From Methanobacteriota archaeon (GTDB taxonomy: Archaea > Halobacteriota > Methanomicrobia > Methanomicrobiales > Methanoculleaceae): a stretch of DNA of 64,000 bases. The stretch is taken from positions 62,001-126,000 of the forward strand of contig JAENYE010000001.1 of the NCBI GenBank assembly GCA_016841955.1. Reading direction: 5' to 3'. The translations under genes were made by a program, and so were the position numbers. Below the pieces are notes generated by a model. The model was not told the DNA's origin and ran no database searches. It saw nothing but the letters and a program-made list of their open reading frames with translations. Of the stretch, positions 1 to 64,000 are shown one piece after another (positions within the stretch are counted from its first letter, which is position 1; every line of letters starts with the position of its first letter).

Positions 1-177
1 CCGCTTCTTGTCGGATGCCGTGGAGACGACGACCTCGCCGTCTTCAACCTTGAGGTCGATCTGCGGGAAGCGCATGTCACGGACCAGTGTGCCCTTCGGT
101 CCGGAGACCGTGAACACGCTGCCTTCGAGCGTGACGTCCACACCGGGAGGGATCTCGACCTGTCGTGTAATTCCCAT
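1..177 (-). CDS. rpl6: Large-subunit ribosomal protein uL6 (L6), N-terminal part only
   Basis: The first 59 codons are present and the rest lies beyond the window edge. The protein starts MGITRQVEIPPGV and continues with a beta-rich segment containing VSGPKGTLVRD, typical of the first uL6 domain at the base of the P-stalk near the factor-binding site. A strong Shine-Dalgarno (GAAGGAGGG) lies just upstream of the ATG. It is the most downstream gene of the ribosomal operon that is visible here and follows rps8 by 14 bases, the usual archaeal spc order. Confidence 0.93.
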   Translation of the reverse strand, partial: MGITRQVEIPPGVDVTLEGSVFTVSGPKGTLVRDMRFPQIDLKVEDGEVVVSTASDKKR

Positions 178-191
178 ACTCTCGCCCTCCT

Positions 192-584
192 TCAGTAGAC
201 ATATCCCAGCAGCTGCCCGCCGACACCCTCGTTCCGGGCCTGCTCGTGGGAGATGACTCCCTTCGAGGTCGAGACGATCAGGATGCCGAAGTTCTTTGCG
301 GGGAGGTACTGCGACTCCCAGTATTCCATATCAGCCATCGCCACCGGGAACCGGGGGTTGATGGCGCCACACTTATTGATCGTTCCGGAGAGTTGAACCC
401 GGAACTGGCCGCCACGGCCGTCGTCGATGAACTCGAAGCCGCCGATAAAGCCGTTTTCCTGCATAACGCGGAGCATTGCGCCTAAAAGCTTGCTGGCGGG
501 TTCGACAATAACCTCGCTCTTTCCAGCGTCGCCGGCATTCTTGATCGTGCTCATCGCGTCAGCGATTGGATTCAGTCGTGCCAT
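192..584 (-). CDS. rps8: Small-subunit ribosomal protein uS8 (S8)
   Basis: 130-residue protein beginning [17 protein letters not shown] and ending with the [16 protein letters not shown] segment of the C-terminal RNA-binding domain of archaeal S8, which binds 16S rRNA helix 21. The open frame extends 16 codons further upstream into rps14, but the ATG at 584 gives the conserved N-terminus and family length. It sits between rps14 and rpl6 as in other archaeal spc operons. Confidence 0.96.
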
Positions 585-595
585 ATTCTCTACCC

Positions 596-775
596 CTAGT
601 TCATCTTCTTGAAGCCCATCTTGCTCGCCCACTCACGGAAGCACTGGCGGCAGAAGTAGATGCCGTATTTACGCACAAGGCCCTGCTTCCGACCGCAGAT
701 GCGACACTCGTTGGCGCCACGGCCGAATTTCCTTACGTTCTCACCTGAAGCAGGTGCTCCTGACTCTTCCGCCAT
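596..775 (-). CDS. rps14: Small-subunit ribosomal protein uS14 (S14), zinc-binding form
   Basis: A 59-residue protein read directly from the sequence; it is short enough to be missed by a 60-codon filter. It carries two CxxC pairs at residues 24/27 and 42/45, the zinc ribbon of C+ S14, in the context ECRICGRK and YFCRQCF. The acidic N-terminal extension ([13 protein letters not shown]) is longer than in many archaeal S14 proteins. It fills the gap between rpl5 and rps8, exactly where archaeal operons place it; it assembles into the head of the 30S subunit. Confidence 0.95.
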
Positions 776-778
776 TTC

Positions 779-1282
779 TTACACCTCCACCTGGTAGCGC
801 TCGCGCATGAATGCGATGGCTTCCTCTTTGCTCACTTTCTGGTCCTCCGGCAGTTTCCTGCGCTCGACACTCCTGCGTGCGATCCGCACGCCTTTGTGCT
901 CGAGCACCACGTTGATATCCATGCCGTAGATCCCGATCGTCGGGTCGTAGGACATGCCCGGGAAGTCGGTATGCTCTTCGATGCCGAAGGAGACGTTGCC
1001 GGTCCGGTCGAACTGCGAGGTTGCGAGCTGCCGCTCGACGATGTTGAGCGCAGTCGTGATGAACTTCTCGGCGTTCTCCCGGCGCAGGGTGACCTTGCAC
1101 CCGATGGGTGCGCCCTTCCGGATACCGAACGCCGGCTGGGTCCGCTTTGCGATGGTGCGGACGGGTTTCTGGCCGGTGATCTGCCTCACGAGATCCTCGG
1201 CCTTGACCAGCCGCTCACCGCTCTCTCCGACGCCCATGTGCACGACGACCTTGTCGATGTAGACATCCTTCATCGCGCTCAT
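779..1282 (-). CDS. rpl5: Large-subunit ribosomal protein uL5 (L5)
   Basis: 167 residues with the L5 signature ([20 protein letters not shown] and the [12 protein letters not shown] stretch). uL5 binds 5S rRNA and the central protuberance of the 50S subunit. The start at 1282 forms an ATGA overlap with the rps4e stop, suggesting translational coupling; an alternative ATG three codons later (1273) would remove MSA. Confidence 0.96.
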
Positions 1283-2013
1283 GCCGAACCCTCCAGTTCA
1301 GGTGCAATCGCGGAGCGGCCGACCATGAAGATGTACTCATCGATGGTCTCGAACCGCTCGGCGGCCGAATCGTCCACGAGGATGACGCGGTTCGGGACGG
1401 AACTCGCGGTCGTGATGATCTCGACGATCCTGCCGACCTTCCCGGAGTGCTTCCCGCCGACGACCATGGCCACGTTGCCTTCCGCGAAGGGGAAGTGGTC
1501 GACGATCTGGAACCGGCCTTCATCGGTCTTTCCATCGCCGAGGGTAACCACGACGGAGTCTCTTGCCTTGTAGGTGTTGTCGGCAAGGATGTTTGCGCCG
1601 AACGCAAGGTTCAGCTGCACCCTGCCGCCCCGGATCGTGGTCTTGTTCCGGATCTTGCAGAGCCGGGTCGTTGCCGACTCCGCCGGGATCTCGACGGCGA
1701 CCAGGTTGCCCCGCATGTCCAGCTGGATGCGGTAGTGCTTCCCGAGCTTCGGGATCGAGACGATATCAAAGACACCGAGGCCCATCTGGGGGTTCCTGCA
1801 GGCCCGCCCGTTGACGATGATGTCGCGCTGGTGCAGGATCTTCCGGACCTCGCTTGCATTCTGCGCGAGACCGATATGCTCACGGAGCCAGACACCGACC
1901 GGCAGAGCGCCGGCGTTGTGGGGGCCCGGGGCGGTCTTCATGACGAATTTCTGTACTTTCTTCGGGATATGCCAGGACCCTGGCGCTACCAGCCGCTTGA
2001 GATACTTGGACAT
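1279..2013 (-). CDS. rps4e: Small-subunit ribosomal protein eS4 (S4e)
   Basis: 244 residues. The N-terminus ([19 protein letters not shown]) and central S4-like and KOW-like parts match the archaeal/eukaryotic-specific S4e family, with no bacterial counterpart at this position. Its ATG overlaps the rpl24 stop by one base (TAATG) and its stop overlaps rpl5, so three adjacent genes are coupled. The C-terminal extension [11 protein letters not shown] is unremarkable. Confidence 0.96.
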
Positions 2014-2378
2014 TATGCTCCGCCTCCGAGTCTCTCCTCACGTAGTTTGTCTTTCAGGTTGAGCTTCGTGATCTGCACGTTCGAGGGATCGACCGGCCGG
2101 GGAACCTCGGTTCCGTCCGCCTTCGTCACCATCACGCCGTGCACGACCAGCCGGCACATCTTCATGTCTACCGCATCGACGACGCCTTCGTCGCCGGCGA
2201 AGTCTCCACGGAGCACCTTGACGGTGTCGCCCTTGACCACACGGGCCCTCCGGGCGTTGTACTTCCCGCGGAGCTCGGGGGCAAGCGATGCGGAGAGGAA
2301 CCGGCCCCGGGTGTGGTTCGGTGCGTTGTAACGCGCCTTACGCTGTTTTCTCGGCTGTTTGCTTACTATGCGTACCAT
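2013..2378 (-). CDS. rpl24: Large-subunit ribosomal protein uL24 (L24)
   Basis: 121 residues: a basic N-terminal extension (MVRIVSKQPRKQRKARYN) typical of archaeal L24, then a KOW motif (VVKGDTVKVLRGDFAGDEG, around residues 47-65). uL24 is an assembly initiator of the large subunit. It follows rpl14 by 13 bases in the operon. Confidence 0.96.
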   Translation of the reverse strand: MVRIVSKQPRKQRKARYNAPNHTRGRFLSASLAPELRGKYNARRARVVKGDTVKVLRGDFAGDEGVVDAVDMKMCRLVVHGVMVTKADGTEVPRPVDPSNVQITKLNLKDKLREERLGGGA

Positions 2379-2391
2379 TCTTTACCACACC

Positions 2392-2790
2392 TTACACGAT
2401 TATCGTCGCCATGGAGGCGATCTTCGGGAACCGCTCGGCGATCTCGCGGGGCACGGCACCTTTGATCTCCGTTCCCTTCGGCTCGCCGCGCTCGTTGATG
2501 AGCACCATGGCGTTGTCCTCGAACGAGAGACGGATGCCGTTCGGGCGCCGGATCTCCTTCTTCTGCCGGATGACCACCGCTTTCTCGAGTTTCCTCCGCA
2601 TATCGGGGGTACCCTTCTTGACGCTCACGGTCGCAACGTCGCCGACGCCCATGCAGGGCTGCCGACGCCTGACGCCGTGGTAGCGGTCGACCGAGACGAC
2701 TTGCACAAGCCGTGCGCCGGTGTTGTCGGAACAGACCATCCGGGAGCCGGTGGCGAGGGCGCGCGGAATGGTCGACTGCATCGCCTTCAT
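2392..2790 (-). CDS. rpl14: Large-subunit ribosomal protein uL14 (L14)
   Basis: 132 residues with the L14 core ([17 protein letters not shown] and the [13 protein letters not shown] segment). It forms a bridge to the 30S subunit. The frame is open 18 codons upstream, but the ATG at 2790 makes an ATGA overlap with the rps17 stop, the arrangement used repeatedly in this operon; a second in-frame ATG three codons in is possible. Confidence 0.95.
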
Positions 2791-3113
2791 TCCTTCATCA
2801 CCTCGACCACTACGAAGTTCTTTGTCTTGGAGAGCGGTCTGCACTCCGCGATCCGGACCACATCGCCAACGCCCGCGTTGATGCAGGGCGTGCTGTGGGC
2901 GTGGTACCGGGATCTGCGTTTCTCGTACCGCTTGTATTTCTTGACGTAGTGGAGGAACTCACGCTCCACGACGACGGTACCGTTCATACGGTCGCTCACG
3001 ACTTTGCCGGTAATCACCTGGCCGCGTACCGGCAAAGTGCCGTGAAACGGACAATTTGCGTCCTCACATTCCGTTTCCGGAACGGGAACGTCCAACCCAA
3101 TGTTTCGTGCCAT
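2787..3113 (-). CDS. rps17: Small-subunit ribosomal protein uS17 (S17)
   Basis: 108 residues with the archaeal/eukaryotic-type N-terminal extension containing two cysteines and a histidine ([10 protein letters not shown]), then the OB-fold ([17 protein letters not shown]). The primary 16S-binding protein S17 normally follows rpl29/rnp1 in archaea, as here. It overlaps rpl14 by four bases. Confidence 0.96.
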
Positions 3114-3126
3114 TATTCATCCTCAT

Positions 3127-3399
3127 TTATCTGATGCGCATGCTGATCCGGCGTTCCGGCTGTGTCTCCAGGCTCGACCCGTCGACATCGACGGTCGTGC
3201 CGTCGGGGAGCCGGAGTCGGAACACACTGAACCGCTTTGGTATCTGCTTTTCTCCCCGCCCGGTCAGGATGACCAGGGTATTTCTGGTCTCATCGACGAT
3301 GCGACCCGATACCCCGGCATGACCCGGGTTGCTCGCACGAACTACCAGAACGTCCAGGCCGATCAACTCGTGCCGCAGGACGTTCTGGGGAGAGATCAT
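3127..3399 (-). CDS. rnp1: Ribonuclease P protein component 1 (Rnp1/Rpp29 family)
   Basis: 90 residues. The order ISPQNVLRHELIGLDV - GRIVDETRNTLVI - PDGTTVDVDGSSLETQPERR is the archaeal Rpp29 (POP4) Sm-like barrel that, with Rpp21, supports the RNase P RNA in tRNA 5' maturation. Archaeal genomes commonly place it between rpl29 and rps17, as here, and it overlaps rpl29 by four bases (ATGA). The RNase P RNA itself was not recognised in this window. Confidence 0.93.
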   Translation of the reverse strand: MISPQNVLRHELIGLDVLVVRASNPGHAGVSGRIVDETRNTLVILTGRGEKQIPKRFSVFRLRLPDGTTVDVDGSSLETQPERRISMRIR

Positions 3400-3599
3400 G
3401 CGTTCCTCCGTGCGTTCTTCTCGGTTTGGATGCGCGCAATCGTCCTTTTTACCTCACGGATCCTCCCGGGGTTCTCGGTGGCACCGCCGGCGCTGACTTT
3501 CCCACGCTCCTGGATCAGTTCGAGGGAGAGTTTCTGCTCCTGCTCGAGGAGTTCGGTGTCGGAGAGTTGTTTCACTTCCTGTGCGCGAAAGATTGCCAT
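3396..3599 (-). CDS. rpl29: Large-subunit ribosomal protein uL29 (L29)
   Basis: 67 residues, a small two-helix protein (MAIFRAQEVKQLSD ... RTIARIQTEKNARRNA) matching L29 near the peptide exit tunnel. It is adjacent to the rps3 stop without a gap and overlaps rnp1 downstream. Confidence 0.94.
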   Translation of the reverse strand: MAIFRAQEVKQLSDTELLEQEQKLSLELIQERGKVSAGGATENPGRIREVKRTIARIQTEKNARRNA

Positions 3600-4307
3600 T
3601 TACCTCTCCTCCTCCACGTACTCCTCACCGGAGGTCTCTTCGAACTCTTCCTCGAACACATCGTCGCCGACTTCTTCAGGCTCGATGGGCTCCGCCGGGG
3701 CCTTCTTCGGCTCGGGTTCAAGGACATCGAAGGTGTCGGGCAGCCGTGCATCCGGCGGGACGATCTTGACCTGGACGCCGATGGTCCCGAGTTTCTTGAT
3801 CGCAAGTGCGTAGCCCTTCTCGACGATCGTCTCGCTGGGCTCACCGCAGTGCTTGACGTAGCCCTCGGTGAACTTCTGGGTCCGCGACCGGGCACCGGTC
3901 AGTTTCCCGGCAACGATGACCTCGCAGCCGAGCGCACCGGATTCCATCACCCGGCGGATCGTGCTCTGGCCGGCCTTCCTGAAGTACCAGCCGCGTTCAA
4001 GGGCATTCGCCAATCTCTCCGCCATGATCTGGGCATTGAAATTGGGGTTCTGGACCTGCTGGACCTCCACCTGCGGGGACTCGATATCGTAGTCGGTGGC
4101 GAGGTCCTGAGTGAGCTGACGGACCTGCTTGCCGCCTTTCCCGATCACGATACCGGGTTTCTCCGCAAAGATGGTCACCTGGGTGCCGAGCGGCGTCCTG
4201 GTGATGTCCATGCCGCCGTATCCTGCCCGCTTGAGTTCCTTCGTGAGGAACTTTTCGACGCGGACGTTGCGCACGCCGTCCGTGATAAACTTCTTCTCGA
4301 TTGCCAT
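3600..4307 (-). CDS. rps3: Small-subunit ribosomal protein uS3 (S3)
   Basis: 235 residues. A type II KH domain is visible with its GxxG loop (VIGKGGKQVRQL, around residues 55-66), followed by the S3 C-terminal domain. The last 35 residues are a very acidic tail (VGDDVFEEEFEETSGEEYVEEER region), an extension frequent in Methanomicrobia. S3 lines the mRNA entry channel. One-base overlap with rpl22. Confidence 0.96.
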   Translation of the reverse strand: MAIEKKFITDGVRNVRVEKFLTKELKRAGYGGMDITRTPLGTQVTIFAEKPGIVIGKGGKQVRQLTQDLATDYDIESPQVEVQQVQNPNFNAQIMAERLANALERGWYFRKAGQSTIRRVMESGALGCEVIVAGKLTGARSRTQKFTEGYVKHCGEPSETIVEKGYALAIKKLGTIGVQVKIVPPDARLPDTFDVLEPEPKKAPAEPIEPEEVGDDVFEEEFEETSGEEYVEEER

Positions 4308-4774
4308 TACGCCACCTCGGTCACGACGATCTCGATGTTCACAGTCTCCCTGCGCTTCGGGGTGGCGCGACCCATCGCACGCGGGAAGAATGCCCGGAGG
4401 CCACGGCCCGTGTTGGCGGCAACGTGGTCGATCCGGAGGTTTTCGGTATCAAGGCCGATGTACTCGGCGTTCTTCTCGACGGACTCGAGCAGCCTGATGT
4501 AGGCCTCTGCAGCCTTGACCGGGTACCGGCCGGCCGCCCACTTCTGAAGACCGCGCTTGTGGGCGACGTTCCGGTTGAACCGCTTGAAGGGGATGGCCTT
4601 CTTGAGTTCCACCACGTCGGCGAGGTACGCCTTTGCCTCGGCGGTGGTCATCTTCCGGATGAACCTGGCAATCTCGATCGAGTGCTTGGGAGAGACAGGA
4701 AGCTCGTTCGCCTTTGCGCGAGCGACGTTCTCGCCCTCGATCTTTGCTGAATAATCTGTTCTCGCCATAGCCAT
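4307..4774 (-). CDS. rpl22: Large-subunit ribosomal protein uL22 (L22)
   Basis: 155 residues beginning [13 protein letters not shown]; the C-terminal hairpin region ([25 protein letters not shown]) is the L22 loop that reaches the exit tunnel. Three starts are possible: GTG 4777, ATG 4774 and ATG 4768. The 4774 ATG overlaps the rps19 stop (TGATG) and is preferred for coupling; 4768 would give the more usual MARTDY start. Confidence 0.93.
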
Positions 4775-5187
4775 CACTTCAGCGGTACGTACTTACTCGA
4801 CCGGGTTGCACCGATACCTGCGCTGCCGTGGGAGACCCTTCTGCGGGTCAGTGCAAACTCTCCAAGGTAGTGGAAGACCGCCTCAGGCTGAATCTCCACC
4901 GTCTGGAACTCTTTCCCGTTGTGAATCTCAAACGTCCTGCCGACCATCTCGGGCATGACAATCATGTCACGCAGATGGGTGCGGATGTTCGCGTCTCCCG
5001 CCCGGAGATCGGCAAGGAGTTTCTCGTGTTCCCGGGAGAGACCCCGGTCGAACTTCCTGCGTACCCGGGCCGGCATGAGCGGCAGCAGCTCGGAGAGAGC
5101 CATCTGCTGCAGGGCCTCAACGGTGTGGCCGCGGTAGGTGAACTCCTCACGCCGCCGCGGCATTCGCTTCTGTGTCTTCTTTGCCAT
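4774..5187 (-). CDS. rps19: Small-subunit ribosomal protein uS19 (S19)
   Basis: 137 residues with the archaeal N-terminal extension ([20 protein letters not shown]) and the S19 core ([26 protein letters not shown]). It contacts the A-site tRNA region of the 30S head. It lies between rpl2 and rpl22 as in the standard S10 order. Confidence 0.96.
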
Positions 5188-5197
5188 GCTTCACCCC

Positions 5198-5917
5198 TCA
5201 CTTCTTCCACTTGCCGGTTCTCCGGGCGGCAACATGCCCGACCTTCCTGCCGGGAGACGTGCCGCGGGCTACGGTCTTGGGCCGTCCGCAGTGCTGGTGC
5301 CCACCGCCACCGAACGGGTGGTCGATGACGTTCATGCAGACACCCTTGACGCGGGGCCATCTCTCGGAAGAGGACCGGACGTGGAAGTGCTTCTTTCCTG
5401 CCTTGACGAACGGTTTTTCGCCCCGTCCGCCGCCGGCAACGATACCGACGGTTGCCATGCAGGCACCGTTGAACCACTTGTTCTTGCCGCTCGGCATCCT
5501 GACACCGACTCTGCCGTCCTCGGCCTTGCCGATGACGAGGGCCTGGACACCGCTCGAGCGGACGAACTTGCCGCCGTCGTTTGGTCGGGCCTCGATGTTG
5601 CAGACGTATGCACCGACCGGGATCTCCCGGAGCGGCAGTGTGTTTCCGTTCTTCACCGCGCCTCCCGTGCCCCAGGAGACCGTATCTCCGACACCGAGTC
5701 CTTCGGTGGCGAGGATGTAGACCTTCTCGCCGTTCTCGAGCTGGGTGAGAGCGATCGGTGCATGGCGGGCCGGGTCGTGCTCGATATCGACGACGTTGCC
5801 GGATACCAGAGCGCCGTTCTTCCCTGCATGCCGCAGTTCCGCCTTATACCGGTGCGACGGTGCACGGTAGGACGGGCCGCCTTTTCCACGGCTCTGTGCT
5901 ATAATTCTGTGTGCCAT
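5198..5917 (-). CDS. rpl2: Large-subunit ribosomal protein uL2 (L2)
   Basis: 239 residues. The C-terminal segment GVCMNVIDHPFGGGGHQHCG contains the conserved histidine-rich loop required for peptidyl-transferase centre assembly. The start at 5917 is preferred over an upstream GTG at 5923 because a GGTGAG Shine-Dalgarno is positioned for it. Confidence 0.96.
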   Translation of the reverse strand: MAHRIIAQSRGKGGPSYRAPSHRYKAELRHAGKNGALVSGNVVDIEHDPARHAPIALTQLENGEKVYILATEGLGVGDTVSWGTGGAVKNGNTLPLREIPVGAYVCNIEARPNDGGKFVRSSGVQALVIGKAEDGRVGVRMPSGKNKWFNGACMATVGIVAGGGRGEKPFVKAGKKHFHVRSSSERWPRVKGVCMNVIDHPFGGGGHQHCGRPKTVARGTSPGRKVGHVAARRTGKWKK

Positions 5918-5928
5918 CGTCACTCACC

Positions 5929-6177
5929 TTACATTATTCCCAGCCGGCTGAGGATCTCTTCAGCCGCCTTGGCATCCGAAAACTTTACAATGGCCTTCTT
6001 TTCGCCTTTCATGGTCATCATCGTGCGGACCTCGGCCACTTCCTGCTCGAAAGCCGACTCCAGCTCGCGCTTGATGTCCTGCTTGGTGGCATTCCTCTGC
6101 ACGATAAACTGGAGTTTGCTCTCGCCTTCGAGCATCATCGTTGCTTTTTCAGTAACGAACGGGTGTTTCAGTATCAT
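5929..6177 (-). CDS. rpl23: Large-subunit ribosomal protein uL23 (L23)
   Basis: 82 residues starting MILKHPFVTEKATMMLE; compact archaeal L23 that lies at the exit tunnel and docks SRP. The ATG overlaps the end of rpl4 by four bases. Confidence 0.95.
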   Translation of the reverse strand: MILKHPFVTEKATMMLEGESKLQFIVQRNATKQDIKRELESAFEQEVAEVRTMMTMKGEKKAIVKFSDAKAAEEILSRLGIM

Positions 6178-6923
6178 GAGAACTCCTCCAGTCTTCGGAT
6201 TGCAGATTCCGTCCAGATCGTCAGGCGTCCTGCCTGCGTGCCGGGTGCCAGCAGTTCGGTGTTGAGCTGGCTGACCGTCACGGCATCGACGCCGGCAAGG
6301 TTCCGGGCCGCCCGGAGCGGTTCGTCCCCGGTGACGATGAGGACGCTCTTGCGCTGCTTGTAGCGGCGGCCACGCATGGTGCCCCGCCCGGCACGGACTT
6401 TCTTGCTGCTCTTCGCCCGCTCGACGTCGGCATAGACACCGAGCGCAGAGAGTGCGGAGATGACATCGCCCGTCCGGGTGATCTCTTCGAACCGGTCCTC
6501 GAAGACCAGCGGGAGGTCGCCCTCAAAGAGGTGCCCGCGTCCCCGGACAAGGTCCTGGTATGTGCTGGCTGCGACGGCAGACCGGAGAGCCTTCTGCTTC
6601 TCCTTCCGGTTGATCTCCTTGACGAGGATCTTTTCGACCTTCGGAGGATGCGCTGCACGCCCGCCGGTTGCCTGCGGCACCCTGGCCACCCTGCTGCCGT
6701 TTTTCAGGCGGGGGACCTGGGCAACACCACGGCCGCTGCCCCAGGACTCTGCCGAGGTGCGCATGCCGGCATAGGGGTTTGTCCCATGCGGCTGGAACCG
6801 GGTGCTCTGGAGCGCGAGGACAGCCCGCTTAATCAGGTCGGGCCTGTATTCTTCGTTAAAGATTGCCGGGAGATCGATCTCGTGAGCGATCTCGCCTGTC
6901 AGTGTTCGAACCTGTGCCTTCAT
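6174..6923 (-). CDS. rpl4: Large-subunit ribosomal protein uL4 (L4)
   Basis: 249 residues. The archaeal L4 signature is visible: the tunnel loop (GTNPYAGMRTSAESWGSGRGVAQVPRLK region, around residues 48-75), and the C-terminal KVRAGRGTMRGRRYKQRKS stretch. Spaced six bases from rpl3 upstream. Confidence 0.96.
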   Translation of the reverse strand: MKAQVRTLTGEIAHEIDLPAIFNEEYRPDLIKRAVLALQSTRFQPHGTNPYAGMRTSAESWGSGRGVAQVPRLKNGSRVARVPQATGGRAAHPPKVEKILVKEINRKEKQKALRSAVAASTYQDLVRGRGHLFEGDLPLVFEDRFEEITRTGDVISALSALGVYADVERAKSSKKVRAGRGTMRGRRYKQRKSVLIVTGDEPLRAARNLAGVDAVTVSQLNTELLAPGTQAGRLTIWTESAIRRLEEFS

Positions 6924-6929
6924 CGCTGC

Positions 6930-7943
6930 TCACCCCTGCTGGCTCTGCGCGCTGACGAAACTGATCGTCGGCGTGCGGACGGTGTGTTCACCCTGCCGTA
7001 TCGCGGACCGTATCCGGACCAGCCGCTTGTTCGGTCCCGGGACGGAGCCCTTGATCAGCACGTAGGGACCGCGCACAAGGCCGTAGTGCAGGAACCCGCC
7101 TGCCGGCGTCACCTCGTCGCCGTCGGTGCCGACCTTTAAGATGCGCTTGTTGAACTCGGTGCGCTGCTGGTAGCCCATCTGCCCCATCTGGGGCACCTGC
7201 CACCGAACATGGTGCGGGTGCCACGGACCGAGGTTGCCGATGTGGCGCTTCTTGCCGCCGCGGGAGTGTTTCCGCTTCCGGACCTGGACGCCCCAGCGCT
7301 TGACGGGGCCTTCCGTGCCCTTGCCGGTGGTAACGGCGGTCACGTCGACGTACTCGCCGACCTCGAGGTTGCCGGAGATCGTAATCTCCTTCCCGAGAAT
7401 TTCGGCGGCGTAGGCGATCTGGTCGTCAAGGCTTCCGCCGGCGATCCGCATCTCCATCAGGTCGGGGACCTTCTTCGGGACGCCGGTGAGCTCCATGGGC
7501 CGGGTGTAGGCCAGGGCGTAGAGTTCCACGACCTTGCCTTCGCCGATTGCGGTTTTGATGGCATCAAGGGCGGTGGCGGTGTCGTGGTTCTTCGGGACGT
7601 TGACGCGGCGGGACAACTCCTCGGCGAGGTCGGTCGTCCATGCCTCGGTCAGCGCATGCTTTCCGTAGGTATCCTCGCTGTATGCGCGCACGCCTGCCAC
7701 CCGCATGGGCGGGACCTCAACCACGGTCACCGGCACCATCACATCCTTGCCTTCGGTGGGGCTGCTCTTGTGGTCATCGACCATGATGACGTGGGTCATT
7801 CCCACCTTGTACCCTGCAAATCCCTGCACAGCCGGGGCTCCCGTGTACTCCGGCCATGAGCCGTACCGGGGAACCGGACTTTTTGCCCGTTTTCTCGGGC
7901 TGTACGCGAGGGAACCTCTGCGTGGTCTGTTAATCTTCGGCAT
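6930..7943 (-). CDS. rpl3: Large-subunit ribosomal protein uL3 (L3), first gene of the operon
   Basis: 337 residues, the length of archaeal L3. The N-terminus ([21 protein letters not shown]) and the central [22 protein letters not shown] stretch, which carries the conserved tip near the peptidyl-transferase centre, are clear. It opens the ribosomal operon. Unlike many archaea, no SPOUT-type methyltransferase gene lies upstream; instead there is a long non-coding leader. Confidence 0.96.
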
Positions 7944-8530
7944 GTTTCAATCAACCCTTCGTGCGTTGTAGCGTGATGCATCGACTGCAGGTCTGCTGCA
8001 GAGCGATGCGTGCGCCGGGCCCCGTGCCGGACGTGCCGGCACGATCGCCCTTCTGGCGAACCCGTACGGGGCGGGACATCGAACGCCACGCCATTTTGCC
8101 ATGGCGTAAGGGAAACAGTTGATGGAGGCAGCGGAGCGCGAGGGGCACAGAGACACCCGTCTCTGCGCGTTTCGATCGCACTCTTTGCTGCCGTCCCGGT
8201 GTGCACCGGGTGCATTCCAGTCGTCGCCAACAGATCCTGACTCTTCGACGCTTCCGGGAACACTCTTCCCGGAACCGGGCGCGCTGCACTGGCGTTGGCC
8301 CAGCGTCTCGATCAGATCCAGCTCCTGTCATCCCGTTGTGACGAGCACAACTCCATATCGACATCGGCCCTCCGTGAGGAGGGTTCGACCTTGTGTCTTG
8401 TACCTTCTGCGCCATCCGCCGCGTGTCCCTGATCCGCATATGTTGCGGAACCGTTGAGATCCGGGCAATCAGAGGCACGTGAGGTGCCGGCTGCCCCCCG
8501 GATCCGGGCGGAATTGTGCAGAGCGGTTTC
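7944..8530 (-). ncRNA. Long, hairpin-rich leader (or unannotated ncRNA) upstream of rpl3
   Basis: About 590 bases between a promoter and rpl3 contain no convincing gene. Nine perfect inverted repeats with 2-5 base loops are spread through it: arms at 7985-7990/7996-8001, 8045-8049/8055-8059, 8148-8154/8159-8165, 8195-8201/8204-8210, 8252-8260/8266-8274, 8335-8340/8346-8351, 8368-8373/8378-8383, 8434-8438/8444-8448 and 8474-8478/8484-8488. The SRP RNA helix 8 motif and RNase P RNA conserved regions were looked for and not seen. It could be a 5' leader regulating the ribosomal operon, or a separate RNA. Confidence 0.5.
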
Positions 8531-8548
8531 TTAAACATTACTTAAAAT

Positions 8549-8562
8549 GGGATATAAACCTT
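8549..8562 (-). promoter_or_regulatory. Promoter of the ribosomal protein operon (BRE/TATA)
   Basis: On the minus strand the sequence reads AAGGTTTATATCCC, a purine-rich BRE followed by a good archaeal TATA box. Transcription would start near 8530. It is the only strong box between tfx and rpl3, so the operon transcript is inferred to carry the whole leader. Confidence 0.6.
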
Positions 8563-8589
8563 GTTATCGGATTTCTCGGGAATTTACGC

Positions 8590-8617
8590 AAAAAAACTAT
8601 CTGCTGCAGGTGCAGCA
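8590..8617 (-). terminator. Hairpin plus T-run terminator of tfx
   Basis: A perfect 7-base inverted repeat (8602-8608 with 8611-8617) is followed on the minus strand by a run of seven T (8590-8596). It lies about 140 bases after the tfx stop and just upstream of the ribosomal promoter. A second perfect inverted repeat (8619-8624/8628-8633) precedes it. Confidence 0.6.
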
Positions 8618-8754
8618 TCAGTTCGGTGAACTGAACGGTCGGGAGGACGAATGAAGGGCTGCAAAGACCACGTTCGCAGCATACAACCGGGAAGTGTCCT
8701 CCCGCAGGGCTCCCGCTCCGGCACGGGGCCTGTGCGCGCCCCGGGGGAACCGCA

Positions 8755-9159
8755 TCATCCGAAGTACAGATCGCCGTCTTTGTTGATATAGATCTCAACA
8801 TCCTCGCGGACCTGCCTCCCCCTGAACCGCTCGGGGTTCGCGTCCCTGAGCCTATTAATAAGCGATATCGTGTCGTATTTGACCTTCAATCCCTTCTTCT
8901 CGGCTTCGGCGTAAATGATCTCGGGGGCCTTGAGCAGGTCGAGGCCGCTCTGAAGCGTGCAGAGATGTACGGCGTCAAGGGTGTAGAGGAACTCGAGCGT
9001 CTCACGCGCACGCGAGATGTTCTCAAGAGCAGCTTTCTCGATGGTGCAGACGTTTGCCTTTGAGGTATGGATGATCTCTGCGATCTGTTGCTGCGTCAGT
9101 CCCTTTTTCCGGTAGCGCAGCACTTCTTTCTGGCGATCGGTAAGCAGACCCTGTTTCAT
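8755..9159 (-). CDS. tfx: Tfx-family DNA-binding transcriptional regulator
   Basis: 134 residues. The N-terminal helix-turn-helix ([20 protein letters not shown]..., residues 6-45) resembles sigma-70 region 4/LuxR-type helices, and the C-terminal half is the acidic part typical of Tfx. Tfx was first described in Methanothermobacter as a protein that binds the molybdenum formylmethanofuran dehydrogenase (fmdECB) promoter. Here the gene is transcribed divergently from mtd across 140 bases, so regulation of mtd or of itself is a reasonable inference. The target in this organism is not known from sequence. Confidence 0.85.
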
Positions 9160-9176
9160 CAGATATATATGGACGG

Positions 9177-9192
9177 TGTAAATTTAAACACT
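9177..9192. promoter_or_regulatory. AT-rich palindrome in the tfx-mtd intergenic region
   Basis: GTGTAAATTTAAACAC has 4-base arms (GTGT/ACAC) around an AT-rich centre. It sits 18 bases upstream of the tfx ATG, where it may form the tfx promoter and/or an operator. Confidence 0.4.
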
Positions 9193-9244
9193 TTTCCTTA
9201 ACCCCCTCCTGCTCAGGACGGGATTTACGGGGCATTTCAAAACG

Positions 9245-9251
9245 TTTATAT
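9245..9251 (+). promoter_or_regulatory. TATA box of mtd
   Basis: TTTATAT preceded by AACG. It lies about 28 bases upstream of a predicted start near 9273, leaving a leader of roughly 27 bases that contains the Shine-Dalgarno GAGGTG. Confidence 0.65.
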
Positions 9252-9290
9252 GAGAACTTGGTGATACTATCGTGTTCTCAAATTTTGAGA
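9251..9290 (+). promoter_or_regulatory. Candidate operator overlapping the mtd transcription start
   Basis: TGAGAAC at 9251-9257 is exactly inverted as GTTCTCA at 9274-9280. This overlaps a second perfect inverted repeat, TCTCAAA/TTTGAGA (9276-9282 and 9284-9290, one-base centre). The sites start at the TATA box and run up to the ribosome-binding site, the place expected for a repressor or a leader hairpin. Confidence 0.45.
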
Positions 9291-9299
9291 GGTGTTAAA

Positions 9300-10142
9300 G
9301 TGGTTGTTAAAGTAGGAATTGCGAAACTGGGAAATATCGCCAGTGGTGTAATGGGCGAACTTCTTCTCGACGAGCGCGCAGACCGTGAGGACATCATCAC
9401 CTTTATGGCGACCTCCGGTACGAAGCTGCAGCCCGAGGACATCGACCGTGTGGTCAGCAATATGAAGGCATGGGGCCCGGACTTCTGTATCGTCGTCTCA
9501 CCGAACGGCGTCCTCCCCGGACCCACCCAGGCCCGCGAAGACCTCGCAGCGGCCGGAATTCCCTGCGTCGTCATCACCGACGATGTCACCACCAAGAAGG
9601 AGCAGTTCGAAGCGCTCAAGGCGAGCAACTTCGGCTACATCATCATGAAGGCCGACGCCATGATCGGCGCCCGCCGTGAGTTCCTCGACCCCATCGAGAT
9701 GGCGGACTACAACGGAAACCTCGTCAAGGTGCTCGCACTCACCGGCGCGTTCCGCAAGATGCAGATGGAGCTCGACAAGGTGATCGACCAGGTGAAGGCA
9801 GGCAAGAAGGGCGCAGACCTCGCGCTCCCCAAGGTCGTCATGACCTCCGACAAGGCGGTCGAAGGCGAGTTCACCAACCCCTACGCGCTCGCGAAGGCCC
9901 GTGCGGCCTACGAGATCGCACAGTCGGTCGCAGGCGTCAACGTCAAGGGCTGCTTCATGACGAAGGAGTGGGAGAAGTACATCCCGATCGTCGCGAGCGC
10001 CCACGAGATGATGCGCCAGGCGATGTTCCTCTGCGAGGAGGCCCGCAACCTCGATAAGGGCATGGACGCGGTCATCAGGAAGCCGCACAAGAAGACCGGC
10101 GAGATCGTCTCGAAGACAACGCTCGTCAGCAAGCCCGAGTAA
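9300..10142 (+). CDS. mtd: F420-dependent methylenetetrahydromethanopterin dehydrogenase
   Basis: 280 residues beginning [20 protein letters not shown], the diagnostic N-terminus of Mtd. The enzyme reversibly reduces methenyl-H4MPT to methylene-H4MPT with F420H2 in CO2-reducing methanogenesis; it is cytoplasmic and metal-free. The GTG at 9300 is chosen because GAGGTG lies seven bases upstream; the upstream reading frame has no support. The segment [17 protein letters not shown] near the C-terminus is also conserved. It stands alone as a transcript, divergent from tfx, and ends in a T-rich tract. Confidence 0.97.
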
Positions 10143-10154
10143 ATCCAACACCAC

Positions 10155-10163
10155 TTCTTTTTT
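10155..10163 (+). terminator. T-rich terminator after mtd
   Basis: TTCTTTTTT starts 13 bases after the mtd stop. Archaeal terminators are often such T-tracts without a hairpin. Confidence 0.5.
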
Positions 10164-10238
10164 CGCATCTTCCCGGCCGCAGCAACAGGCGCAGATGAGG
10201 CCGCCCGCACGGGTTCTACCGGTAGCAGGTCGCGCTTT

Positions 10239-11660
10239 CTACGAAGAGAAGACCATCATCCGCTCCTCAGTCATCTCTTCGATCGCATATTTTGGTCCTT
10301 CGCGCCCGATGCCCGACCCCCTGACCCCGCCGTAGGGGGCGTGGTCCATCCGGAACGTTGAAACGTCGTTGACCACCAGGCCGCCGACCCGGAGCTCGGC
10401 GAACGCCTGCGCGATCCTCCGAGCATCGTGGGTGAAGAGACCCGCCTGCAGCCCGTATTCGGTGTCGTTCGCGAGCGCTATCGCCTCCTCGAAGGTCCCG
10501 TAGGGGGTGACCGTCACCACCGGGGCGAAGACCTCGGTCCGGTTCACCTGCATCTCCACTGTCGTGTCGACAAGGACCGTCGGCATAACGAGCGGACCGT
10601 CACGGGTTCCTCCCACGAGCACCTTCGCACCCATCCCGATCGCTTCCCGCACCTTCGCAAACGCCGTGCCGGCGGCAACTTCCGAGATCATCGGTCCCAC
10701 GTCGGTGCCGGGCTCGCGTGGGTCGCCGGCGGCGAGGCCACGGACCCGGTCGACGAGCAGCGCGAGCGCCTCTTCAAAGATCGGCCGGTGGAGATAGACC
10801 CGTTGCACCGAGATACAGGTCTGGCCGGCGTTCGAGAACCCGCCGGCAACGATACGGCCGACCGCGAAGGGGATATCGGCGTCCTCGTGGACGATCACGG
10901 CCGCGTTGCCGCCAAGTTCCAGCCCGACACGTTTTCGGCCGGCAATTCCCCGGAGGTGCCACCCGACGGCCGGACTTCCGGTGAAACTCACGCACGCGAT
11001 CCGGTCGTCCCGCACCATCCGCTCGGCGAGGTCGGGGCGGCAGGGAACAACGCTGACCGCTTCCGGGGGGAACCCGGCGTCAAGCGTCATCTGCCCAAGC
11101 ATCAGCGCGGAGATCGGGGTGGCCGATGCGGGTTTGAGGATGACGGAGTCTCCGGCGGCGACGGCCGGCCCCAGTTTGTGGCAGGCGAGGTTGAGCGGGA
11201 AGTTGAACGGCGTGATCGCGAGCACCGGGCCGAGCGGGAACCGGCGGAGGCAGCCGACCCGCCCTTCCCCGGCCGCGCTCCAGTCGAGGGGAAGGATCGT
11301 GCCGTCGATCCTGCGTGCTTCCTCGGCGGATACTTCGATGGTCTCTACGGCACGCAAAACCTCGTTTTCGGCGAGAGCCCGGGTCTTTCCCGCTTCGAGG
11401 ACAATCGTCTCCGCAAGTTCTTCAGACCGTTCCCGGACAAGATCGGCAAGGGCATAGAGGATCTCCGAACGGCGGTGGGCCGGAAGGCGCCGGGTGAGGG
11501 AGAAACCGCCCTCTGCGGAACGGAGGGCGTCCTCAATGTCCACGCTTCCGGCGAGGCAGACCCGGCCGACGGTCTCCCCGGTATAGGGGAAACGGACGTC
11601 CAGGATCTCATCGCTCGTTCGCCACTCTCCGCCGACCAGGAATCCGTGCGGGCTCGTCAT
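10239..11660 (-). CDS. NAD(P)-dependent aldehyde dehydrogenase (possible lactaldehyde dehydrogenase CofA)
   Basis: 473 residues, normal for the ALDH superfamily. Visible motifs: PFNFPLN (151-157, catalytic Asn), FTGSP (226-230, cofactor loop), the general-base Glu in LELGGN (248) and the nucleophile Cys282 in NAGQTCISVQRV. In methanogens the closest characterised enzyme is CofA (MJ1411), which makes lactate for coenzyme F420; non-phosphorylating glyceraldehyde-3-phosphate dehydrogenases are also close. The substrate cannot be decided here. It lies 26 bases after the galT-like gene and probably shares its transcript. Confidence 0.85.
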   Translation of the reverse strand: MTSPHGFLVGGEWRTSDEILDVRFPYTGETVGRVCLAGSVDIEDALRSAEGGFSLTRRLPAHRRSEILYALADLVRERSEELAETIVLEAGKTRALAENEVLRAVETIEVSAEEARRIDGTILPLDWSAAGEGRVGCLRRFPLGPVLAITPFNFPLNLACHKLGPAVAAGDSVILKPASATPISALMLGQMTLDAGFPPEAVSVVPCRPDLAERMVRDDRIACVSFTGSPAVGWHLRGIAGRKRVGLELGGNAAVIVHEDADIPFAVGRIVAGGFSNAGQTCISVQRVYLHRPIFEEALALLVDRVRGLAAGDPREPGTDVGPMISEVAAGTAFAKVREAIGMGAKVLVGGTRDGPLVMPTVLVDTTVEMQVNRTEVFAPVVTVTPYGTFEEAIALANDTEYGLQAGLFTHDARRIAQAFAELRVGGLVVNDVSTFRMDHAPYGGVRGSGIGREGPKYAIEEMTEERMMVFSS

Positions 11661-11686
11661 GCTGGGAAGTTAACGCCGGCACGCAA

Positions 11687-12616
11687 TCAACCTTTCTCCC
11701 GAAAGAGCACGCCCAGGGCTTCGGGGAGCGTCAGGACGACCGGCTCCAGGTGCAGCCGCTCCATGAACGCCGAGTCGCACATGGAGAGGCTGTTCGGGTT
11801 TAACCGTGCGATGAGAGAACAGAAGGCCCGGTGGCCCCGCCCTGCCTTTCCGGGGGCGTCAAAGAAGATCGAGGCGTTGAAGGCGTGGGTGCCGAGACTC
11901 CGGTAGAAATCGATGACCCGGAGGATCCCGTCGGTCAGCGGTTCGATATACGGCTCAAGTTCGGCAAGCGTCGATATCGGGAGGATTCCCCGTACCTCCC
12001 GCTCACCGAGGGGGACGGGGTTTGCCGACCAGAAGATCTCGTCCTCGAAGCAGAGCCTCTCAGAGCAGCGTTCGCCCTCCACCAGGTCTTCCCAGTAGAG
12101 GCGGCCGTGGTCGGCGAGGTACCGGTGACCGGCGGAGATATAGAGGTCCGCGAGGCGGGTGGGCGCCGGGTCGGCGATGCCCTGCAGGTGCGGGTGGACG
12201 ATGCTCGCACCGGCCGAAGGGAGATAGTTCCAGTTGATGCTCGCATAACCCCGAGACCGGGACAGGGCTTCTGCCGTGCCGGATATGGCGTCGGCGAGAC
12301 ACCTCCGGTCGAATCGGTCGGGCGCGTGATCGGGCGTGATCACCGTGACCACGTGCTGCTCGGCGAACGGGTAGAGATTCGGGAACGTCACGCTCTCCCC
12401 GCACCGGAGACGACTGCCGTCCTCGAACGTCGGGGTGGAGATCTCGACGGCGCCGGGGCAGAACGGACAGCCGTCGCGGGAGTCGGGCATGGCAGGGACG
12501 GTATCGATCTGCCTCTCAACCCGGACGGGACTGATCCGGCATCGGAGACCGGTGAGCGATTCCCGGCGGTACTGGAGAACCCCCCGCTCAGTCCGGATCT
12601 CATGGGTGGTGAACAT
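11687..12616 (-). CDS. Galactose-1-phosphate uridylyltransferase-family protein (HIT superfamily)
   Basis: 309 residues. A CPFC zinc pair (Cys50/Cys53), the NLYPF motif (80-84) and HPHLQ (141-145) match GalT, where HPH.Q carries the nucleotidylated histidine. GalT moves UMP between UDP-glucose and galactose-1-phosphate. Archaeal members may serve cell-surface sugar metabolism or act as ADP/UDP-sugar phosphorylases, so only the family is asserted. It is the upstream member of a pair with the aldehyde dehydrogenase. Confidence 0.85.
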   Translation of the reverse strand: MFTTHEIRTERGVLQYRRESLTGLRCRISPVRVERQIDTVPAMPDSRDGCPFCPGAVEISTPTFEDGSRLRCGESVTFPNLYPFAEQHVVTVITPDHAPDRFDRRCLADAISGTAEALSRSRGYASINWNYLPSAGASIVHPHLQGIADPAPTRLADLYISAGHRYLADHGRLYWEDLVEGERCSERLCFEDEIFWSANPVPLGEREVRGILPISTLAELEPYIEPLTDGILRVIDFYRSLGTHAFNASIFFDAPGKAGRGHRAFCSLIARLNPNSLSMCDSAFMERLHLEPVVLTLPEALGVLFREKG

Positions 12617-12774
12617 AACCCTTTATACACCGGTTGGCGCGCCGACCGTATAAAACCCTGTCCGGGTTGGCCGGCGGTGGAGGCCTGAGGCTCGGGCGGA
12701 ACACACAAATGCCGGAGATCACCGGGAATACCCATGGAGCCGGCCCGCACAGCTATGCGGCGATGCGGTTCAGG

Positions 12775-12799
12775 AAAAAAAGGTGATGGGTGTTTACCC
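12775..12799 (-). terminator. Terminator of mer
   Basis: On the minus strand a short hairpin (GGGT/ACCC arms, 12788-12799) is followed by seven T (12775-12781), a few bases after the mer stop. Confidence 0.6.
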
Positions 12800-12802
12800 G
12801 CC

Positions 12803-13795
12803 TCAGACAACGTACTTGCCGAGCAGGCGGATGGAGTTGGTCATGTCGGGGCCGAGCGGCGAGCCGAAGATGATCTGGGTAACTCCAGCCTTTGTGAGGT
12901 CTTCGCACTTCTGCTTGACCATGTCGGGGGTTCCGGCGATGGTGAAGGCGTCGATCTCCGCGTCGCCGACGAGTCCGCCGACGGTCTTGAAGTCGAAGCG
13001 GCCGAGCGCTTCCTTGATCTTCGCAACGTTGTCCAGGTTGAGGTTGTGGCGCTGAAGGAGCGCTGGCGGGGAGCCGGCGGCGATGAACGCGGCAACAATC
13101 TTTGCGGCGTTCCGGGCCTTCTTCTCGCTCATGTCGATGGACATGGCGGTGTAGGCACCGACGTCGAACTTCTTCTTGTCGACTGCTTCCATCGCCTTCT
13201 TGATGATCGGGATGGCGACTTCGAAGTCCTTGGGGTTCGAGGCGTTGATCAGGGCGCCGTCACCGATCGTGCCGGCGAGCTCGAGCACCTTGGGACCCTG
13301 GGCACCGATGTAGACCGGGATGGCCTTCTTGCCGGGCAGGGTGACGCCGGTCAGCTTGGCGCCGTCGTAGTCGAAGAACTCCATGTTGCCGGTCTTCTTG
13401 ACCTCCTCACCGGCGAGGAGTTTCCGGATCTGCTCGACGCCCTCTTTCAGGTGGCCGACGGGCTTGACGGGGTCGATCGCGAGCTTCGGGAGGGTCGAGA
13501 GGTCACCGGGCCCGATACCGAGGACGGCACGTCCGTCGGAGATCTCGTTTAAGGTAGCCATGAAGGATGCAATGGCTGCCGGGGTGTCGGTGAACGTGTT
13601 CATGATACCCGGTCCCATCTTGATCGAGTCGGTGTTTGCCGCGATCATGGCGAGGGTCGGGTACGCGTGACGGTTGTTGTAGTGGTTGGTGATCCAAGCG
13701 TAGTCAATATCCTTCGACTCTGCGAGCTTGGTGTAGTTCACCACCTGCTTGACGCTGATTGCTCCGGGCACAAATTCAATTCCATATGTAGTCAA
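12803..13795 (-). CDS. mer: F420-dependent methylenetetrahydromethanopterin reductase
   Basis: 330 residues starting TTG as MTTYGIEFVPG. A luciferase-like TIM barrel with the Mer features YAWITNHYNNRHAY and AVLGIGPGD. The enzyme reduces methylene-H4MPT to methyl-H4MPT with F420H2, the step after Mtd. An ATG five codons upstream (13810) is rejected: the Shine-Dalgarno GAGGTG (13803-13808) overlaps that ATG but is correctly placed seven bases before TTG, and the TATA box predicts a transcription start at about 13810. A single-gene transcript with its own terminator. Confidence 0.96.
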   Translation of the reverse strand: MTTYGIEFVPGAISVKQVVNYTKLAESKDIDYAWITNHYNNRHAYPTLAMIAANTDSIKMGPGIMNTFTDTPAAIASFMATLNEISDGRAVLGIGPGDLSTLPKLAIDPVKPVGHLKEGVEQIRKLLAGEEVKKTGNMEFFDYDGAKLTGVTLPGKKAIPVYIGAQGPKVLELAGTIGDGALINASNPKDFEVAIPIIKKAMEAVDKKKFDVGAYTAMSIDMSEKKARNAAKIVAAFIAAGSPPALLQRHNLNLDNVAKIKEALGRFDFKTVGGLVGDAEIDAFTIAGTPDMVKQKCEDLTKAGVTQIIFGSPLGPDMTNSIRLLGKYVV

Positions 13796-13830
13796 GGCTA
13801 TGCACCTCATTGAGTAGTTACGTGCAGAGA

Positions 13831-13842
13831 GTTATATATATT
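13831..13842 (-). promoter_or_regulatory. TATA box of mer
   Basis: Minus strand reads AATATATATAAC. Start of transcription near 13810 gives a leader of about 15 bases before the TTG start. Confidence 0.65.
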
Positions 13843-14037
13843 ATCATTTTGTGCTCGCCAATCGACACGTACCGCACAGGTAGTGCAAAACGGAGAGGTG
13901 TAACGGGTTCCCGAGGACATTCGGTGAATCTTTTCCCTTACCCTGCAGGAGGCTCCAGCGTGGGGAAGCCAAACCGGAATGCTTAAGTATAGGCATTTTG
14001 TGCCCGGATGCGTTCCCACCCTCCCGGAGACGTACAG

Positions 14038-14048
14038 AAATATATATG
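14038..14048 (+). promoter_or_regulatory. TATA box of the FtsZ/tubulin-like gene; remainder of the 13796-14154 intergenic region
   Basis: AAATATATATG predicts transcription from about 14073, giving a leader of roughly 80 bases. The rest of the interval between mer and this gene contains the mer promoter and nothing else I can support; a short frame starting at 14089 overlaps the gene out of frame and is not convincing. Confidence 0.55.
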
Positions 14049-14154
14049 TCCGTCCGCCCACATATTCATCAGTAGTTTGGGGTGATATGCATGCTTCTTT
14101 CGTGGCAAAGGTCACTCCGGTTATGCGAGGGTACCAGGCAGGGAGTATAACGTT

Positions 14155-16071
14155 ATGCGAGTGTTGGCAATCGGGTTTGGTGGCGCCGGGTCGCGGGTTG
14201 TGGATAACCTCTACGACCACGACCGGCGAAGCAAAATCTGCTGCATGAGTGCAGTAGCAATCGACGTCGACCCGAACTCCCTGCTGCAACTCAGCCACCT
14301 CCCGGACCCCGCGAGGATCTTCTTCCCGCGGATCGATATCGCGGAACGCGCCCGGGTCACGGACGTGATCGATATCGAGGAGGTGATGACCCGGCTCCAG
14401 AGTATGGATACGATGGAGATCGATGCCATCCTCCTCTGTTGCGGGCTCGGAGGCAACGTCATCGATATCGTGCCGCTCATCATCGATGAGCTCCGGAAGT
14501 CATACGTGGAACCGATCTTCGCTCTCGCCATGCTGCCGTGCCTGGAGGAGGGGAAACGGGTCTCGGCCAAGGCCGCCGACGACCTCGACGTGCTCCAGGA
14601 ACTCGTCGATGCCGTCATCCTCTTCGACAACGAGACCTGGTCGCATAAGATCAGGGCAGCCATAGCTGCGGCTGAGGCGGAGAACACCGGAGTCATGGGC
14701 CAGCTGCGCCAGGCCCCCGCGGCATCCGACCCGAGAACACACTATAATATGCTCAACGAGCGGATTGCCCGGCAGATCGGCCTCCTCCTTCGCGCCGGAG
14801 AATTCAACGAATTCGGGCTCGATGTCGCGGAGGTCGTCCTGGATGCCGGTGAGGTCCTCAACACCCTGAAAGGGAACGGTTTCGTCGCGGTCGGTTACGC
14901 CGCCGAGCGCCTGCCGACCGGGTGGCTGAACTTCCTCCACCGGCGGCAGTCGCTCAAAGACTTCATCCAGGGTTCGCAGGAGAAGGCCGCCCGGATCATT
15001 TCGCTCGCCAAAAAGGCTGTTTACGAAGAGGTATCGGTTCCCTGCGACCTCACGAGCGCCGACAAGGCGCTGGTGCTGATCGCCGGGCCTTCGGCCGAGC
15101 TCTCGATGAAGGGGTTTCAGACCGTCCGGAAATGGATTGATCGGAGCATCGCCGGGCTCGAGATGCGGTCCGGCGACTATCCGGTGAAGAACACATCGTT
15201 TGTCGGGATCATCATCGTGCTCTCGGGGTTATCCAACATTCCCCGGATCGAGGAGATCCAGGATATCCGAACAGAATACCGGCTTGAATGCGAGGAGGAC
15301 CGACTGAAAGCCGAGGAGGAGAAGCGGCTGCGCGATGAGGAGGCAGCCCTGGCATCGGGCGCCGGCTCCGGAATTCCGGAGAGGGACGACGCCCCGGGCT
15401 TTGCCTCCCCCCTCGAATCGACATTTCTGGAGGAGAGTGGATACATGACGGAACCGTCTACACCAGAGAAAGATGAGATGCTCACGCTCCCGGGCAGCGG
15501 CGAGGGCGGCCAAAAGCGCAGGGACGATACCATCGACATACTCCCGAAAGCCGGGAAGAAACAGGACGACGGCGCCGTCATCCTTCCCCCGAAGCAGGGC
15601 GGGAAGGAGATCGACATCACAGGGGCCGCCTCGGTCACCTCGTCCGTGCCTGCGCCGAAGAACTCCGCCTTTGGCCTGAAGGGAATCAGCATCGAGAAGA
15701 CCGCCCCAAAGGATGACGCGGTAACGTACTCCGCAACCATAAAACCCGTGCAGCGCCCGAAGGACGGGGCGTTCACCGGTGATACGGTCACGTTGAACCG
15801 CGGGATGCAGCGGCCGAGCGACGGCATCTTCGGCGAACTCGATCTGCACCTGCGCGGGGCGACCCCCGCACCGAAGGACACCCAGCTGGACCAGACCGGC
15901 CGGGGGTTCGCCCGGTCAGGTCCCCGCCCGAAGGAGGTTGACCCCTCGCGCGGGAGGCTCAAGGTGATCGACGAGGCCGCTCGACAGAAGAGCCGGAAAA
16001 AAGAGACGAAGAAACCGGACGATGACCCGGACGATGGCCCGGACGACGACGGGATCACCTGGATCCGGTAG
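14155..16071 (+). CDS. Divergent FtsZ/CetZ/tubulin-superfamily protein with long C-terminal tail
   Basis: 638 residues. Residues 1-360 follow the FtsZ/CetZ layout: GFGGAG nucleotide loop (7-12), AIDVDP (35-40), then CCGLGGNVID (95-104) where the tubulin signature GGGTGTG should be, the EGKR segment (132-135) and a GLDVAEVV segment at the T7-loop position (221-228). The tubulin loop has lost the GTG core, so nucleotide binding or hydrolysis may be altered. Residues 365-400 look like a charged coiled coil, and 400-638 is low-complexity with recurring (A/R)PKD-like units. Known relatives polymerise at the membrane in division or cell shape; the role here is unknown. The 3' end overlaps nrpR tail-to-tail by 17 bases. 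Confidence 0.8.
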   Translation: MRVLAIGFGGAGSRVVDNLYDHDRRSKICCMSAVAIDVDPNSLLQLSHLPDPARIFFPRIDIAERARVTDVIDIEEVMTRLQSMDTMEIDAILLCCGLGGNVIDIVPLIIDELRKSYVEPIFALAMLPCLEEGKRVSAKAADDLDVLQELVDAVILFDNETWSHKIRAAIAAAEAENTGVMGQLRQAPAASDPRTHYNMLNERIARQIGLLLRAGEFNEFGLDVAEVVLDAGEVLNTLKGNGFVAVGYAAERLPTGWLNFLHRRQSLKDFIQGSQEKAARIISLAKKAVYEEVSVPCDLTSADKALVLIAGPSAELSMKGFQTVRKWIDRSIAGLEMRSGDYPVKNTSFVGIIIVLSGLSNIPRIEEIQDIRTEYRLECEEDRLKAEEEKRLRDEEAALASGAGSGIPERDDAPGFASPLESTFLEESGYMTEPSTPEKDEMLTLPGSGEGGQKRRDDTIDILPKAGKKQDDGAVILPPKQGGKEIDITGAASVTSSVPAPKNSAFGLKGISIEKTAPKDDAVTYSATIKPVQRPKDGAFTGDTVTLNRGMQRPSDGIFGELDLHLRGATPAPKDTQLDQTGRGFARSGPRPKEVDPSRGRLKVIDEAARQKSRKKETKKPDDDPDDGPDDDGITWIR

Positions 16072-17023
16072 CGTCCGCTATTCGTTCGAACGGTGTGGTC
16101 CCGGCACCAATCTCGGTCCTGAGGGCATAGCCCTTCTCCATGGCGTTCCCTACCATGTTCATGCCGGAAAAAGCGACGACGGAGAGCCGGTAGGGATGTT
16201 TGGGGAGATTGAACTCCCCGATGCCTCCTCCAGCGGGGAAGATGAAACCCCACTCCGTCATCAGGCCGGCGGCCTCCTCCACCAGGTTCGACGCGGCCGC
16301 AGGCACCGCACGGACGTTCGCAAGCCCTACACCGGCCCGGGTCGTCACCAGCCGGTTGATCGAGGTGAGTCCGGCGGATATGAAGAGGTTGAGCGGGTCG
16401 ACCGACGTCCCCCGGTAGCCGATGAGATCGAGGAACCCGGCAGAGCCGTTCTCATCGACGGCAATCCTGCCTGCATACTCGAGCCTCGCCGGGATACCCA
16501 TCTTCTGGAGGACGCCGTCCAGGGTGACGCTGCAGGCCGTCATGATCCCGACATGGCCGTCGGGTATGCGGGGGTCGGAATCGACGATCCGGTAGGTGTT
16601 CAGGAACCCGTAGCCTGCTGTTGCCACCTCGTCGAAGGCTGCCGTAACGGCCGGGAGGTCTTCCTCCCGCACGAAGGAGAGGTTGTAGGCGACGCTCCCT
16701 GTCCCGGTCGCCGGGTCGAAGGTGCTCCGGAAGGAGAGTTGCTCGAGCCTCGATATGATGAAGCCGATCCGCTCGTCGACGAGCGCGCGCTCGCTCTCGG
16801 CGATCCCCGCCTCGGTGAGGAGGCGGCCCCGGTTCCCGACCTTCTCCGTAAACCCCATCTCGTCGAGGTACTGGAGGTAATACTGGACGGCACGGTCGCT
16901 CAAGACGAATCCCCGCTCGGCCATCTTCTCGCTTAACCTCTTCGCGCCCAGCGGTTCGTGCGACTCCGCGAGGATCCGCAGGATCTCAAGGTACTTCCGT
17001 TCCGAGCGTATCGGCGGGCTCAT
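16055..17023 (-). CDS. nrpR: NrpR-family transcriptional regulator (nitrogen repressor)
   Basis: 322 residues: an N-terminal winged helix (ERKYLEILRILAESHEPLGAK..., 1-75) and one NrpR regulatory domain (DUF128; TAAFDEVATAGYGFLN and GIGEFNLPKHPYRLSVVAFSGMN regions). In Methanococcus maripaludis NrpR represses nif and glnA and is released by 2-oxoglutarate. This is a one-regulatory-domain form, so it likely acts as a dimer or with a partner. It overlaps dcd by four bases (ATGA) and is probably co-transcribed with it. No GGAA-N6-TTCC operator was noticed nearby. Confidence 0.85.
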   Translation of the reverse strand: MSPPIRSERKYLEILRILAESHEPLGAKRLSEKMAERGFVLSDRAVQYYLQYLDEMGFTEKVGNRGRLLTEAGIAESERALVDERIGFIISRLEQLSFRSTFDPATGTGSVAYNLSFVREEDLPAVTAAFDEVATAGYGFLNTYRIVDSDPRIPDGHVGIMTACSVTLDGVLQKMGIPARLEYAGRIAVDENGSAGFLDLIGYRGTSVDPLNLFISAGLTSINRLVTTRAGVGLANVRAVPAAASNLVEEAAGLMTEWGFIFPAGGGIGEFNLPKHPYRLSVVAFSGMNMVGNAMEKGYALRTEIGAGTTPFERIADATGSR

Positions 17024-17445
17024 CGTGTATGCACCGTGCCTTCGCTATCCTGATACCGCCCCTGGTAGAGCCGGTCGCCGTTCAACACTTCCTGCAGGAT
17101 CATCTGCACGACCCGGTCACCTTCCAGAAGGCGGATTTCTTCCGCGCCGGCGTTCGTCAGGCAGAGCGTCAGCTGGCCGCGGAACCCCGGGTCTACGAAT
17201 CCACCGCCGAGGAGAACGCCGCGGCGGGCGAGCGAGGAACGGCACCTGAGGGTTGCCGCGAGGTCTCTGGGGAGTTCCACCCGCTCGATCGAGGGAACGA
17301 GGGTGCATGCGCCGCGCGGAAGCACGGTCTCTTCGGCTACACGGAGATCGTAGGATGCGGGCTGCTGGGATGCACCGTGGTACGGCTCGATGACGAGATC
17401 GCCGTCATGGAGCCGGCGAACGATTTCACTGGACGAGATGATCAT
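17020..17445 (-). CDS. dcd: dCTP deaminase/dUTPase family protein
   Basis: 141 residues from the ATG at 17445 (MIISSSEIVRRLHDGDL). The RCRSSLARRGV motif and GGFVDPGFRGQLTL are the substrate-binding and core trimer motifs of the dCTP deaminase/dUTPase fold. It is shorter than typical Dcd (about 170-200 residues), so it is a compact archaeal form; whether it makes dUTP or dUMP is not visible. First gene of a two-gene unit with nrpR. Confidence 0.85.
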   Translation of the reverse strand: MIISSSEIVRRLHDGDLVIEPYHGASQQPASYDLRVAEETVLPRGACTLVPSIERVELPRDLAATLRCRSSLARRGVLLGGGFVDPGFRGQLTLCLTNAGAEEIRLLEGDRVVQMILQEVLNGDRLYQGRYQDSEGTVHTR

Positions 17446-17470
17446 TGTATAGAGTACTGACACAAAAACG

Positions 17471-17482
17471 CTTAATAACTTA
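17471..17482 (+). promoter_or_regulatory. TATA box of tRNA-Arg
   Basis: CTTAATAACTTA lies about 25 bases upstream of the mature tRNA 5' end. Confidence 0.5.
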
Positions 17483-17500
17483 TGATAGAAACCCATGAGG

Positions 17501-17572
17501 GGACCCATGGGGTAGAGGACATCCTTTTGGGCTTCGAACCCAAGGACGCGGGTTCAATTCCCGCTGGGTCCG
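17501..17572 (+). tRNA. tRNA-Arg (anticodon TCG)
   Basis: Acceptor GGACCCA pairs with TGGGTCC; the anticodon stem TTGGG/CCCAA encloses the loop CTTCGAA, giving anticodon TCG; the T arm is GCGGG-TTCAATT-CCCGC. The discriminator is G and no CCA is encoded. The D stem has one T-T mismatch and a G-T pair. It reads CGA codons. A short T-run follows. Confidence 0.9.
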
Positions 17573-17697
17573 TTGTTTTTCCGGGTGCACGAAGCACGCC
17601 CGGAGATTGTTACGCGAGCCGGATATACGCCGTACGGCGTTTTCCGGCCCGGATCGGGTGCACCGTCCGCAGGAGGGCGCCCGACTCTGCGAAGCGA

Positions 17698-20600
17698 TTA
17701 CTGGAGCCTGATGTAATCTTTCTGCCCGTTTCCGACATGGACTGAACAGGTATCCCAGGCATCCGGGGCATCGGGCGCGGTGGCATAGACCCTGACCATG
17801 TAGTCACCCGGGGGGAGAGCCCGGGCGTCCAGAGAGGTTTCCATCGGGCTCACACCGGGCAAGGACGTCAGGGTATCGAACCGGACCCACGTGTACCCGC
17901 CGTCGCCCGAGTAGGAGACCTGCTGCACGGCCTCGGACTTCCCGGTGTAGTTCAGGTCCCAGGCGAGAGAGGGGAACTCGGTGACCGGCGACGTGCAGGC
18001 AAGACCGGAGACGGTGAGCGAACCGACATCCACGGTGGTGTTCTCCTCGCCGAACGCCGTTATGTAGACGCGGGGCAGCGGCACCCGGTCGCGGTCGTTG
18101 AACATGATGGTCGCCCCGTTCCCGAAGAGACCGATCGTGCCTTCGGCAAGGACCCGGAGCCGGAAGGTCGCCTCCCAGGTCTGGTTGAGGCGAATGGTGC
18201 CGGCATCGAAGTGCAGTGTCCGGTTGTCCTGCCATGCGGCGGTGTCGTCCCGGGTGTACGCGGGAATGAACTCCATCGTGCTGTTGTAACTCCGTATCAG
18301 CGTGGACGCTCCCTCTTCGTAGACGTAGTCGAAGACCTGGTCGCCGGCGACCGGGTCGCTGTCCACTTCCACGTTCTCGAAGGCGACGTCTACGGTGGTG
18401 TTGACGCCTGCTTCGGTCTTGAGGTCGCCGGCGATCTGGCGGTAGACTTCGACGAGGTCGGAGGGTGTCTGCGCGATGTAGTGTTTCCCTCCCGAGTCCG
18501 TAGCGAGGATACGCATGGTCTCGTTGCAGTCGGTCGAGACGGCGGACGAGAAGGTGATGGTGTAGATCTGGATATCGTTGTTCCGGGCATATACCGCCAT
18601 GTTCTCTTCTCCGTCGGGAAGGCCGAAGGGATACCAGTTATTGGTCCGCTGCCCGAACTGCTCGGGGTCCTTTGTATCGAGGTAGGATCCCGAACGGGCG
18701 AGGGGATCCCCGTACCAGTCGTAGTCCCCGTCGATGAGGAAGACCAGCGCCTTCACTGCTCCCGGCCTGCCGTTCTCCTTCAACTCGGTGATTCCCTCGT
18801 ACAGCGCCTTGCGCACCGGGTTTCCGCCGCTCGGGATGAGGGTGCTGATGCCGGCCCGCACGTCGCCGAAGTTGTTCGCCCCCGGGGAACTGTCCCCGGG
18901 CAGCGGGACGTCCAGGGTGGCGTGGCCGGCGTAGTCGTTCCGGTGGTTGCCGTCGCCGGGGTAGTTGGCGTCGATGTAGTCGGCATCATCCTTGCCGTCC
19001 TGATCGATCCCGACGTCCTGGATCTTTGAGATCGTCAGTTCCTGGTTGCTGTCCGTCGGATTGATGGACGCAAGCCCGTTGTAGCCGAACGAGAGCAGGC
19101 CGATCCGGTCCCACCCGGGGATCATGTGGTCGATGAAGACAGGAGCGGCCTCCATAACCGTGACCATGTGGTCGGGGTAATCGCTGACCATTGTATCAGC
19201 GCGGTCGATGCAGAGGACCACATCGATCGGGTCCGGTTTCATCGCCCAGCCGTCGCCCCGGAGGCGGATGGTGACGTCGACCGTCTCGTTCACCGTGACC
19301 GTCTCGGGGGCGACATGCGTCTCGACGGAGAGGTAGGGATAGTTCATCCAGGTGAGGGTGACGGGCCGCTCGATACCGTTCCACTTCGCGACAACTTCAC
19401 AGGTGCCGGTTGCGGTCGGGCTGTAGTCGGGGGCGCCGTATTCGATGGTGAACGCACCCGGGAGGAATTCTACAGATGCAATGCCGAACGCGTCGGTGGT
19501 AGCGCTCGCCGCAGAGAGTGACGGGGGTGCGGTCTGGTTGTAGGGCTCGACGGCGACATTTAGTATCGAGAACGAGACCACCTCGCCCGCGACCGGGTTG
19601 CTGTACTGGTCGACGACCTTCGCCCGTATGACCGCCGGGGTAGAACCGGGCACGTCACGGCTCGGCATCGTCTCGGGGCAGGTGGAAAGGAGGAGGTTCG
19701 TCGCTTCGCTGCTGACGAACGCGAGGTCCCGCGAGCAGGTGACTGAGGTGTTGTCGACGGCGGTCGCTGTGACCGTGACACCGCCGATCGTCTCCCGCGG
19801 GCCGTAACTGACCTGCACCTGTCCGTGTACGTTCGTCGTGACCAGCGTCTCCCCCTCGCCGCTCACGTTCGTGGTGATCGCGAGCACTCGCCCGCAGGAC
19901 GGATTCCCGTACCCGTCCAGGAGCGTGTAGGTGAGGAGGAACCTGCTCGTTCCGTCCGCGATCACGCTCGCAGGCTGCACGTCGACCTCGATCGCACAGG
20001 GCCCTCCGTTTGTCACGCCGGAGATCGTCAGGTAGCGGTCGGGCAACGGTTCGGGCGGGCTGACCAGGACGATGTTCTCGCCCGGCAGCGTGTCGACCCG
20101 GAGCGTCACGGTGGCGTTCCCGGCCGCATCCACAGTGACTTCGGCGCCATCGAGCGTCGCGTTCCCCGAGGGGGAACCTACCATGAAGCCCACGGTTTCG
20201 GCAATCCTTCGATCATCCACCGCATTCCCGTAGCGATCGACCATCCCGACGACGATCTCCGTCGTCTCCCCGACGGTCACTTCCGGCGAGTACCAGATGT
20301 TTGCGATCCGGTACGGCGCCGCGTGGTCGATCTGCTGCTCGAACGTCTTCGTCTGCACCGTCTCAGTCTCACCGTCGTTGTACGAGACGGTCACCGTGAT
20401 CGGCGCGGTCCCACTGGCGGTTTTGGGGGTGAAGACCGCCGTCGCCATGCCGGTGGCGTCCGTCTTGGTGACGGCGGGCGTGATGCTCCCAAAGGCACTG
20501 TCCACCGTGAACTCAACGGCGCCCCCCCCGAAGTTGGTGTTGCCGGTGGCGCTGTCTGAGACCTGCACCGTGATGATCGCGGTCTCGCTGCCCCCCGCCG

Positions 20601-20715
20601 TCAGCCACTCGCTGCTCGTGTCGATCTCAACCTTATCGGGTACCAGGGCACCAGCCGGGGCCACAAGGAGGAGCAGCCCGGCAATGACTATGTATGCACA
20701 TATCCATCCCTTCAT
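17698..20715 (-). CDS. Giant secreted protein with Ig-like repeats and a degenerate VWA domain (paralogue 1)
   Basis: About 1005 residues. A signal peptide (MKGWICAYIVIAGLLLL...APAGALVPD) precedes several invasin/intimin-like Ig domains, then a von Willebrand factor A domain near residues 495-720. The MIDAS position reads DRADT instead of DxSxS (near residue 500), so metal binding is probably weakened or lost. No C-terminal anchor is visible. The start is set by alignment with the paralogue at 21077-24013 (MNGW) and by the TATA box, which places the transcript start near 20724; ATGs at 20733 and 20745 would lie upstream of it, and 20721 is an alternative. Probably cell-surface or adhesive; no function can be assigned. 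Confidence 0.8.
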   Translation of the reverse strand: MKGWICAYIVIAGLLLLVAPAGALVPDKVEIDTSSEWLTAGGSETAIITVQVSDSATGNTNFGGGAVEFTVDSAFGSITPAVTKTDATGMATAVFTPKTASGTAPITVTVSYNDGETETVQTKTFEQQIDHAAPYRIANIWYSPEVTVGETTEIVVGMVDRYGNAVDDRRIAETVGFMVGSPSGNATLDGAEVTVDAAGNATVTLRVDTLPGENIVLVSPPEPLPDRYLTISGVTNGGPCAIEVDVQPASVIADGTSRFLLTYTLLDGYGNPSCGRVLAITTNVSGEGETLVTTNVHGQVQVSYGPRETIGGVTVTATAVDNTSVTCSRDLAFVSSEATNLLLSTCPETMPSRDVPGSTPAVIRAKVVDQYSNPVAGEVVSFSILNVAVEPYNQTAPPSLSAASATTDAFGIASVEFLPGAFTIEYGAPDYSPTATGTCEVVAKWNGIERPVTLTWMNYPYLSVETHVAPETVTVNETVDVTIRLRGDGWAMKPDPIDVVLCIDRADTMVSDYPDHMVTVMEAAPVFIDHMIPGWDRIGLLSFGYNGLASINPTDSNQELTISKIQDVGIDQDGKDDADYIDANYPGDGNHRNDYAGHATLDVPLPGDSSPGANNFGDVRAGISTLIPSGGNPVRKALYEGITELKENGRPGAVKALVFLIDGDYDWYGDPLARSGSYLDTKDPEQFGQRTNNWYPFGLPDGEENMAVYARNNDIQIYTITFSSAVSTDCNETMRILATDSGGKHYIAQTPSDLVEVYRQIAGDLKTEAGVNTTVDVAFENVEVDSDPVAGDQVFDYVYEEGASTLIRSYNSTMEFIPAYTRDDTAAWQDNRTLHFDAGTIRLNQTWEATFRLRVLAEGTIGLFGNGATIMFNDRDRVPLPRVYITAFGEENTTVDVGSLTVSGLACTSPVTEFPSLAWDLNYTGKSEAVQQVSYSGDGGYTWVRFDTLTSLPGVSPMETSLDARALPPGDYMVRVYATAPDAPDAWDTCSVHVGNGQKDYIRLQ

Positions 20716-20743
20716 ACGCATCGAGAGGGACATTTGATTGAAC

Positions 20744-20757
20744 ATATATATAAAAAT
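20744..20757 (-). promoter_or_regulatory. TATA box of the first Ig/VWA gene; rest of the 20716-21076 gap
   Basis: Minus strand TTTTTATATATATG. Transcription would start about 20724, nearly leaderless. The remainder of the roughly 360-base gap between the two paralogues is AT-rich near the promoter and otherwise holds only the terminator of the upstream paralogue. Confidence 0.6.
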
Positions 20758-21060
20758 AACGTATTACGAAAAATAGATCTTTAGCTAAATTACGTGATTT
20801 GATCGCTAAAAATTAGCTCTTTGTAAAAATTGTTTGAATTTCAGACAGTCATTCCGAACAAACCTTGCAGCAGGGTTCGGCACACGGGGGGATTCGTTTC
20901 CTCGCAGGGAAAGAACTGTTCCAGGGCTCACGGGAGGCCGGTTGCAGGAGGGGTTAACACGGGGAGGGGTTAGCAGTCCGTAGCCCGGGGCGTCGCCCGG
21001 GATACACACGGCCATGGTTCAACCGGTGGCAGGACCGGCATGCGTGACGCACGGGACGCT

Positions 21061-21066
21061 AAAAAA
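21061..21066 (-). terminator. T-run after the second Ig/VWA gene
   Basis: Six T on the minus strand, 10 bases after the stop codon. Confidence 0.45.
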
Positions 21067-21076
21067 GAGGGGGAGT

Positions 21077-24013
21077 TCACCCGATCTGGATGTAGGCACG
21101 CGATGCGTTCCCGATAGGAACCGGAGCATTAGCCTTATCCGTGGCCTCGGGGGCATCGAGGGCCGAAGCGACCAGCCGGATGCAGTACTCGCCGGCAGGC
21201 AGGCCCCTGACGTCCATCAGGGTTTCGCCTTGCGTCGTCGAGCGATCCACCGTCTTCGTCCAGAAGACGGTCCATGACCGTCCGTTGTCGTTCGAGTAGG
21301 CAAGGGCTTCGTCGATATCCCGGGTGCCGTTGTAGGTGACGGTCCAGGTCAGCGGGACGGTGTCGGTGAATGCATCCTGCCCGGCAGGAAGGGCCGGGTC
21401 GGCAAGGTCCACCTCGAGCCAGCGGTTGGTAATCCCCGTGTTGTTCAGGTCGGGGATGGCCGTGATGAAGGTGTCGGGGAGTTCCAGCGTTTCGGTGCCG
21501 TTGTTGAACGTGATGGTCGAGCCGGGGCCGAAGACGTTGATGTTGCCGTCGGTGAGCACTTTCAGGCGGAAGGTCGTCTCCCAGGTCTGGCCGAGGCGCA
21601 CGGTGCCGATGTCGAAACTCAGGTTCTGGTCGGCGTTCCAGTCGCCGGTCTGGTCGATGGTGGTAAAGGGGGTGATTTCATAGTGTCCCGTCTCGTTGTC
21701 GACCCAGCTCTCGACGGTGGTCGATGCCCCGTACTCGTAGACGTAGTCAAACACGTCGGCCCCGGACACGAACGCCTCGTTCACTTCGACGTTCTCAAAG
21801 ACGACGTCCAGTTCGGTGTCGACGCTGGCCTCGGTCTTGAGAGAGCCTGCGATGTCGGTGTAGACTCCGGCAAGCTCCTCAGCGGTGTCTGCATGATAGT
21901 GTTTGCCGCCGGTCTCGTCTGCAAGAGTGTCCATCGTCTTCCAAGTAGAACTCTCATTGGTAATGTCTTCTGAGAACGATATCATGTACAACCGGATGTT
22001 GTTATCCTTCGCGTAGGTGGACAATCTCTGCTCGTTCCCAAGACGTGTATAGTCCAGCTGGGGACTCCGCCAATCATACTTATGGTCCCACCCATTGCCC
22101 CGGGCAAGCGGGTCGCCATAATAGTTGTACTCGCCATCGGACATCAGGATCACGGCGTGCACGGCATCGGGATTCGGACTTTTATTAGCGATCATCTCCT
22201 GGATAGCGAGATACAACGCTTTCCGCGTACCCGTATATAAGACAGTTCCAAACCCATCGATAGTGCTGTTTACTTCCGAATAATCATAAGTCAATGGCAG
22301 ATCGCATGAGGCGTCAGTGCTATACGAAACCAGACCAATCTTATCCCGGAGGGGGTTCATCTCCCCAACAAAACTTTTTGCGGCGGCCTTTGCCGCCTCT
22401 ATTCTCGTCACCGTGCCCCCATCCTTACTGGTCATACTCCACGACTTGTCGATCACCAGCACCACGTCGATCGGGTCCGGCTGCAGCGCCCAGCCGTCAC
22501 CCTTCAGCCGTATCGTGACGTTGACCGTCTCGTTCACCGCAACCGTCTCGGGGGAGACCGCCGTCTCCACGGAGAGGTAGGGGTAGTTCTTCCAGGTCAG
22601 GGGGATCGTCCGGGTGGTGCCGTTCCACGTCGCCCGGACGGTCGCCGTGCCGGTCGCTGTCGGGCTGTAGCCCGGCGCATCCGGATCGGTCGTGAACGCA
22701 CCCGGGTGGAACACGACGACGGCATACCCGTTTGCATCGGTCCCGGCAGATGCCGCATCAAGATACGGCGCCTCGGTCTGGTTATACGCACCGACATCGA
22801 CCGATCCGGAAACGATCTCGAACGTCACCGTCTCGCCCTCGACCGGGTTCCCCTTGACATCCATCACCTTGGCCCGGATCTGCGAGACGGTATCGGATTT
22901 GACATCCCGGCTCGGCATCGACTGCGGGTTTGCGGAGAGGAGCATGTTCACCGGATCGGTGCTGGTGAACTCCACCTCCTGCGATACGCTCACGTTCGGG
23001 TTCGCGGCTGCCGTGGCAGTGAGGGTCACGATGCCGACGGAGTCCTCGGGCCCGTAGGTGACCATCACCTGTCCGCGGGAGTTGGAGTACAGGAGAGCGT
23101 TCTCCTGCTCTGCCGGTCGGCCTTCACGCTGTATCGAGGCATTCACCCAGAGACCCTGCCCGGCGACGAGGTTTCCGTACCCGTCAAGCAGGGTGTAGGT
23201 GAACTCGACCACCTTATCCCCGTCGGCCGGGACGGAAGCACCGGGAGGGTCGAGCACCTGCGTGATGCTGGACGGCACACCGTTCGCTACGCCGGTGATA
23301 GAGATATAGCCGCTCCTGACCGGCGCCGGCGGCAGGACCATGACAAGATTCTCTCCTGCCGCCGTATCAACCCGGAGCAGTGCCGTAGCATTTCCGGCCG
23401 CATTCACCGGCACCGCGACCTCGTCCGGCACGACGGCACCGACGAACGTCGCGTTCCCGGTGGGGGAGCCCACCATGAAGTATACGGTCTCGGGAGTGCT
23501 ATTCAGGGCGTCCTCCCGCCTGCTGTCCACCGGGTTTCCATACCGGTCCGCCACCCTGACGGCGATTGCCGTCGTCTCCCCGACCGTCACCTCCGGCTCG
23601 TACAGGACATCGGCAATAACGTACGGGGCTGCATGGTCAACCCGGCAGACAGTAGCGTTGCTTACCTCCTGGCCCTGGGAGGAGAACCGTGCCGTGATCG
23701 CCACGTCTCCGCTGCGCTGGGCGGGCCTGAAGACCGCCGTCGCCGTACCGGCACTGTCGGTCAGTGCCGAGGCAGGCGAAATACTGCCATATGTGCTATC
23801 CACTGCAAAATCGATGGCAACCCCCCCAAACGAGGTATTGCCGGAAGTGCTGTTCGAGACCTGCACCGTGACGGTCGCGGCATCGCTACTACTCCCCGCC
23901 GTCAGCCACTGCGCTGTTGTGTCGATTGTAATAGTATCGGGTACCAGCGCACCGGCCGGGGCCGCCAGCAGAAGCAGCCCGACGGCCAGGCACACATACA
24001 TCCATCCATTCAT
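21077..24013 (-). CDS. Giant secreted protein with Ig-like repeats and an intact VWA domain (paralogue 2)
   Basis: 978 residues from the ATG at 24013 (MNGWMYVCLAVGLLLL..., signal peptide ending near APAGA), with GGTGGAG just upstream and a TATA box at 24046. Same order as its neighbour: Ig-like repeats, then a VWA domain near residues 510-720. Here the MIDAS is intact (DKSWS near residue 520, TGTRKAL, SDGEYNYYGD), so divalent-metal-dependent ligand binding is plausible. N-glycosylation sequons (NxT/S) are frequent. The VWA-coding stretch around 21940-22440 is visibly richer in A+T than the flanks. Function unknown; surface adhesion or matrix is an inference. Confidence 0.82.
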   Translation of the reverse strand: MNGWMYVCLAVGLLLLAAPAGALVPDTITIDTTAQWLTAGSSSDAATVTVQVSNSTSGNTSFGGVAIDFAVDSTYGSISPASALTDSAGTATAVFRPAQRSGDVAITARFSSQGQEVSNATVCRVDHAAPYVIADVLYEPEVTVGETTAIAVRVADRYGNPVDSRREDALNSTPETVYFMVGSPTGNATFVGAVVPDEVAVPVNAAGNATALLRVDTAAGENLVMVLPPAPVRSGYISITGVANGVPSSITQVLDPPGASVPADGDKVVEFTYTLLDGYGNLVAGQGLWVNASIQREGRPAEQENALLYSNSRGQVMVTYGPEDSVGIVTLTATAAANPNVSVSQEVEFTSTDPVNMLLSANPQSMPSRDVKSDTVSQIRAKVMDVKGNPVEGETVTFEIVSGSVDVGAYNQTEAPYLDAASAGTDANGYAVVVFHPGAFTTDPDAPGYSPTATGTATVRATWNGTTRTIPLTWKNYPYLSVETAVSPETVAVNETVNVTIRLKGDGWALQPDPIDVVLVIDKSWSMTSKDGGTVTRIEAAKAAAKSFVGEMNPLRDKIGLVSYSTDASCDLPLTYDYSEVNSTIDGFGTVLYTGTRKALYLAIQEMIANKSPNPDAVHAVILMSDGEYNYYGDPLARGNGWDHKYDWRSPQLDYTRLGNEQRLSTYAKDNNIRLYMISFSEDITNESSTWKTMDTLADETGGKHYHADTAEELAGVYTDIAGSLKTEASVDTELDVVFENVEVNEAFVSGADVFDYVYEYGASTTVESWVDNETGHYEITPFTTIDQTGDWNADQNLSFDIGTVRLGQTWETTFRLKVLTDGNINVFGPGSTITFNNGTETLELPDTFITAIPDLNNTGITNRWLEVDLADPALPAGQDAFTDTVPLTWTVTYNGTRDIDEALAYSNDNGRSWTVFWTKTVDRSTTQGETLMDVRGLPAGEYCIRLVASALDAPEATDKANAPVPIGNASRAYIQIG

Positions 24014-24045
24014 ACTCCACCGTATGTGTTCCTGACACACCATTG

Positions 24046-24054
24046 CATATAAAG
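24046..24054 (-). promoter_or_regulatory. TATA box of the second Ig/VWA gene
   Basis: Minus strand CCTTTATATG, about 37 bases upstream of the ATG. Confidence 0.55.
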
Positions 24055-24259
24055 GTTGCCACCAAGGAGGGGGGCTCAGAGGGGTCCTTTTTCGGATAGA
24101 ACAATAATATCCACGCAAATTGAACAAATTTTCGACAGGGAGGGTACCCGGACGAAAAAAAGATATTCCCGGACCTCCAGCCAAAAAATATCATTTCTCC
24201 CCGGAGTAAATTCCGTCGTCTGACTCCGGGACAATTGTACTACCCGGGACCCCGCCTCT

Positions 24260-24265
24260 AAAAAA
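24260..24265 (-). terminator. T-run after the PEGA/Cna-like repeat protein gene
   Basis: Six T on the minus strand about 15 bases after the stop. A second T-run lies further on, near 24155. Confidence 0.4.
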
Positions 24266-24280
24266 GCAATATCGGGAAGC

Positions 24281-25675
24281 CTACAGGCTGTCCCGGCCGC
24301 CTGACCTGCCCCGATTCCGTCTGGAACGCCTGTGCCGCACGATAGCGACCGCCGCGAGGAGGACCGCAGCAACAACCCCGACGCCGGCCACGAGCATCCA
24401 GACGTTGATATCCTGTTCCATGACGAGCGGGACAGTAAACTCGGTCGTGCCGAGCGGGATCTCGGCGTCGACCGAGATGTTCCGGTAGCCGTCACAGGCA
24501 GCAGTGACGGCATACACCTTGTTCGTAACGAGCGCCGTGTTGAGGCGTCCCTGGCTGTCGGTCACCCCGACAACCCGACCGTCGATAACAATGACCGCAT
24601 CGGTCACCGCTTTCCGGTCGGGACCTTCCGCGCGGATGGTCACGCTCGCCCGGTCGTAACCAAGTTCGGCGACGATATCCTCTCCCTGCCCGGAGATCTG
24701 GTGCGTCTCGCTCCAGTCCTGGTAGCCGGATGCCCGCACCACAATCTCGTAGGTGCCTGCATTGATGTCGGAGAGCATGAACCGACCATACTGGCTGGTC
24801 TTGCCCTTGAGCGTCCCGTTGAGGTAGACCTCAGCCCCGTCGATCGGTTTCGTCGCCTCGTTGAAGGCTGTTATCGAGACCGGGTATGCAGACTTCGAGA
24901 GGTCCACCGTGAAGAGGACGTCGTCCACCTCGAGATAGCGGCTTTCCTGGTAGGCCTGGTAGTCGGGCGCCGTGACCCTGAAGGAATACCTCTTCGCCCG
25001 CTCCAGGTGGAGCGGCAGCCTGCCGTCGGCGTCGGTCACCCCGGTGCGCGTGTTGTCGATGTACACCTCCGCGCCTTTGAGGGGAGCAAGGGTCCCGGCG
25101 TCCCGGACCTGGATCGCCAGGAGGTCGTTACTAAAGAGCCAGTACTGGACGACCCTGTCGCTGTTCTCCATCTGCACGGTCTTTGAGAGGTCGTAGTAAC
25201 CCGACGCACGTATCTCGACGTTGTATAACTCACCTGCCTTCACCGGGAAGTTCACGAGCCCGCTGCTGCCGGTGACCTCCGAGTCGGAGTAGTCCGTGCC
25301 CTCGACGCGCACCACGGCACCGACGACCGGTTTCAGGGTCGCCGCATCGTAGAGCTCGAACGTGAGGGTCTCGTCCTCCCGGGCCATATCGACCTCAACA
25401 CGGGTCGCGTCGTAATCGACGTATTCCACCCAGTTCCGGTAGCCTTTCCGGACGACCTTCAGGTACAGGTCCTTCTTCCCGGAATGAACGTAGGAGTAGG
25501 TGCCGTCCGATGCGGTGCTTCCCACGTAGTCCCCGTCGACGTATATAGAGGCATCGACGAGCGCGTCATCGGTCTGCTCGTCGACCACGCTGATGCGCAG
25601 GGTGACCGCCTGCGCCGTGCAGCAGAGGAAGAGGCAGGAGACGAGAAGAGCTATGATGAGACGACGATTCTTCAT
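24281..25675 (-). CDS. Secreted, membrane-anchored protein with repeated carboxypeptidase-regulatory-like (PEGA-type) domains
   Basis: 464 residues: signal peptide (MKNRRLIIALLVSCLFLCC), about five repeats of an 80-residue beta-sandwich each with the pattern (V/A)xVYxxG..xGxTxxDG.. (for example IYVDGDYVGSTASDGTY and VYLNGTLKGKTSQYGRF), then a C-terminal transmembrane helix (MLVAGVGVVAAVLLAAVAIV) and an arginine-rich stop-transfer tail. The domains should face outward. The ATG at 25675 gives the signal peptide; the upstream ATG adds seven residues. Its place beside the Ig/VWA proteins suggests a cell-envelope role. No enzymatic motif was seen. Confidence 0.75.
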   Translation of the reverse strand: MKNRRLIIALLVSCLFLCCTAQAVTLRISVVDEQTDDALVDASIYVDGDYVGSTASDGTYSYVHSGKKDLYLKVVRKGYRNWVEYVDYDATRVEVDMAREDETLTFELYDAATLKPVVGAVVRVEGTDYSDSEVTGSSGLVNFPVKAGELYNVEIRASGYYDLSKTVQMENSDRVVQYWLFSNDLLAIQVRDAGTLAPLKGAEVYIDNTRTGVTDADGRLPLHLERAKRYSFRVTAPDYQAYQESRYLEVDDVLFTVDLSKSAYPVSITAFNEATKPIDGAEVYLNGTLKGKTSQYGRFMLSDINAGTYEIVVRASGYQDWSETHQISGQGEDIVAELGYDRASVTIRAEGPDRKAVTDAVIVIDGRVVGVTDSQGRLNTALVTNKVYAVTAACDGYRNISVDAEIPLGTTEFTVPLVMEQDINVWMLVAGVGVVAAVLLAAVAIVRHRRSRRNRGRSGGRDSL

Positions 25676-25714
25676 GCAGGAGTATACTGCGGTCAAAAAT
25701 TTGAGTGCTTCGGT

Positions 25715-27238
25715 TTACACCCAGCGCTCCGGAGGAATACGTTCAAGTACCATGCCTTCCACAAGCACCGGCATCAGCGTCCGGCCGACCTCGATCGCAC
25801 GCTCAAGCCGCCATTCCCGCTCTGCGAAGATGGTGAAGATGGGGTCGCCCTTCTTGACCCGGGTTCCCTTCTTTGCGTGGATCTTGAGCCCCGCGCCGTG
25901 ATCGTAGGGTGAGCCCGCGAGCCGGGCGAGCGTGACGAGGGCGCTGTTGTTCAACTCGATGACGTAGCCGTCCTGCGGCGCCCTCACGTCGAACCGGTAC
26001 TCCCCGGGGGCGAGATCCGCGGCCTTCACGGTCGGATCGCCGCCCTGGATCTCGATGATCTGCCGCATCTTTTCGAGCGCCTTGCCGCTCTGGAGGATCT
26101 CTGCGGCCACCTGGGACCCCTGCCCCTGTGCGGCCTTCCCGGCCATCTCGAGCGCGATCCCGGCGAGGGAGAGGCTTTTCTGGATCAGGGAGTTCGGCTC
26201 GGTCGCCCCTTCGAGAACGGCGAGCGCCTCGTGCACCTCGAGGTTCGGGCCGATGGTGTGACCGACGAGCGACTCACCGTAACTCAGCGCGCACTCGACC
26301 CGCATGCCGAGCCGCTCGCCGAGTTCGATGAACTCCCGGGCGAGTTTCCGGCCCTCCTGGGCCGTCGCGATCTTGGTGTTCCGGCCGACCGGGATATCGA
26401 TGACCACGAGGTCGGCGCCGACAGCGAACTTCTTGGCCATGACACTCGCCATCATCTGGCCTCGGGCGTCGATGCGAAGTGGATACTCGTAGGTGATGAT
26501 CTTGTCGTCGGCGGGGGCGATGTTCGTGGCACCGCCCCAGACGATGACGCCGCCGACCTTCTGGGTCATCTGCTGCACCTCGAGCGCCGGGAACGAGACG
26601 GGCGCGAGAACCTCCATGAGGTCTGCGGTCCCGCCGGCGCCGGTGATGGCGCGGGAGCTGGTCTTGGGGATCATGAGACCGCTCGCGGCGATGATCGGCG
26701 CGATCAGGAGGGTGATCTTGTTCCCGGGCACGCCCCCGATGGAGTGTTTGTCGACGACGGGGTGCCGGGTGAAGCGGAGGCGGTCCCCGGTCTCGACCGT
26801 GGCTCTCGTCAGGTACTCCACCTCGTCCATATCGAGGCCGTTGATGTAGGATGCGGTGACGTAGGCGGTGATCTCGCCCGGCGAGAGGATGTCGCTGACG
26901 AGATCCCTGACGATATCCAGGGTCTCGTCCTTGGTAAACCGACCGCCGTCCATCTTCTTCTTGATGTGCGAGAGGGATGCCGGCCGCTCGGCGCCGCGGA
27001 CCTCGACGGGAGTCCCCTCGTCGACGGCAAGCGTGGCGTTCAGCGGCCGGTAGACGCCGATGACGCCCGGCTCGATGAGCGACCCGGTGGTGTCGACGTG
27101 GGCCTGGGCGGTCTTCCCCGTCGCTTCGTCGACGACCTGGACGCGGTCGCCGTCGCGGACCCGCATGTTCCGTGCGTCGGTGCTGTGGAGGAGAACCCCC
27201 CGGTTTGCGATGTCGAGCAGTTTCACGGTCAGTTTCAT
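25715..27238 (-). CDS. deoA: AMP phosphorylase
   Basis: 507 residues with an N-terminal archaeal extension and a thymidine/pyrimidine-phosphorylase core ([39 protein letters not shown]). The length and N-terminal double-psi-type domain match the archaeal AMP phosphorylase of the pentose bisphosphate pathway, which converts NMP plus phosphate to ribose-1,5-bisphosphate for type III RubisCO. The other enzymes of that pathway are not in this window. Confidence 0.92.
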
Positions 27239-27474
27239 GTGAGTAACCCCATCCTGTCTGAAATTGCGGTGTCGTACTACTTAAGGACGGCTGATCGGGT
27301 GAGTGGAACCCCAGGGGCAACCCCAGGTCAGCCAGTGGCGGTGTAAAAGGTCGTCACACCACGGGGGATGCTGCACAAGCGCGTGCTCGACAACCCTATC
27401 ACGGGAAACGTTAATGCGCAAGCGTCCCCATCTAGAACATACAGAACTTCCGGGCACGCCCCGGGGTGAGAACG

Positions 27475-27861
27475 ATGGAAAGGAACGTCTGGCATGCACT
27501 TGAGCGGCTCAGGGGCGTCGAGGGTTTCGAGAAGGTCCGCTTCATCATCCTCTACGGCTCCGTTGCCGAAGGGCGGGCGAGGACAGGGTCTGATGTCGAT
27601 CTCTGCATCTACTACGACGGGCCCGCCGAGGAGGCTGGCCGGTTCAGGTTTGCGGCACTTTCAGAACTCTCCGACGACCGCTACGACATCCAGATCTTCA
27701 CTCATCTGCCGCTTTACGTCCGAAGGGAGGTCCTGCGCGGACGGGTCCTCTACTGTCCCGACGAGCGGTTCCTCTACGACGTCGCGTACCAGACGATCCG
27801 CGATTTCGATGACTTCAAACACCGGCTGTACGATTATATCGGCAAGGAGGCAATGGCGTGA
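27475..27861 (+). CDS. mntA: MntA-type nucleotidyltransferase antitoxin
   Basis: 128 residues. The minimal nucleotidyltransferase signature GS-X10-DxD is exact (Gly28-Ser29 ... Asp40-x-Asp42, in LYGSVAEGR and SDVDL). The ATG at 27475 has GGGGTGAG close upstream. In the characterised HepT/MntA systems this enzyme adds AMP to a tyrosine of the HEPN toxin and neutralises it. The downstream hepT overlaps it by four bases. Confidence 0.88.
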   Translation: MERNVWHALERLRGVEGFEKVRFIILYGSVAEGRARTGSDVDLCIYYDGPAEEAGRFRFAALSELSDDRYDIQIFTHLPLYVRREVLRGRVLYCPDERFLYDVAYQTIRDFDDFKHRLYDYIGKEAMA

Positions 27862-28292
27862 CGGATGAGATCCGGGACACTGCAATCCGCATCAAACTCC
27901 AGGAGATGACGGAGAGTGTCGATATGGCCAAAAAACACCTCCCCAATTCGGCTGATTCGTTCAGACAGCTCGGCATTGTAAAGGACGGCATCTACAAGCG
28001 CATCGAGTATGCCGTCGAGAACGTCTTTGATATATGCGCCGTCCTGAATACCGACCTCCATCTAGGCGTCCCCGGCACCGATGAGGATATTCTCGAGAAC
28101 CTTGTGCAGCACGGGGTGCTCGCTCCGGAGATGCGGCAGAACTTAAAGGCGATGAAGGGATTCCGGAATATCGTCGTGCACCGGTACGGGGCAATCGACG
28201 ATGTTCTTGCCTTTTCGATTCTAAAAGATCATATAGGCGACTTTTCTCTTTTCAGGCAGGAGGTTGAACGCTTCCTGCAATCTGCGGGTTGA
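27858..28292 (+). CDS. hepT: HepT-type HEPN-domain toxin (RNase)
   Basis: 144 residues starting at a GTG that overlaps the mntA stop (GTGA). The all-alpha protein carries the HEPN RNase motif RX4HXY in full: Arg103, Asn104, His108 and Tyr110 (FRNIVVHRY). The tyrosine is the residue AMPylated by MntA in studied homologues. All catalytic residues of both partners are intact, so the pair is probably active. Typical of mobile or defence islands. Confidence 0.88.
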   Translation: MTDEIRDTAIRIKLQEMTESVDMAKKHLPNSADSFRQLGIVKDGIYKRIEYAVENVFDICAVLNTDLHLGVPGTDEDILENLVQHGVLAPEMRQNLKAMKGFRNIVVHRYGAIDDVLAFSILKDHIGDFSLFRQEVERFLQSAG

Positions 28293-28538
28293 CATTCTGC
28301 TCCATAAGGACTGTGTAACGGGGACGAGTACCTGGCAATCAATCTCTCCTGTGGAGAGTTGCCCATGCCACTATAATGGAGTTATGTCAGTCAATCTCCA
28401 TCCATAAGCGCACTCTACAGACTGTCCGGTGGAATTCTCACTGCAGGGAAGGACCGTCGGACAGAAGTCCGGGAGCCCGTCCCGTATTCAAAAATGCTCA
28501 ACAAAACCGACTGAAAGAAAAATAGGGTTAGTTAGGGT

Positions 28539-30806
28539 TTAGTCCCGACGCAGGACCAGGAAGGCAACCGCACCAAGGCCGGCCAGAGCAATGAGTGCTC
28601 CGAATCCGGGGGCCTGGGTCGGGGTTGCCGCGGTGGTCGCGGTGGCGGTCGGGGTGACCTCGCCGGTCACAGTCGCGGTCGGGGTAGCCTGAGTTGTCGG
28701 GACTGCCTCGACTACGTTGAAGGTCGCGGTCGCGGTCGTGTCGGTGTCGATGGACTCGACCGTAACGATGTACTGGTCGGGCTTGAAGTTGGACCCGTCG
28801 ACCTCGTAGGACCAGGTGTTCACGCCGTCACCCTGCTGGACGGTTACAACGCCAGCAACTGAGCCGAAGCCGGAGGCCTCGCTCTTGGTGGTCGGCTGGA
28901 ACGCAGCGGAGGTGACCTCGACGTTCAGCGCGTCACCGACAGCGAGGTTGGTCGTGCCGGTGATCGTGAACGTGCTGCCCGCAGCCTTGTCGCCGATCGC
29001 GTCGATGAAGATGTTCGCCTCTTCGACGACGAAGGTGAGCTTCACGTAGGTGTCGTCGATGTTCGGGGAGTCGAGGGCGGTGATCAGCGCGGTCGCTGCA
29101 TCGGAGGCCTGGAGCCTGCCGATCTCCACCGGACTAAAGCCAGAGGCAGGCGTGCCGTTGATCCAGCCCGTGGCACCGGAGTACACGTCGAACACCTTGT
29201 TCATCATCGGGTGCTGGATGACCACGAAGTACTGGCCTGCGGAGAAGGTATCGGTGTTCTTGAGTTCGTACTCGAAGCTGCCGTCATCCTCAACAGTGGC
29301 GGACTCAGTAAGTAACTGCTTGTTCTTCCCGAAGATCCAGACATGGACGCTATCGGGGTCGCCCTGTGCGGTTCCAGTGAGCGTCAGGTCGTCACCCTTC
29401 GCGACGACTGCACCGCTCGTGGTCGCGGTGATGAACCCGGACCGGAGCTGGATGGAGGTCGTGGCGTACTTGGCGTCGGAGAGGCTGCTCTTATCCAGAG
29501 GCTTCGAGACAGCGTAGATCGTGTAGCCGCCGGCATCAAGAGATTTCGTGATGTCGCCGGTGTTCCACTTGAACGACCAGGTGTCGTCAGCCAGAACGTC
29601 TGCCGTGGAGAACGAAGCGGTATCGTTGTTCGTCACCGCAGTTATGGTTTCGAGATTGACACCGTTGGAATCGAGGTTCGGACCGGTCATGAAGAGGTGG
29701 ACCGTTGTCGCGTTGTCGGTGCAGGTACCGGAGAGTGTGACTTCCTCGCCGATGTAGTAGACACCGGTGCCGGACGCCGTGACGGTGACGTCGCCCTGCT
29801 CAACTTTCACCTTGACTTCGTCGTAGGTGCCGGACGGGTCGGTAAAGGACTCGACGCGGATGGTGTACTGCTGGTCTTTGGTGCTCGTGTTGGTGTTGAA
29901 CTGGACAGACCGCGTGCCGCCGGCGTTGGTCTGTACGCTCGCGTTCCGGGACGGGTCACTGGTACCCGCGGTCACGCCGTTCTGGCCGGCTACAATCGCC
30001 GGATACTCCACGTCGCTAAGGGTTGTGTCCGGTTTGATGAACAGCCGGTATGTCTCCTTCGACTCGCCGGTGATCGTCACGGTGAAACTGTTGCCGCGGA
30101 CGACACTGTCCTTGTTGGACACGATGGCAAGCGACTTGGTGAGGACTTCGAAGGTCGCGGCGTTGGAGTCGTAACCCTTGCCGTAGAAGTCAGCGCTGCT
30201 GGGCCACTTTGCCTTGGCAGTGTAGGTTCCAGCCGCGGCACCCGACAGGTCGACTGCGCCTATGTACTCAGTCGTGCCGTCAACGGAAATGGGCTTCAGC
30301 GTCTGGCCGCCGAACGTGGTCACCACACCGCCACCGGGCAGGGTAACCTCGATGTTCATCGTGGCGCCCGGGATATCGATGTTGTTAGACAACTTGAAGT
30401 CCAGCAGGGTGTCCCGGGTGACGGACTTGCCGTTCACGGAATCCTTCTGGGACGTGTTCAGCACAACGTCCAGCGCCACTTCGGGCTCCTGGATGTTGAC
30501 ATACGTCGTGTCGGGCGCTGCCGAGCCGATCGCATAGTAGCTCCCGGTCGGTATGCCGGCAGTTATCTCGGTGATATTCCCTGCTGAATTCACCGTAAAG
30601 GACTTGTCAATTGCCTCACCCACTGCGCTGCTGTAGTGCACTAACCGGGTAGTACCAGCGAAGTCGCCAGCGAAGTTAAGGTTCTCTTCGCCTACAAAGA
30701 CGTTATCGCCATTGTCGCTAATTACTCGTCCCGCAGCAGCCGGTGCAACGACCAGCGCAGCCACGAGGACCATGGCGACCAACATCAGTTTTGTCATACT
30801 CTTCAT
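28539..30806 (-). CDS. S-layer glycoprotein with PGF-CTERM anchor
   Basis: 755 residues. Signal peptide (MKSMTKLMLVAMVLVAALVV...), mature N-terminus after APAAAG, several beta-sandwich domains, a Thr/Pro-rich stretch (TTQATPTATVTG...), then the PGF-CTERM signal: PGF, a hydrophobic helix and RRD. This tripartite tail is processed by archaeosortase A and lipid-attached. The layout matches the major S-layer protein of Methanoculleus-type methanogens. GGAGGT supports the ATG at 30806; the upstream frame adds eight residues. The TATA box at 30930 predicts a leader of about 100 bases. Many N-glycosylation sequons are present. Confidence 0.88.
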   Translation of the reverse strand: MKSMTKLMLVAMVLVAALVVAPAAAGRVISDNGDNVFVGEENLNFAGDFAGTTRLVHYSSAVGEAIDKSFTVNSAGNITEITAGIPTGSYYAIGSAAPDTTYVNIQEPEVALDVVLNTSQKDSVNGKSVTRDTLLDFKLSNNIDIPGATMNIEVTLPGGGVVTTFGGQTLKPISVDGTTEYIGAVDLSGAAAGTYTAKAKWPSSADFYGKGYDSNAATFEVLTKSLAIVSNKDSVVRGNSFTVTITGESKETYRLFIKPDTTLSDVEYPAIVAGQNGVTAGTSDPSRNASVQTNAGGTRSVQFNTNTSTKDQQYTIRVESFTDPSGTYDEVKVKVEQGDVTVTASGTGVYYIGEEVTLSGTCTDNATTVHLFMTGPNLDSNGVNLETITAVTNNDTASFSTADVLADDTWSFKWNTGDITKSLDAGGYTIYAVSKPLDKSSLSDAKYATTSIQLRSGFITATTSGAVVAKGDDLTLTGTAQGDPDSVHVWIFGKNKQLLTESATVEDDGSFEYELKNTDTFSAGQYFVVIQHPMMNKVFDVYSGATGWINGTPASGFSPVEIGRLQASDAATALITALDSPNIDDTYVKLTFVVEEANIFIDAIGDKAAGSTFTITGTTNLAVGDALNVEVTSAAFQPTTKSEASGFGSVAGVVTVQQGDGVNTWSYEVDGSNFKPDQYIVTVESIDTDTTATATFNVVEAVPTTQATPTATVTGEVTPTATATTAATPTQAPGFGALIALAGLGAVAFLVLRRD

Positions 30807-30929
30807 ACTATACCTCCATTGTGATGACATGAGGGAATGTGAACGCGAGGTACTCGACAGACGTCGAATACGGGTTCACCACGCTCTATACTCCGAATCA
30901 CGGAATATGTCACAATATTTGTGGAACAC

Positions 30930-30940
30930 TTAATATATCC
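30930..30940 (-). promoter_or_regulatory. TATA box of the S-layer gene; remainder of 30807-31302
   Basis: Minus strand GGATATATTAA, predicting transcription from near 30908 and a 100-base leader, long for this organism and fitting a highly expressed, possibly leader-regulated gene. The rest of the roughly 500-base interval is non-coding: a GC-rich block (31170-31235) and then the thyA promoter. Confidence 0.55.
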
Positions 30941-31240
30941 TTTGTGGTCGACCGGGGATCTGGCGTCCCTGATAGGCACCACAATGCTGGAAAACGCCCC
31001 GAATGCGCCAGGATCACGCTTCATTCCCGGATCACCGGGATTCATAGGTATACGAGGATAAAAATCTTACCCAGGGAAAACACGAGAACTCCCGGCCCTG
31101 ACGGCACTCCCTCTGCCCCGTAACCGCGTGGCTTTCCCCCTGCACCCATGGTCGCCGCACCACCCCGGCGGGAGCACCGCGGGTGCCCGCCCCACCCGCA
31201 CCCCGGGCGGCGGCCCCGGCCGGCGTCACCTGCCGGAGCA

Positions 31241-31250
31241 TCTATATATC
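31241..31250 (+). promoter_or_regulatory. TATA box of thyA
   Basis: TCTATATATC, with a predicted start near 31272 and a leader of about 30 bases. Confidence 0.55.
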
Positions 31251-31302
31251 AGACCCTCCCCAGTGGGGAGCCTTTTCTACCCCGGCCCGCCAACTACTCT
31301 CT

Positions 31303-32076
31303 ATGCGGATCATTCGGGCCCCCACGCTCGCACGGGCACACGAACTGGCGGTCAGGACCGTCCTCGAGAAGGGATGGGTGCTGGAGACCGAGAACGACGA
31401 GGCGACAATCGAGTGCGAGGAACTCGCGCTCGAGGTGGAGTCGCCGGAGAGCGAGCCGATGGCAAGCCCCGCCTCCCGGTTCCAGCAGCGGTTCCTGAAC
31501 GCCTACGCCGACAATCTACTGCACGGCTCCGACGCGAAGTTCGAGTACGACTACCACCGGCGGCTCTTCGACTGGGGCGAACAACTCCGAGTCGCGCCTC
31601 TGGGGCGACCGGGTCGCTCCGTTCAGGAGGGACTTACCGCAAAGGACGGGGACGCCCACGTCGACCAGATCGCCTACATCGCCCGGAAACTCAGCTCCGC
31701 CCCGAACACCCGGCGGGCGGTCGCTGTCACCTGGAACCCGGTCGTCGACGAGAACCTCGACGACTGCCCCTGCCTGCAGCTCGTCCAGTGCCTCCTCCGG
31801 GACGGGAAGCTCCAGATGAAGGTCGTCTTCCGGAGCAACGACATCCTGAGCGCCGCCGGTGCGAACATGTATGCGCTCGTCCGCCTCCAGAAGGCTATCG
31901 CGGATCGGATCGGCGTGCCCTGCGGGCGCTACACGCATATCGCGCTCGTCCCCCACGTCTACTACCGCCGGGATCTCAACGACATCGAGCCATTTTGCAA
32001 ATCCGGTACCGAGATCCGGCCCGTTGCCGAGGTCTGCCGGGCCTGCGGGAAGTGCTCCCGGGCATCCGGGGCATGA
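31303..32076 (+). CDS. thyA: Thymidylate synthase (methanogen type)
   Basis: 257 residues from the ATG at 31303 (MRIIRAPTLARAHELAVR). The core NLDDCPCLQLVQ (candidate nucleophile Cys157, in a PC context), FRSNDILSAAGANMYAL (RSND 177-180, phosphate and pyrimidine binding) matches the short methanogen thymidylate synthases that use tetrahydromethanopterin-type C1 carriers. It methylates dUMP to dTMP. The last 30 residues contain four cysteines (FCKSG, CRACGKC), absent from most bacterial ThyA. The upstream ATG at 31183 is in a GC-rich stretch before the TATA box and is rejected. Confidence 0.88.
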   Translation: MRIIRAPTLARAHELAVRTVLEKGWVLETENDEATIECEELALEVESPESEPMASPASRFQQRFLNAYADNLLHGSDAKFEYDYHRRLFDWGEQLRVAPLGRPGRSVQEGLTAKDGDAHVDQIAYIARKLSSAPNTRRAVAVTWNPVVDENLDDCPCLQLVQCLLRDGKLQMKVVFRSNDILSAAGANMYALVRLQKAIADRIGVPCGRYTHIALVPHVYYRRDLNDIEPFCKSGTEIRPVAEVCRACGKCSRASGA

Positions 32077-32128
32077 CCCCGGGCCGTCACTTTAATTAAG
32101 ATTCACAAACAACATTTTAGAGCCCAAT

Positions 32129-32201
32129 AGCCCGGTAGTGTAGCGGTCAATCATGTGAGACTCTGGATCTTGCGACAGCAGTTCGAATCTGCTCCGGGCT
32201 A
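32129..32201 (+). tRNA. tRNA-Gln (anticodon CTG)
   Basis: Acceptor AGCCCGG pairs with CCGGGCT; the anticodon stem is TGAGA/TCTTG with loop CTCTGGA, anticodon CTG; T arm AGCAG-TTCGAAT-CTGCT. The A1-U72 end is typical of archaeal tRNA-Gln, which is charged through Glu-tRNA(Gln). No CCA is encoded. The next gene's frame opens inside the tRNA but starts later. Confidence 0.9.
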
Positions 32202-32253
32202 CTCGAATCTTTTTCTCCCGACACCTGAAGCGGCATACACCGGAGGGTGGTAT

Positions 32254-33072
32254 ATGGCTGGTTACAACCTCGGCTGCACCGTGCGGCTCGACGATGAAAG
32301 AACGCTTGCCCTGCTCGAGAAACTCTACGAAGAGGGTGAGATCCGCCATATCCAGGTGCAGGCCGTTCCCCTGCCCCGCTCCATCTTCCGGGAGCGCCTT
32401 CGCGGCGTCGTCGAGACCGGCATCCCTGCCGTCGTCCACGCCCCTCACCACGGCCACGGCGTCAACCCCTGCGCCCCCGCCGCCTACGACGACCGGCCGC
32501 TCAACGAGATCGAGGCCTACATCGACCTCGCCATGAGCCAGACGCTTGAAGCCGCCGACACCCTCGGCGCGGAGACGATCGTCCTCCACGCGGGGAGGTA
32601 CAAACCAGGAGGGCGCCCCGCCGCCGTGGAAGTATTCTCCGGGTTCCTCGACCGCCACAACGATAGCCGGTTCGCTCTCGAGAACCTTCCCGCGGTCTAC
32701 GCCGGCTACCCCCTCCTCGGGAACACCGCAGGGGAACTCACGGCCCTTGCGGGCGGAAGGATTACCCGGTTCTGCCTTGACTTCCCTCACCTCGCCTGCA
32801 CCGCAAATCACCGCCTCCTCTCGTTCGCCGGGGAACTGGAACTGTTCGAGGGGCTCAATGTGACCCTCCACCACCTCTCGAACATACGACGCGGCTCGAT
32901 CACCGACGAGCACCTCGAACTCGACCATCCCGACGGCGGCCTCGACCTCGGGGCGGTCTTTGCCCGGCTCCGGCGGCACCCCGATGTGCCGACGACGCTC
33001 GAGTACAAGCAGGACTCGGCGGAAGTCTATGCCCGGCAGGTGAAGGTCTTTGCCGCCCTCTGGGAAGGATGA
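32254..33072 (+). CDS. TIM-barrel protein of the AP endonuclease 2/sugar isomerase superfamily
   Basis: 272 residues starting MAGYNLGCTVRLDDERT with GGAGGGTGG upstream. Barrel strands and ligand positions of the xylose isomerase-like fold are visible: VVHAPHHGHG, IVLHAGR, FALENLP (Glu), CLDFPHLACTA (Asp/His) and LEYKQDS. These would hold a metal ion. The family includes DNA endonuclease IV and sugar-phosphate isomerases; the substrate is unknown. Archaeal homologues are annotated only as sugar phosphate isomerase/epimerase. Confidence 0.7.
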   Translation: MAGYNLGCTVRLDDERTLALLEKLYEEGEIRHIQVQAVPLPRSIFRERLRGVVETGIPAVVHAPHHGHGVNPCAPAAYDDRPLNEIEAYIDLAMSQTLEAADTLGAETIVLHAGRYKPGGRPAAVEVFSGFLDRHNDSRFALENLPAVYAGYPLLGNTAGELTALAGGRITRFCLDFPHLACTANHRLLSFAGELELFEGLNVTLHHLSNIRRGSITDEHLELDHPDGGLDLGAVFARLRRHPDVPTTLEYKQDSAEVYARQVKVFAALWEG

Positions 33073-33148
33073 TGCTTCCGGGGCGCTGGCAACACGGAAC
33101 CTGGTGGGCATTTTACCTTATCATGTGGGTCCTGGTGCAGATCGCCAC

Positions 33149-33329
33149 CTCACGCGAAGCCGCGAAGAACGCGAAGACCAGTTTGGTTGTGAGTTACTCC
33201 CCTTCGCGGCTTCGCGCTCTTAGCGTGAGACCTCGCCACTGTCCCCATAAACTATCTCACGCGAAGCCGCGAAGAACGCGAAGGGGACTACCACCAGCAA
33301 TCGACCGAACTTCGCGTTCTTCGCGTGAG
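33149..33329. repeat. Two palindromic repeat elements (CTCACGCGAAG family)
   Basis: Element one (33149-33229) and element two (33256-33329) each have arms built from CTCACGCGAAG...CGCGAAG and its inverse, around an internal spacer. Bases 33279-33322 are identical, inverted, to 62727-62770. The intervals before and after hold no gene. The family recurs at 41204-41280 and 62613-62839. Confidence 0.85.
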
Positions 33330-33342
33330 GTCTTATCACCAT

Positions 33343-33768
33343 TCATACATCATGGTTCACTCGAAGCCGCGAAGAGGCGAATTCAGCATGATTGTTGGCG
33401 ATCCGTTTCACGCCTTCTTTGAATGTTCCCGCGCCAAAGTTGATCAGCAGCCCCAGCAGAAGTTGCATCACCCGCAGGTAGGTCAACACCTGCTTGGCAT
33501 GAACCGGGGCAATTTTTTCCACAGACTTCAACTCAACTACCAGACAACCATCCACCAGCAAATCCACCCGTAGACCGTCGTCGAAATGCATCCCTTCAAA
33601 GTCGAACGTCACAGATTTCTGCCGTTCCACTTGCAATCCCCGTCTTTCCAGCATCCGTGCAAGGACTGTTTCATAGACCGATTCGAGCAGTCCGGGCCCC
33701 AGGTCTCGGTGCAGGTGATAAGCCGTATCAACAACAACCGACGAGACTTGTTCCACATTCATAACCAT
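33343..33768 (-). CDS. GxxExxY-family protein (PD-(D/E)XK nuclease-like)
   Basis: 141 residues from the ATG at 33768 (MVMNVEQVSSVVVDTAYHL) with GGAAAGG upstream. The family-naming motif is intact (GLLESVY, in LGPGLLESVYETVL), followed by DLLVDGCLVVELKSVEKI, a D...ExK pattern of the restriction-nuclease fold. The function of the family is not established. The 3' codons (FASSRLR) are themselves made of the local repeat sequence, and a repeat half lies directly upstream of the ribosome-binding site, so the gene is framed by inverted repeats. Confidence 0.82.
   Translation of the reverse strand: MVMNVEQVSSVVVDTAYHLHRDLGPGLLESVYETVLARMLERRGLQVERQKSVTFDFEGMHFDDGLRVDLLVDGCLVVELKSVEKIAPVHAKQVLTYLRVMQLLLGLLINFGAGTFKEGVKRIANNHAEFASSRLRVNHDV
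33358..33381. repeat. Left inverted terminal repeat of the GxxExxY unit
   Basis: TCACTCGAAGCCGCGAAG, overlapping the 3' end of the GxxExxY gene. It matches the inverse of 33776-33797 at 16 of 18 positions. Confidence 0.65.
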
Positions 33769-33775
33769 TACCTTT

Positions 33776-33797
33776 CCTTCGCGTCTTCGCGTGAGGC
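33776..33797. repeat. Right inverted terminal repeat of the GxxExxY unit
   Basis: Reads CTTCGCGTCTTCGCGTGA on the plus strand, the inverse of the left repeat, and lies immediately upstream of the GxxExxY ribosome-binding site. Confidence 0.65.
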
Positions 33798-33962
33798 CGT
33801 TCCAACGCTCATTGTGTAGATTTGGTGTCCTCACCTTTACAAACGTCCCATTGATGCTCCGAGCGCATTAAGGGGCGCCGGGTGGGGTGAAAGTATGACC
33901 CGGAGCCGCAATTCATCCACTGGCTAAAACTCCGGGACTGACATTTGAACCGCTAATAACCC

Positions 33963-34697
33963 CTACGCGAGAAGCGCCGCGATGATCCCGGTCAGGAATA
34001 TGCCGTCGAACGTCCCCGCTCCCCCGATGCTCGCCGTCGGCGCCCCCAGTTCCGCGATATGCTGGAGGTTCAAGATGTCCGCCCCGATCAGGGTGCCGAG
34101 CGTCCCGCTCACGTAGGCGATGATCACGGCCGCGGCCGGGACGCCGCCCGCGAAGAGCGAGAGGATCAGCGCCGCAAAGAGCGCGGCAAGCGGCGGGATG
34201 AAGAACGGCGTTGCGATCCCGAGGCCCGGCACCGGGCGGGAGACGAGTTTCGTCACGACCGTCACGAGCGCGACCCCGATGAGGGCGAGCCCGAAGAGCA
34301 GGTAACCCCCGCTGATCGCGACCGATTCATAGAGCAGGTAGAGCGATATCGCCACCGGAATGAGGGCGCCGCCGACGTTGATCGCGAGGACCGTCCGCTG
34401 CGCCTGCTGGGGGATGCGGTAGAGCCGCCCGTACATCGCGACGTAGCGGTCGTATGCCGGTGCGGCCGGCCGGCTCGCGAGCGTCCTGACCGGGATGTTG
34501 ATGAAACTCCCGATAAGCGTCAGGAGGAGGATGAGGAGCGCCTGCCACCAGGAGAACCCGAGTCTCGTGAACGTCGCCCCGATCGCCGTCAGGAAGAGGA
34601 TCGGAAAGACAATGACGGCGAGCCCGACGAGGATGAGCAGCCCGAAGAAGAGGAGGAGGGCGAGGGGGGAGAACGGGTTGAAGACGACTCGGTCCAT
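33963..34697 (-). CDS. DUF1614-family integral membrane protein
   Basis: 244 residues from the ATG at 34697 (MDRVVFNPFSPLALLLFFG). Six or seven hydrophobic helices are visible; the C-terminal IGGAGTFDGIFLTGIIA is the conserved end of the family. A TATA box just upstream (34718-34729) makes the transcript nearly leaderless and excludes the longer frame. Function unknown. Confidence 0.75.
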   Translation of the reverse strand: MDRVVFNPFSPLALLLFFGLLILVGLAVIVFPILFLTAIGATFTRLGFSWWQALLILLLTLIGSFINIPVRTLASRPAAPAYDRYVAMYGRLYRIPQQAQRTVLAINVGGALIPVAISLYLLYESVAISGGYLLFGLALIGVALVTVVTKLVSRPVPGLGIATPFFIPPLAALFAALILSLFAGGVPAAAVIIAYVSGTLGTLIGADILNLQHIAELGAPTASIGGAGTFDGIFLTGIIAALLA

Positions 34698-34717
34698 GCC
34701 GGAAGGTGTTTGCCCAT

Positions 34718-34729
34718 CTATAATATATG
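34718..34729 (-). promoter_or_regulatory. TATA box of the DUF1614 gene
   Basis: Minus strand GCATATATTATAG, predicting a start within a few bases of the ATG at 34697. Confidence 0.5.
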
Positions 34730-34732
34730 CTC

Positions 34733-35332
34733 TCACCGGCGAGAGCAGATGATCGCGGCGTGGTCCCGGTGGTAGGGCTCGAGCCACCGGACGTCCGTCA
34801 CGTCGAGGCGCCGCTCAAGACCCGCCCGGGCCTCGGCGAGCACCTCGGCCGGGTCCCGCCGGACGTCCACGCTCCGGGTCTTGAGCATCAGGATGAGATG
34901 CCCCCCGGGTTTGAGGAAGACAAGGTTCCGCTCCGCGATCTCGACCTGGTTCGGCTGTGCCACGTCCTGGTAGACCAGGTCCACCGGCTCCATGAACGGC
35001 GCATACTCCTCCGGCCTTCCCGCGTCGGCCATGATCGGAACGATGTTCTTCCTCCGGCGGGCCACCTCGAGGAGGTCCTGCATCGGCCGGGGCGCAAACT
35101 CCACCGCGTAGACGGTCTCGACGTAGTCGGCGACGTGCGAGACCGTGGTCCCGTTCGCCGCACCGAGGTAGAGCACACGCATGTCGGGGGTAAGTTCCAC
35201 CCCGCCGCCGAGGGTGTAGAGCGCCGCCAGCTTGCTCCGGTAGGGGTCCCAGACCCGATAGCCGTCGAGCGTCCGCTCCCCGTAGACCCCGCCCTCGCCG
35301 GGCGAGACCAGAACGTTCCCAAGCCAGATCAT
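34733..35332 (-). CDS. flpA: Fibrillarin-like rRNA/tRNA 2'-O-methyltransferase
   Basis: 199 residues (MIWLGNVLVSPGEGGVYGER). A Rossmann SAM site (VLYLGAANGTTVSHVAD, residues 53-69) and the fibrillarin motifs YAVEFAPRPMQDLLE and VYQDVAQPNQVEI are clear. It is the catalytic subunit of archaeal C/D box sRNPs, with Nop5 and L7Ae. It overlaps nop5 by four bases, the usual coupled order. Confidence 0.95.
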   Translation of the reverse strand: MIWLGNVLVSPGEGGVYGERTLDGYRVWDPYRSKLAALYTLGGGVELTPDMRVLYLGAANGTTVSHVADYVETVYAVEFAPRPMQDLLEVARRRKNIVPIMADAGRPEEYAPFMEPVDLVYQDVAQPNQVEIAERNLVFLKPGGHLILMLKTRSVDVRRDPAEVLAEARAGLERRLDVTDVRWLEPYHRDHAAIICSRR

Positions 35333-36189
35333 GCCGCGACCCCCGCCTCGTCGATCCGCGCCTGGGCATCCCTGAGGAACTCCGGCACCGCTTCTCCCCG
35401 GTAGTAGTCGAGCCGGGCGGCGATGGCGAGCTTCGCCGCGAGCACCCGGGCCACCCGTCCCCGGACGCTTTTGGGCGCGTTGTGGACCCGCCGGTGCTGG
35501 AAGATGATCCCGTGCTTCGGCGGCGGCGTCCCGCCCCGGAGGTGCGAGAAGAGCGCCCGCTCCGAGCCGAGAACCTGGATGGTGCTCCCGGGCATCCTCG
35601 CAAGCGCAGGGAGCCCCCCGGCCCGGGAGAGGAGCCGGGCCGCGACCAGCCCGCCGATGAGGGCGCTCACATTCGGCAGCACCTCGTCGGCCCGGGCCGA
35701 GACCTCCCGCATCAGGCGGCTCCTCGTCCCGGCGAGCCGCTCGATCTCTTCGGCAGCGTCGGAGAGACCGCCCCGGGCCCCTTTCCGAATGATCCCGAGC
35801 ATTTTCTTCGCCGGGAGGGAGCGGTACTTCCGGGAGAACGACGGGTTCGTGACCTGGTACCACTCCGCGGCACGCTCCTGGAGAAGATTGATGACGTTGT
35901 CGAGCTCGTCGAGCATCCTGACCATCTGGAGGAGTTCGACGTCCCGACCCTGGTAGGAGAGGGCGATCTTTTTCCGGGCAAGGGTGGTGCAGACCGCACG
36001 GAGCAGGTCGACGTACTCCTCCCGGGTCCGGACGACCCCGCAGCCCCGGGCAACCTCCCAGTCGATGGGGACGAAGGAATCCATACCGGTGCGGATCGCT
36101 GTCGCCCGATCTGCGAGCGCGGCCGGATCGGTGCCGGCGGCCCGGCACCCCTCCTCGTCGACGTCTCCGAACCAGTAGCGCTGTAGCAT
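35329..36189 (-). CDS. nop5: Nop5/Nop56-family C/D box sRNP core protein
   Basis: 286 residues, with a short N-terminal fibrillarin-binding domain, a coiled-coil middle and the Nop domain (GSTIQVLGSERALFSHLRGG, then PPKHGIIFQHRRV) that binds L7Ae-RNA. It scaffolds fibrillarin on guide RNAs. It is the upstream, translationally coupled partner of flpA. The usual lysine-rich C-terminal tail is absent. Confidence 0.93.
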   Translation of the reverse strand: MLQRYWFGDVDEEGCRAAGTDPAALADRATAIRTGMDSFVPIDWEVARGCGVVRTREEYVDLLRAVCTTLARKKIALSYQGRDVELLQMVRMLDELDNVINLLQERAAEWYQVTNPSFSRKYRSLPAKKMLGIIRKGARGGLSDAAEEIERLAGTRSRLMREVSARADEVLPNVSALIGGLVAARLLSRAGGLPALARMPGSTIQVLGSERALFSHLRGGTPPPKHGIIFQHRRVHNAPKSVRGRVARVLAAKLAIAARLDYYRGEAVPEFLRDAQARIDEAGVAA

Positions 36190-36270
36190 GGTACGGTATT
36201 GGGGCTTGACCGATATAAGGGTGAACCGAACGGCAACTGATATCCGGGAGCCGCCACATATCCTGCAACC

Positions 36271-37194
36271 ATGCCCTCGCAGGTAGCCGCCTCCCTCCCG
36301 GAGTTCTTCGTCGGCATCCTCCTCCTCGTCAAGGGAGCCGACTTCTTCGTCGGTGGAGGGAGCGGGCTTGCCGCCCGGTACCGGGTCTCACCGGCGCTGA
36401 TCGGGTTCACCGTCATCGCGTTAGGGACATCCCTCCCGGAACTCCTGGTTAACCTCCAGGCCGCCGCTGCAGCGGAACCCGACCTCGCGCTCGGGAATAT
36501 CCTCGGGAGCACCGTCGCCAACATCGCCCTCGTCCTCGCCGTCGTGGCCGTCGTCAACCCGGGGGCGCTCCGGGAAGAGGGGGCGCAGGCCGGGCAGGTC
36601 GCCATGATGTTTGCGGCAGCCGCCTTCTTTTCGCTCCTCGCCCTCCGCGGGGTCTTCGACCTCCCCGCCGGTATTGCCATGCTCGGGGTCTTTGCCCTTG
36701 CCATGGCAGTGTTGTGGCGGCAGGGCGTGGCCACGGAGGAGACGTTCGAGAGCAGGGGCATCCGCGACTACCTCCTCACCGGCGGAGGGCTTATTGCGGT
36801 CATCCTCGGCTCCCGGCTGCTGGTCGAATCTGCAACCCGGGTCGCCGTCGCCTTCGGGATCAGCCCGTTCGTCATCGGCGTCAGCCTGGTCGCCGTGGGC
36901 ACATCGCTCCCGGAACTCGCCACATCCCTCGTGGCTGCAGTGCGGGGTGCAGGCGGAATATCGGTCGGGAACGTCGTCGGCAGCAACACCTTCAACCTCC
37001 TCTTCGTGATGGGATGCGCAGCGATCGTCCTGCCGGTCACGGTGGGCTCGTACGCCGACATCCTCGTCATGCTGGGGTTTGTCGCCGCCATCCTGCCGTT
37101 CTTCTCCTCCCGGGCGCGGGTGCGGCGGGGGTGGGGGCTCGCGATGCTCCTCGCGTACGCCGGGTATATCGGCCTGCTCTTCGGCCTTATATGA
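36271..37194 (+). CDS. Sodium/calcium exchanger-family antiporter
   Basis: 307 residues and about ten transmembrane helices in two inverted halves, each with the alpha-repeat: GTSLPELLVNLQAAAAAEPD...LGNILGSTVAN and GTSLPELATSLVAAVRG...VGNVVGSNTFN. The acidic and Asn/Ser residues that bind Na+/Ca2+ are intact. It lies divergent from nop5, and its 3' end overlaps the next gene by eight bases tail-to-tail. Confidence 0.9.
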   Translation: MPSQVAASLPEFFVGILLLVKGADFFVGGGSGLAARYRVSPALIGFTVIALGTSLPELLVNLQAAAAAEPDLALGNILGSTVANIALVLAVVAVVNPGALREEGAQAGQVAMMFAAAAFFSLLALRGVFDLPAGIAMLGVFALAMAVLWRQGVATEETFESRGIRDYLLTGGGLIAVILGSRLLVESATRVAVAFGISPFVIGVSLVAVGTSLPELATSLVAAVRGAGGISVGNVVGSNTFNLLFVMGCAAIVLPVTVGSYADILVMLGFVAAILPFFSSRARVRRGWGLAMLLAYAGYIGLLFGLI

Positions 37195-38461
37195 TCCCGA
37201 AGGAGTAGGCCATCACGGGAACCATGATCGCACCCATGCAGTAGACCCGGCGGATATTGACCAGGGAGGGGACGTAGCCGACCGCCGTTGCCAGGAGGAG
37301 GACGAGACCCCCGAACGGGCCGCAGAGAAAGAGAGAGAGAAGGACGACGAAGGCGATGACGCCGTAGTTCAGCGCCGTGACGTTCACGCCGCCGAACCAT
37401 CCCGCCGTCGGCGAGAGGAGGACGGTCAGGAGGTAAGCGCCGACCGCGGCTATCGCGCCCGAAAGGAGGATGGCGGTGACCGGCGGCATCTCCTCGGCCG
37501 CCGCGAGCGCCGCCATCACCCCGTTCCGTGTCCGGGATACGGCGTAGAGCGCCGCAAGCCCGAGGAAGGCGTTCACGGTGTTCGCGGCACTGGTCGCAAG
37601 AATATATTCCCGCGGGTTGGAGTCGTAACCGATGACCGAGGTCAGGAGAGCGTTGGCCGTGGCGTTCGAGAGCCCGGGGAGCCAGCCGACGAGAGCGCCG
37701 GCGACGGAGCCGAGGAGGGAGCCCCGCCGGACGGCACCCCGGGAGAGGTCGATCCCCGAAAAGTGCTGTACGGACATGACCCCGTGCGACGCACGGAGGA
37801 GGACCGCGATCCCGAAGAGCCCGGAGAGGAGGGGCATCAGCACCCCGGACTCGCCGCCCGCCGGCCAGGCGAGGAAGGAATAGCCGAGGGAGAAGAGCCC
37901 GAGCGCCCCCGAGACCGAAAAGACCGCCAGCGCCCACCCCGGCGACTCGGAAACGACGATGAGGTAGCCCGCCACCGCGAGGATGACGAGGCCGATCCCC
38001 CAGTCGATCCCCGGCTGGAGTGCGGGGAGCGCCAGGACGAAGGCCAGCGCGAGCGGGAGGGAGAGGGCGACGCCGGTGGCGCTCCCGAGCGCCGATATCC
38101 GGACGGCCTCCTCCCCCCTTCCTTCGAGGCAGAGGGCGTGCGCGGGAAGAACCGCAAGCGATGTGTCGGCGTCGGGGATGCCGAGGAACGTGCTCGGGAC
38201 GCAGTCGAGAAACGTGTGCGTAACGAGGGTGGAAAACATCGCAGACGCGACGACCACCGGGTCGAACCAGGCAAGCAGGAGCGCCTGGAGCGAGAGGAGG
38301 ACCCCTGCCATGGTGTTCGCATGAATGCCGGGGATGAGGCCGCTCACAACGCCGCAGCCGATGCCGACCGCGGCCCCGAGCACGATACTGAAGAGCACGT
38401 CAACTACCGGTCGGAACGGCCGGGGATAAACCAACCGAATCGCGTCCCACGATACAGTCAT
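37187..38461 (-). CDS. TctA/DUF112-family membrane permease
   Basis: 424 residues with about ten transmembrane segments and two GLxPGxxxxT-like motifs (SGLIPGIHANTMAGV near the N-terminus, GWLPGLSNATANALL in the middle). These mark the tripartite tricarboxylate transporter large subunit family; archaea often carry it without TctB/TctC, as here. The substrate is unknown. GGTGGA supports the ATG at 38461. Divergent from hemD across 26 bases. Confidence 0.82.
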   Translation of the reverse strand: MTVSWDAIRLVYPRPFRPVVDVLFSIVLGAAVGIGCGVVSGLIPGIHANTMAGVLLSLQALLLAWFDPVVVASAMFSTLVTHTFLDCVPSTFLGIPDADTSLAVLPAHALCLEGRGEEAVRISALGSATGVALSLPLALAFVLALPALQPGIDWGIGLVILAVAGYLIVVSESPGWALAVFSVSGALGLFSLGYSFLAWPAGGESGVLMPLLSGLFGIAVLLRASHGVMSVQHFSGIDLSRGAVRRGSLLGSVAGALVGWLPGLSNATANALLTSVIGYDSNPREYILATSAANTVNAFLGLAALYAVSRTRNGVMAALAAAEEMPPVTAILLSGAIAAVGAYLLTVLLSPTAGWFGGVNVTALNYGVIAFVVLLSLFLCGPFGGLVLLLATAVGYVPSLVNIRRVYCMGAIMVPVMAYSFGII

Positions 38462-38487
38462 ATTCCACCGGGACGAACGTTGTGGCA

Positions 38488-39183
38488 ATGAAGATCGCCA
38501 TCACCCGGCTCGAGAACAAGGCGGCGGGAGACCGCGCCCTCTGCGCTTCCTACGGCCACGATTGCTACACGGTCTCGCCGCTCCGGGCGGAGCTGCGGCC
38601 CGAGCGGGTCGACACGTTCGTCGAAGCCGTCCACCGCGGCGAGTTCGACTGCCTCTTCTTCTCAAGCGCCCTCCCCGCCGCCATCGTCGGGCCGAGGCTT
38701 GAGCGATGGCCCCGGGTGATCGCGATCGGGCCGAAGACTGCCGAGGTCCTCCGGGAGTCCGCGATCGAGGCGGAGGTCCTCCCTTCGTTCTACTCCCGGG
38801 ACTTCGTCCCCTACCTCGGGGACTGGCTCCGGGGACGGACGGTCGGGATCCCGCGGGCCGACGTCCCGAACCCGGGCCTCCTCGACGCGATCGCCGCTGC
38901 TGGAGGGACGGTCCGGGAGGAACGGGTCTACGCGCTCGTCCCCACGGGAGCCAAACTCGCGCTTGAATCCGCCGACGCCGTCCTTTTCACGAGCGCCATG
39001 TCCTACCGGGAAGCCCGGTGGCGGCCCCGCGACGCCCTCCTCCTCGTCGCCATCGGCGATATCACCGCCGACGCGATGCGGGCCGGCGGGCACGCCCCGG
39101 CGGTCGTCGGGGACGGGTCGCTCGCAGGAACGCTCGAGGCTCTGAACCGCTACCGGGAAGGCCGGGAAGGCCGGGACCGGTGA
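38488..39183 (+). CDS. hemD: Uroporphyrinogen-III synthase
   Basis: 231 residues (MKIAITRLENKAAGDRAL). Two alpha/beta domains with the weakly conserved HemD pattern, including FFSSALPAAIV, VIAIGPKTAEVL, VLFTSAMSYRE and LLVAIGDITADAM. HemD closes hydroxymethylbilane to uroporphyrinogen III, the branch point for sirohydrochlorin, cobamides and F430. A GTG two codons upstream is possible. Followed after four bases by cbf5, so probably co-transcribed. Confidence 0.85.
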   Translation: MKIAITRLENKAAGDRALCASYGHDCYTVSPLRAELRPERVDTFVEAVHRGEFDCLFFSSALPAAIVGPRLERWPRVIAIGPKTAEVLRESAIEAEVLPSFYSRDFVPYLGDWLRGRTVGIPRADVPNPGLLDAIAAAGGTVREERVYALVPTGAKLALESADAVLFTSAMSYREARWRPRDALLLVAIGDITADAMRAGGHAPAVVGDGSLAGTLEALNRYREGREGRDR

Positions 39184-39187
39184 GACG

Positions 39188-40099
39188 ATGACCGGCCAGG
39201 AAAACTATTCCGTCCCGGAATCCGGGATCGTCGTCGTCGACAAACCCCGGGGGCCGAGCAGCCACCAGGTGACCGCCTGGGTCGGGGATATCCTCGGGCG
39301 GCGGGTGGGCCACGCCGGGACGCTCGACCCGCAGGTTTCCGGGGTGCTCATCGTCATGTTCGGCGGCGCCGTCCGGCTCGCCCCCATCCTCCTCTCGCAC
39401 AACAAGGAGTATGTCTGCTTAATGAGGCTCCACGGCGACGCGTCCCGGGAGGCCGTAGACCGGGTGGCGGCGGAGTTCACCGGTCGGATCTACCAGCGGC
39501 CGCCCAAAAAGAGCGCGGTGAAGAGGAGCCTCCGGATCAGGAAGATCCAGGAGATCGAGGTCCTGGATATGGAAGGCAGGCTCGTCCTCTTCCGGGTTCG
39601 GTGCGATGCCGGGACCTACATCCGGACGCTCTGCGTCCACATGGGCTACGCGCTCGGTGTCTGCGCCCATATGGAGGAACTCCGGAGGATACGGTCGGGA
39701 TCGTTTGACGAGACCGTCGCCGTCTCGCTTCACGAGCTCGCCGATGCCGCTGCAGCGGCCCGGGAGGGCGACCCTGAACCCCTACGGGGGATGCTCCTCC
39801 CACCGGAGGCCGCCGTCGCCGATCTGGCGAAGGTCGTCGTCCGCGACACCGCGGTCGACGCCGTCTGCCACGGCGCGGTGCTCGCCGGGGTGGGGGTCAC
39901 CGGGAAAGAGGGCGGATTCGGGAAAGGCGAGACGGTCGCGATCGTGACGCAACGCGGCGAGCTCGTGGGCCTCGGGAAGGCCCTCGTCGCCTCGCCGGCG
40001 CTGAAACCCGGTGAACCCGGGTTCGTCGTCGCCCCCACCACCGTCCTGATGCGGCCCGGCACCTACCCCCGCGGCTGGAAGGCACACGCGGGGGCGTAA
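39188..40099 (+). CDS. cbf5: tRNA/rRNA pseudouridine synthase Cbf5 (TruB family)
   Basis: 303 residues. The catalytic aspartate lies in HAGTLDPQVSGVL; KSAVKRSLRIRKI and CDAGTYIRTLCVHMGYALG are further TruB motifs; the C-terminal 80 residues form a PUA domain. In archaea Cbf5 with Nop10, Gar1 and L7Ae modifies rRNA under H/ACA guides and can act on tRNA U55. Four bases after hemD. Confidence 0.93.
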   Translation: MTGQENYSVPESGIVVVDKPRGPSSHQVTAWVGDILGRRVGHAGTLDPQVSGVLIVMFGGAVRLAPILLSHNKEYVCLMRLHGDASREAVDRVAAEFTGRIYQRPPKKSAVKRSLRIRKIQEIEVLDMEGRLVLFRVRCDAGTYIRTLCVHMGYALGVCAHMEELRRIRSGSFDETVAVSLHELADAAAAAREGDPEPLRGMLLPPEAAVADLAKVVVRDTAVDAVCHGAVLAGVGVTGKEGGFGKGETVAIVTQRGELVGLGKALVASPALKPGEPGFVVAPTTVLMRPGTYPRGWKAHAGA

Positions 40100-40171
40100 G
40101 GAGGGGCTTCCGGCCCGCCCCGGGAGATATTATTAATAGAATATGCCGCCAACTAATGATGCACATTCCGT

Positions 40172-40258
40172 GCTGAGGTAGTCTAGACCGGTAAGGCGCG
40201 GGCCTGGAAAGCCCGTGGGGCGTTGAGCCCCTCGGGAGTTCAAATCTCCCCCTCAGCG
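40172..40258 (+). tRNA. tRNA-Ser (anticodon GGA)
   Basis: Class II tRNA of 87 bases with a long variable arm (GGGGCGTTGAGCCCC). Acceptor GCTGAGG pairs with CCTCAGC, discriminator G; the anticodon loop CTGGAAA gives GGA. A TATA-like box (ATATTATTAATAG) lies about 35-45 bases upstream. No CCA is encoded. Confidence 0.92.
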
Positions 40259-40428
40259 TTTTAAAACAAGGTCGATTCTTTTACCAGATCTTTCACGGAG
40301 GCTGCTTTGCAGCTTCCTGTCACAACCCTTTGGGTTGTGCCGTATCCTTTCCACCCTTTAGCGTGAGGACTCCCCGGTCCGCCCCCCACAGGTTAACATG
40401 CAGAAAAGCTACCGTGAAGAATGATACC

Positions 40429-41085
40429 ATGAAGATCCAGGTGAGCAGGAATGGTCCATACATCGTGACCGGGAGTGTCCCGCTCATGGTAATGGAGATC
40501 TCCAACGACGCCGAGGGCTACTGCCGTTCATGGCAGAAGGTACGGGAGTATCCTCTGCGGGAACAGTATGCCGTATGCCGGTGCGGACATTCGAAGGACA
40601 AACCCTTTTGCGACGGGACGCATGCGGAGATCCACTTTGACGGTACCGAAACCGCCAGGGATGAACCGTATCTCCAGAACCCGACCATCATCAGAGGACC
40701 GGAACTGGAACTGACCGATTATGAAGGGCTCTGTGCGCACGCACGGTTCTGCATGCGGGCCGGAGGGATCTGGAACCTCACGAAACAGTCTGACATCACG
40801 GATGCCCGGGACACGGCGATAGACGAAGCGTGTAACTGTCCCTCCGGCCGGCTCGTCCTCCGTGACCGCAAGACTGGTGAGACGGTCGAGCCCGTTCTTG
40901 AAAAATCCATCGTCGTGATCGAAAATCCTGCCAGGGGTGAACACGGGCCGCTCTGGGTCCGTGGCGGGATCCCTGTCGAGTCCGCTGACGGAAGACCTTA
41001 CACAGTCAGGAACCGGGTTACCCTCTGCGGGTGCGGGAGATCGCGGAATAAACCGTTCTGCGACGGGAGTCATATTGAAGATTGA
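40429..41085 (+). CDS. Double CDGSH iron-sulfur protein
   Basis: 218 residues starting MKIQVSRNGPYIVTG. Two complete CDGSH-type [2Fe-2S] motifs occur: CRCGHSKDKPFCDGTH (near residues 50-65) and CGCGRSRNKPFCDGSH at the C-terminus. Between them is a divergent ferredoxin-like segment with several cysteines (GLCAHARFCMRAGG ... CNCPSG). This layout matches multi-domain CDGSH proteins seen in archaea and bacteria. The role is unknown; electron transfer or iron handling is an inference. The frame is open upstream, but conservation begins here. Confidence 0.85.
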   Translation: MKIQVSRNGPYIVTGSVPLMVMEISNDAEGYCRSWQKVREYPLREQYAVCRCGHSKDKPFCDGTHAEIHFDGTETARDEPYLQNPTIIRGPELELTDYEGLCAHARFCMRAGGIWNLTKQSDITDARDTAIDEACNCPSGRLVLRDRKTGETVEPVLEKSIVVIENPARGEHGPLWVRGGIPVESADGRPYTVRNRVTLCGCGRSRNKPFCDGSHIED

Positions 41086-41203
41086 GACCCGGAACGTGGC
41101 TATGGAACATCACTGAAAAGCGGGTCCCCCTGATCCCCTCAAATTGGCTCCGTTGAAATCCCCCGGCGGACGGATCACCTCCGGATTATCCATACATCCC
41201 CGA

Positions 41204-41280
41204 CTCACGCGAAGACGCGAACAACGCGAAGTCTGGATGGGTGTCGGCAGTCTTCTTCGCGACTTCGCGTCTTCGCGTGA
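41204..41280. repeat. Palindromic repeat element (CTCACGCGAAG family)
   Basis: Arms CTCACGCGAAGACGCGAA and its inverse at the other end (TTCGCGTCTTCGCGTGA) with a spacer of about 20 bases. It lies alone in the 41086-41352 gap, which contains no gene. Same family as 33149-33329 and 62613-62839. Confidence 0.8.
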
Positions 41281-41352
41281 AGCCACACCACCGACCTCTA
41301 TCGGTAACCGGGCTGTTATCCCGGGGTTGTGGAAAGCATTTCAACAGAGCCC

Positions 41353-42483
41353 TCAAATCGATATTCCGGCCATCAGCAGGAAGAAGAGCACCAGGTCGTA
41401 GACAGTGTGGGTGATCGCCGACGTCGTGGTGTTCGAATACCTGCGGATATAGGCGAAGACGATTCCCGCAAGGAAGACCGAGATGAGGCCGTCCCAGCTG
41501 TACTGGAACGCGTGGAGCGATGCGAAGAGGAGCGCCGGGAGGAGGATGCCGAACCGGGGCTGGAGCAGGCCGCGGATGCTCACCTCTTCGCCGAAACCCG
41601 CCGCGATGGACGCCACGATGATCCCGGGCAGGGTGAGCATTCCTGCAAAGAGCAGGTTGACGGCATCGACGTCGGTGACCGGGAGGCCGAGCCAGCCCAC
41701 AAGTGCGGCGAGCGCCGGGTCGATGACGTGGAACACGAGCACGAGCGCGAGAGCCCCGGCAACGGCGAGAACGACCTCCCTCCCCGTCGGCCGGACGAGC
41801 CCCAGGCGCTCCAGGGTCTCGCGGGGTGTCCGCCGGACGTATGCCCCGGCGATGAAGAACGAGCCTACGAGCGTCCAGAAGAGGGTGTAGGCATTCAGCG
41901 TGACCGTATCCGCGAGGAGATCCCCGGACTCAAGCAGGAGGTCGAGGAACTGCGGCGAGAGATAGGGCGGAATCCCCGTCACCAGGAGCGGCACGGGCGG
42001 GATGAGGGTCATGGCGAGGATGACCACGAGCGCAACCGTATGGAGGAGCGAGTCCGGGTCGAACGGGAGGTACCGGGCGAGCCATACCCTGAACCGGCGG
42101 GAGAACCCGACGAGGCTTGCAAGCCCGGCTGCAAGGACGCCGAGGAGGAGAAAGACAACCTCTGCGGCCAGGGCAAGGTCGACCGTTTCCGGGTCGAACT
42201 CCGCCGGCAGGATCGCTATGACCCCGAACCCTGCCGTGGCGGCCGCAAGCCCGCCGACGACGACAAGGAGCCAGAAGACGGCGACCCACCGGAACGCAGG
42301 GTGCCGGTTGTTGGCGAGAGAGACGAGCATTGCAAGGACGACGAAGAGCGCAACGTCGAGCGCCGAGGTGAGGAACGCCCCCGCCTCCCCCCCGACGCCC
42401 CCGAAAGCCGCGACCAGGACGATGAGACCGAAGAAGGCGATCAGCAGTTCGGGGGCATGGCGACGGCAGAATTCTAACAACAT
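41353..42483 (-). CDS. CPBP-family intramembrane metalloprotease (CAAX protease-like)
   Basis: 376 residues with about nine hydrophobic helices. The catalytic motifs are complete: EExxxR (Glu299-Glu300-x3-Arg304 in GFGEEVSIRG), His324 (LHAFQYSW) and His359 (ITHTVYD). Related to Rce1-type CAAX prenyl proteases and bacteriocin-processing enzymes; the archaeal substrate is unknown. The ATG at 42483 has GAGGAAA upstream. It follows the MFS gene and may share its transcript. Confidence 0.88.
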   Translation of the reverse strand: MLLEFCRRHAPELLIAFFGLIVLVAAFGGVGGEAGAFLTSALDVALFVVLAMLVSLANNRHPAFRWVAVFWLLVVVGGLAAATAGFGVIAILPAEFDPETVDLALAAEVVFLLLGVLAAGLASLVGFSRRFRVWLARYLPFDPDSLLHTVALVVILAMTLIPPVPLLVTGIPPYLSPQFLDLLLESGDLLADTVTLNAYTLFWTLVGSFFIAGAYVRRTPRETLERLGLVRPTGREVVLAVAGALALVLVFHVIDPALAALVGWLGLPVTDVDAVNLLFAGMLTLPGIIVASIAAGFGEEVSIRGLLQPRFGILLPALLFASLHAFQYSWDGLISVFLAGIVFAYIRRYSNTTTSAITHTVYDLVLFFLLMAGISI

Positions 42484-42547
42484 GGTTTCCTCGGTCCGGT
42501 GGTAGGATATGCGACACCAGTTGGCCCGGCGGCACGAAGAACGCAGC

Positions 42548-43759
42548 TCACCGCCACCCAAGCCTCCCGATGATCAACAGGCCCAGAGTCCCCATAACCC
42601 CGAGGACCGCCGCCTGCAGCAGGAATATCGCCGGCAGCGGCCACCGGGCCGCGATGGCGGCTCCCGCGAACGGCCCGGCCGAGAGCCCGACGGAGAAGAA
42701 GGTATTGTACAGGCCGTAGGCGGCGCCCTGCGAGCCCCGGCCCCGGTAGATGCCGGCGAGGATCGGCATCGTCGGCACCAGAGCGCAGCTCAGCGCGGCC
42801 CCCAGCGCGAAGACGGCGGCGGTGGCAAGCATGAGGGTCTCTGCCTGCATGGCGGCGAGGGTCGCAACCCCCGAGAGGAGAAGCCCGCCGCCGATGAGGT
42901 AGCGGCTGCCACCGTACCGGTCGTAGATCCTTCCTGCGGCCGGCTGAACAAGGATAGCCGCAACCGCCAGCACCGCAAAGACGAGGCCGATCGTTGCCGG
43001 GGACGCCGAGAAGGCGGCGTGCAGGTAGACCGGGAGGTAGGGATCCACGACGCCGTAGGTCCCGGAGACCGCGATGATCGCGGCCGCACAGGCGGCGAGC
43101 GGGAGGAAAGCCCCGGAGGGCAGCATTTTCGGCCATCCCGGACTGCCCTCCTGCCTGCAGGTGCGCACCGGGACGGCGAGGACGAGCAGGCCGACGGAGG
43201 CTACCACCACCGCCGGGACGAGAAAGGTCGCCATGTAGCCCACGTACTCGAAGAGCAGCCCTCCGACGACCGGGCCGAGGACGGCCCCGAGCCAGACCGC
43301 CGAGAGCGCGATGCCCATCTTCTCCCCGAGCCGGGAGGGATCGCAGGTATCGGCGAGGAGCGCAAGCCCCGCTGACCAGGTGGCCGCGGCCGATACCCCC
43401 TGGACGGTCCGGGCGACGACCAGGTGCGTGACCGTGGTCGAGAAGCCGAAGAGAGCCGTCGCGAGGGCCAGGAGGAGCATCCCGACCACGATGAGGGGGC
43501 GGCGCCCCACCCGGTCGGAGAGGAGGCCCATCGGGATGGAGAAGAGGAGGAGCATGGCGGCATAGATCCCGAAGACGGCCCCGATGACCGATTCGTCCAC
43601 CCCGAGCCGGGGGGCGTACTGCGGGAAGACCGGGATGAGGAGGCCGTAGATCGTCATGTCCATGAAGATGACGAGCACGACCAGCACGAGGATTGCGTCC
43701 GGAGATGCGGCGATGCGGTCCCGGACGGTGCGGAACCGGTGCGGTTCCCTGGTTGTCAT
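42548..43759 (-). CDS. MFS transporter
   Basis: 403 residues, 12 predicted helices. The loop 2-3 motif GLLSDRVGRRPLIVVG is the major facilitator signature A, and QPAAGRIYDRYGGSRYLIGG repeats it in the second half. Probably a drug/proton antiporter of the DHA1 type; substrate unknown. Upstream of the CPBP protease by 64 bases. Confidence 0.88.
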   Translation of the reverse strand: MTTREPHRFRTVRDRIAASPDAILVLVVLVIFMDMTIYGLLIPVFPQYAPRLGVDESVIGAVFGIYAAMLLLFSIPMGLLSDRVGRRPLIVVGMLLLALATALFGFSTTVTHLVVARTVQGVSAAATWSAGLALLADTCDPSRLGEKMGIALSAVWLGAVLGPVVGGLLFEYVGYMATFLVPAVVVASVGLLVLAVPVRTCRQEGSPGWPKMLPSGAFLPLAACAAAIIAVSGTYGVVDPYLPVYLHAAFSASPATIGLVFAVLAVAAILVQPAAGRIYDRYGGSRYLIGGGLLLSGVATLAAMQAETLMLATAAVFALGAALSCALVPTMPILAGIYRGRGSQGAAYGLYNTFFSVGLSAGPFAGAAIAARWPLPAIFLLQAAVLGVMGTLGLLIIGRLGWR

Positions 43760-43853
43760 GACGATTCATCTCCCGCGGCGAGCCGCTCTCTCCCCGTAGG
43801 TTGGCGCCGCCGGCATATATCGATAACAGAAGAGAGATTCTGCCGGGGCCGCC

Positions 43854-44702
43854 TCACCAGAATCCCCGGTAGTACGCGAGCTCGCGGGCATAGGGGCGGA
43901 ACGCTTCGACGAGCGCCGCCGCTTCGTCGTCGGGCAAAGGGCCGCTCCGCCCGGCGGCGGCAAGTGCCTGCACCTCCGCGGGCGTCGAGCAGCCGACGAT
44001 CGCGACGGAGACGTCCTGGGCGAGGGCGTACCGGACGAGGATCTCCGCGGTCACTCCTGCGTCGTGGATGAGGTAGTTCGACCCGCCGAGCACCTTCATC
44101 CCGATGACCGCGACCCCCTGCTCTCTCGCGGTTTGGAGCGTCGAGGAGAGGAAACCCCCGAGCGCCCCCTCCACGGGGTTGACGGGCATCATCACGGCGT
44201 CGACCGGCCAGTTCTCCACCGCGTGCGAGAGGACGTCAGGGTCGTGGTGTCCCGTCACCCCGATATGCCGGACGACGCCGGACTCCCGCGCCTCGACGAA
44301 CGCCGCCAGGGCGCCGTCCGCCCCCTCGATCTCCCGGATGTCGGGGAAGGTCCGGACGTCGTGGATCTGCCAGAGGTCGAGGGTCTCGACACCCATCCTC
44401 TGGAAGGTCTCCTGGAGGTCCGTCTCGGCGTCCGCGTGGAGCCGGCTCGCCGACTTGCTTGCCTGGAACACCGGCGCCCTAAGATCGGGGCGACTCCGCC
44501 AGACCTCGCCGTAGTAGTCCTCGCTCCCCGCGTAGGCCTTCGCCGAGTCGAAGTAGGCGATCCCCTGATTGAGCGCTTCCTGGATGACGGCTTTCGCCTC
44601 CGCGTGCCGTCCGTAAGTCCTGAGGACCCCCTCTCCCCCGAGCCCCACCAGGGTGACCTCCCGTCCGGTCTTCCCGAACCTGCGCCTGCCCGGTGCCGTC
44701 AT
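43854..44702 (-). CDS. Aldo/keto reductase
   Basis: 282 residues from the ATG at 44702. Barrel motifs: YFDSAKAYAGSEDYYGE (catalytic Asp/Tyr), ASKSASRLHADAE (Lys position), DLWQIHDV (catalytic-loop His) and GVTGHHDPDVL. The C-terminal NADPH site (VAIVGCSTPAEVQ) is present. Substrate unknown. A TATA box at 44726-44735 gives a nearly leaderless transcript. Divergent from the VOC gene by about 90 bases. Confidence 0.88.
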   Translation of the reverse strand: MTAPGRRRFGKTGREVTLVGLGGEGVLRTYGRHAEAKAVIQEALNQGIAYFDSAKAYAGSEDYYGEVWRSRPDLRAPVFQASKSASRLHADAETDLQETFQRMGVETLDLWQIHDVRTFPDIREIEGADGALAAFVEARESGVVRHIGVTGHHDPDVLSHAVENWPVDAVMMPVNPVEGALGGFLSSTLQTAREQGVAVIGMKVLGGSNYLIHDAGVTAEILVRYALAQDVSVAIVGCSTPAEVQALAAAGRSGPLPDDEAAALVEAFRPYARELAYYRGFW

Positions 44703-44725
44703 GGACCACCCTATCCGTCCCCGGC

Positions 44726-44735
44726 TATAAATACC
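44726..44735 (-). promoter_or_regulatory. TATA box of the aldo/keto reductase gene
   Basis: Minus strand GTATTTATAG, predicting a start near 44705. Confidence 0.5.
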
Positions 44736-44792
44736 TTTTAGCCGAGCGGGGGAAACCGTTATGCGTCGCGGCCACCACCGGGGGCCTGAGGT

Positions 44793-45152
44793 ATGCATGT
44801 GCCGACGATTGTCTGGTTCAACGTTCCCGCCGCCGAGACCGACCGGGCGCGGGCGTTCTATGAGAAGGTCTTTGCCTGGACGACGGAGCCTTTTTCGGGG
44901 ATGGAGGGGGCCTTCGAGATAGCGACAGGCGGGATGGGCGGCGAGATCCTCCCGCGGACCTACCCCGGGGAGCCGATAACGGTCTTCGTCGGCGTCCCCT
45001 CCGTCGAGGAGTACGCGGCCCGGGTCGAGGGGGCCGGAGGAAGGGTCGTGGTTCCGAAGATGCCGGTGCCCGGGAGGGGCTACTTTGTCATCTGCGAAGA
45101 TACCGAGCAGAACCGGCTCGGTCTCTGGGAGGATGACCCTTCGGCGGGCTGA
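44793..45152 (+). CDS. VOC-family (glyoxalase/bleomycin-resistance-like) protein
   Basis: 119 residues: one pair of beta-alpha-beta-beta-beta modules (PTIVWFNVPAAETDRARAFYEKVFAW ... GRGYFVICEDTEQNRLGLWE). The terminal Glu of the metal site is retained (LGLWED). Many such proteins are enzymes or binding proteins of unknown substrate. Confidence 0.85.
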   Translation: MHVPTIVWFNVPAAETDRARAFYEKVFAWTTEPFSGMEGAFEIATGGMGGEILPRTYPGEPITVFVGVPSVEEYAARVEGAGGRVVVPKMPVPGRGYFVICEDTEQNRLGLWEDDPSAG

Positions 45153-45489
45153 CCGGACACTGACCGGCCCCCGCCGGTGCGGCGCCCTCTACGCCGAGTT
45201 CTTCGCGGCGTTCGAGGACGAAACCACCACGCTGCTCCTCCCCGACCCCACCGGGGTCCGGGGGTCCACCCGGGACGGGCGACCCGGCCGGGGCTCTCCG
45301 ATGCGGACGCATCACCCTCTCTCCCGGTGACAAGAAGCAGATGCGGACGATTCTCGATTGAAGAGGCCTCAAGACCCGCCCTATGGCAGGATAGCGAGGC
45401 ATAACCCTGCGGTGCGGAAGTTTAGCCCGGCACTTAGGTTTTCCAACAGAGGGCAAAGTTTATTTACCCCAAAAAGCATCGTCCACCGC
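45153..45489. other. Non-coding interval with lipoprotein promoter
   Basis: No convincing gene. One frame at 45160-45330 encodes a protein-like fragment (GALYAEFFAAFEDETTTLLL) without a start of its own and could be a remnant, but nothing supports it. The TATA box of the next gene, GTTTATTTA, lies at 45458-45466 and predicts a transcript starting at about 45488, so the lipoprotein mRNA would be leaderless. Confidence 0.4.
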
Positions 45490-46080
45490 ATGAAGAGAAT
45501 GTTTGGTATCCTTGCCCTCATGGTGATCGCAAGCATCATGATCGCAGGGTGCGTGCAGCCTACGGGTAACGAGACGGCGACCCCGGGTACAACACCGGGA
45601 GTTACCGAGACGCCGATGGCAACGGAGACCCCGATGGTAACAGAGACCATGATGGCGAATGAAACCGCAACAGAGACCATGATGGCGAACGAAACCGCAA
45701 CAGAGACCATGATGGCGAATGAAACCGCAACAGAGACCATGATGGCGAACGAAACCGTAACAGAGACCATGATGGCGAACGAAACCGTAACAGAGACCCC
45801 GCCGGGAACGCCGACAGCACTCATCGCTGACGAGATCGTCTCCATCACCGACAGCGGGTATGTGCCGGACACGCTCACCGTCCCCGTGGGCACCACGGTG
45901 GGATGGACCAACGACGCCTCGACGACCCAGACTGTATCGGCGACCGGGGCAGCCGGATTCTTCGACTCCGGGATGCTTCAGCCGGGGGACTCGTACAGTT
46001 ACACCTTCAACGGCGCGGGCAACTATACCTACCAGTCGTTGACGACCGGGCTTGAAGGTGAAGTCATCGTCGCCGCCTAA
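45490..46080 (+). CDS. Lipoprotein with pentapeptide-pair repeats and a copper-less cupredoxin-like domain
   Basis: 196 residues. A lipobox ends in IAGC (Cys21), so the protein should be lipid-anchored outside the membrane. Residues about 45-105 are a Thr/Glu-rich linker with five copies of the decamer TETMMANETA or its variant with V. Residues about 115-196 resemble a plastocyanin-like cupredoxin (IVSITDSGYVPDTLTVPVG, TTVGWTND, FFDSGMLQPGDSYSYTF, GNYTYQSLTTGLEGEV), but all four usual copper ligands (His, Cys, His, Met) are replaced. The linker is rich in NxT sequons. Function unknown. Confidence 0.82.
   Translation: MKRMFGILALMVIASIMIAGCVQPTGNETATPGTTPGVTETPMATETPMVTETMMANETATETMMANETATETMMANETATETMMANETVTETMMANETVTETPPGTPTALIADEIVSITDSGYVPDTLTVPVGTTVGWTNDASTTQTVSATGAAGFFDSGMLQPGDSYSYTFNGAGNYTYQSLTTGLEGEVIVAA
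45640..45789 (+). repeat. Five tandem 30-base repeats inside the lipoprotein gene
   Basis: Unit starts ACAGAGACCATGATGGCGAA and ends GAAACCG(C/T)A, repeated five times with only C/T changes at two positions. Near-identity suggests recent expansion by slippage. Confidence 0.95.
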
Positions 46081-46126
46081 TCCTCCTTTTTCCCGCCGGC
46101 GGCCGTAAGGGAGCCCGTTAAATCCC

Positions 46127-47458
46127 TTACGCCCGCCGGTATGCCCCGGCAGCCCGCACCAGTGTTTCGGCGAACCCCGCCGGGAAGTAGGCGTGGGTGT
46201 ACTGCCCGACCGCGTTCTGCGCGGCAAGTCCGTCCCGGCCACCGTCGATCCCCCGGCCCCGGAGGAGTTCCAGGACAAACCGTGCATCAGGAGCGCAGTC
46301 GAGGCGTGAATAGTGGAACTCGTGGCCCCGGAAGACGGAGCCCGGCGCAAGGACCGATGCAGCGCCGACAACCCGGGCCTCCACGTAGCCAAGGCCCTGG
46401 ATGCGGCCCGCCATCTCCGTCGTCGCGGGGAGGACGCCCGCCATCGGATAGTCGCCATCATCGGTCACAAGCCTTTCCGTGAGGTAGGCGAGCCCGCCGC
46501 ACTCGCCGTAGACCGGCATGCCGTCGTCGACCACCCGGCGCACGTCCTCCCGGCACCGGGAGGCTCCGAGCGCCTCCGCGTGGAGCTCCGGGTAGCCTCC
46601 CCCGAGGTAGAGGGCGTCCACGTCCGGGAGCCGGTCCGTCATCGGCGAGAAGAAGACCGGTTCCGCCCCGGCCCGCGCGAGCCGGTCGAGGTTGTCGGCA
46701 TAGTAGAAGCAGAACGCCGCATCGCGGGCGACGCCGACACGGACCCCCGCCTCCGGCCGGTCGGGGGCCTCCGCCGGCGCCGGGAGGGGCGGGGCTGAGC
46801 GTGCGAGGTCCACGATACCGGCTAGGTCGCACGTCTCCTCCACCACCGCACCGAACCCTGCCATCGCCCCGGTCTCGGCCGCCATCGCAAGCCCGAGGTG
46901 GCGGCTCCCGACTGCAAGGTCTTTCCGACGGGGAACCCCCCCGTAGACCGGGAGGCTCTCCGTGGCCTCGATCATGGCCAGGTGGCGGGGACTCCCGATC
47001 CTGTTGAAGATGGTCCCGGCGACCCGGACGCCCGGGTCGAACCCCGCGTAGCCCCGGACCATGGCGTGGACGCTCCGTGACGCACCCCCTGCGTCCACCA
47101 CGAGAAGGACCGGGGCGTCGAGGATCTTTGCGACGTGCGCCGTACTCGCGGTATCGGTCCCTTCGAGCCCGTCGAAGAGCCCCATCACGCCCTCGACGAC
47201 GGCGATGTCGGCCCCGGCGCAGGCCCGGACGAACGTCTCCTGCACACCTGCTTCTCCCATCATGAACGGGTCGAGGTTGCGCGAGGTCCGGCCGCAGATG
47301 GCCGAGTGGTGTGTGGGATCGATGAAGTCCGGGCCTACCTTGAACGGCTGGACGGCGAGCCCCCGGGCGGCAAGCGCCGCCATCAGGCCGCTTGCAAGCG
47401 TGGTCTTGCCGCAGCCGCTGTGGGTTCCGGCGACGATTACTCGTGGGATCTGGCGCAT
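46127..47458 (-). CDS. cbiA: Cobyrinate/Ni-sirohydrochlorin a,c-diamide synthase (CbiA/CfbB)
   Basis: 443 residues. N-terminal P-loop ATPase domain (GTHSGCGKTTLASGL, residues 11-25; VGPDFIDPTHH) and C-terminal class I glutamine amidotransferase domain with the nucleophile Cys in YGECGGLAYL and FRGHEFHYS. It amidates the a and c side chains of cobyrinate or of Ni-sirohydrochlorin; methanogens use one homologue for F430 (CfbB) and possibly both pathways. Adjacent to the cobalt transporter genes, divergently transcribed. Confidence 0.9.
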   Translation of the reverse strand: MRQIPRVIVAGTHSGCGKTTLASGLMAALAARGLAVQPFKVGPDFIDPTHHSAICGRTSRNLDPFMMGEAGVQETFVRACAGADIAVVEGVMGLFDGLEGTDTASTAHVAKILDAPVLLVVDAGGASRSVHAMVRGYAGFDPGVRVAGTIFNRIGSPRHLAMIEATESLPVYGGVPRRKDLAVGSRHLGLAMAAETGAMAGFGAVVEETCDLAGIVDLARSAPPLPAPAEAPDRPEAGVRVGVARDAAFCFYYADNLDRLARAGAEPVFFSPMTDRLPDVDALYLGGGYPELHAEALGASRCREDVRRVVDDGMPVYGECGGLAYLTERLVTDDGDYPMAGVLPATTEMAGRIQGLGYVEARVVGAASVLAPGSVFRGHEFHYSRLDCAPDARFVLELLRGRGIDGGRDGLAAQNAVGQYTHAYFPAGFAETLVRAAGAYRRA

Positions 47459-47556
47459 AACGTTCCTGTAGTGTTGAATACCGAAGAAGATAAATATGAC
47501 CGGGGATAACTACGATACATCAAATTAATTTACATTAAATCAACTTAAATTGACTG

Positions 47557-47573
47557 GCCGCCGACACGGCGGC
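47557..47573 (+). promoter_or_regulatory. Leader hairpin upstream of cbiM with an AT-rich upstream region
   Basis: A perfect 6-base stem (GCCGCC/GGCGGC, 5-base loop) ends 17 bases before the cbiM ATG. Upstream, 47515-47550 is strongly AT-rich with repeated TTAAAT/TTAATT words and likely contains the promoter. The sequence does not resemble a cobalamin riboswitch. A metal-responsive operator is possible. Confidence 0.4.
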
Positions 47574-47590
47574 AATTCACGGGTGATATC

Positions 47591-48283
47591 ATGCACATCA
47601 TGGAAGGATTCTTACCAAGCCCCTGGTGGGAGATCTGGTTCCTCATCTCCCTACCCTTCATCGTTATCGGACTGTACCAGCTCAACAGACTCGTACAGGA
47701 GAAACGGGAGGCCCTGCCGCTCCTTGCTGTCGCAGGCGCCTTCGTCTTCGTCCTCTCCTCGCTCAAACTCCCATCGTTCAACGGGAGCTGTTCCCACCCC
47801 ACGGGGACCGGGCTTGGGGCCATCCTCTTCGGCCCCTTCATCGCCGCCGTCCTCGGCCTGATCGTCCTCGTCTTCCAGGCGGTCTTCCTCGCGCACGGCG
47901 GGATCACCACCCTCGGGGCGAACGTCTTCTCGATGGGGATCGCGGGACCCGCCGTCGCCTACCTCATCTACAGGGCCGGGACCCGGGCGGGCGCGAACAC
48001 CTATGCCACGGTCTTTGTCGCCGCAGCCCTTGCCGACCTCGTCACCTACGTCGTCACCTCGGTCCAGCTCGCCCTCGCCTTCCCGGGTACCGCCGGGTTC
48101 CTCGGGGCGTTCTCGGCCTTCGCCGCGATCTTCGCCGTCACCCAGGTTCCCCTCGCCATCATCGAGGGTGCGGTTATCGCGCTGGTCTTCAAGTACATCG
48201 TCCAGCTCAAACCCGAGATCCTCACCCGCTTGAACCTCCTCTCCGAGAGCACCGTCGATAAACTCCGGGAGGCCGCGGCATGA
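47591..48283 (+). CDS. cbiM: Cobalt ECF transporter S component CbiM
   Basis: 230 residues starting MHIMEGFLPSPWW; the N-terminal Met-His motif coordinates Co2+ in CbiM/NikM. About seven hydrophobic helices follow, with SFNGSCSHPTGTGLGAILFG and FLAHGGITTLGANVFSMG as conserved loops. It captures cobalt for corrinoid synthesis. First gene of cbiMNQO, overlapping cbiN by four bases. Confidence 0.96.
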   Translation: MHIMEGFLPSPWWEIWFLISLPFIVIGLYQLNRLVQEKREALPLLAVAGAFVFVLSSLKLPSFNGSCSHPTGTGLGAILFGPFIAAVLGLIVLVFQAVFLAHGGITTLGANVFSMGIAGPAVAYLIYRAGTRAGANTYATVFVAAALADLVTYVVTSVQLALAFPGTAGFLGAFSAFAAIFAVTQVPLAIIEGAVIALVFKYIVQLKPEILTRLNLLSESTVDKLREAAA

Positions 48284-48579
48284 AGTACGGCATGGAGATC
48301 GCGGTCGCCGCGCTCATCATCGTCTTTGCCGCCGTCTTCCTATACCAGAACGCCGCCATTCAGGCCAGCCTCAGCGACGGGGAGGAGGCCTGGGGCGGGG
48401 CCGACGGCGAGGCCGCAGGTATCATCGAGGCCTCCGGCTACGAGCCCTGGATCGAGCCCTTCTGGGAGCCCCCGAGCGGCGAGATCGAGTCGCTCCTCTT
48501 TGCCCTTCAGGCCGCCATCGGCGCGATAGTCATCGGTTACATCTTCGGCTACTGGCAGGGCAGCAGAAAAACCGCCTGA
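48280..48579 (+). CDS. cbiN: Cobalt transporter accessory protein CbiN
   Basis: 99 residues: two transmembrane helices flanking an extracytoplasmic loop (EEAWGGADGEAAGIIE...YEPWIEPFWEPPSGEIESLLF), the typical CbiN layout. It activates CbiM. Overlaps cbiM (ATGA). Confidence 0.93.
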   Translation: MKYGMEIAVAALIIVFAAVFLYQNAAIQASLSDGEEAWGGADGEAAGIIEASGYEPWIEPFWEPPSGEIESLLFALQAAIGAIVIGYIFGYWQGSRKTA

Positions 48580-48612
48580 TTTTTTTGGTAATCCGGCAAA
48601 CCTGGTGAGAGA

Positions 48613-49389
48613 ATGTACGAGGTGCTCGAAGACTTTGCCCAGACAAACAGGCTCCGGGAGACAAGCCCGGGCCTCAAACTCTTCCTCGGGCTCTCGAGCA
48701 TCCTTCTCTGCGTCTCGTCGCCCGGTCCCGTCGCCCCCCTGCTGGTCGCGGCCACGATGAGCGCCGCCATCCTCGCCCTCGCGAAGATCCCGGCGCGGTT
48801 CTACGCCCGGCTCCTCCTCGTCCCGGTCTCGTTTGCGGTGATGAGCATCGCTGTTGTCCTCTTCATCACCGGGAGCGGGGCGGTCCTCTTCGAGGTCCCC
48901 GGCCTCCCCCTCGCAATCACGGCCGGCGGTGCGAACCTCGCCCTCCTTCTCCTCGCCAGGGTCTTCGGGGGCATGTGCTCGCTCTACTTCATCGCGCTCA
49001 CGACGCCGATGACCGAGGTCTTCGATATCCTCCGGAGGCTCCGGGTGCCCGCCGTCCTCATCGATCTCGCCATGCTCACCTACCGGTTCATCTTCATCCT
49101 CATCGAGGAGGCCGGCCAGATCTACCGCTCGCAGGTGATGCGCCTCGGCTACGGCCGGTTCCGGGAGTCGGTCAGGTCATTCGGGATGCTTGCGGGAGCG
49201 CTCTTCATCCGGACCTGGGAGAGCGGCGAGGCTCTGGTCCTTGCGATGGACGCACGCTGCTACGACGGCAGACTCGGCATCCCCGGCGAAGCCCGGCCGG
49301 TCTCCGCCCTCGCGCTCGCAACGACCCTGCTCTACCTCGGGGCCGTTTTCGGCGTCTCGCTTTCCACCGGAGGTCTGGTGATCATATGA
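48613..49389 (+). CDS. cbiQ: Energy-coupling transmembrane protein CbiQ
   Basis: 258 residues; integral membrane T component with about five helices and two cytoplasmic Ala-Arg-Gly-like coupling motifs that contact the ATPase (QVMRLGYGRFRESVRSFG, and DARCYDG near the C-terminus). It transmits ATP hydrolysis to CbiM. Overlaps cbiO (ATGA). Confidence 0.93.
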   Translation: MYEVLEDFAQTNRLRETSPGLKLFLGLSSILLCVSSPGPVAPLLVAATMSAAILALAKIPARFYARLLLVPVSFAVMSIAVVLFITGSGAVLFEVPGLPLAITAGGANLALLLLARVFGGMCSLYFIALTTPMTEVFDILRRLRVPAVLIDLAMLTYRFIFILIEEAGQIYRSQVMRLGYGRFRESVRSFGMLAGALFIRTWESGEALVLAMDARCYDGRLGIPGEARPVSALALATTLLYLGAVFGVSLSTGGLVII

Positions 49390-50591
49390 CAACACCGCTG
49401 CTTGAAACCGACAACGTCACCTACACCTACCCGAACGGTCCCGCCGCCCTCACCGGGGTGAGCGTCCTGATCGACGCCGGGTCAAAGACCGCCCTCGTCG
49501 GCCCGAACGGTGCCGGTAAGTCGACGCTTCTTCTGATGCTCAACGGCATGCTCCGGCCCGCCTCGGGCGAGGTCCGTTTTGACGGCCGGCCGCTCGCCTA
49601 CGACAACAGGAGTCTCCGCGACCTCCGCCGCCGGGTCGGGTTCGTCTTCCAGAACCCCGACGTCCAGATCATCGCCCCGACCGTCGAGCAGGACGTGGCC
49701 TTCGGGCCGGTGAACCTCGGCCTCCCCCTCGACGCCGTCAGGCGGGTGGTCCGGGACGCGCTCGGCTACGTCGGGCTCCGGGGCTACGAGAAACGGCCGC
49801 CCCACCACCTCTCCGGCGGCGAGAAGAAACGGGTCGCCATCGCCGGCATCCTCGCGATGGAACCGGCGGTCCTCGTCTTCGACGAACCGACGAACACACT
49901 CGACCCGGCAAGCTCGGAGGAGGTGATGGAACTCCTCGACGAACTCGCCTCCGGCGGCCGGACGGTGCTCATATCCACGCACGACGTCGAACTCGCCTAC
50001 CGCTGGGCCGATTCGGTCATCCTCATGGAACGGGGGAGCGTCCTCGCCCGGGGTCCGCCGGAGGAGGTCTTCTCGAACCACGGCCTCCTCGCGGCCGCCA
50101 GGCTGAAACCGCCCGCCCTCCTCGACCTCTATAACGAGCTCGGTCTCCGGGGCGTCATCGACCGGGGCGTCCCCCCAAAAAGCGTGCTCGAGTTCACCGA
50201 CCGGATCGAGCGGGAGATGCACGGTCACGCCCCGGCCCGGGACGGGGCCGGGAAGATCTACCTCTGCAACGCCGATCGGACCGGCGGCGACGAGCTGCGG
50301 GCGCTCGTGGAGCAGGGAGCGGTCGGACACGTCGGGGCTATGGGCACCCGCGCCAAGGAGTTCGCCAACCGGGAGCGGATCCTCCTCGACTACACCTACG
50401 GCGTCATCGACAAGTGCATCTTAAAAGCCCTCATCGGGGAAAGCTCGCTCATCATCACCACCGGGGGCATGGTCGAGCATGTCCATCGCCGTATCGGCGA
50501 GTACAGCGCCGAGAGCGGGCGGGCGCTCGCGGTGACCCCGGTGCGGGAGCCGGTGAGCCCCGGACCCGGCCGGGAGAGCGTCCCGGAGTGA
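49386..50591 (+). CDS. cbiO: Cobalt transporter ATPase CbiO with an extra C-terminal domain
   Basis: 401 residues, longer than the usual 270-280. The ABC ATPase is complete: Walker A GPNGAGKST (39-47), Q loop (FVFQNPD), signature LSGGE (142-146), Walker B and Glu (FDEPT, 165-169) and switch His (STHD). After about residue 280 there is an additional alpha/beta-looking domain (GKIYLCNADRTGGDELR... GHVGAMGTRAKEFA ... IITTGGMVEHVHRRIGEYS) I cannot assign. Last gene of cbiMNQO. Confidence 0.92.
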   Translation: MTTPLLETDNVTYTYPNGPAALTGVSVLIDAGSKTALVGPNGAGKSTLLLMLNGMLRPASGEVRFDGRPLAYDNRSLRDLRRRVGFVFQNPDVQIIAPTVEQDVAFGPVNLGLPLDAVRRVVRDALGYVGLRGYEKRPPHHLSGGEKKRVAIAGILAMEPAVLVFDEPTNTLDPASSEEVMELLDELASGGRTVLISTHDVELAYRWADSVILMERGSVLARGPPEEVFSNHGLLAAARLKPPALLDLYNELGLRGVIDRGVPPKSVLEFTDRIEREMHGHAPARDGAGKIYLCNADRTGGDELRALVEQGAVGHVGAMGTRAKEFANRERILLDYTYGVIDKCILKALIGESSLIITTGGMVEHVHRRIGEYSAESGRALAVTPVREPVSPGPGRESVPE

Positions 50592-50758
50592 TAGAGGGGT
50601 ATATCCCCCTGATTGGACACGTAGACGCTGCACACTCGTTTTTCCGGCGGCCATCGACCCCCCGGGCGAAGGTTAATCCGATGCCGGTACCCGAAGGGTA
50701 CCCCATGATGCTCGAAGAGGCGCTGCAGCAGATATCGGAGCAGGTGAAACGGAAGCGG

Positions 50759-52204
50759 ATGAGCCTGCCCGACCACAAAACAAAGATTGTCTGTACCATC
50801 GGGCCCTCATCACGCTCCCGGGAGGCGCTCGCCCGGATGATCCTCGCCGGCATGAACGTCGCCCGGCTCAATCTCTCCCACGGATCGTTCGACGAGCACC
50901 GGGAGAGCATCCGGAACATCAGGGCCGCTGCGGAGGATGCGGATCTCCCGGTCACGATCCTGCTCGACCTCCCGGGGCCGAAGATCCGGGTCGGCACCCT
51001 CGCAGAAGAACCGATGATGCTCCGGAAGGGCGAGACCGTCACCCTTGTGTCCGCCCAGGCGTCGGACGACCCCTCCCTGATCCCCGTCGACTTCAAGCAG
51101 TTCCCACAGCTGGTCTCGCCGGGGAGCACCATCTACCTCAGCGACGGGTTCCTCCAGATCCGTGTCGACGAGGTCGGCGAGAGCGATGTCCGGGCGACGG
51201 TGGTCGTCGGCGGCCCCCTCCTCTCGCGCAAGGGGATGAGTCTCATCGGCGGCGGGGGGATCCTCGCGGTCAGCGCCCTGACCGAGCGGGACCTCGAGTG
51301 CATCGAGTTCGGGCTTGCCGAAGGGCTCGACACCTTCAGCATATCCTTCATCGAACGGGCGGAGGATATCCGGAAGGCCCGGGAGTATGCCGCCCGGTCC
51401 GGGAAGTCCATCCGGGTGATCGCAAAGATCGAGCGGCAGGAGGCGCTCGCAAACCTCGACGAGATCCTCCAGGAGGCCGACGGGGTCATGATTGCCCGGG
51501 GCGACCTCGGGGTCCAGACCCCCATCGAGGAGGTCCCTGCGGTGCAGAAGCGGATCATCCAGAAGGCCAACGTCCTCGGCCGGCCGGCGATCACCGCCAC
51601 CCAGATGCTGATGTCGATGACCGACAACATCCGGCCCACCCGGGCGGAGGTGACCGACGTCGCGAACGCCATCCTCGACGGGACGGATGCCGTCATGCTC
51701 TCCGAGGAGACGTCCATCGGGAAGTACCCGGTCGAGACGGTCGCGATGATGGCGAAGATCGCCCGCTCGACCGAGGAGAAACGCACAAGCGTCGGGGCAG
51801 GGTGCGGCCCGCTCGACTACTTCCGGCGAGGGAAGGGGCGGGAGAAGATCACCGTCAACGACGTCGTCTCTTTGAACGTCATCGAGGCGCTGGATGCGCT
51901 CGGCATCCGGTTCGTGCTGACGCCCACCCGCTCCGGGAGCACCCCCCGGAACATCTCCCGGTTCAAGCCCGAGGCCTGGATCCTCGCGTTCACCCGGAAC
52001 CCGAGCACCCTCAAGTTCCTGGCGTTCTCCTACGGGGTCTGCCCGTTCCTGATCCGGAGCGAGAAGGAGTACTGGCACGGGGCGATCCTCGACTCGATCC
52101 GGGACTCGGGGCTTATCGAGCCCGGGGAGCGTGTGGTGCTGACCGAGGGGGTATCACCCGGGCGCGAAGGGACCGACTCGCTCATCATCCTGACCGTCGA
52201 TTGA
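50759..52204 (+). CDS. pyk: Pyruvate kinase
   Basis: 481 residues from MSLPDHKTKIVCTIGPSSRS. Active-site segments: NVARLNLSHGSFDEH, LLDLPGPKIRVG, IRVIAKIERQEALANLDEIL and the MIARGDLGVQTP / AVMLSEETSIGKYPVE regions. The enzyme makes pyruvate and ATP from phosphoenolpyruvate. The frame is open upstream through MMLEEALQQ (50705) with a hairpin GGTACCC/GGGTACC (50685-50701) just before it, so a longer form cannot be excluded. C-terminal allosteric domain present. Confidence 0.92.
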   Translation: MSLPDHKTKIVCTIGPSSRSREALARMILAGMNVARLNLSHGSFDEHRESIRNIRAAAEDADLPVTILLDLPGPKIRVGTLAEEPMMLRKGETVTLVSAQASDDPSLIPVDFKQFPQLVSPGSTIYLSDGFLQIRVDEVGESDVRATVVVGGPLLSRKGMSLIGGGGILAVSALTERDLECIEFGLAEGLDTFSISFIERAEDIRKAREYAARSGKSIRVIAKIERQEALANLDEILQEADGVMIARGDLGVQTPIEEVPAVQKRIIQKANVLGRPAITATQMLMSMTDNIRPTRAEVTDVANAILDGTDAVMLSEETSIGKYPVETVAMMAKIARSTEEKRTSVGAGCGPLDYFRRGKGREKITVNDVVSLNVIEALDALGIRFVLTPTRSGSTPRNISRFKPEAWILAFTRNPSTLKFLAFSYGVCPFLIRSEKEYWHGAILDSIRDSGLIEPGERVVLTEGVSPGREGTDSLIILTVD

Positions 52205-52220
52205 AGGAGGGCTGCGACGG

Positions 52221-52309
52221 CCTCCGGGATCCTACGGCCCTTCTCCCTTCGGGAGGATGCCCTCCGGGATCCTACGGCCCTTCTCCCTTCGGGAGGATGC
52301 CCTCCGGGA
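52221..52309 (+). repeat. Tandem 40-base direct repeat (2.2 copies)
   Basis: 52221-52260 and 52261-52300 are identical 40-base units beginning CCTCCGGGATCCTACGGCCC and containing the hairpin CTCCC-TTC-GGGAG; a third copy breaks off after nine bases. It lies in the gap between pyk and the cation efflux gene. Confidence 0.95.
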
Positions 52310-52349
52310 CACAAACCCTATCCCGGTGGAGAGCGAACACTCATTAGTC

Positions 52350-53342
52350 ATGGGAATGGTCATTCCGGGAGAGCGGGGCGCTCCCGGCCAGGATGGCGCG
52401 CTGAAAGAGAAGACCGCACGCCTCTCGGTCGCCTCGAACACGCTTCTCGTCGTGACGAAACTGGTTGTCGGAGTTTCCATCGGCTCGGTCGGCATCATAT
52501 CCGAGGCGATCCACTCCGGCATCGACCTGATAGCCGCGGTCATCGCCTACTTCTCGGTCAGGCAGTCGGCCCGGCCCCCCGACGAGTGCCACACCTTCGG
52601 CCATGGGAAGTATGAGAGCATATCGGGGCTCCTTGAGGCGGTCCTGATCCTCGTAGCCGCCGCCCTGATCATCAACGAGGCGATGAAAAACCTTCTCGGC
52701 GGGGAGGGGGCGCTGAACGTCGAGGGGCTCGGGATCGGCGTCGCCGTCATGCTGCTTTCGGCCGGGGTAAACATCTATGTCTCCTCCCGGCTGATGGCGG
52801 TGGCAAAGCAGACCGAGTCGATCGCGCTCGAGAGCGACGCCTGGCACCTCCGGACGGACGTCTACACCTCCGCCGGGGTCGTGGTCGGGCTCGTCCTGAT
52901 CCGGCTGACCGGCCTCGTAGTGCTCGACTCACTTGTCGCACTCGCGGTCGCCGCCATCATTCTCCGGGCGGCGTTCGACCTTATCCGGCGCTCGTTCGAG
53001 GACCTCGTCGACCGGAGTCTCCCGCCGGAGGAGGAGGGGCGCATCCGGGAGATCATCAGCGGGCATTGCACGGACGTCATCAATTTCCACCGGCTCCGGA
53101 CCCGCCGGTCGGGGCCGAACCGGTTCGTGGACCTCCACCTGGTCGTCCCGAGGACCGCGACCCTCGAAGAGGCGTACGGGGTCGTGAAGCGCGTGGAGGA
53201 CGATGTCCGGCGGGAGTTCCCCCGGACGAGCGTCACGATCCGGGTCCAGCCCTGCACCGGCGAGGACTGCTCCGCCTGTGGGGTCTTCACCACCTGCCCG
53301 GAGTGCGATCGGATGATGTTCTGCACAGAAGAGCCGAAGTAA
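52350..53342 (+). CDS. Cation diffusion facilitator (metal efflux)
   Basis: 330 residues from MGMVIPGERGAPGQ. Six-helix CDF core with metal site HxxxD twice: His55-x3-Asp59 (AIHSGID) and His165-x3-Asp169 (SDAWHLRTD). The HTFGHGKYESISG loop and a C-terminal ferredoxin-like domain follow. The last 25 residues have five cysteines (CTGEDCSACG, CPECDR), which may bind metal. The HD-HD pattern leaves Zn/Fe/Mn undecided. Confidence 0.9.
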   Translation: MGMVIPGERGAPGQDGALKEKTARLSVASNTLLVVTKLVVGVSIGSVGIISEAIHSGIDLIAAVIAYFSVRQSARPPDECHTFGHGKYESISGLLEAVLILVAAALIINEAMKNLLGGEGALNVEGLGIGVAVMLLSAGVNIYVSSRLMAVAKQTESIALESDAWHLRTDVYTSAGVVVGLVLIRLTGLVVLDSLVALAVAAIILRAAFDLIRRSFEDLVDRSLPPEEEGRIREIISGHCTDVINFHRLRTRRSGPNRFVDLHLVVPRTATLEEAYGVVKRVEDDVRREFPRTSVTIRVQPCTGEDCSACGVFTTCPECDRMMFCTEEPK

Positions 53343-53368
53343 CGGTAAAAAAAGGGTTCCGGCGATCT

Positions 53369-54079
53369 CTATAGCCAGCCGAGAAGGCCCCGGTTCTGTA
53401 GTTCCCCTCCCGCGAGGGCCGCGAGGCGCTCCTGCTCCTGCTCTATCGTCCGGACCTGCTCCCGGAGCATCGTCCGGGTCTCTTCGTCGCAGGTGCAGTT
53501 CTCGATCAAGCGCCGGAGTTCCGTGGCCCGCTCCCGGTTCTGCTGCGTTTCTTCCTCGATCAGTCGGGCGGCTTCCGCATCACCCCCGAAGAGGAACCGC
53601 ATGAAACCGTGCCGGGCCCGGATCTGCTCCTCGGCCTCGAGCGTCTTCCGGACCGAGTTGTTGACCTCCCGGGCGATGGCGGAAACGTTCTGTCCTATGC
53701 CCCCGGTCCGGTTCTCAACGCCGAGCAGGGCGTGCACGGCGAGCCGGACCCGGTTCAGGTCAGGGGCGAACTCTTCGCCCCGGAGGGTTGTATTATCCGC
53801 GACCCGCTGCTGCACCCTGTCCCCTGAAGTCTCGTTCTCCTCCGTCCTCATCCGTTGCCGGTCAGGGACGAACTCTCCCCCCTGGAGTGTTGTATTATCC
53901 GCGACCCGCTGCTGCACCCGGTCTCCGGAAGTCTCGTTCTCCTCTGTCCTCACCAGCTGCCGGTCCCCGGCGGCCGGATTCTCCTCTCCGTTGCCGGTCT
54001 GCTCTCCCCCGGGAGCGGCGGCCGCGAACCCCGGGAGGACGAGGAAGACGATCATGACTGCTGCAATGATGCGTTTCAT
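53369..54079 (-). CDS. Hypothetical secreted protein with an internal 34-residue repeat
   Basis: 236 residues. Signal peptide (MKRIIAAVMIVFLVLPGFAAAA), then two copies of a 34-residue unit beginning RTEENETSGDRVQQRVADNT, then a helical region with many E/R residues (coiled-coil-like: EAEEQIRARHGF, QQNRERATELRRLIEN). A CTC pair and Asn sequons are present. It resembles small coiled-coil envelope proteins of methanogens but I do not recognise a family. Confidence 0.65.
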   Translation of the reverse strand: MKRIIAAVMIVFLVLPGFAAAAPGGEQTGNGEENPAAGDRQLVRTEENETSGDRVQQRVADNTTLQGGEFVPDRQRMRTEENETSGDRVQQRVADNTTLRGEEFAPDLNRVRLAVHALLGVENRTGGIGQNVSAIAREVNNSVRKTLEAEEQIRARHGFMRFLFGGDAEAARLIEEETQQNRERATELRRLIENCTCDEETRTMLREQVRTIEQEQERLAALAGGELQNRGLLGWL

Positions 54080-54152
54080 CGATCTTCACCTCTGTTAAAG
54101 ATAAATCGGGACGACTCTTTATACATTAATCGAACCGGGCGGTTCAACGCCC

Positions 54153-54701
54153 TCAGAGCAGCAGCACAAGAACGAGGCAGGCCACGACCGGGACGACGAG
54201 GTTGTCGTCCACGGGGCTCACCAGTTCGGCGAGGGCCGTGACCGCGGCCGTCGTGAGGGCTATCGCCGGCGGGACGAGAAGACAGAGAGCGATCGCCGTC
54301 GCCGCGACCCCGGCGAGCGTGCCCTCAAGGGACTTATGGTTGTAGATCCGGGTCCTGCCGAACCGGACGCCGACGAGGGTGGTGACGCTGTCGAGGAGTG
54401 CGAGCACCACGAGCCCGATGAAGGCGACCTCTTTATCGAAGAAGACCAGGCAGAAGAGGGCTCCGAGCGCAAAGAAGAGCGCTCCCTTGCCCGGGGCGGC
54501 GTCCCGCCGCTCAAGGCTCGCGAGGATCCCCGAGACGACCGGAATGGTGTAGCCCCGGGAGATGGCGTCGGAGAGGATGAATCCCACAAAGAGAGCGAGC
54601 ATGAGGACGGAGAGGGCGAGGTCGCGGTCGAAGAGGAGGACAAAACCCGCGATCCCGAGACCGAATATGAGGTGGACGACCTGCCGGAGCGACTCGTTCA
54701 T
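54153..54701 (-). CDS. Dolichol kinase/phytol kinase-like membrane protein
   Basis: 182 residues from the ATG at 54701 (MNESLRQVVHLIFGLGIAG). Six hydrophobic helices; HLIFGLG at the start and DSVTTLVGVRFGR...NHKSLEGTLAG are the motifs of the SEC59/DGK1/VTE5 CTP-dependent polyprenol or diacylglycerol kinases. The substrate in archaea may be a polyprenol or unsaturated isoprenoid alcohol. Shine-Dalgarno AGGTGTG supports the start. Confidence 0.78.
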   Translation of the reverse strand: MNESLRQVVHLIFGLGIAGFVLLFDRDLALSVLMLALFVGFILSDAISRGYTIPVVSGILASLERRDAAPGKGALFFALGALFCLVFFDKEVAFIGLVVLALLDSVTTLVGVRFGRTRIYNHKSLEGTLAGVAATAIALCLLVPPAIALTTAAVTALAELVSPVDDNLVVPVVACLVLVLLL

Positions 54702-54820
54702 CACACCTGAGGTTGGTGCCGAACCGGTTAAACCCTCTGCAGGTGAGGCAGGGGAAGAGCGGAGGCGAATCACGCCGATTAAGTATTCTCGGAGCCCACG
54801 CATCCTACGGGAACCGACCG

Positions 54821-56074
54821 ATGGAACCATTCACTCATACCGGAGATAACGCCGCCGAAGCCAGGGATATGGACGCCGTCGCACGGTTTTATGTCAAATG
54901 CGTGCTCTGGCTTGGGGTGCACGACCCGAACTTCGTGGACGCTTACTTCGGTCCGGCGGCGGTGCGGGAGGAGGCGCTCACGGTCACGGTCCCGCCGGAC
55001 CGCATCGCCGGGTACGCGGCCGACCTCCTCGCCACCCTGGACAGGATCGACCCCGACCGGCTGGAGGACGCCGGACGCGTGCGCCACGCCTACCTCCGGG
55101 GCATGGTCCGGGCGCTCGAGGCCCGCGCCGGAGTCCTCGCGGGGAAGAGCCTTGCCTTCGACGCCGAGGCGGAGGCGCTCTTCGGGGTCACGGCGCCGGA
55201 GGACGACCCGGCCTGGTACGAGGAACTCCACGCAACGCTCGATGCCCGTCTTCCCGGAACCGGCGACCTTGCCGGGCGCTACCGGGCGTTCATGGACTCG
55301 TTCGTCATCCCGCCCGACCGGCTGGAACGGGTCTTTGCGGCCGCATTTGCCGAAAGCCGCCGCCGGGCTGCGGAGCACCTGCCGCTCCCGGCGGGAGAGC
55401 GTCTCGAGGTCGCATACGTCACCGGGAAGCCCTGGGAGGCCTATAACCGCTACCTCGGCGGCGGGGCGAGCCTCGTCCAGGTGAACGCCGACCTGCCGGT
55501 CACCATCGACCGGCCCCTCACCCACGCCTGCCGCGAGGGCTACCCCGGCCACCACACGATGTGGACGATCCGGGAGGCGGGCCTCGTCCGTGCCCGGGGC
55601 TGGATCGAGCACTCGGTCGTCCCGCTCGCGACGGTCGCAGAAGGTGCCGCCCGGCTCGGTGAGGAGATGATCTTTCCCGGTCCTGAGCGGGTGCGGTTCC
55701 GGGAGGAGGTCCTCTTCCCGCTGGCCGGGTTCGACCCGGCAGAGGCCGCTCTCGTCGATGCCGTCAGCACCGCGGCCACGGACCTGATCCTCTCGGGGAA
55801 TACCCGGGTGGCCCGGGGTTTGCTCGACGGTGCGCTGTCGCGTGAGGACGCGTGCGTGCTCCTCCGGGACGTCCTGCTCCTCGACCCGGGGACGGTGGAG
55901 ACCCACCTCCGGTTCATCGAGGAGTGCCGGGCCTACCCGGTGGCCCTGAGCGAGGGGTACCGGCTCGTCCGTGGCTACGTCGGGAGCGGGGCGGACCGGT
56001 GGGAACGCTTCGCCCGCGTCCTCGCCGAGCCGGTACTGCCCGGCGATCTCACCGTGAACGGCAGTCCCGGATGA
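54821..56074 (+). CDS. Hypothetical protein resembling the DUF885 metallopeptidase-like family
   Basis: 417 residues from MEPFTHTGDNAAEARDM. The segment CREGYPGHHTMW (near residue 247) resembles HE.xPGHH of DUF885, but the first His of HE is Arg here. FMDSFVIPPDRLERV and LSREDACVLLRDVLL are alpha-helical. A TATA-like box (TTAAGTATTC, 54778-54787) lies about 35-40 bases upstream. Zinc binding and peptidase activity are uncertain. Tail-to-tail overlap of 26 bases with the next gene. Confidence 0.55.
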   Translation: MEPFTHTGDNAAEARDMDAVARFYVKCVLWLGVHDPNFVDAYFGPAAVREEALTVTVPPDRIAGYAADLLATLDRIDPDRLEDAGRVRHAYLRGMVRALEARAGVLAGKSLAFDAEAEALFGVTAPEDDPAWYEELHATLDARLPGTGDLAGRYRAFMDSFVIPPDRLERVFAAAFAESRRRAAEHLPLPAGERLEVAYVTGKPWEAYNRYLGGGASLVQVNADLPVTIDRPLTHACREGYPGHHTMWTIREAGLVRARGWIEHSVVPLATVAEGAARLGEEMIFPGPERVRFREEVLFPLAGFDPAEAALVDAVSTAATDLILSGNTRVARGLLDGALSREDACVLLRDVLLLDPGTVETHLRFIEECRAYPVALSEGYRLVRGYVGSGADRWERFARVLAEPVLPGDLTVNGSPG

Positions 56075-56315
56075 ACGCCCGGGCCTCTTCGTCGGTGATC
56101 GCGTAAGCCGCCTGGGCATCGAACGCGACCACCCGGAGGATCACCGCGACCTCGTCGAGGCGGCGCTTGTGGTCGCCACGGACATGCTTTCTCACCTCGT
56201 GCAGGGTTTCGAGCGCGATCCCGACGTTTGCGATCGTACATAGAGCGCTCTCCCGGGTGCCGGTATCGACGACGGGGAGGGTGCGGGGCGGTCGGGTAAC
56301 AGGAACGGGAACCAT
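56049..56315 (-). CDS. Small hypothetical protein
   Basis: 88 residues from the ATG at 56315 (MVPVPVTRPPRTLPVV). The middle (TIANVGIALETLHEVRKHVRGDHKRRLDEVAVILRVVAFD) is helical. No family recognised. It overlaps the previous gene convergently, and the purine-rich GAGGATAGGG upstream supports the start. Moderately convincing only. Confidence 0.5.
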   Translation of the reverse strand: MVPVPVTRPPRTLPVVDTGTRESALCTIANVGIALETLHEVRKHVRGDHKRRLDEVAVILRVVAFDAQAAYAITDEEARAFIRDCRSR

Positions 56316-56427
56316 GCACCCTATCCTCGCGCTGCATGAACTTGAACCTGCTGGAACCTGCGCAGATAACGTATTTATCCGGGAACCCCAAACCTGAACT
56401 GAGGGTCTCCCGCCCGGAGATCGACCC

Positions 56428-57144
56428 ATGAGCACGGACAATACGACCAATATACCCGAACCGGAGGGCTGGAAGGCCCTCCTCGCAAACCCCTACCTTG
56501 CCGGCTCCATAAAATTCGTCCTGCCGCTCGCCATCATCCCGGCCGTCCTCGGGACGCTCTACCTGATCGAGCCCTACCAGCAGTTCCTCATCATCTCCGG
56601 TCTGCTCGCCGCCTACTTCGTCCCCCCGGCCGGGAAGGAGTCGATTATTCCCATCGCGATCGTGATGGGCTACCCCTGGTGGCTCGTCACGCTCGCGATC
56701 TTCCTCCTCGACGTGGCCGTCTCTCTCTTCGTCGTCTGGAACTTCGACCTGGCGCTGAAGATCCCGCTCGTCGGCCGGCTGCTCGAGAGCGGGATGACAA
56801 TAGGCCGGAACTACACCGAGACCCAGCCCTGGCTCCGGCGGTTCTCGACGGTCGGGCTCGTCCTCTTCGTCTTCTTCCCGCTCCAGGGGACCGGGGCGAT
56901 GAACGGGGCGATCGTCGGCCGGCTGCTGGGGCTGGAGAAGGCCCGGGTCTTTGGTTGCGTCTGCGCCGGGTCGCTCGCCTCCAGTCTCATCATAGCCCTC
57001 GGAGCCGACGTGATCCTGGACGTCTACCGGCGGGACCCGGTCCTCGGGATCGGCATCCTGGTCGCGGTCGTCGTCGCCGTCCTGGCCGCCGTCGTGGGAT
57101 GGCGGCTGTATAAGGGGCGGCTCCGAGAACGGACTCCCCGATAA
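56428..57144 (+). CDS. COG2426-type small multidrug export-like membrane protein
   Basis: 238 residues; four to six transmembrane helices. The GKESIIPIAIVMGYPWWLV and FPLQGTGAMNGAIVGRLLGLE segments are the conserved features of this family of putative exporters (re-entrant loop region). The function of the family is not established. Confidence 0.8.
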   Translation: MSTDNTTNIPEPEGWKALLANPYLAGSIKFVLPLAIIPAVLGTLYLIEPYQQFLIISGLLAAYFVPPAGKESIIPIAIVMGYPWWLVTLAIFLLDVAVSLFVVWNFDLALKIPLVGRLLESGMTIGRNYTETQPWLRRFSTVGLVLFVFFPLQGTGAMNGAIVGRLLGLEKARVFGCVCAGSLASSLIIALGADVILDVYRRDPVLGIGILVAVVVAVLAAVVGWRLYKGRLRERTPR

Positions 57145-57238
57145 CGGCACGCCTGCCGCTGTTTCCTGCAATGGAACGGCGGCAATTTCGCATGCCTTAA
57201 ATCCTCCGGCCTCCTTTTTTCCCTATCGAGGGATTTAG

Positions 57239-58078
57239 ATGAGTTCTCAACTGTACCCGTGGATCGTCGCCGCTCTGGCGGTCCTGGTCGCCGCCGGCGC
57301 CGGTTTTGCGGCGCTGAACCAGCCGGCGCCGCCGCCCGTCTCCGCGACCGACGAAGATGCTGCGGCGCTCCTTGTTCGCCTGCAGTCCGACATCACCACG
57401 GCGCTCGAGGCCCTGGACGGCCGCCTGGCGTACGCGGCGTTCGATCTCGGGGCTACAGGCCTCAACGACGCCGCCGCCCACGCGATCCTCGCGAACCTCT
57501 CCGCCACCGACCCTTCGATCGTCGACTGCACGGTCAGTGACGCGGGCGGCACGATCGTCGCCGCCGAGCCGGCTGCGTATCACGGTGTCGAGGGCGCGGA
57601 CATCTGGGGCCAGGCCCACGTCCGGCACGTCCTCGCGACGAAGCGGCCGATCATGAGCGAGGTGATCACGGTCGCGGAAGGCTTCCCGGCGGCGGTCATC
57701 ACGGCGCCCGTCTTTACGAACGAGAGCCGGTTTGTCGGGTTCGCCTCCATCGTCTTCCGGCCGGAGGACCTGATCGCCGGCGTCGCCGGCCCGGCGGCGA
57801 ACGGCACCCCCTACCAGGTGATGGTCGTCCAGACGGACGGACGGGTGCTCTACGACACAGACCCGGCCCAGGTCGGGAAGATGACGTTCGAGGACCCGCT
57901 CTACGCGGATTACCCGGACCTGCTTGAAGCGGCCCGCCGGGTCGCCGACGAGCGCTACGGCACCGCGATCTACGGGTTTGCCGCCGCCGGCGGGCAGGCA
58001 GTGCAGAAGGAGATTGCCTGGACGACTGCCGGGCTCCACGGGACCGAGTGGCGCGTGGCGGTGATCCGGGCGGTTTGA
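57239..58078 (+). CDS. Extracytoplasmic Cache-domain protein
   Basis: 279 residues. N-terminal membrane anchor (LYPWIVAALAVLVAAGAGFAAL) and an extracellular domain with Cache-like motifs (DIWGQAHVRHVLATKRPIMSEV, VITAPVFTNESRFVGFAS, VVQTDGRVLYDTDP). No cytoplasmic signalling domain is attached. The neighbouring convergent histidine kinase may be a partner, but it has no membrane part. Confidence 0.75.
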   Translation: MSSQLYPWIVAALAVLVAAGAGFAALNQPAPPPVSATDEDAAALLVRLQSDITTALEALDGRLAYAAFDLGATGLNDAAAHAILANLSATDPSIVDCTVSDAGGTIVAAEPAAYHGVEGADIWGQAHVRHVLATKRPIMSEVITVAEGFPAAVITAPVFTNESRFVGFASIVFRPEDLIAGVAGPAANGTPYQVMVVQTDGRVLYDTDPAQVGKMTFEDPLYADYPDLLEAARRVADERYGTAIYGFAAAGGQAVQKEIAWTTAGLHGTEWRVAVIRAV

Positions 58079-58137
58079 GGGGAGGAGAGTCCCCCCCTCC
58101 ACACCCCCTCACGAATCCGCTCTTTCTTCTCCCCCGG

Positions 58138-59781
58138 TCACCCCGGCACCGCATCCGCTTTCCGGAGCAGGAATGAGAACGCCGCTCCTCCTTCGGAATG
58201 GCCCGGCACCCGGTCCTCCACCCAGATCCTGCCGCCGTAGCGGTCGATGAGGATCTGCACCAGGTAGAGCCCGAGCCCCTCGCCCACGCCCCGCTGCTTC
58301 CTCTCGTAGCGGTGGAAGATCTCCTCTTTCTGGTCGTCCGGGACGCCCCGGCCGGTATCCGCGACCGTCACCCGGACGAACCCGTCCTCTTCTTCCGTCC
58401 GGACGGTTACGGTGACGCCGGGACCCCCATGCTTTACGGCGTTGCCGATCAGGTTCGTGAAGACCTCGGGCAGGAGGTCGTCGGCAAGGACCTGCCGCGG
58501 TGCGTCCTCGTAGCGGATGGGGATCTCCGGGAAGTGGTCGATCTCCGCCCAGATGACCGCATCGAGATCCGTCGGCCGGAGGAGAGGAGGGCCGGCGTGA
58601 ATCCGCCGGATCTTCGAGACGGTCCCGAGGATCTCGATGCTCTTTGCTATGCTCCGCCTCAGGTTCGCCAGGTACCCGGCTGCCTCCCCCTCCAGGGAGT
58701 CGATGAGCAGTTCGGCATACAGGTTCGAGACGTTCTCGGTGTTGCCGATGTCGTGGGTCAGGATATCGAGGTAGAGGTTCGCCTCGCGGTGGGCGGATTC
58801 GAGGTCCCGGTGAATCCGGGAGAACTCGATGGCGTGGCGCCGGATCTCCTCCTCTGTACGCCTTCGCTCGGTGATATCGCGGACGATGCCGCCCCGGAAG
58901 AGCGGCCGGCCATCCGGGTCGAGAGTCACCGTGAAGTGGTCTTCGAGCCAGAGGTATTCACCACGTTTCGACAGGAACCGGTATACAAGGAGCCCCCTGC
59001 CCGAGGCGGCAGCAGCGTTCAGTTCAGCTTCAATCCGCGGGCTGTCGTCTGGATGGACGCGGCCCATGACCTCGTCACGGTTCATCGCAGCCATCTCCTC
59101 CGGGGTGAAGCCGAGGATCTCCTCGATGACCGGACTCACGTAATCGTAGCGGTCCGCCTGCAGGTTGCGCCGGTAGGCCGCGTCGAGCGAGTTCTCAAGC
59201 ACCGCCCGGAACCGTTCCTCGCTCTCCCGGAGAGCCTCCTCCGCCCGCTTGCGCTCCGAATCGTCGTAGACGTAACCCTGGGTCTCGAGCAGTTCGCCGT
59301 CCGCGCTGAAACGCCCGACCATGTTCTCCACGACATGGATACGGGTCCCGTCCCGGCGCTTCCGGGTCCGGCCCTCGTTCTCCACCTTTCCCTCCCTCCG
59401 AAGACGCGCGAGGAGCGCATCCCGGTCCCCGGGGTCTTCGTAGAGATCCCGGATATTGGTGTTCAGCGCTTCTTCTACGGAGGCAAACCCGAATATCCTG
59501 ACGAACGCCGGGTTGCAGGCAAGTATCCGGCCATCAGCGGCGGTGAGGAAGTCCCCGGTGAGATCGTCCTCAAAGAGCCGCCGGCACCGCGCCTCGCTCT
59601 CCTGCAGGGCATCCTTTACAGACTGCAGTGAGGCGTTCTCACGCCGGAGCACCTCGCTCTCGGCCAGGAGTTCCGCCACGCGTTCATGGGCCGGCCGCTC
59701 TCCCGCTGCGAGGGGCCGCTGCTCCCTCTCTCCCGCTCCGGTGCGGGACGAACTCTCCGATTCTCCTGAATGTGCCGCCAT
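58138..59781 (-). CDS. PAS-domain sensor histidine kinase (soluble)
   Basis: 547 residues from MAAHSGESESSSRTG. An N-terminal coiled coil is followed by two PAS domains (about 75-195 and 195-320) and a histidine kinase core with phospho-acceptor His in LDILTHDIGNTENV, N box LIGNAVKHG, G1 DTGRGVPDD and G2 GEGLGLYL. No transmembrane helix, so it senses cytoplasmic signals. No response regulator is adjacent. Confidence 0.88.
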   Translation of the reverse strand: MAAHSGESESSSRTGAGEREQRPLAAGERPAHERVAELLAESEVLRRENASLQSVKDALQESEARCRRLFEDDLTGDFLTAADGRILACNPAFVRIFGFASVEEALNTNIRDLYEDPGDRDALLARLRREGKVENEGRTRKRRDGTRIHVVENMVGRFSADGELLETQGYVYDDSERKRAEEALRESEERFRAVLENSLDAAYRRNLQADRYDYVSPVIEEILGFTPEEMAAMNRDEVMGRVHPDDSPRIEAELNAAAASGRGLLVYRFLSKRGEYLWLEDHFTVTLDPDGRPLFRGGIVRDITERRRTEEEIRRHAIEFSRIHRDLESAHREANLYLDILTHDIGNTENVSNLYAELLIDSLEGEAAGYLANLRRSIAKSIEILGTVSKIRRIHAGPPLLRPTDLDAVIWAEIDHFPEIPIRYEDAPRQVLADDLLPEVFTNLIGNAVKHGGPGVTVTVRTEEEDGFVRVTVADTGRGVPDDQKEEIFHRYERKQRGVGEGLGLYLVQILIDRYGGRIWVEDRVPGHSEGGAAFSFLLRKADAVPG

Positions 59782-60073
59782 CCGAACTCCCGGGGCTGAT
59801 TGCTGGTGGTTAGCTTGGGTTTGCCTGAAACGTATTAATGCTACCTCCCGGCAGGCGGGGATGCAGGTCGGATCCGGCCGCATGCAGACGCCCGCCGGGG
59901 CCGTAGCGGAGAGGCAGCCAGCCTCGCAGGCATGGGGTGCATCTCGCGTTCCGGGCCCGCACGAACCGGGCGAGGAGCCACAATCACAACGGGTATCTTA
60001 TGTTCGTACAGCCAACGTGATGTACGTTGCAGCCCGCAGGTTTCGCAACCGCGTTATGCCGCAGGGGAAAACC

Positions 60074-61099
60074 ATGAGGTTCGAGGAGGTCGACGGCAAC
60101 ATCTTCTACAACGGCGACTGTATCGTGGGGGCAAGAGCGCATATCCCCGACGACTCGGTGGACCTGATCGTCACCGATCCCCCGTACGGCATCAACGGCG
60201 ACCGGTTGCACCACCACTACAACCGGGACGAGAGGTTCGTCGTCGGAGGCTACGTCGAGGTTCCCGCATCCGCTTACGGAGAATTCAGCCTGAGGTGGAT
60301 CCGGGAGGCCGAACGAATATTAAGGCCGGGCGGGTCGATCTACATCGTCTCGGGCTACACGAACCTCTACCACATACTCCATGCCCTGCGGCAGACGGGG
60401 CTTCGCGAGGTCAACCATATCGTCTGGCGGTACAATTTCGGCGTCTACACCAGCCGGAAGTACGTCTCCTCCCATTACCACATCCTCTTCTACGAAAAAC
60501 CGGGCGGCGAGAGGACGTTCAACCTGGAGTCACGCTACGGGGCCGGGGAGAGAGGGCCGGACAACGGGTCGCTGAACTACCGGGACCGTGAAGACGTCTG
60601 GTGCATCAATCGCGAATACAAACCGGGGCAGGCGAAGAACAAGAACGAACTGCCGGCGGAGCTGCTTACAAAGATGATCCAGTACAGCAGCAACGAGGGC
60701 GACCTCGTCTGCGATATGTTCCTCGGCGGTTTCTCGACCGCAAAGGTTGCCGTCGGCCTCAACCGCCGGGCGACCGGGTTTGAGGTCTCGAGCCGGGTAT
60801 TCGACCTGAAGATCGAAGAGTTGCGGGATACCGGGAAGGGATGCCTGCTGCCGTCGTTAAGAACTCCGCGGACCGGGGAGCCGGAGAACCGGGGCAGGCC
60901 CTGGACCGACACCGACCGCAAAACCCTGGTTTCCCGGTTCTCCGGGCTCATCGAGTCCGGCGAGACCAAGAAAAGGGCCGTCGAGACGCTGGGAAGAGAA
61001 CTCGGCCGGGGCCGGTGGTCCATCGAGAAGATGCTGAAGCAACAGGGCGTTCGGACCGGCGGCAGGCGGGGCGGGCCTCCACGGGGCGACGGAGCCTGA
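60074..61099 (+). CDS. DNA methyltransferase, beta class (DPPY, N6-adenine/N4-cytosine)
   Basis: 341 residues from MRFEEVDGNIFYNGD with AGGGGA upstream. Motif IV DPPY (35-38) comes first, then motif I near 214-221 (DMFLGGFS), the order of beta-class enzymes, similar to the second methylase of DpnII-type systems. The C-terminal 75 residues (WTDTDRKTLVSRFSGLIESGE... RWSIEKMLKQQG) look like an added DNA-binding helix domain. Upstream, 59782-60073 holds no gene. An ATG at 60056 is an alternative. Confidence 0.82.
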   Translation: MRFEEVDGNIFYNGDCIVGARAHIPDDSVDLIVTDPPYGINGDRLHHHYNRDERFVVGGYVEVPASAYGEFSLRWIREAERILRPGGSIYIVSGYTNLYHILHALRQTGLREVNHIVWRYNFGVYTSRKYVSSHYHILFYEKPGGERTFNLESRYGAGERGPDNGSLNYRDREDVWCINREYKPGQAKNKNELPAELLTKMIQYSSNEGDLVCDMFLGGFSTAKVAVGLNRRATGFEVSSRVFDLKIEELRDTGKGCLLPSLRTPRTGEPENRGRPWTDTDRKTLVSRFSGLIESGETKKRAVETLGRELGRGRWSIEKMLKQQGVRTGGRRGGPPRGDGA

Positions 61100-61215
61100 A
61101 CCCGGTCCGAGAGCGGTAACAGAGAGCACGGTCGCAGGACACAGGCAACGCTAACGTGTTTCAAAACAAATTTTTGTCGATACCGCGAAGCATTCACGTC
61201 GGATGGTAGAGACCG

Positions 61216-62142
61216 ATGGCAACACCCACCGCACGACCGTTCCTCAAGTGGGCAGGCGGAAAGGCGCAACTGCTCGATGCGTTCACCGGAAGAGTCCCGG
61301 GGGAACTCGCCGAGGGAACCCTCCCGGTCTTTGTCGAACCGTTCATGGGCGGCGGAGCGGTCTATTTTCACTTCAACAGCATCTTCAGGTTCAGGGAGTG
61401 CCACCTCTTCGATATCAACGAGGAACTGGTCCTCGCCTACAGCGTTGTCAAGAATGACGTCTCCGGCCTCATCGAATACCTGGCCGACGTCTCGGACGAG
61501 TTTCTGGCAAAAGACGAGCCCGGGCGAAAAGAGTACTACTACGCCGTGCGGGATGCGTTCAACCGCGAGCGGGAGAGGATCGATTTCGGGCAGTACGGTG
61601 AGGAGTGGGTGGAGCGGGCAGGCCGGTTCATCTTCCTCAACAGGACATGCTTCAACGGCCTCTACCGGGTAAACTCCCGGGGCGGGTTCAACGTCCCGTT
61701 CGGCAGGTACCAAAACCCGCGGATCCTGCACGAAGAAGTGCTCCGGGCCGATTCTGTTGCGCTCCGGAATACGACCATCCACCTCGGCGATTTCACGCAG
61801 TCGGAGCCCTACATCTCACAGGACACCTTCGTCTACTTCGACCCGCCGTACCGGCCCCTGAACCGGACGTCGTCGTTCACGCAGTACTCGAAGAACAGGT
61901 TTTCCGACGAGGAACAGAGGCGCCTTTCGGCATTTTACGCCCGGTGCGACGCCAGCGGTGCCAGGCTGATGCTGAGCAACTCGGACCCGAAGAACATCGA
62001 CCCGGACGACGGGTTCTTCGACGACCTCTACGCCGGCTACCACATAGACCGGGTTCCGGCGAGGAGAGCGATCAACTGCGACGGGACGAAACGGGGAGAG
62101 ATCCGCGAGATCATCGTCACGAACTACAGCCCCGGAGAATAA
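61216..62142 (+). CDS. Dam/DpnM-type DNA adenine methyltransferase (D12 class)
   Basis: 308 residues. Motif X/I PFLKWAGGK (8-16), motif I EPFMGGGAVYF (41-51), motif IV DPPY (209-212) and the conserved LNRTCFNGLYRVN segment (141-153) define the alpha-class D12 adenine methylases; GATC is the most likely target by family. No restriction enzyme follows. Lies 116 bases after the beta-class methylase and probably works with it. Confidence 0.9.
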   Translation: MATPTARPFLKWAGGKAQLLDAFTGRVPGELAEGTLPVFVEPFMGGGAVYFHFNSIFRFRECHLFDINEELVLAYSVVKNDVSGLIEYLADVSDEFLAKDEPGRKEYYYAVRDAFNRERERIDFGQYGEEWVERAGRFIFLNRTCFNGLYRVNSRGGFNVPFGRYQNPRILHEEVLRADSVALRNTTIHLGDFTQSEPYISQDTFVYFDPPYRPLNRTSSFTQYSKNRFSDEEQRRLSAFYARCDASGARLMLSNSDPKNIDPDDGFFDDLYAGYHIDRVPARRAINCDGTKRGEIREIIVTNYSPGE

Positions 62143-62231
62143 TAGCACCCCGATACGGGTTTTGGGGAACCCGAACTCGCGGATCGGGATCATCCCAAAA
62201 CTATAAGTTCTCCCGGAGACCTGCAAAATCC

Positions 62232-62558
62232 ATGGCATTCCGGGAGATCGACGATGACCTCTGGGAGATCGTCCGGAGACACCTCCCACCCCAAAAACCC
62301 CACATCGGCAGGCCCCGCCGTGACCCCCGGCACCTCTTCAACGGGGTCCTGTACGTCCTCTCCAACGGGTGCACCTGGAGCGATGTGCCGGCGAAGTACG
62401 GGACGAAATCGACGGTGCACCGCTACCACCTCGAGCTCTGCGAGCGGGGGGCGTACCAGGCTATCCTCCTCGACCTCCTCCGGTCGGGCTACGAGTTCCG
62501 GAAGGGGGAGCCGGGCCGGTGTGCTGTGGAGGCCACGGTGGTGCCGGGGCGGCGCTGA
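62232..62558 (+). pseudogene. Truncated IS5-family transposase (N-terminal domain only)
   Basis: 108 residues, MAFREIDDDLWEIVRRHLPPQKPHIGRPRR...LFNGVLYVLSNGCTWSDVP, the DUF4096 N-terminal domain of IS5-type transposases. The DDE catalytic domain is missing; the frame stops and only repeats follow. It is an inactive remnant unless a second frame exists elsewhere; none was seen. Confidence 0.85.
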
Positions 62559-62612
62559 TGGCCGGGGGTATGACTGTCACATACCCGTCACGAAAGACGT
62601 ATATACCACAGC

Positions 62613-62839
62613 CTCACGCGAAGCCGCGAAGAATAGTTGGTTGGTGGTGATAGTCCCCTTCGCGGCTTCGCGTTCTTCGCGTGAGGCTCTATCACTATCC
62701 CCATACTTGACCTCACGCGAAGCCGTGAAGAACGCGAAGTTCGGTCGATTGCTGGTGGTAGTCCCCTTCGCACCTGACGGTGCTCGAACTCCGGCCCTTC
62801 GGCCCGTCGTTCTTCGCGGCTTCGCGGCTTTCGCGTGAG
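62613..62839. repeat. Cluster of two palindromic repeat elements in the 62559-63105 gap
   Basis: Element at 62613-62685 and element at 62712-62839, each with CTCACGCGAAG-type arms; the second is interrupted by a block (about 62771-62809). Bases 62727-62770 are identical, inverted, to 33279-33322. The rest of the 547-base gap to cbiE contains no supportable gene. Confidence 0.85.
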
Positions 62840-63105
62840 TTACCATTACAGAGAGGTGATACCTCAATTCGTCCAACCAAGAACGACCACCCCAACCCAC
62901 AGAGCCGGAGGCGACCCACACACCGCTTATTTTGAATCGACAGCCGTTTAGAGTTCCTGCCTATAAGGGGAGCCTCGGAGGAGGCAGGCATGGGGATCTG
63001 CGTGACTGACCATTCCAGAGCACAGGGCCCACCGGAGTTGGAATGTTTGGAAGCCGCCTTCTCGAACCGAGAGGAGGCAACCCGGCATAGCGAACGTCGC
63101 CGCCT

Positions 63106-63678
63106 CTAAAATTTCCCCGCCACCACCACGAAGAGGTCGCCCCGGGGCACCGGGGGCTCCGCCGCCGTCCCGGTAGCGATCCTTTCTGCCGGGTAGCCGA
63201 GATCCTCGCAGACGGCAAGCCGGGTCTCCGGCGGGAGGGCTGCCGCGAGCGTCCCGACGTCGAAGGCCGGGTCGGCGATGAGAAAGACGACCCGGCCCGC
63301 GAGGACCTCCTCCCGGGCTTCGGCGACCGCCCGGGCATGGTCCTTCCCGTGGGCCGAGACGACCGCCGCCTTCGTCAGCGGGACCTTCAGGCGGGCGAAG
63401 GCAACCTGGAGGGAGGAGATCCCGGGGACCACCTCGCCCTGGAGGTAGCCGAGCCCCGCAAGCATCGGGTCACCCGTCGAGAGGACGACCGCGTGGGCCG
63501 GGAGGGACCGGAGGTTCCGGTAATCCGCGATCTCGTGCACCTCGCACCCCGGCGGGATGGCGTCCCGCGCAAGCGCGATCGCCCGGGCCGAACCGTAGAC
63601 GAGCGACGCACCCGCGATGGCACTCGCCGCCTCCGCGGTCAGCATACCGGGGCCGCAGCCCACACCGACGACCTTCAT
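63106..63678 (-). CDS. cbiE: Cobalt-precorrin-7 (C5)-methyltransferase CbiE
   Basis: 190 residues (MKVVGVGCGPGMLTAEAASAI). SAM-dependent tetrapyrrole methylase fold: VGCGPG, STGDPMLAGLGYL and VPGISSLQVAFARL. It methylates C5 in the anaerobic cobalamin pathway. Four-base overlap (ATGA) with the upstream cbiD-like gene. Confidence 0.9.
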   Translation of the reverse strand: MKVVGVGCGPGMLTAEAASAIAGASLVYGSARAIALARDAIPPGCEVHEIADYRNLRSLPAHAVVLSTGDPMLAGLGYLQGEVVPGISSLQVAFARLKVPLTKAAVVSAHGKDHARAVAEAREEVLAGRVVFLIADPAFDVGTLAAALPPETRLAVCEDLGYPAERIATGTAAEPPVPRGDLFVVVAGKF

Positions 63679-64000
63679 GGCGACTCCCCGATGACCCGGC
63701 CGTCGCGGTCGACGATCACGACCCGGACGCGGGGGTAGCGGGCCCGGAACGCCGCAAATTCCCGGTGGGCCACCTCCTTCCAGAGCGGGGTCGCCGAGAG
63801 TTCCTCCACCGTCGCGCACCCGGTCCCCTCGAGGACGTCCGGGTTCATGAACTTCAGGATCAGGCCGGGGAGCCCGCAGATCACCGCGTCGCCGTCGGCC
63901 GCCCGGAGCGCCTCGTGGAGTTTACTTCCCACGAGGATCGCCTCGTGCTCCGGGAAGAGAAGCCGGGAGGAGCGCAGGCCAAGCCGCCCGGTCGTCAGCA
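63675..64000 (-). CDS. cbiD: CbiD-like cobalt-precorrin-5B C1-methyltransferase, C-terminal part
   Basis: The frame is open from the window edge; about 108 residues are visible. TTGRLGLRSSRLLFPEHEAIL resembles the TTGR...YP segment of CbiD, and ICGLPGLILKFMNP lies where CbiD has its late GK(L/I)xK segment. The remaining C-terminal region (TVEELSATPLWKEVAHREF) is not familiar. The pairing with cbiE supports a cobalamin role. The start lies outside the window. Confidence 0.6.
   Translation of the reverse strand, partial: LTTGRLGLRSSRLLFPEHEAILVGSKLHEALRAADGDAVICGLPGLILKFMNPDVLEGTGCATVEELSATPLWKEVAHREFAAFRARYPRVRVVIVDRDGRVIGESP

Follow-up and report, generated by a model that had tools for sequence, protein, structure and literature searches.

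A predicted nuclease gene framed by inverted copies of a dispersed repeat in Bacteria and Archaea suggests an unrecognised gene-plus-repeat element resembling, but unrelated to, RAYT/REP

The REP-associated tyrosine transposases (RAYT, PF01797) and their REP, REPIN and BIME repeats are the closest described example of a lasting partnership between an enzyme and short dispersed palindromes. The RAYT is a Y1 HUH transposase whose gene is flanked by two inverted repeats with a GTAG/GTGG head and a palindrome of their own. Many dispersed gene-less doublets able to form hairpins and arrays of alternating orientation are found in the same system, and inheritance of the gene is vertical over long periods (PMC2817692, PMC3116915, PMC8049555). 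Transposons with terminal inverted repeats (TIR) and their MITE derivatives offer a second comparison, and the Cas4 and RecB-family nucleases a third. The GxxExxY proteins (TIGR04256, PF13366 PDDEXK_3) are annotated widely, in half of 198 sampled Bacteroidota genomes and a fifth of 149 Sphingomonadales, but the family is known by name only and has no known function. Searches by family name, accession and repeat sequence found two papers that mention GxxExxY, both in passing, and none that links the family to repeats, and the arrangement reported here is therefore regarded as undescribed in the open-licence literature, with the caveat that subscription papers and NCBI's own family notes lay outside the search.

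The window analysed here is a stretch of 64,000 nucleotides from a Methanobacteriota archaeon of the Methanoculleaceae (GCA_016841955.1, contig JAENYE010000001.1, positions 62,001 to 126,000). An earlier note, made from the sequence alone, had claimed that a GxxExxY gene in this window is bounded by inverted repeat copies matching in 16 of 18 positions, with related palindromic elements next door and elsewhere, and this observation was confirmed. The gene (CDS 33343-33762, minus strand, 139 aa) matched TIGR04256 (126.6 bits against a cut-off of 35, E 6e-37) and PF13366 (127 bits against 22, E 6e-37). The 18-nt arms at 33357-33374 and 33777-33794 are inverted with 16/18 matches. The left arm (33356-33383, plus strand, TTCACTCGAAGCCGCGAAGAGGCGAATT) encodes the last residues of the protein (EFASSRLRVNH), while the right arm (33777-33796, minus strand, CTTCGCGTCTTCGCGTGAGG) lies just upstream of the ribosome-binding site, about 15 nt upstream of the ATG at 33762. 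The repeat is, however, longer than the note described, being a TCA followed by three heptamers of the CGCGAAG type spaced by 1-2 nt, CTCACGCGAAGCCGCGAAGAACGCGAAG. Two gene-less, or solo, palindromic elements made of the same arms stand next to the gene, at 33149-33229 (arms 33149-33176 and 33202-33229) and 33256-33330 (arms 33256-33283 and 33310-33330), and further solos of the same family are located at 41204-41281, 62613-62685 and 62712-62839. The last of these has a second small palindrome (GCACCTGACGGTGC) inside it, and such a second repeat, of the GCACCTG(A)CGGTGCTCGAACTCC and CTTCGGTCTTCTCAAGCTCC types, lies inside or beside solo elements in this genus (window 62760-62812, and aligned intergenic regions). 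In the 2.43-Mb genome CGCGAAG-N(1-2)-CGCGAAG occurs 199 times and the reversed control pattern 0 times. The only other PF13366 gene in this genome (locus L002) is also bounded by the same arms, the left one degraded, and likewise stands beside a solo palindrome.

This framing extends far beyond the window. In 27 loci of the same order nearly every GxxExxY gene lies tightly between inverted repeats, and the mean alignment score of a gene's own two flanks was 118, against 26 for flanks of different genes. In Methanocorpusculum-like genomes (the genus names Methanoculleus and Methanocorpusculum are our inference) the arms are long, up to 207 nt at 96% identity, and differ wholly between gene lineages, so that a strictly conserved arm sequence for the whole family was rejected. 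In 79 loci from many bacterial phyla (Verrucomicrobia, Planctomycetes, Proteobacteria, Cyanobacteria, Bacteroidetes, Chloroflexi and others) the motif CRCNRAG-N(1-2)-CRCNRAG was found within 50 nt upstream of the coding domain 84 times in the direct orientation and 4 times in the opposite, and within 50 nt downstream 78 times inverted and 5 times opposite, with about 0-1 per 50-nt bin beyond about 600 nt. Since these loci had been picked by similarity to the window gene, a second sample was drawn by family profile from Bacteroidota, and of its 30 loci 90% had an own-pair score of at least 24, against 17% of cross-pairs, with the motif distributed 14∶1 upstream and 13∶1 downstream. A minority of GxxExxY genes show no such arms, and about 13% of loci in one scored set fell below 24. 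Among these exceptions are loci L046 and L049, which belong to a subtype without obvious arms. In Methanocorpusculum-like genomes (handles G094, G098, G106, G118 and G141) many GxxExxY genes of this subtype come as oppositely oriented pairs about 2-8 kb apart, as if framing a larger segment. A further exception is the gene on the Fusobacterial plasmid pZRK30-1 (L284:3900-4470), which is flanked by direct rather than inverted repeats of about 20-26 nt (AGATTTAATCCGTGTACCTAT). Conversely, one gene unit (L077:2740-3620) has three to four stacked arms on each side, spaced about 40 nt, like concentric layers around the gene. In loci L288, L080 and L087 both arms change together to a variant heptamer of the CGCGACG or CGCAACG type, and the two arms thus seem to evolve in concert.

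Gene and dispersed repeats were found to occur together. In 149 Sphingomonadales genomes sampled without regard to either feature, at least 5 triple-heptamer repeats occurred in 22 of 30 genomes with the gene and in 6 of 119 without (odds ratio 52, p=1e-14). In 35 Methanoculleus genomes the median was 106 copies with the gene or its fragments and 3 without (p 0.001), although these p values treat genomes as independent, which relatives are not. Some genomes without the gene still hold many copies (85 and 70 in the Methanoculleus genomes G028 and G068, 37 in the Sphingomonad G271), which indicates that the gene is not needed for short-term persistence of the repeats or that it was lost recently. 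Dispersed copies resembled the arms of the resident gene more than those of other genomes, with own arms ranking first in 6 of 9 genomes (permutation p<5e-5). The nine are those whose hits happened to be listed, and two of the genomes, G264 and G316, are clear exceptions in which the solos do not match the resident arms best. No PF01797 match was found anywhere in the genome of the window gene, and Y1 transposases were absent from all seven repeat-rich Methanoculleus genomes tested and from 8 of 11 Sphingomonads. A RAYT as the hidden driver of the repeats was therefore rejected for Methanoculleus.

In most Sphingomonadales loci the gene sits between fabD and fabG. Among 30 Sphingomonas genomes, 17 were filled (gap 374-499 nt, with arms starting within about 25 nt of the fabD stop codon) and 12 were empty, 10 of the latter having gaps of 12-17 nt with only a stop codon and ribosome-binding site and two having gaps of 98 and 115 nt. 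The remaining genome (locus L298) has a 172-nt remnant with both arms and the two gene ends but no middle, a gene unit turned by internal deletion into something like a solo. On a fabD-fabG tree of 61 genomes, presence of the gene required 6 changes (11.8 when shuffled), and the gene occurs on both sides of the deepest split. The gene tree recovers that split and shares 8 splits with the fab tree against 0.3 by chance (Mantel r 0.50), with 4 well-supported conflicts. In one of these conflicts (L080/L288) the unusual CGCGACG arms are shared, which suggests that arms travel with the gene. The dN/dS ratio was about 0.1 in six close pairs, in agreement with purifying selection. Relatives of one query protein were found in 8 of 72,556 plasmids and in no phage record, only 3 viral contigs matched, and the Bacteroides 'plasmid' copy lies among chromosomal-type genes. 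This pattern, with mostly vertical inheritance and near absence from plasmids and phages, is the one reported for RAYTs (PMC8049555) and not that of common insertion sequences. Single-copy, vertical inheritance largely applies in Sphingomonadales, but Methanocorpusculum-like genomes carry up to 18 copies and Bacteroidota up to 12.

Block-wise relocation is indicated mainly in Methanomicrobiales, where units at non-orthologous places share homology only over the arm-bounded block (locus pairs L033/L038, L042/L045 and L001/L002). In L033/L038 the shared block runs from -103 to +98, matching the arm ends of L033. Solos were present in genome G435 and missing in G338 at two sites with conserved flanks (L346 and L357), although exact junctions could not be read from them. 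Comparison of genome G000 with its relatives G016 and G046 gave no clean insertion sites, the intergenic regions being too diverged, and G046 probably lost the repeats by deletion rather than never having them. The same gene pair in 30 Methanoculleus genomes gave no clean empty site either, as the region between the genes is hypervariable. No target-site duplication and no strain-level transposition event were seen, in relatives too diverged between genes for exact junctions. In all four double palindromes found, the inner and outer arms pair concentrically by type, with the inner solo lying in the loop of the outer one. Solos are of near-constant length within a genome, and Sphingomonad solos of 139-144 nt (L262-L279) carry inner hairpins GCGGC(G/A)AAGCCGC at similar positions although the rest of the interior is not conserved, so that a folded form may matter. 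Solo loops resemble the 3′ end of the gene (z 7.3), but one of six internal control stretches scored 6.3, and this resemblance is considered suggestive only.

The AlphaFold2 model of the protein (pLDDT 91.6, pTM 0.86) predicts a RecB/Cas4-like PD-(D/E)XK fold. In a Foldseek comparison with solved structures it was nearest to Cas4 SSO0001 (probability 0.99, TM 0.51-0.53), MGME1 and lambda-type exonucleases, though with weak E-values (best 0.017). Among 66 relatives G24, L26, E27, Y30, D67, E77 and K79 were invariant, with E77-x-K79 forming the ExK motif, and Q91 and Y95 of the QxxxY motif were nearly so. These features fit an active RecB-type nuclease, an activity inferred from sequence and model alone.

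We favour, with moderate confidence, the view that the gene and its two arms are one unit of a gene-plus-repeat system that works like RAYT/REPIN but with an unrelated enzyme. In this view GxxExxY, a minimal RecB/Cas4-like nuclease, would be the dedicated enzyme of a dispersed family of palindromic elements whose arms are triplets of heptamer iterons (CRCNRAG). The gene would sit where the loop of such a palindrome would be, and the solos would be its non-autonomous partners, at least one of which arose by internal deletion of a gene unit. The nuclease may recognise paired iteron arms, as hairpin, cruciform or duplex and probably in a hairpin or cruciform form, and cut there, whereupon repair or replication would copy an element into the cut, often into or next to an existing palindrome, and so maintain or spread the palindromes. 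What the analysis documents is the arrangement of gene and arms, its conservation over two domains, the co-occurrence with dispersed cognate palindromes, the fixed site with empty relatives and mostly vertical inheritance in at least one order, the internal-deletion remnant and the purifying selection, whereas recognition, cutting and copying of the repeats by the protein, and hence any transposition, are inferred. The note's interpretation, a REP/RAYT-style relation in which a nuclease-fold protein could move or act on the repeats of a possible small mobile unit, is thus partly supported: the relation is well supported, while 'mobile unit' applies to some lineages and not to others. The outcomes that the note had named as refuting, GxxExxY genes lacking the repeat and repeats equally common without the gene, were looked for and did not occur as a rule, as most genes carry the repeats and repeats are much rarer without the gene.

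A more far-reaching possibility, which remains tentative, is a categorically new class of selfish or domesticated element, spread over Bacteria and Archaea, in which the nuclease recognises extruded palindromes and inserts elements into their loops ('palindrome-loop homing'). This would explain the gene in the loop, the nested solos and the unrelated long palindromes around the gene in Methanocorpusculum-like genomes.

Of the other explanations, the one that survives best, although it is unlikely, is an ordinary TIR transposon whose transposase happens to be a PD-(D/E)XK nuclease, with the solos as MITEs and the gene unit itself as the mobile entity. The arm-bounded homology in Methanomicrobiales, the long and nearly identical arms and the high copy numbers in some genomes speak for it, while the mostly fixed and vertically inherited copy at fabD-fabG, the near absence from plasmids and phages, unlike typical insertion sequences, and the failure to find a target-site duplication, in relatives too diverged for exact junctions, speak against it. 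Quite unlikely is a host or defence nuclease with the iterons as its recognition or regulatory sites, as Chi is for RecBCD, or as self-tags, and not as mobile DNA. The predicted fold with its QxxxY motif, the strong purifying selection, the long-term vertical inheritance and the arms at both borders would be compatible with this, but solos that are paired, palindromic, of near-constant length, present or absent between related species and nested one inside another fit a spreading element better than point recognition sites. Equally unlikely is that the repeats belong to some other mobile system and that GxxExxY genes merely inserted into, or were captured by, these palindromes. The complete difference in arms between lineages of Methanocorpusculum-like genes, and the fact that REPs are targets of insertion sequences (PMC1525189), could be taken to favour capture, but the same heptamer-iteron arms accompany the gene from Archaea to Bacteroidota, gene presence predicts repeat number, and Y1 transposases are absent from several repeat-rich genomes. 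A chance inverted repeat with no link to the gene has no evidence in its favour and is refuted by the orientation-specific enrichment in independent samples.

Tying GxxExxY proteins to a dispersed repeat family gives them a candidate substrate that can be synthesized as an oligonucleotide, and gives an origin for a common, unnamed class of intergenic repeats in Bacteria and Archaea. If this reading is right, long-lived nuclease-repeat partnerships of the RAYT/REPIN kind arose at least twice with unrelated enzymes, which makes the question of what such systems do for their hosts testable by comparison. Cas4 SSO0001, MGME1 and lambda exonuclease share with the GxxExxY protein the predicted fold and the conserved acidic residues, ExK and QxxxY, but the latter is a single small domain of about 120 aa, and its only cysteine rules out an iron-sulphur cluster of the Cas4 type, which requires four. 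TIR transposons with MITE derivatives have in common with this system an arm-bounded unit, gene-less derivatives and an internal-deletion remnant, but here there is no known transposase domain, no target-site duplication was detected in the diverged relatives compared, the gene is often one fixed copy, and it is nearly absent from plasmids and phages. The RAYT/REP system is shared in outline, in that a nuclease gene is flanked by two inverted repeats of a dispersed family, gene-less doublets able to form hairpins are numerous, and BIME-like arrays alternate in orientation, while long vertical inheritance largely holds in Sphingomonadales but not in the multi-copy Methanocorpusculum-like genomes or Bacteroidota. 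The GxxExxY system is found in Archaea and Bacteria, with several copies per genome in some lineages. It works like RAYT/REPIN but is not a RAYT, because the enzyme is a predicted PD-(D/E)XK nuclease and not a Y1 HUH transposase, and because its arms are iteron triplets without a GTAG/GTGG head that are not themselves hairpins, the palindrome forming only between two arms.
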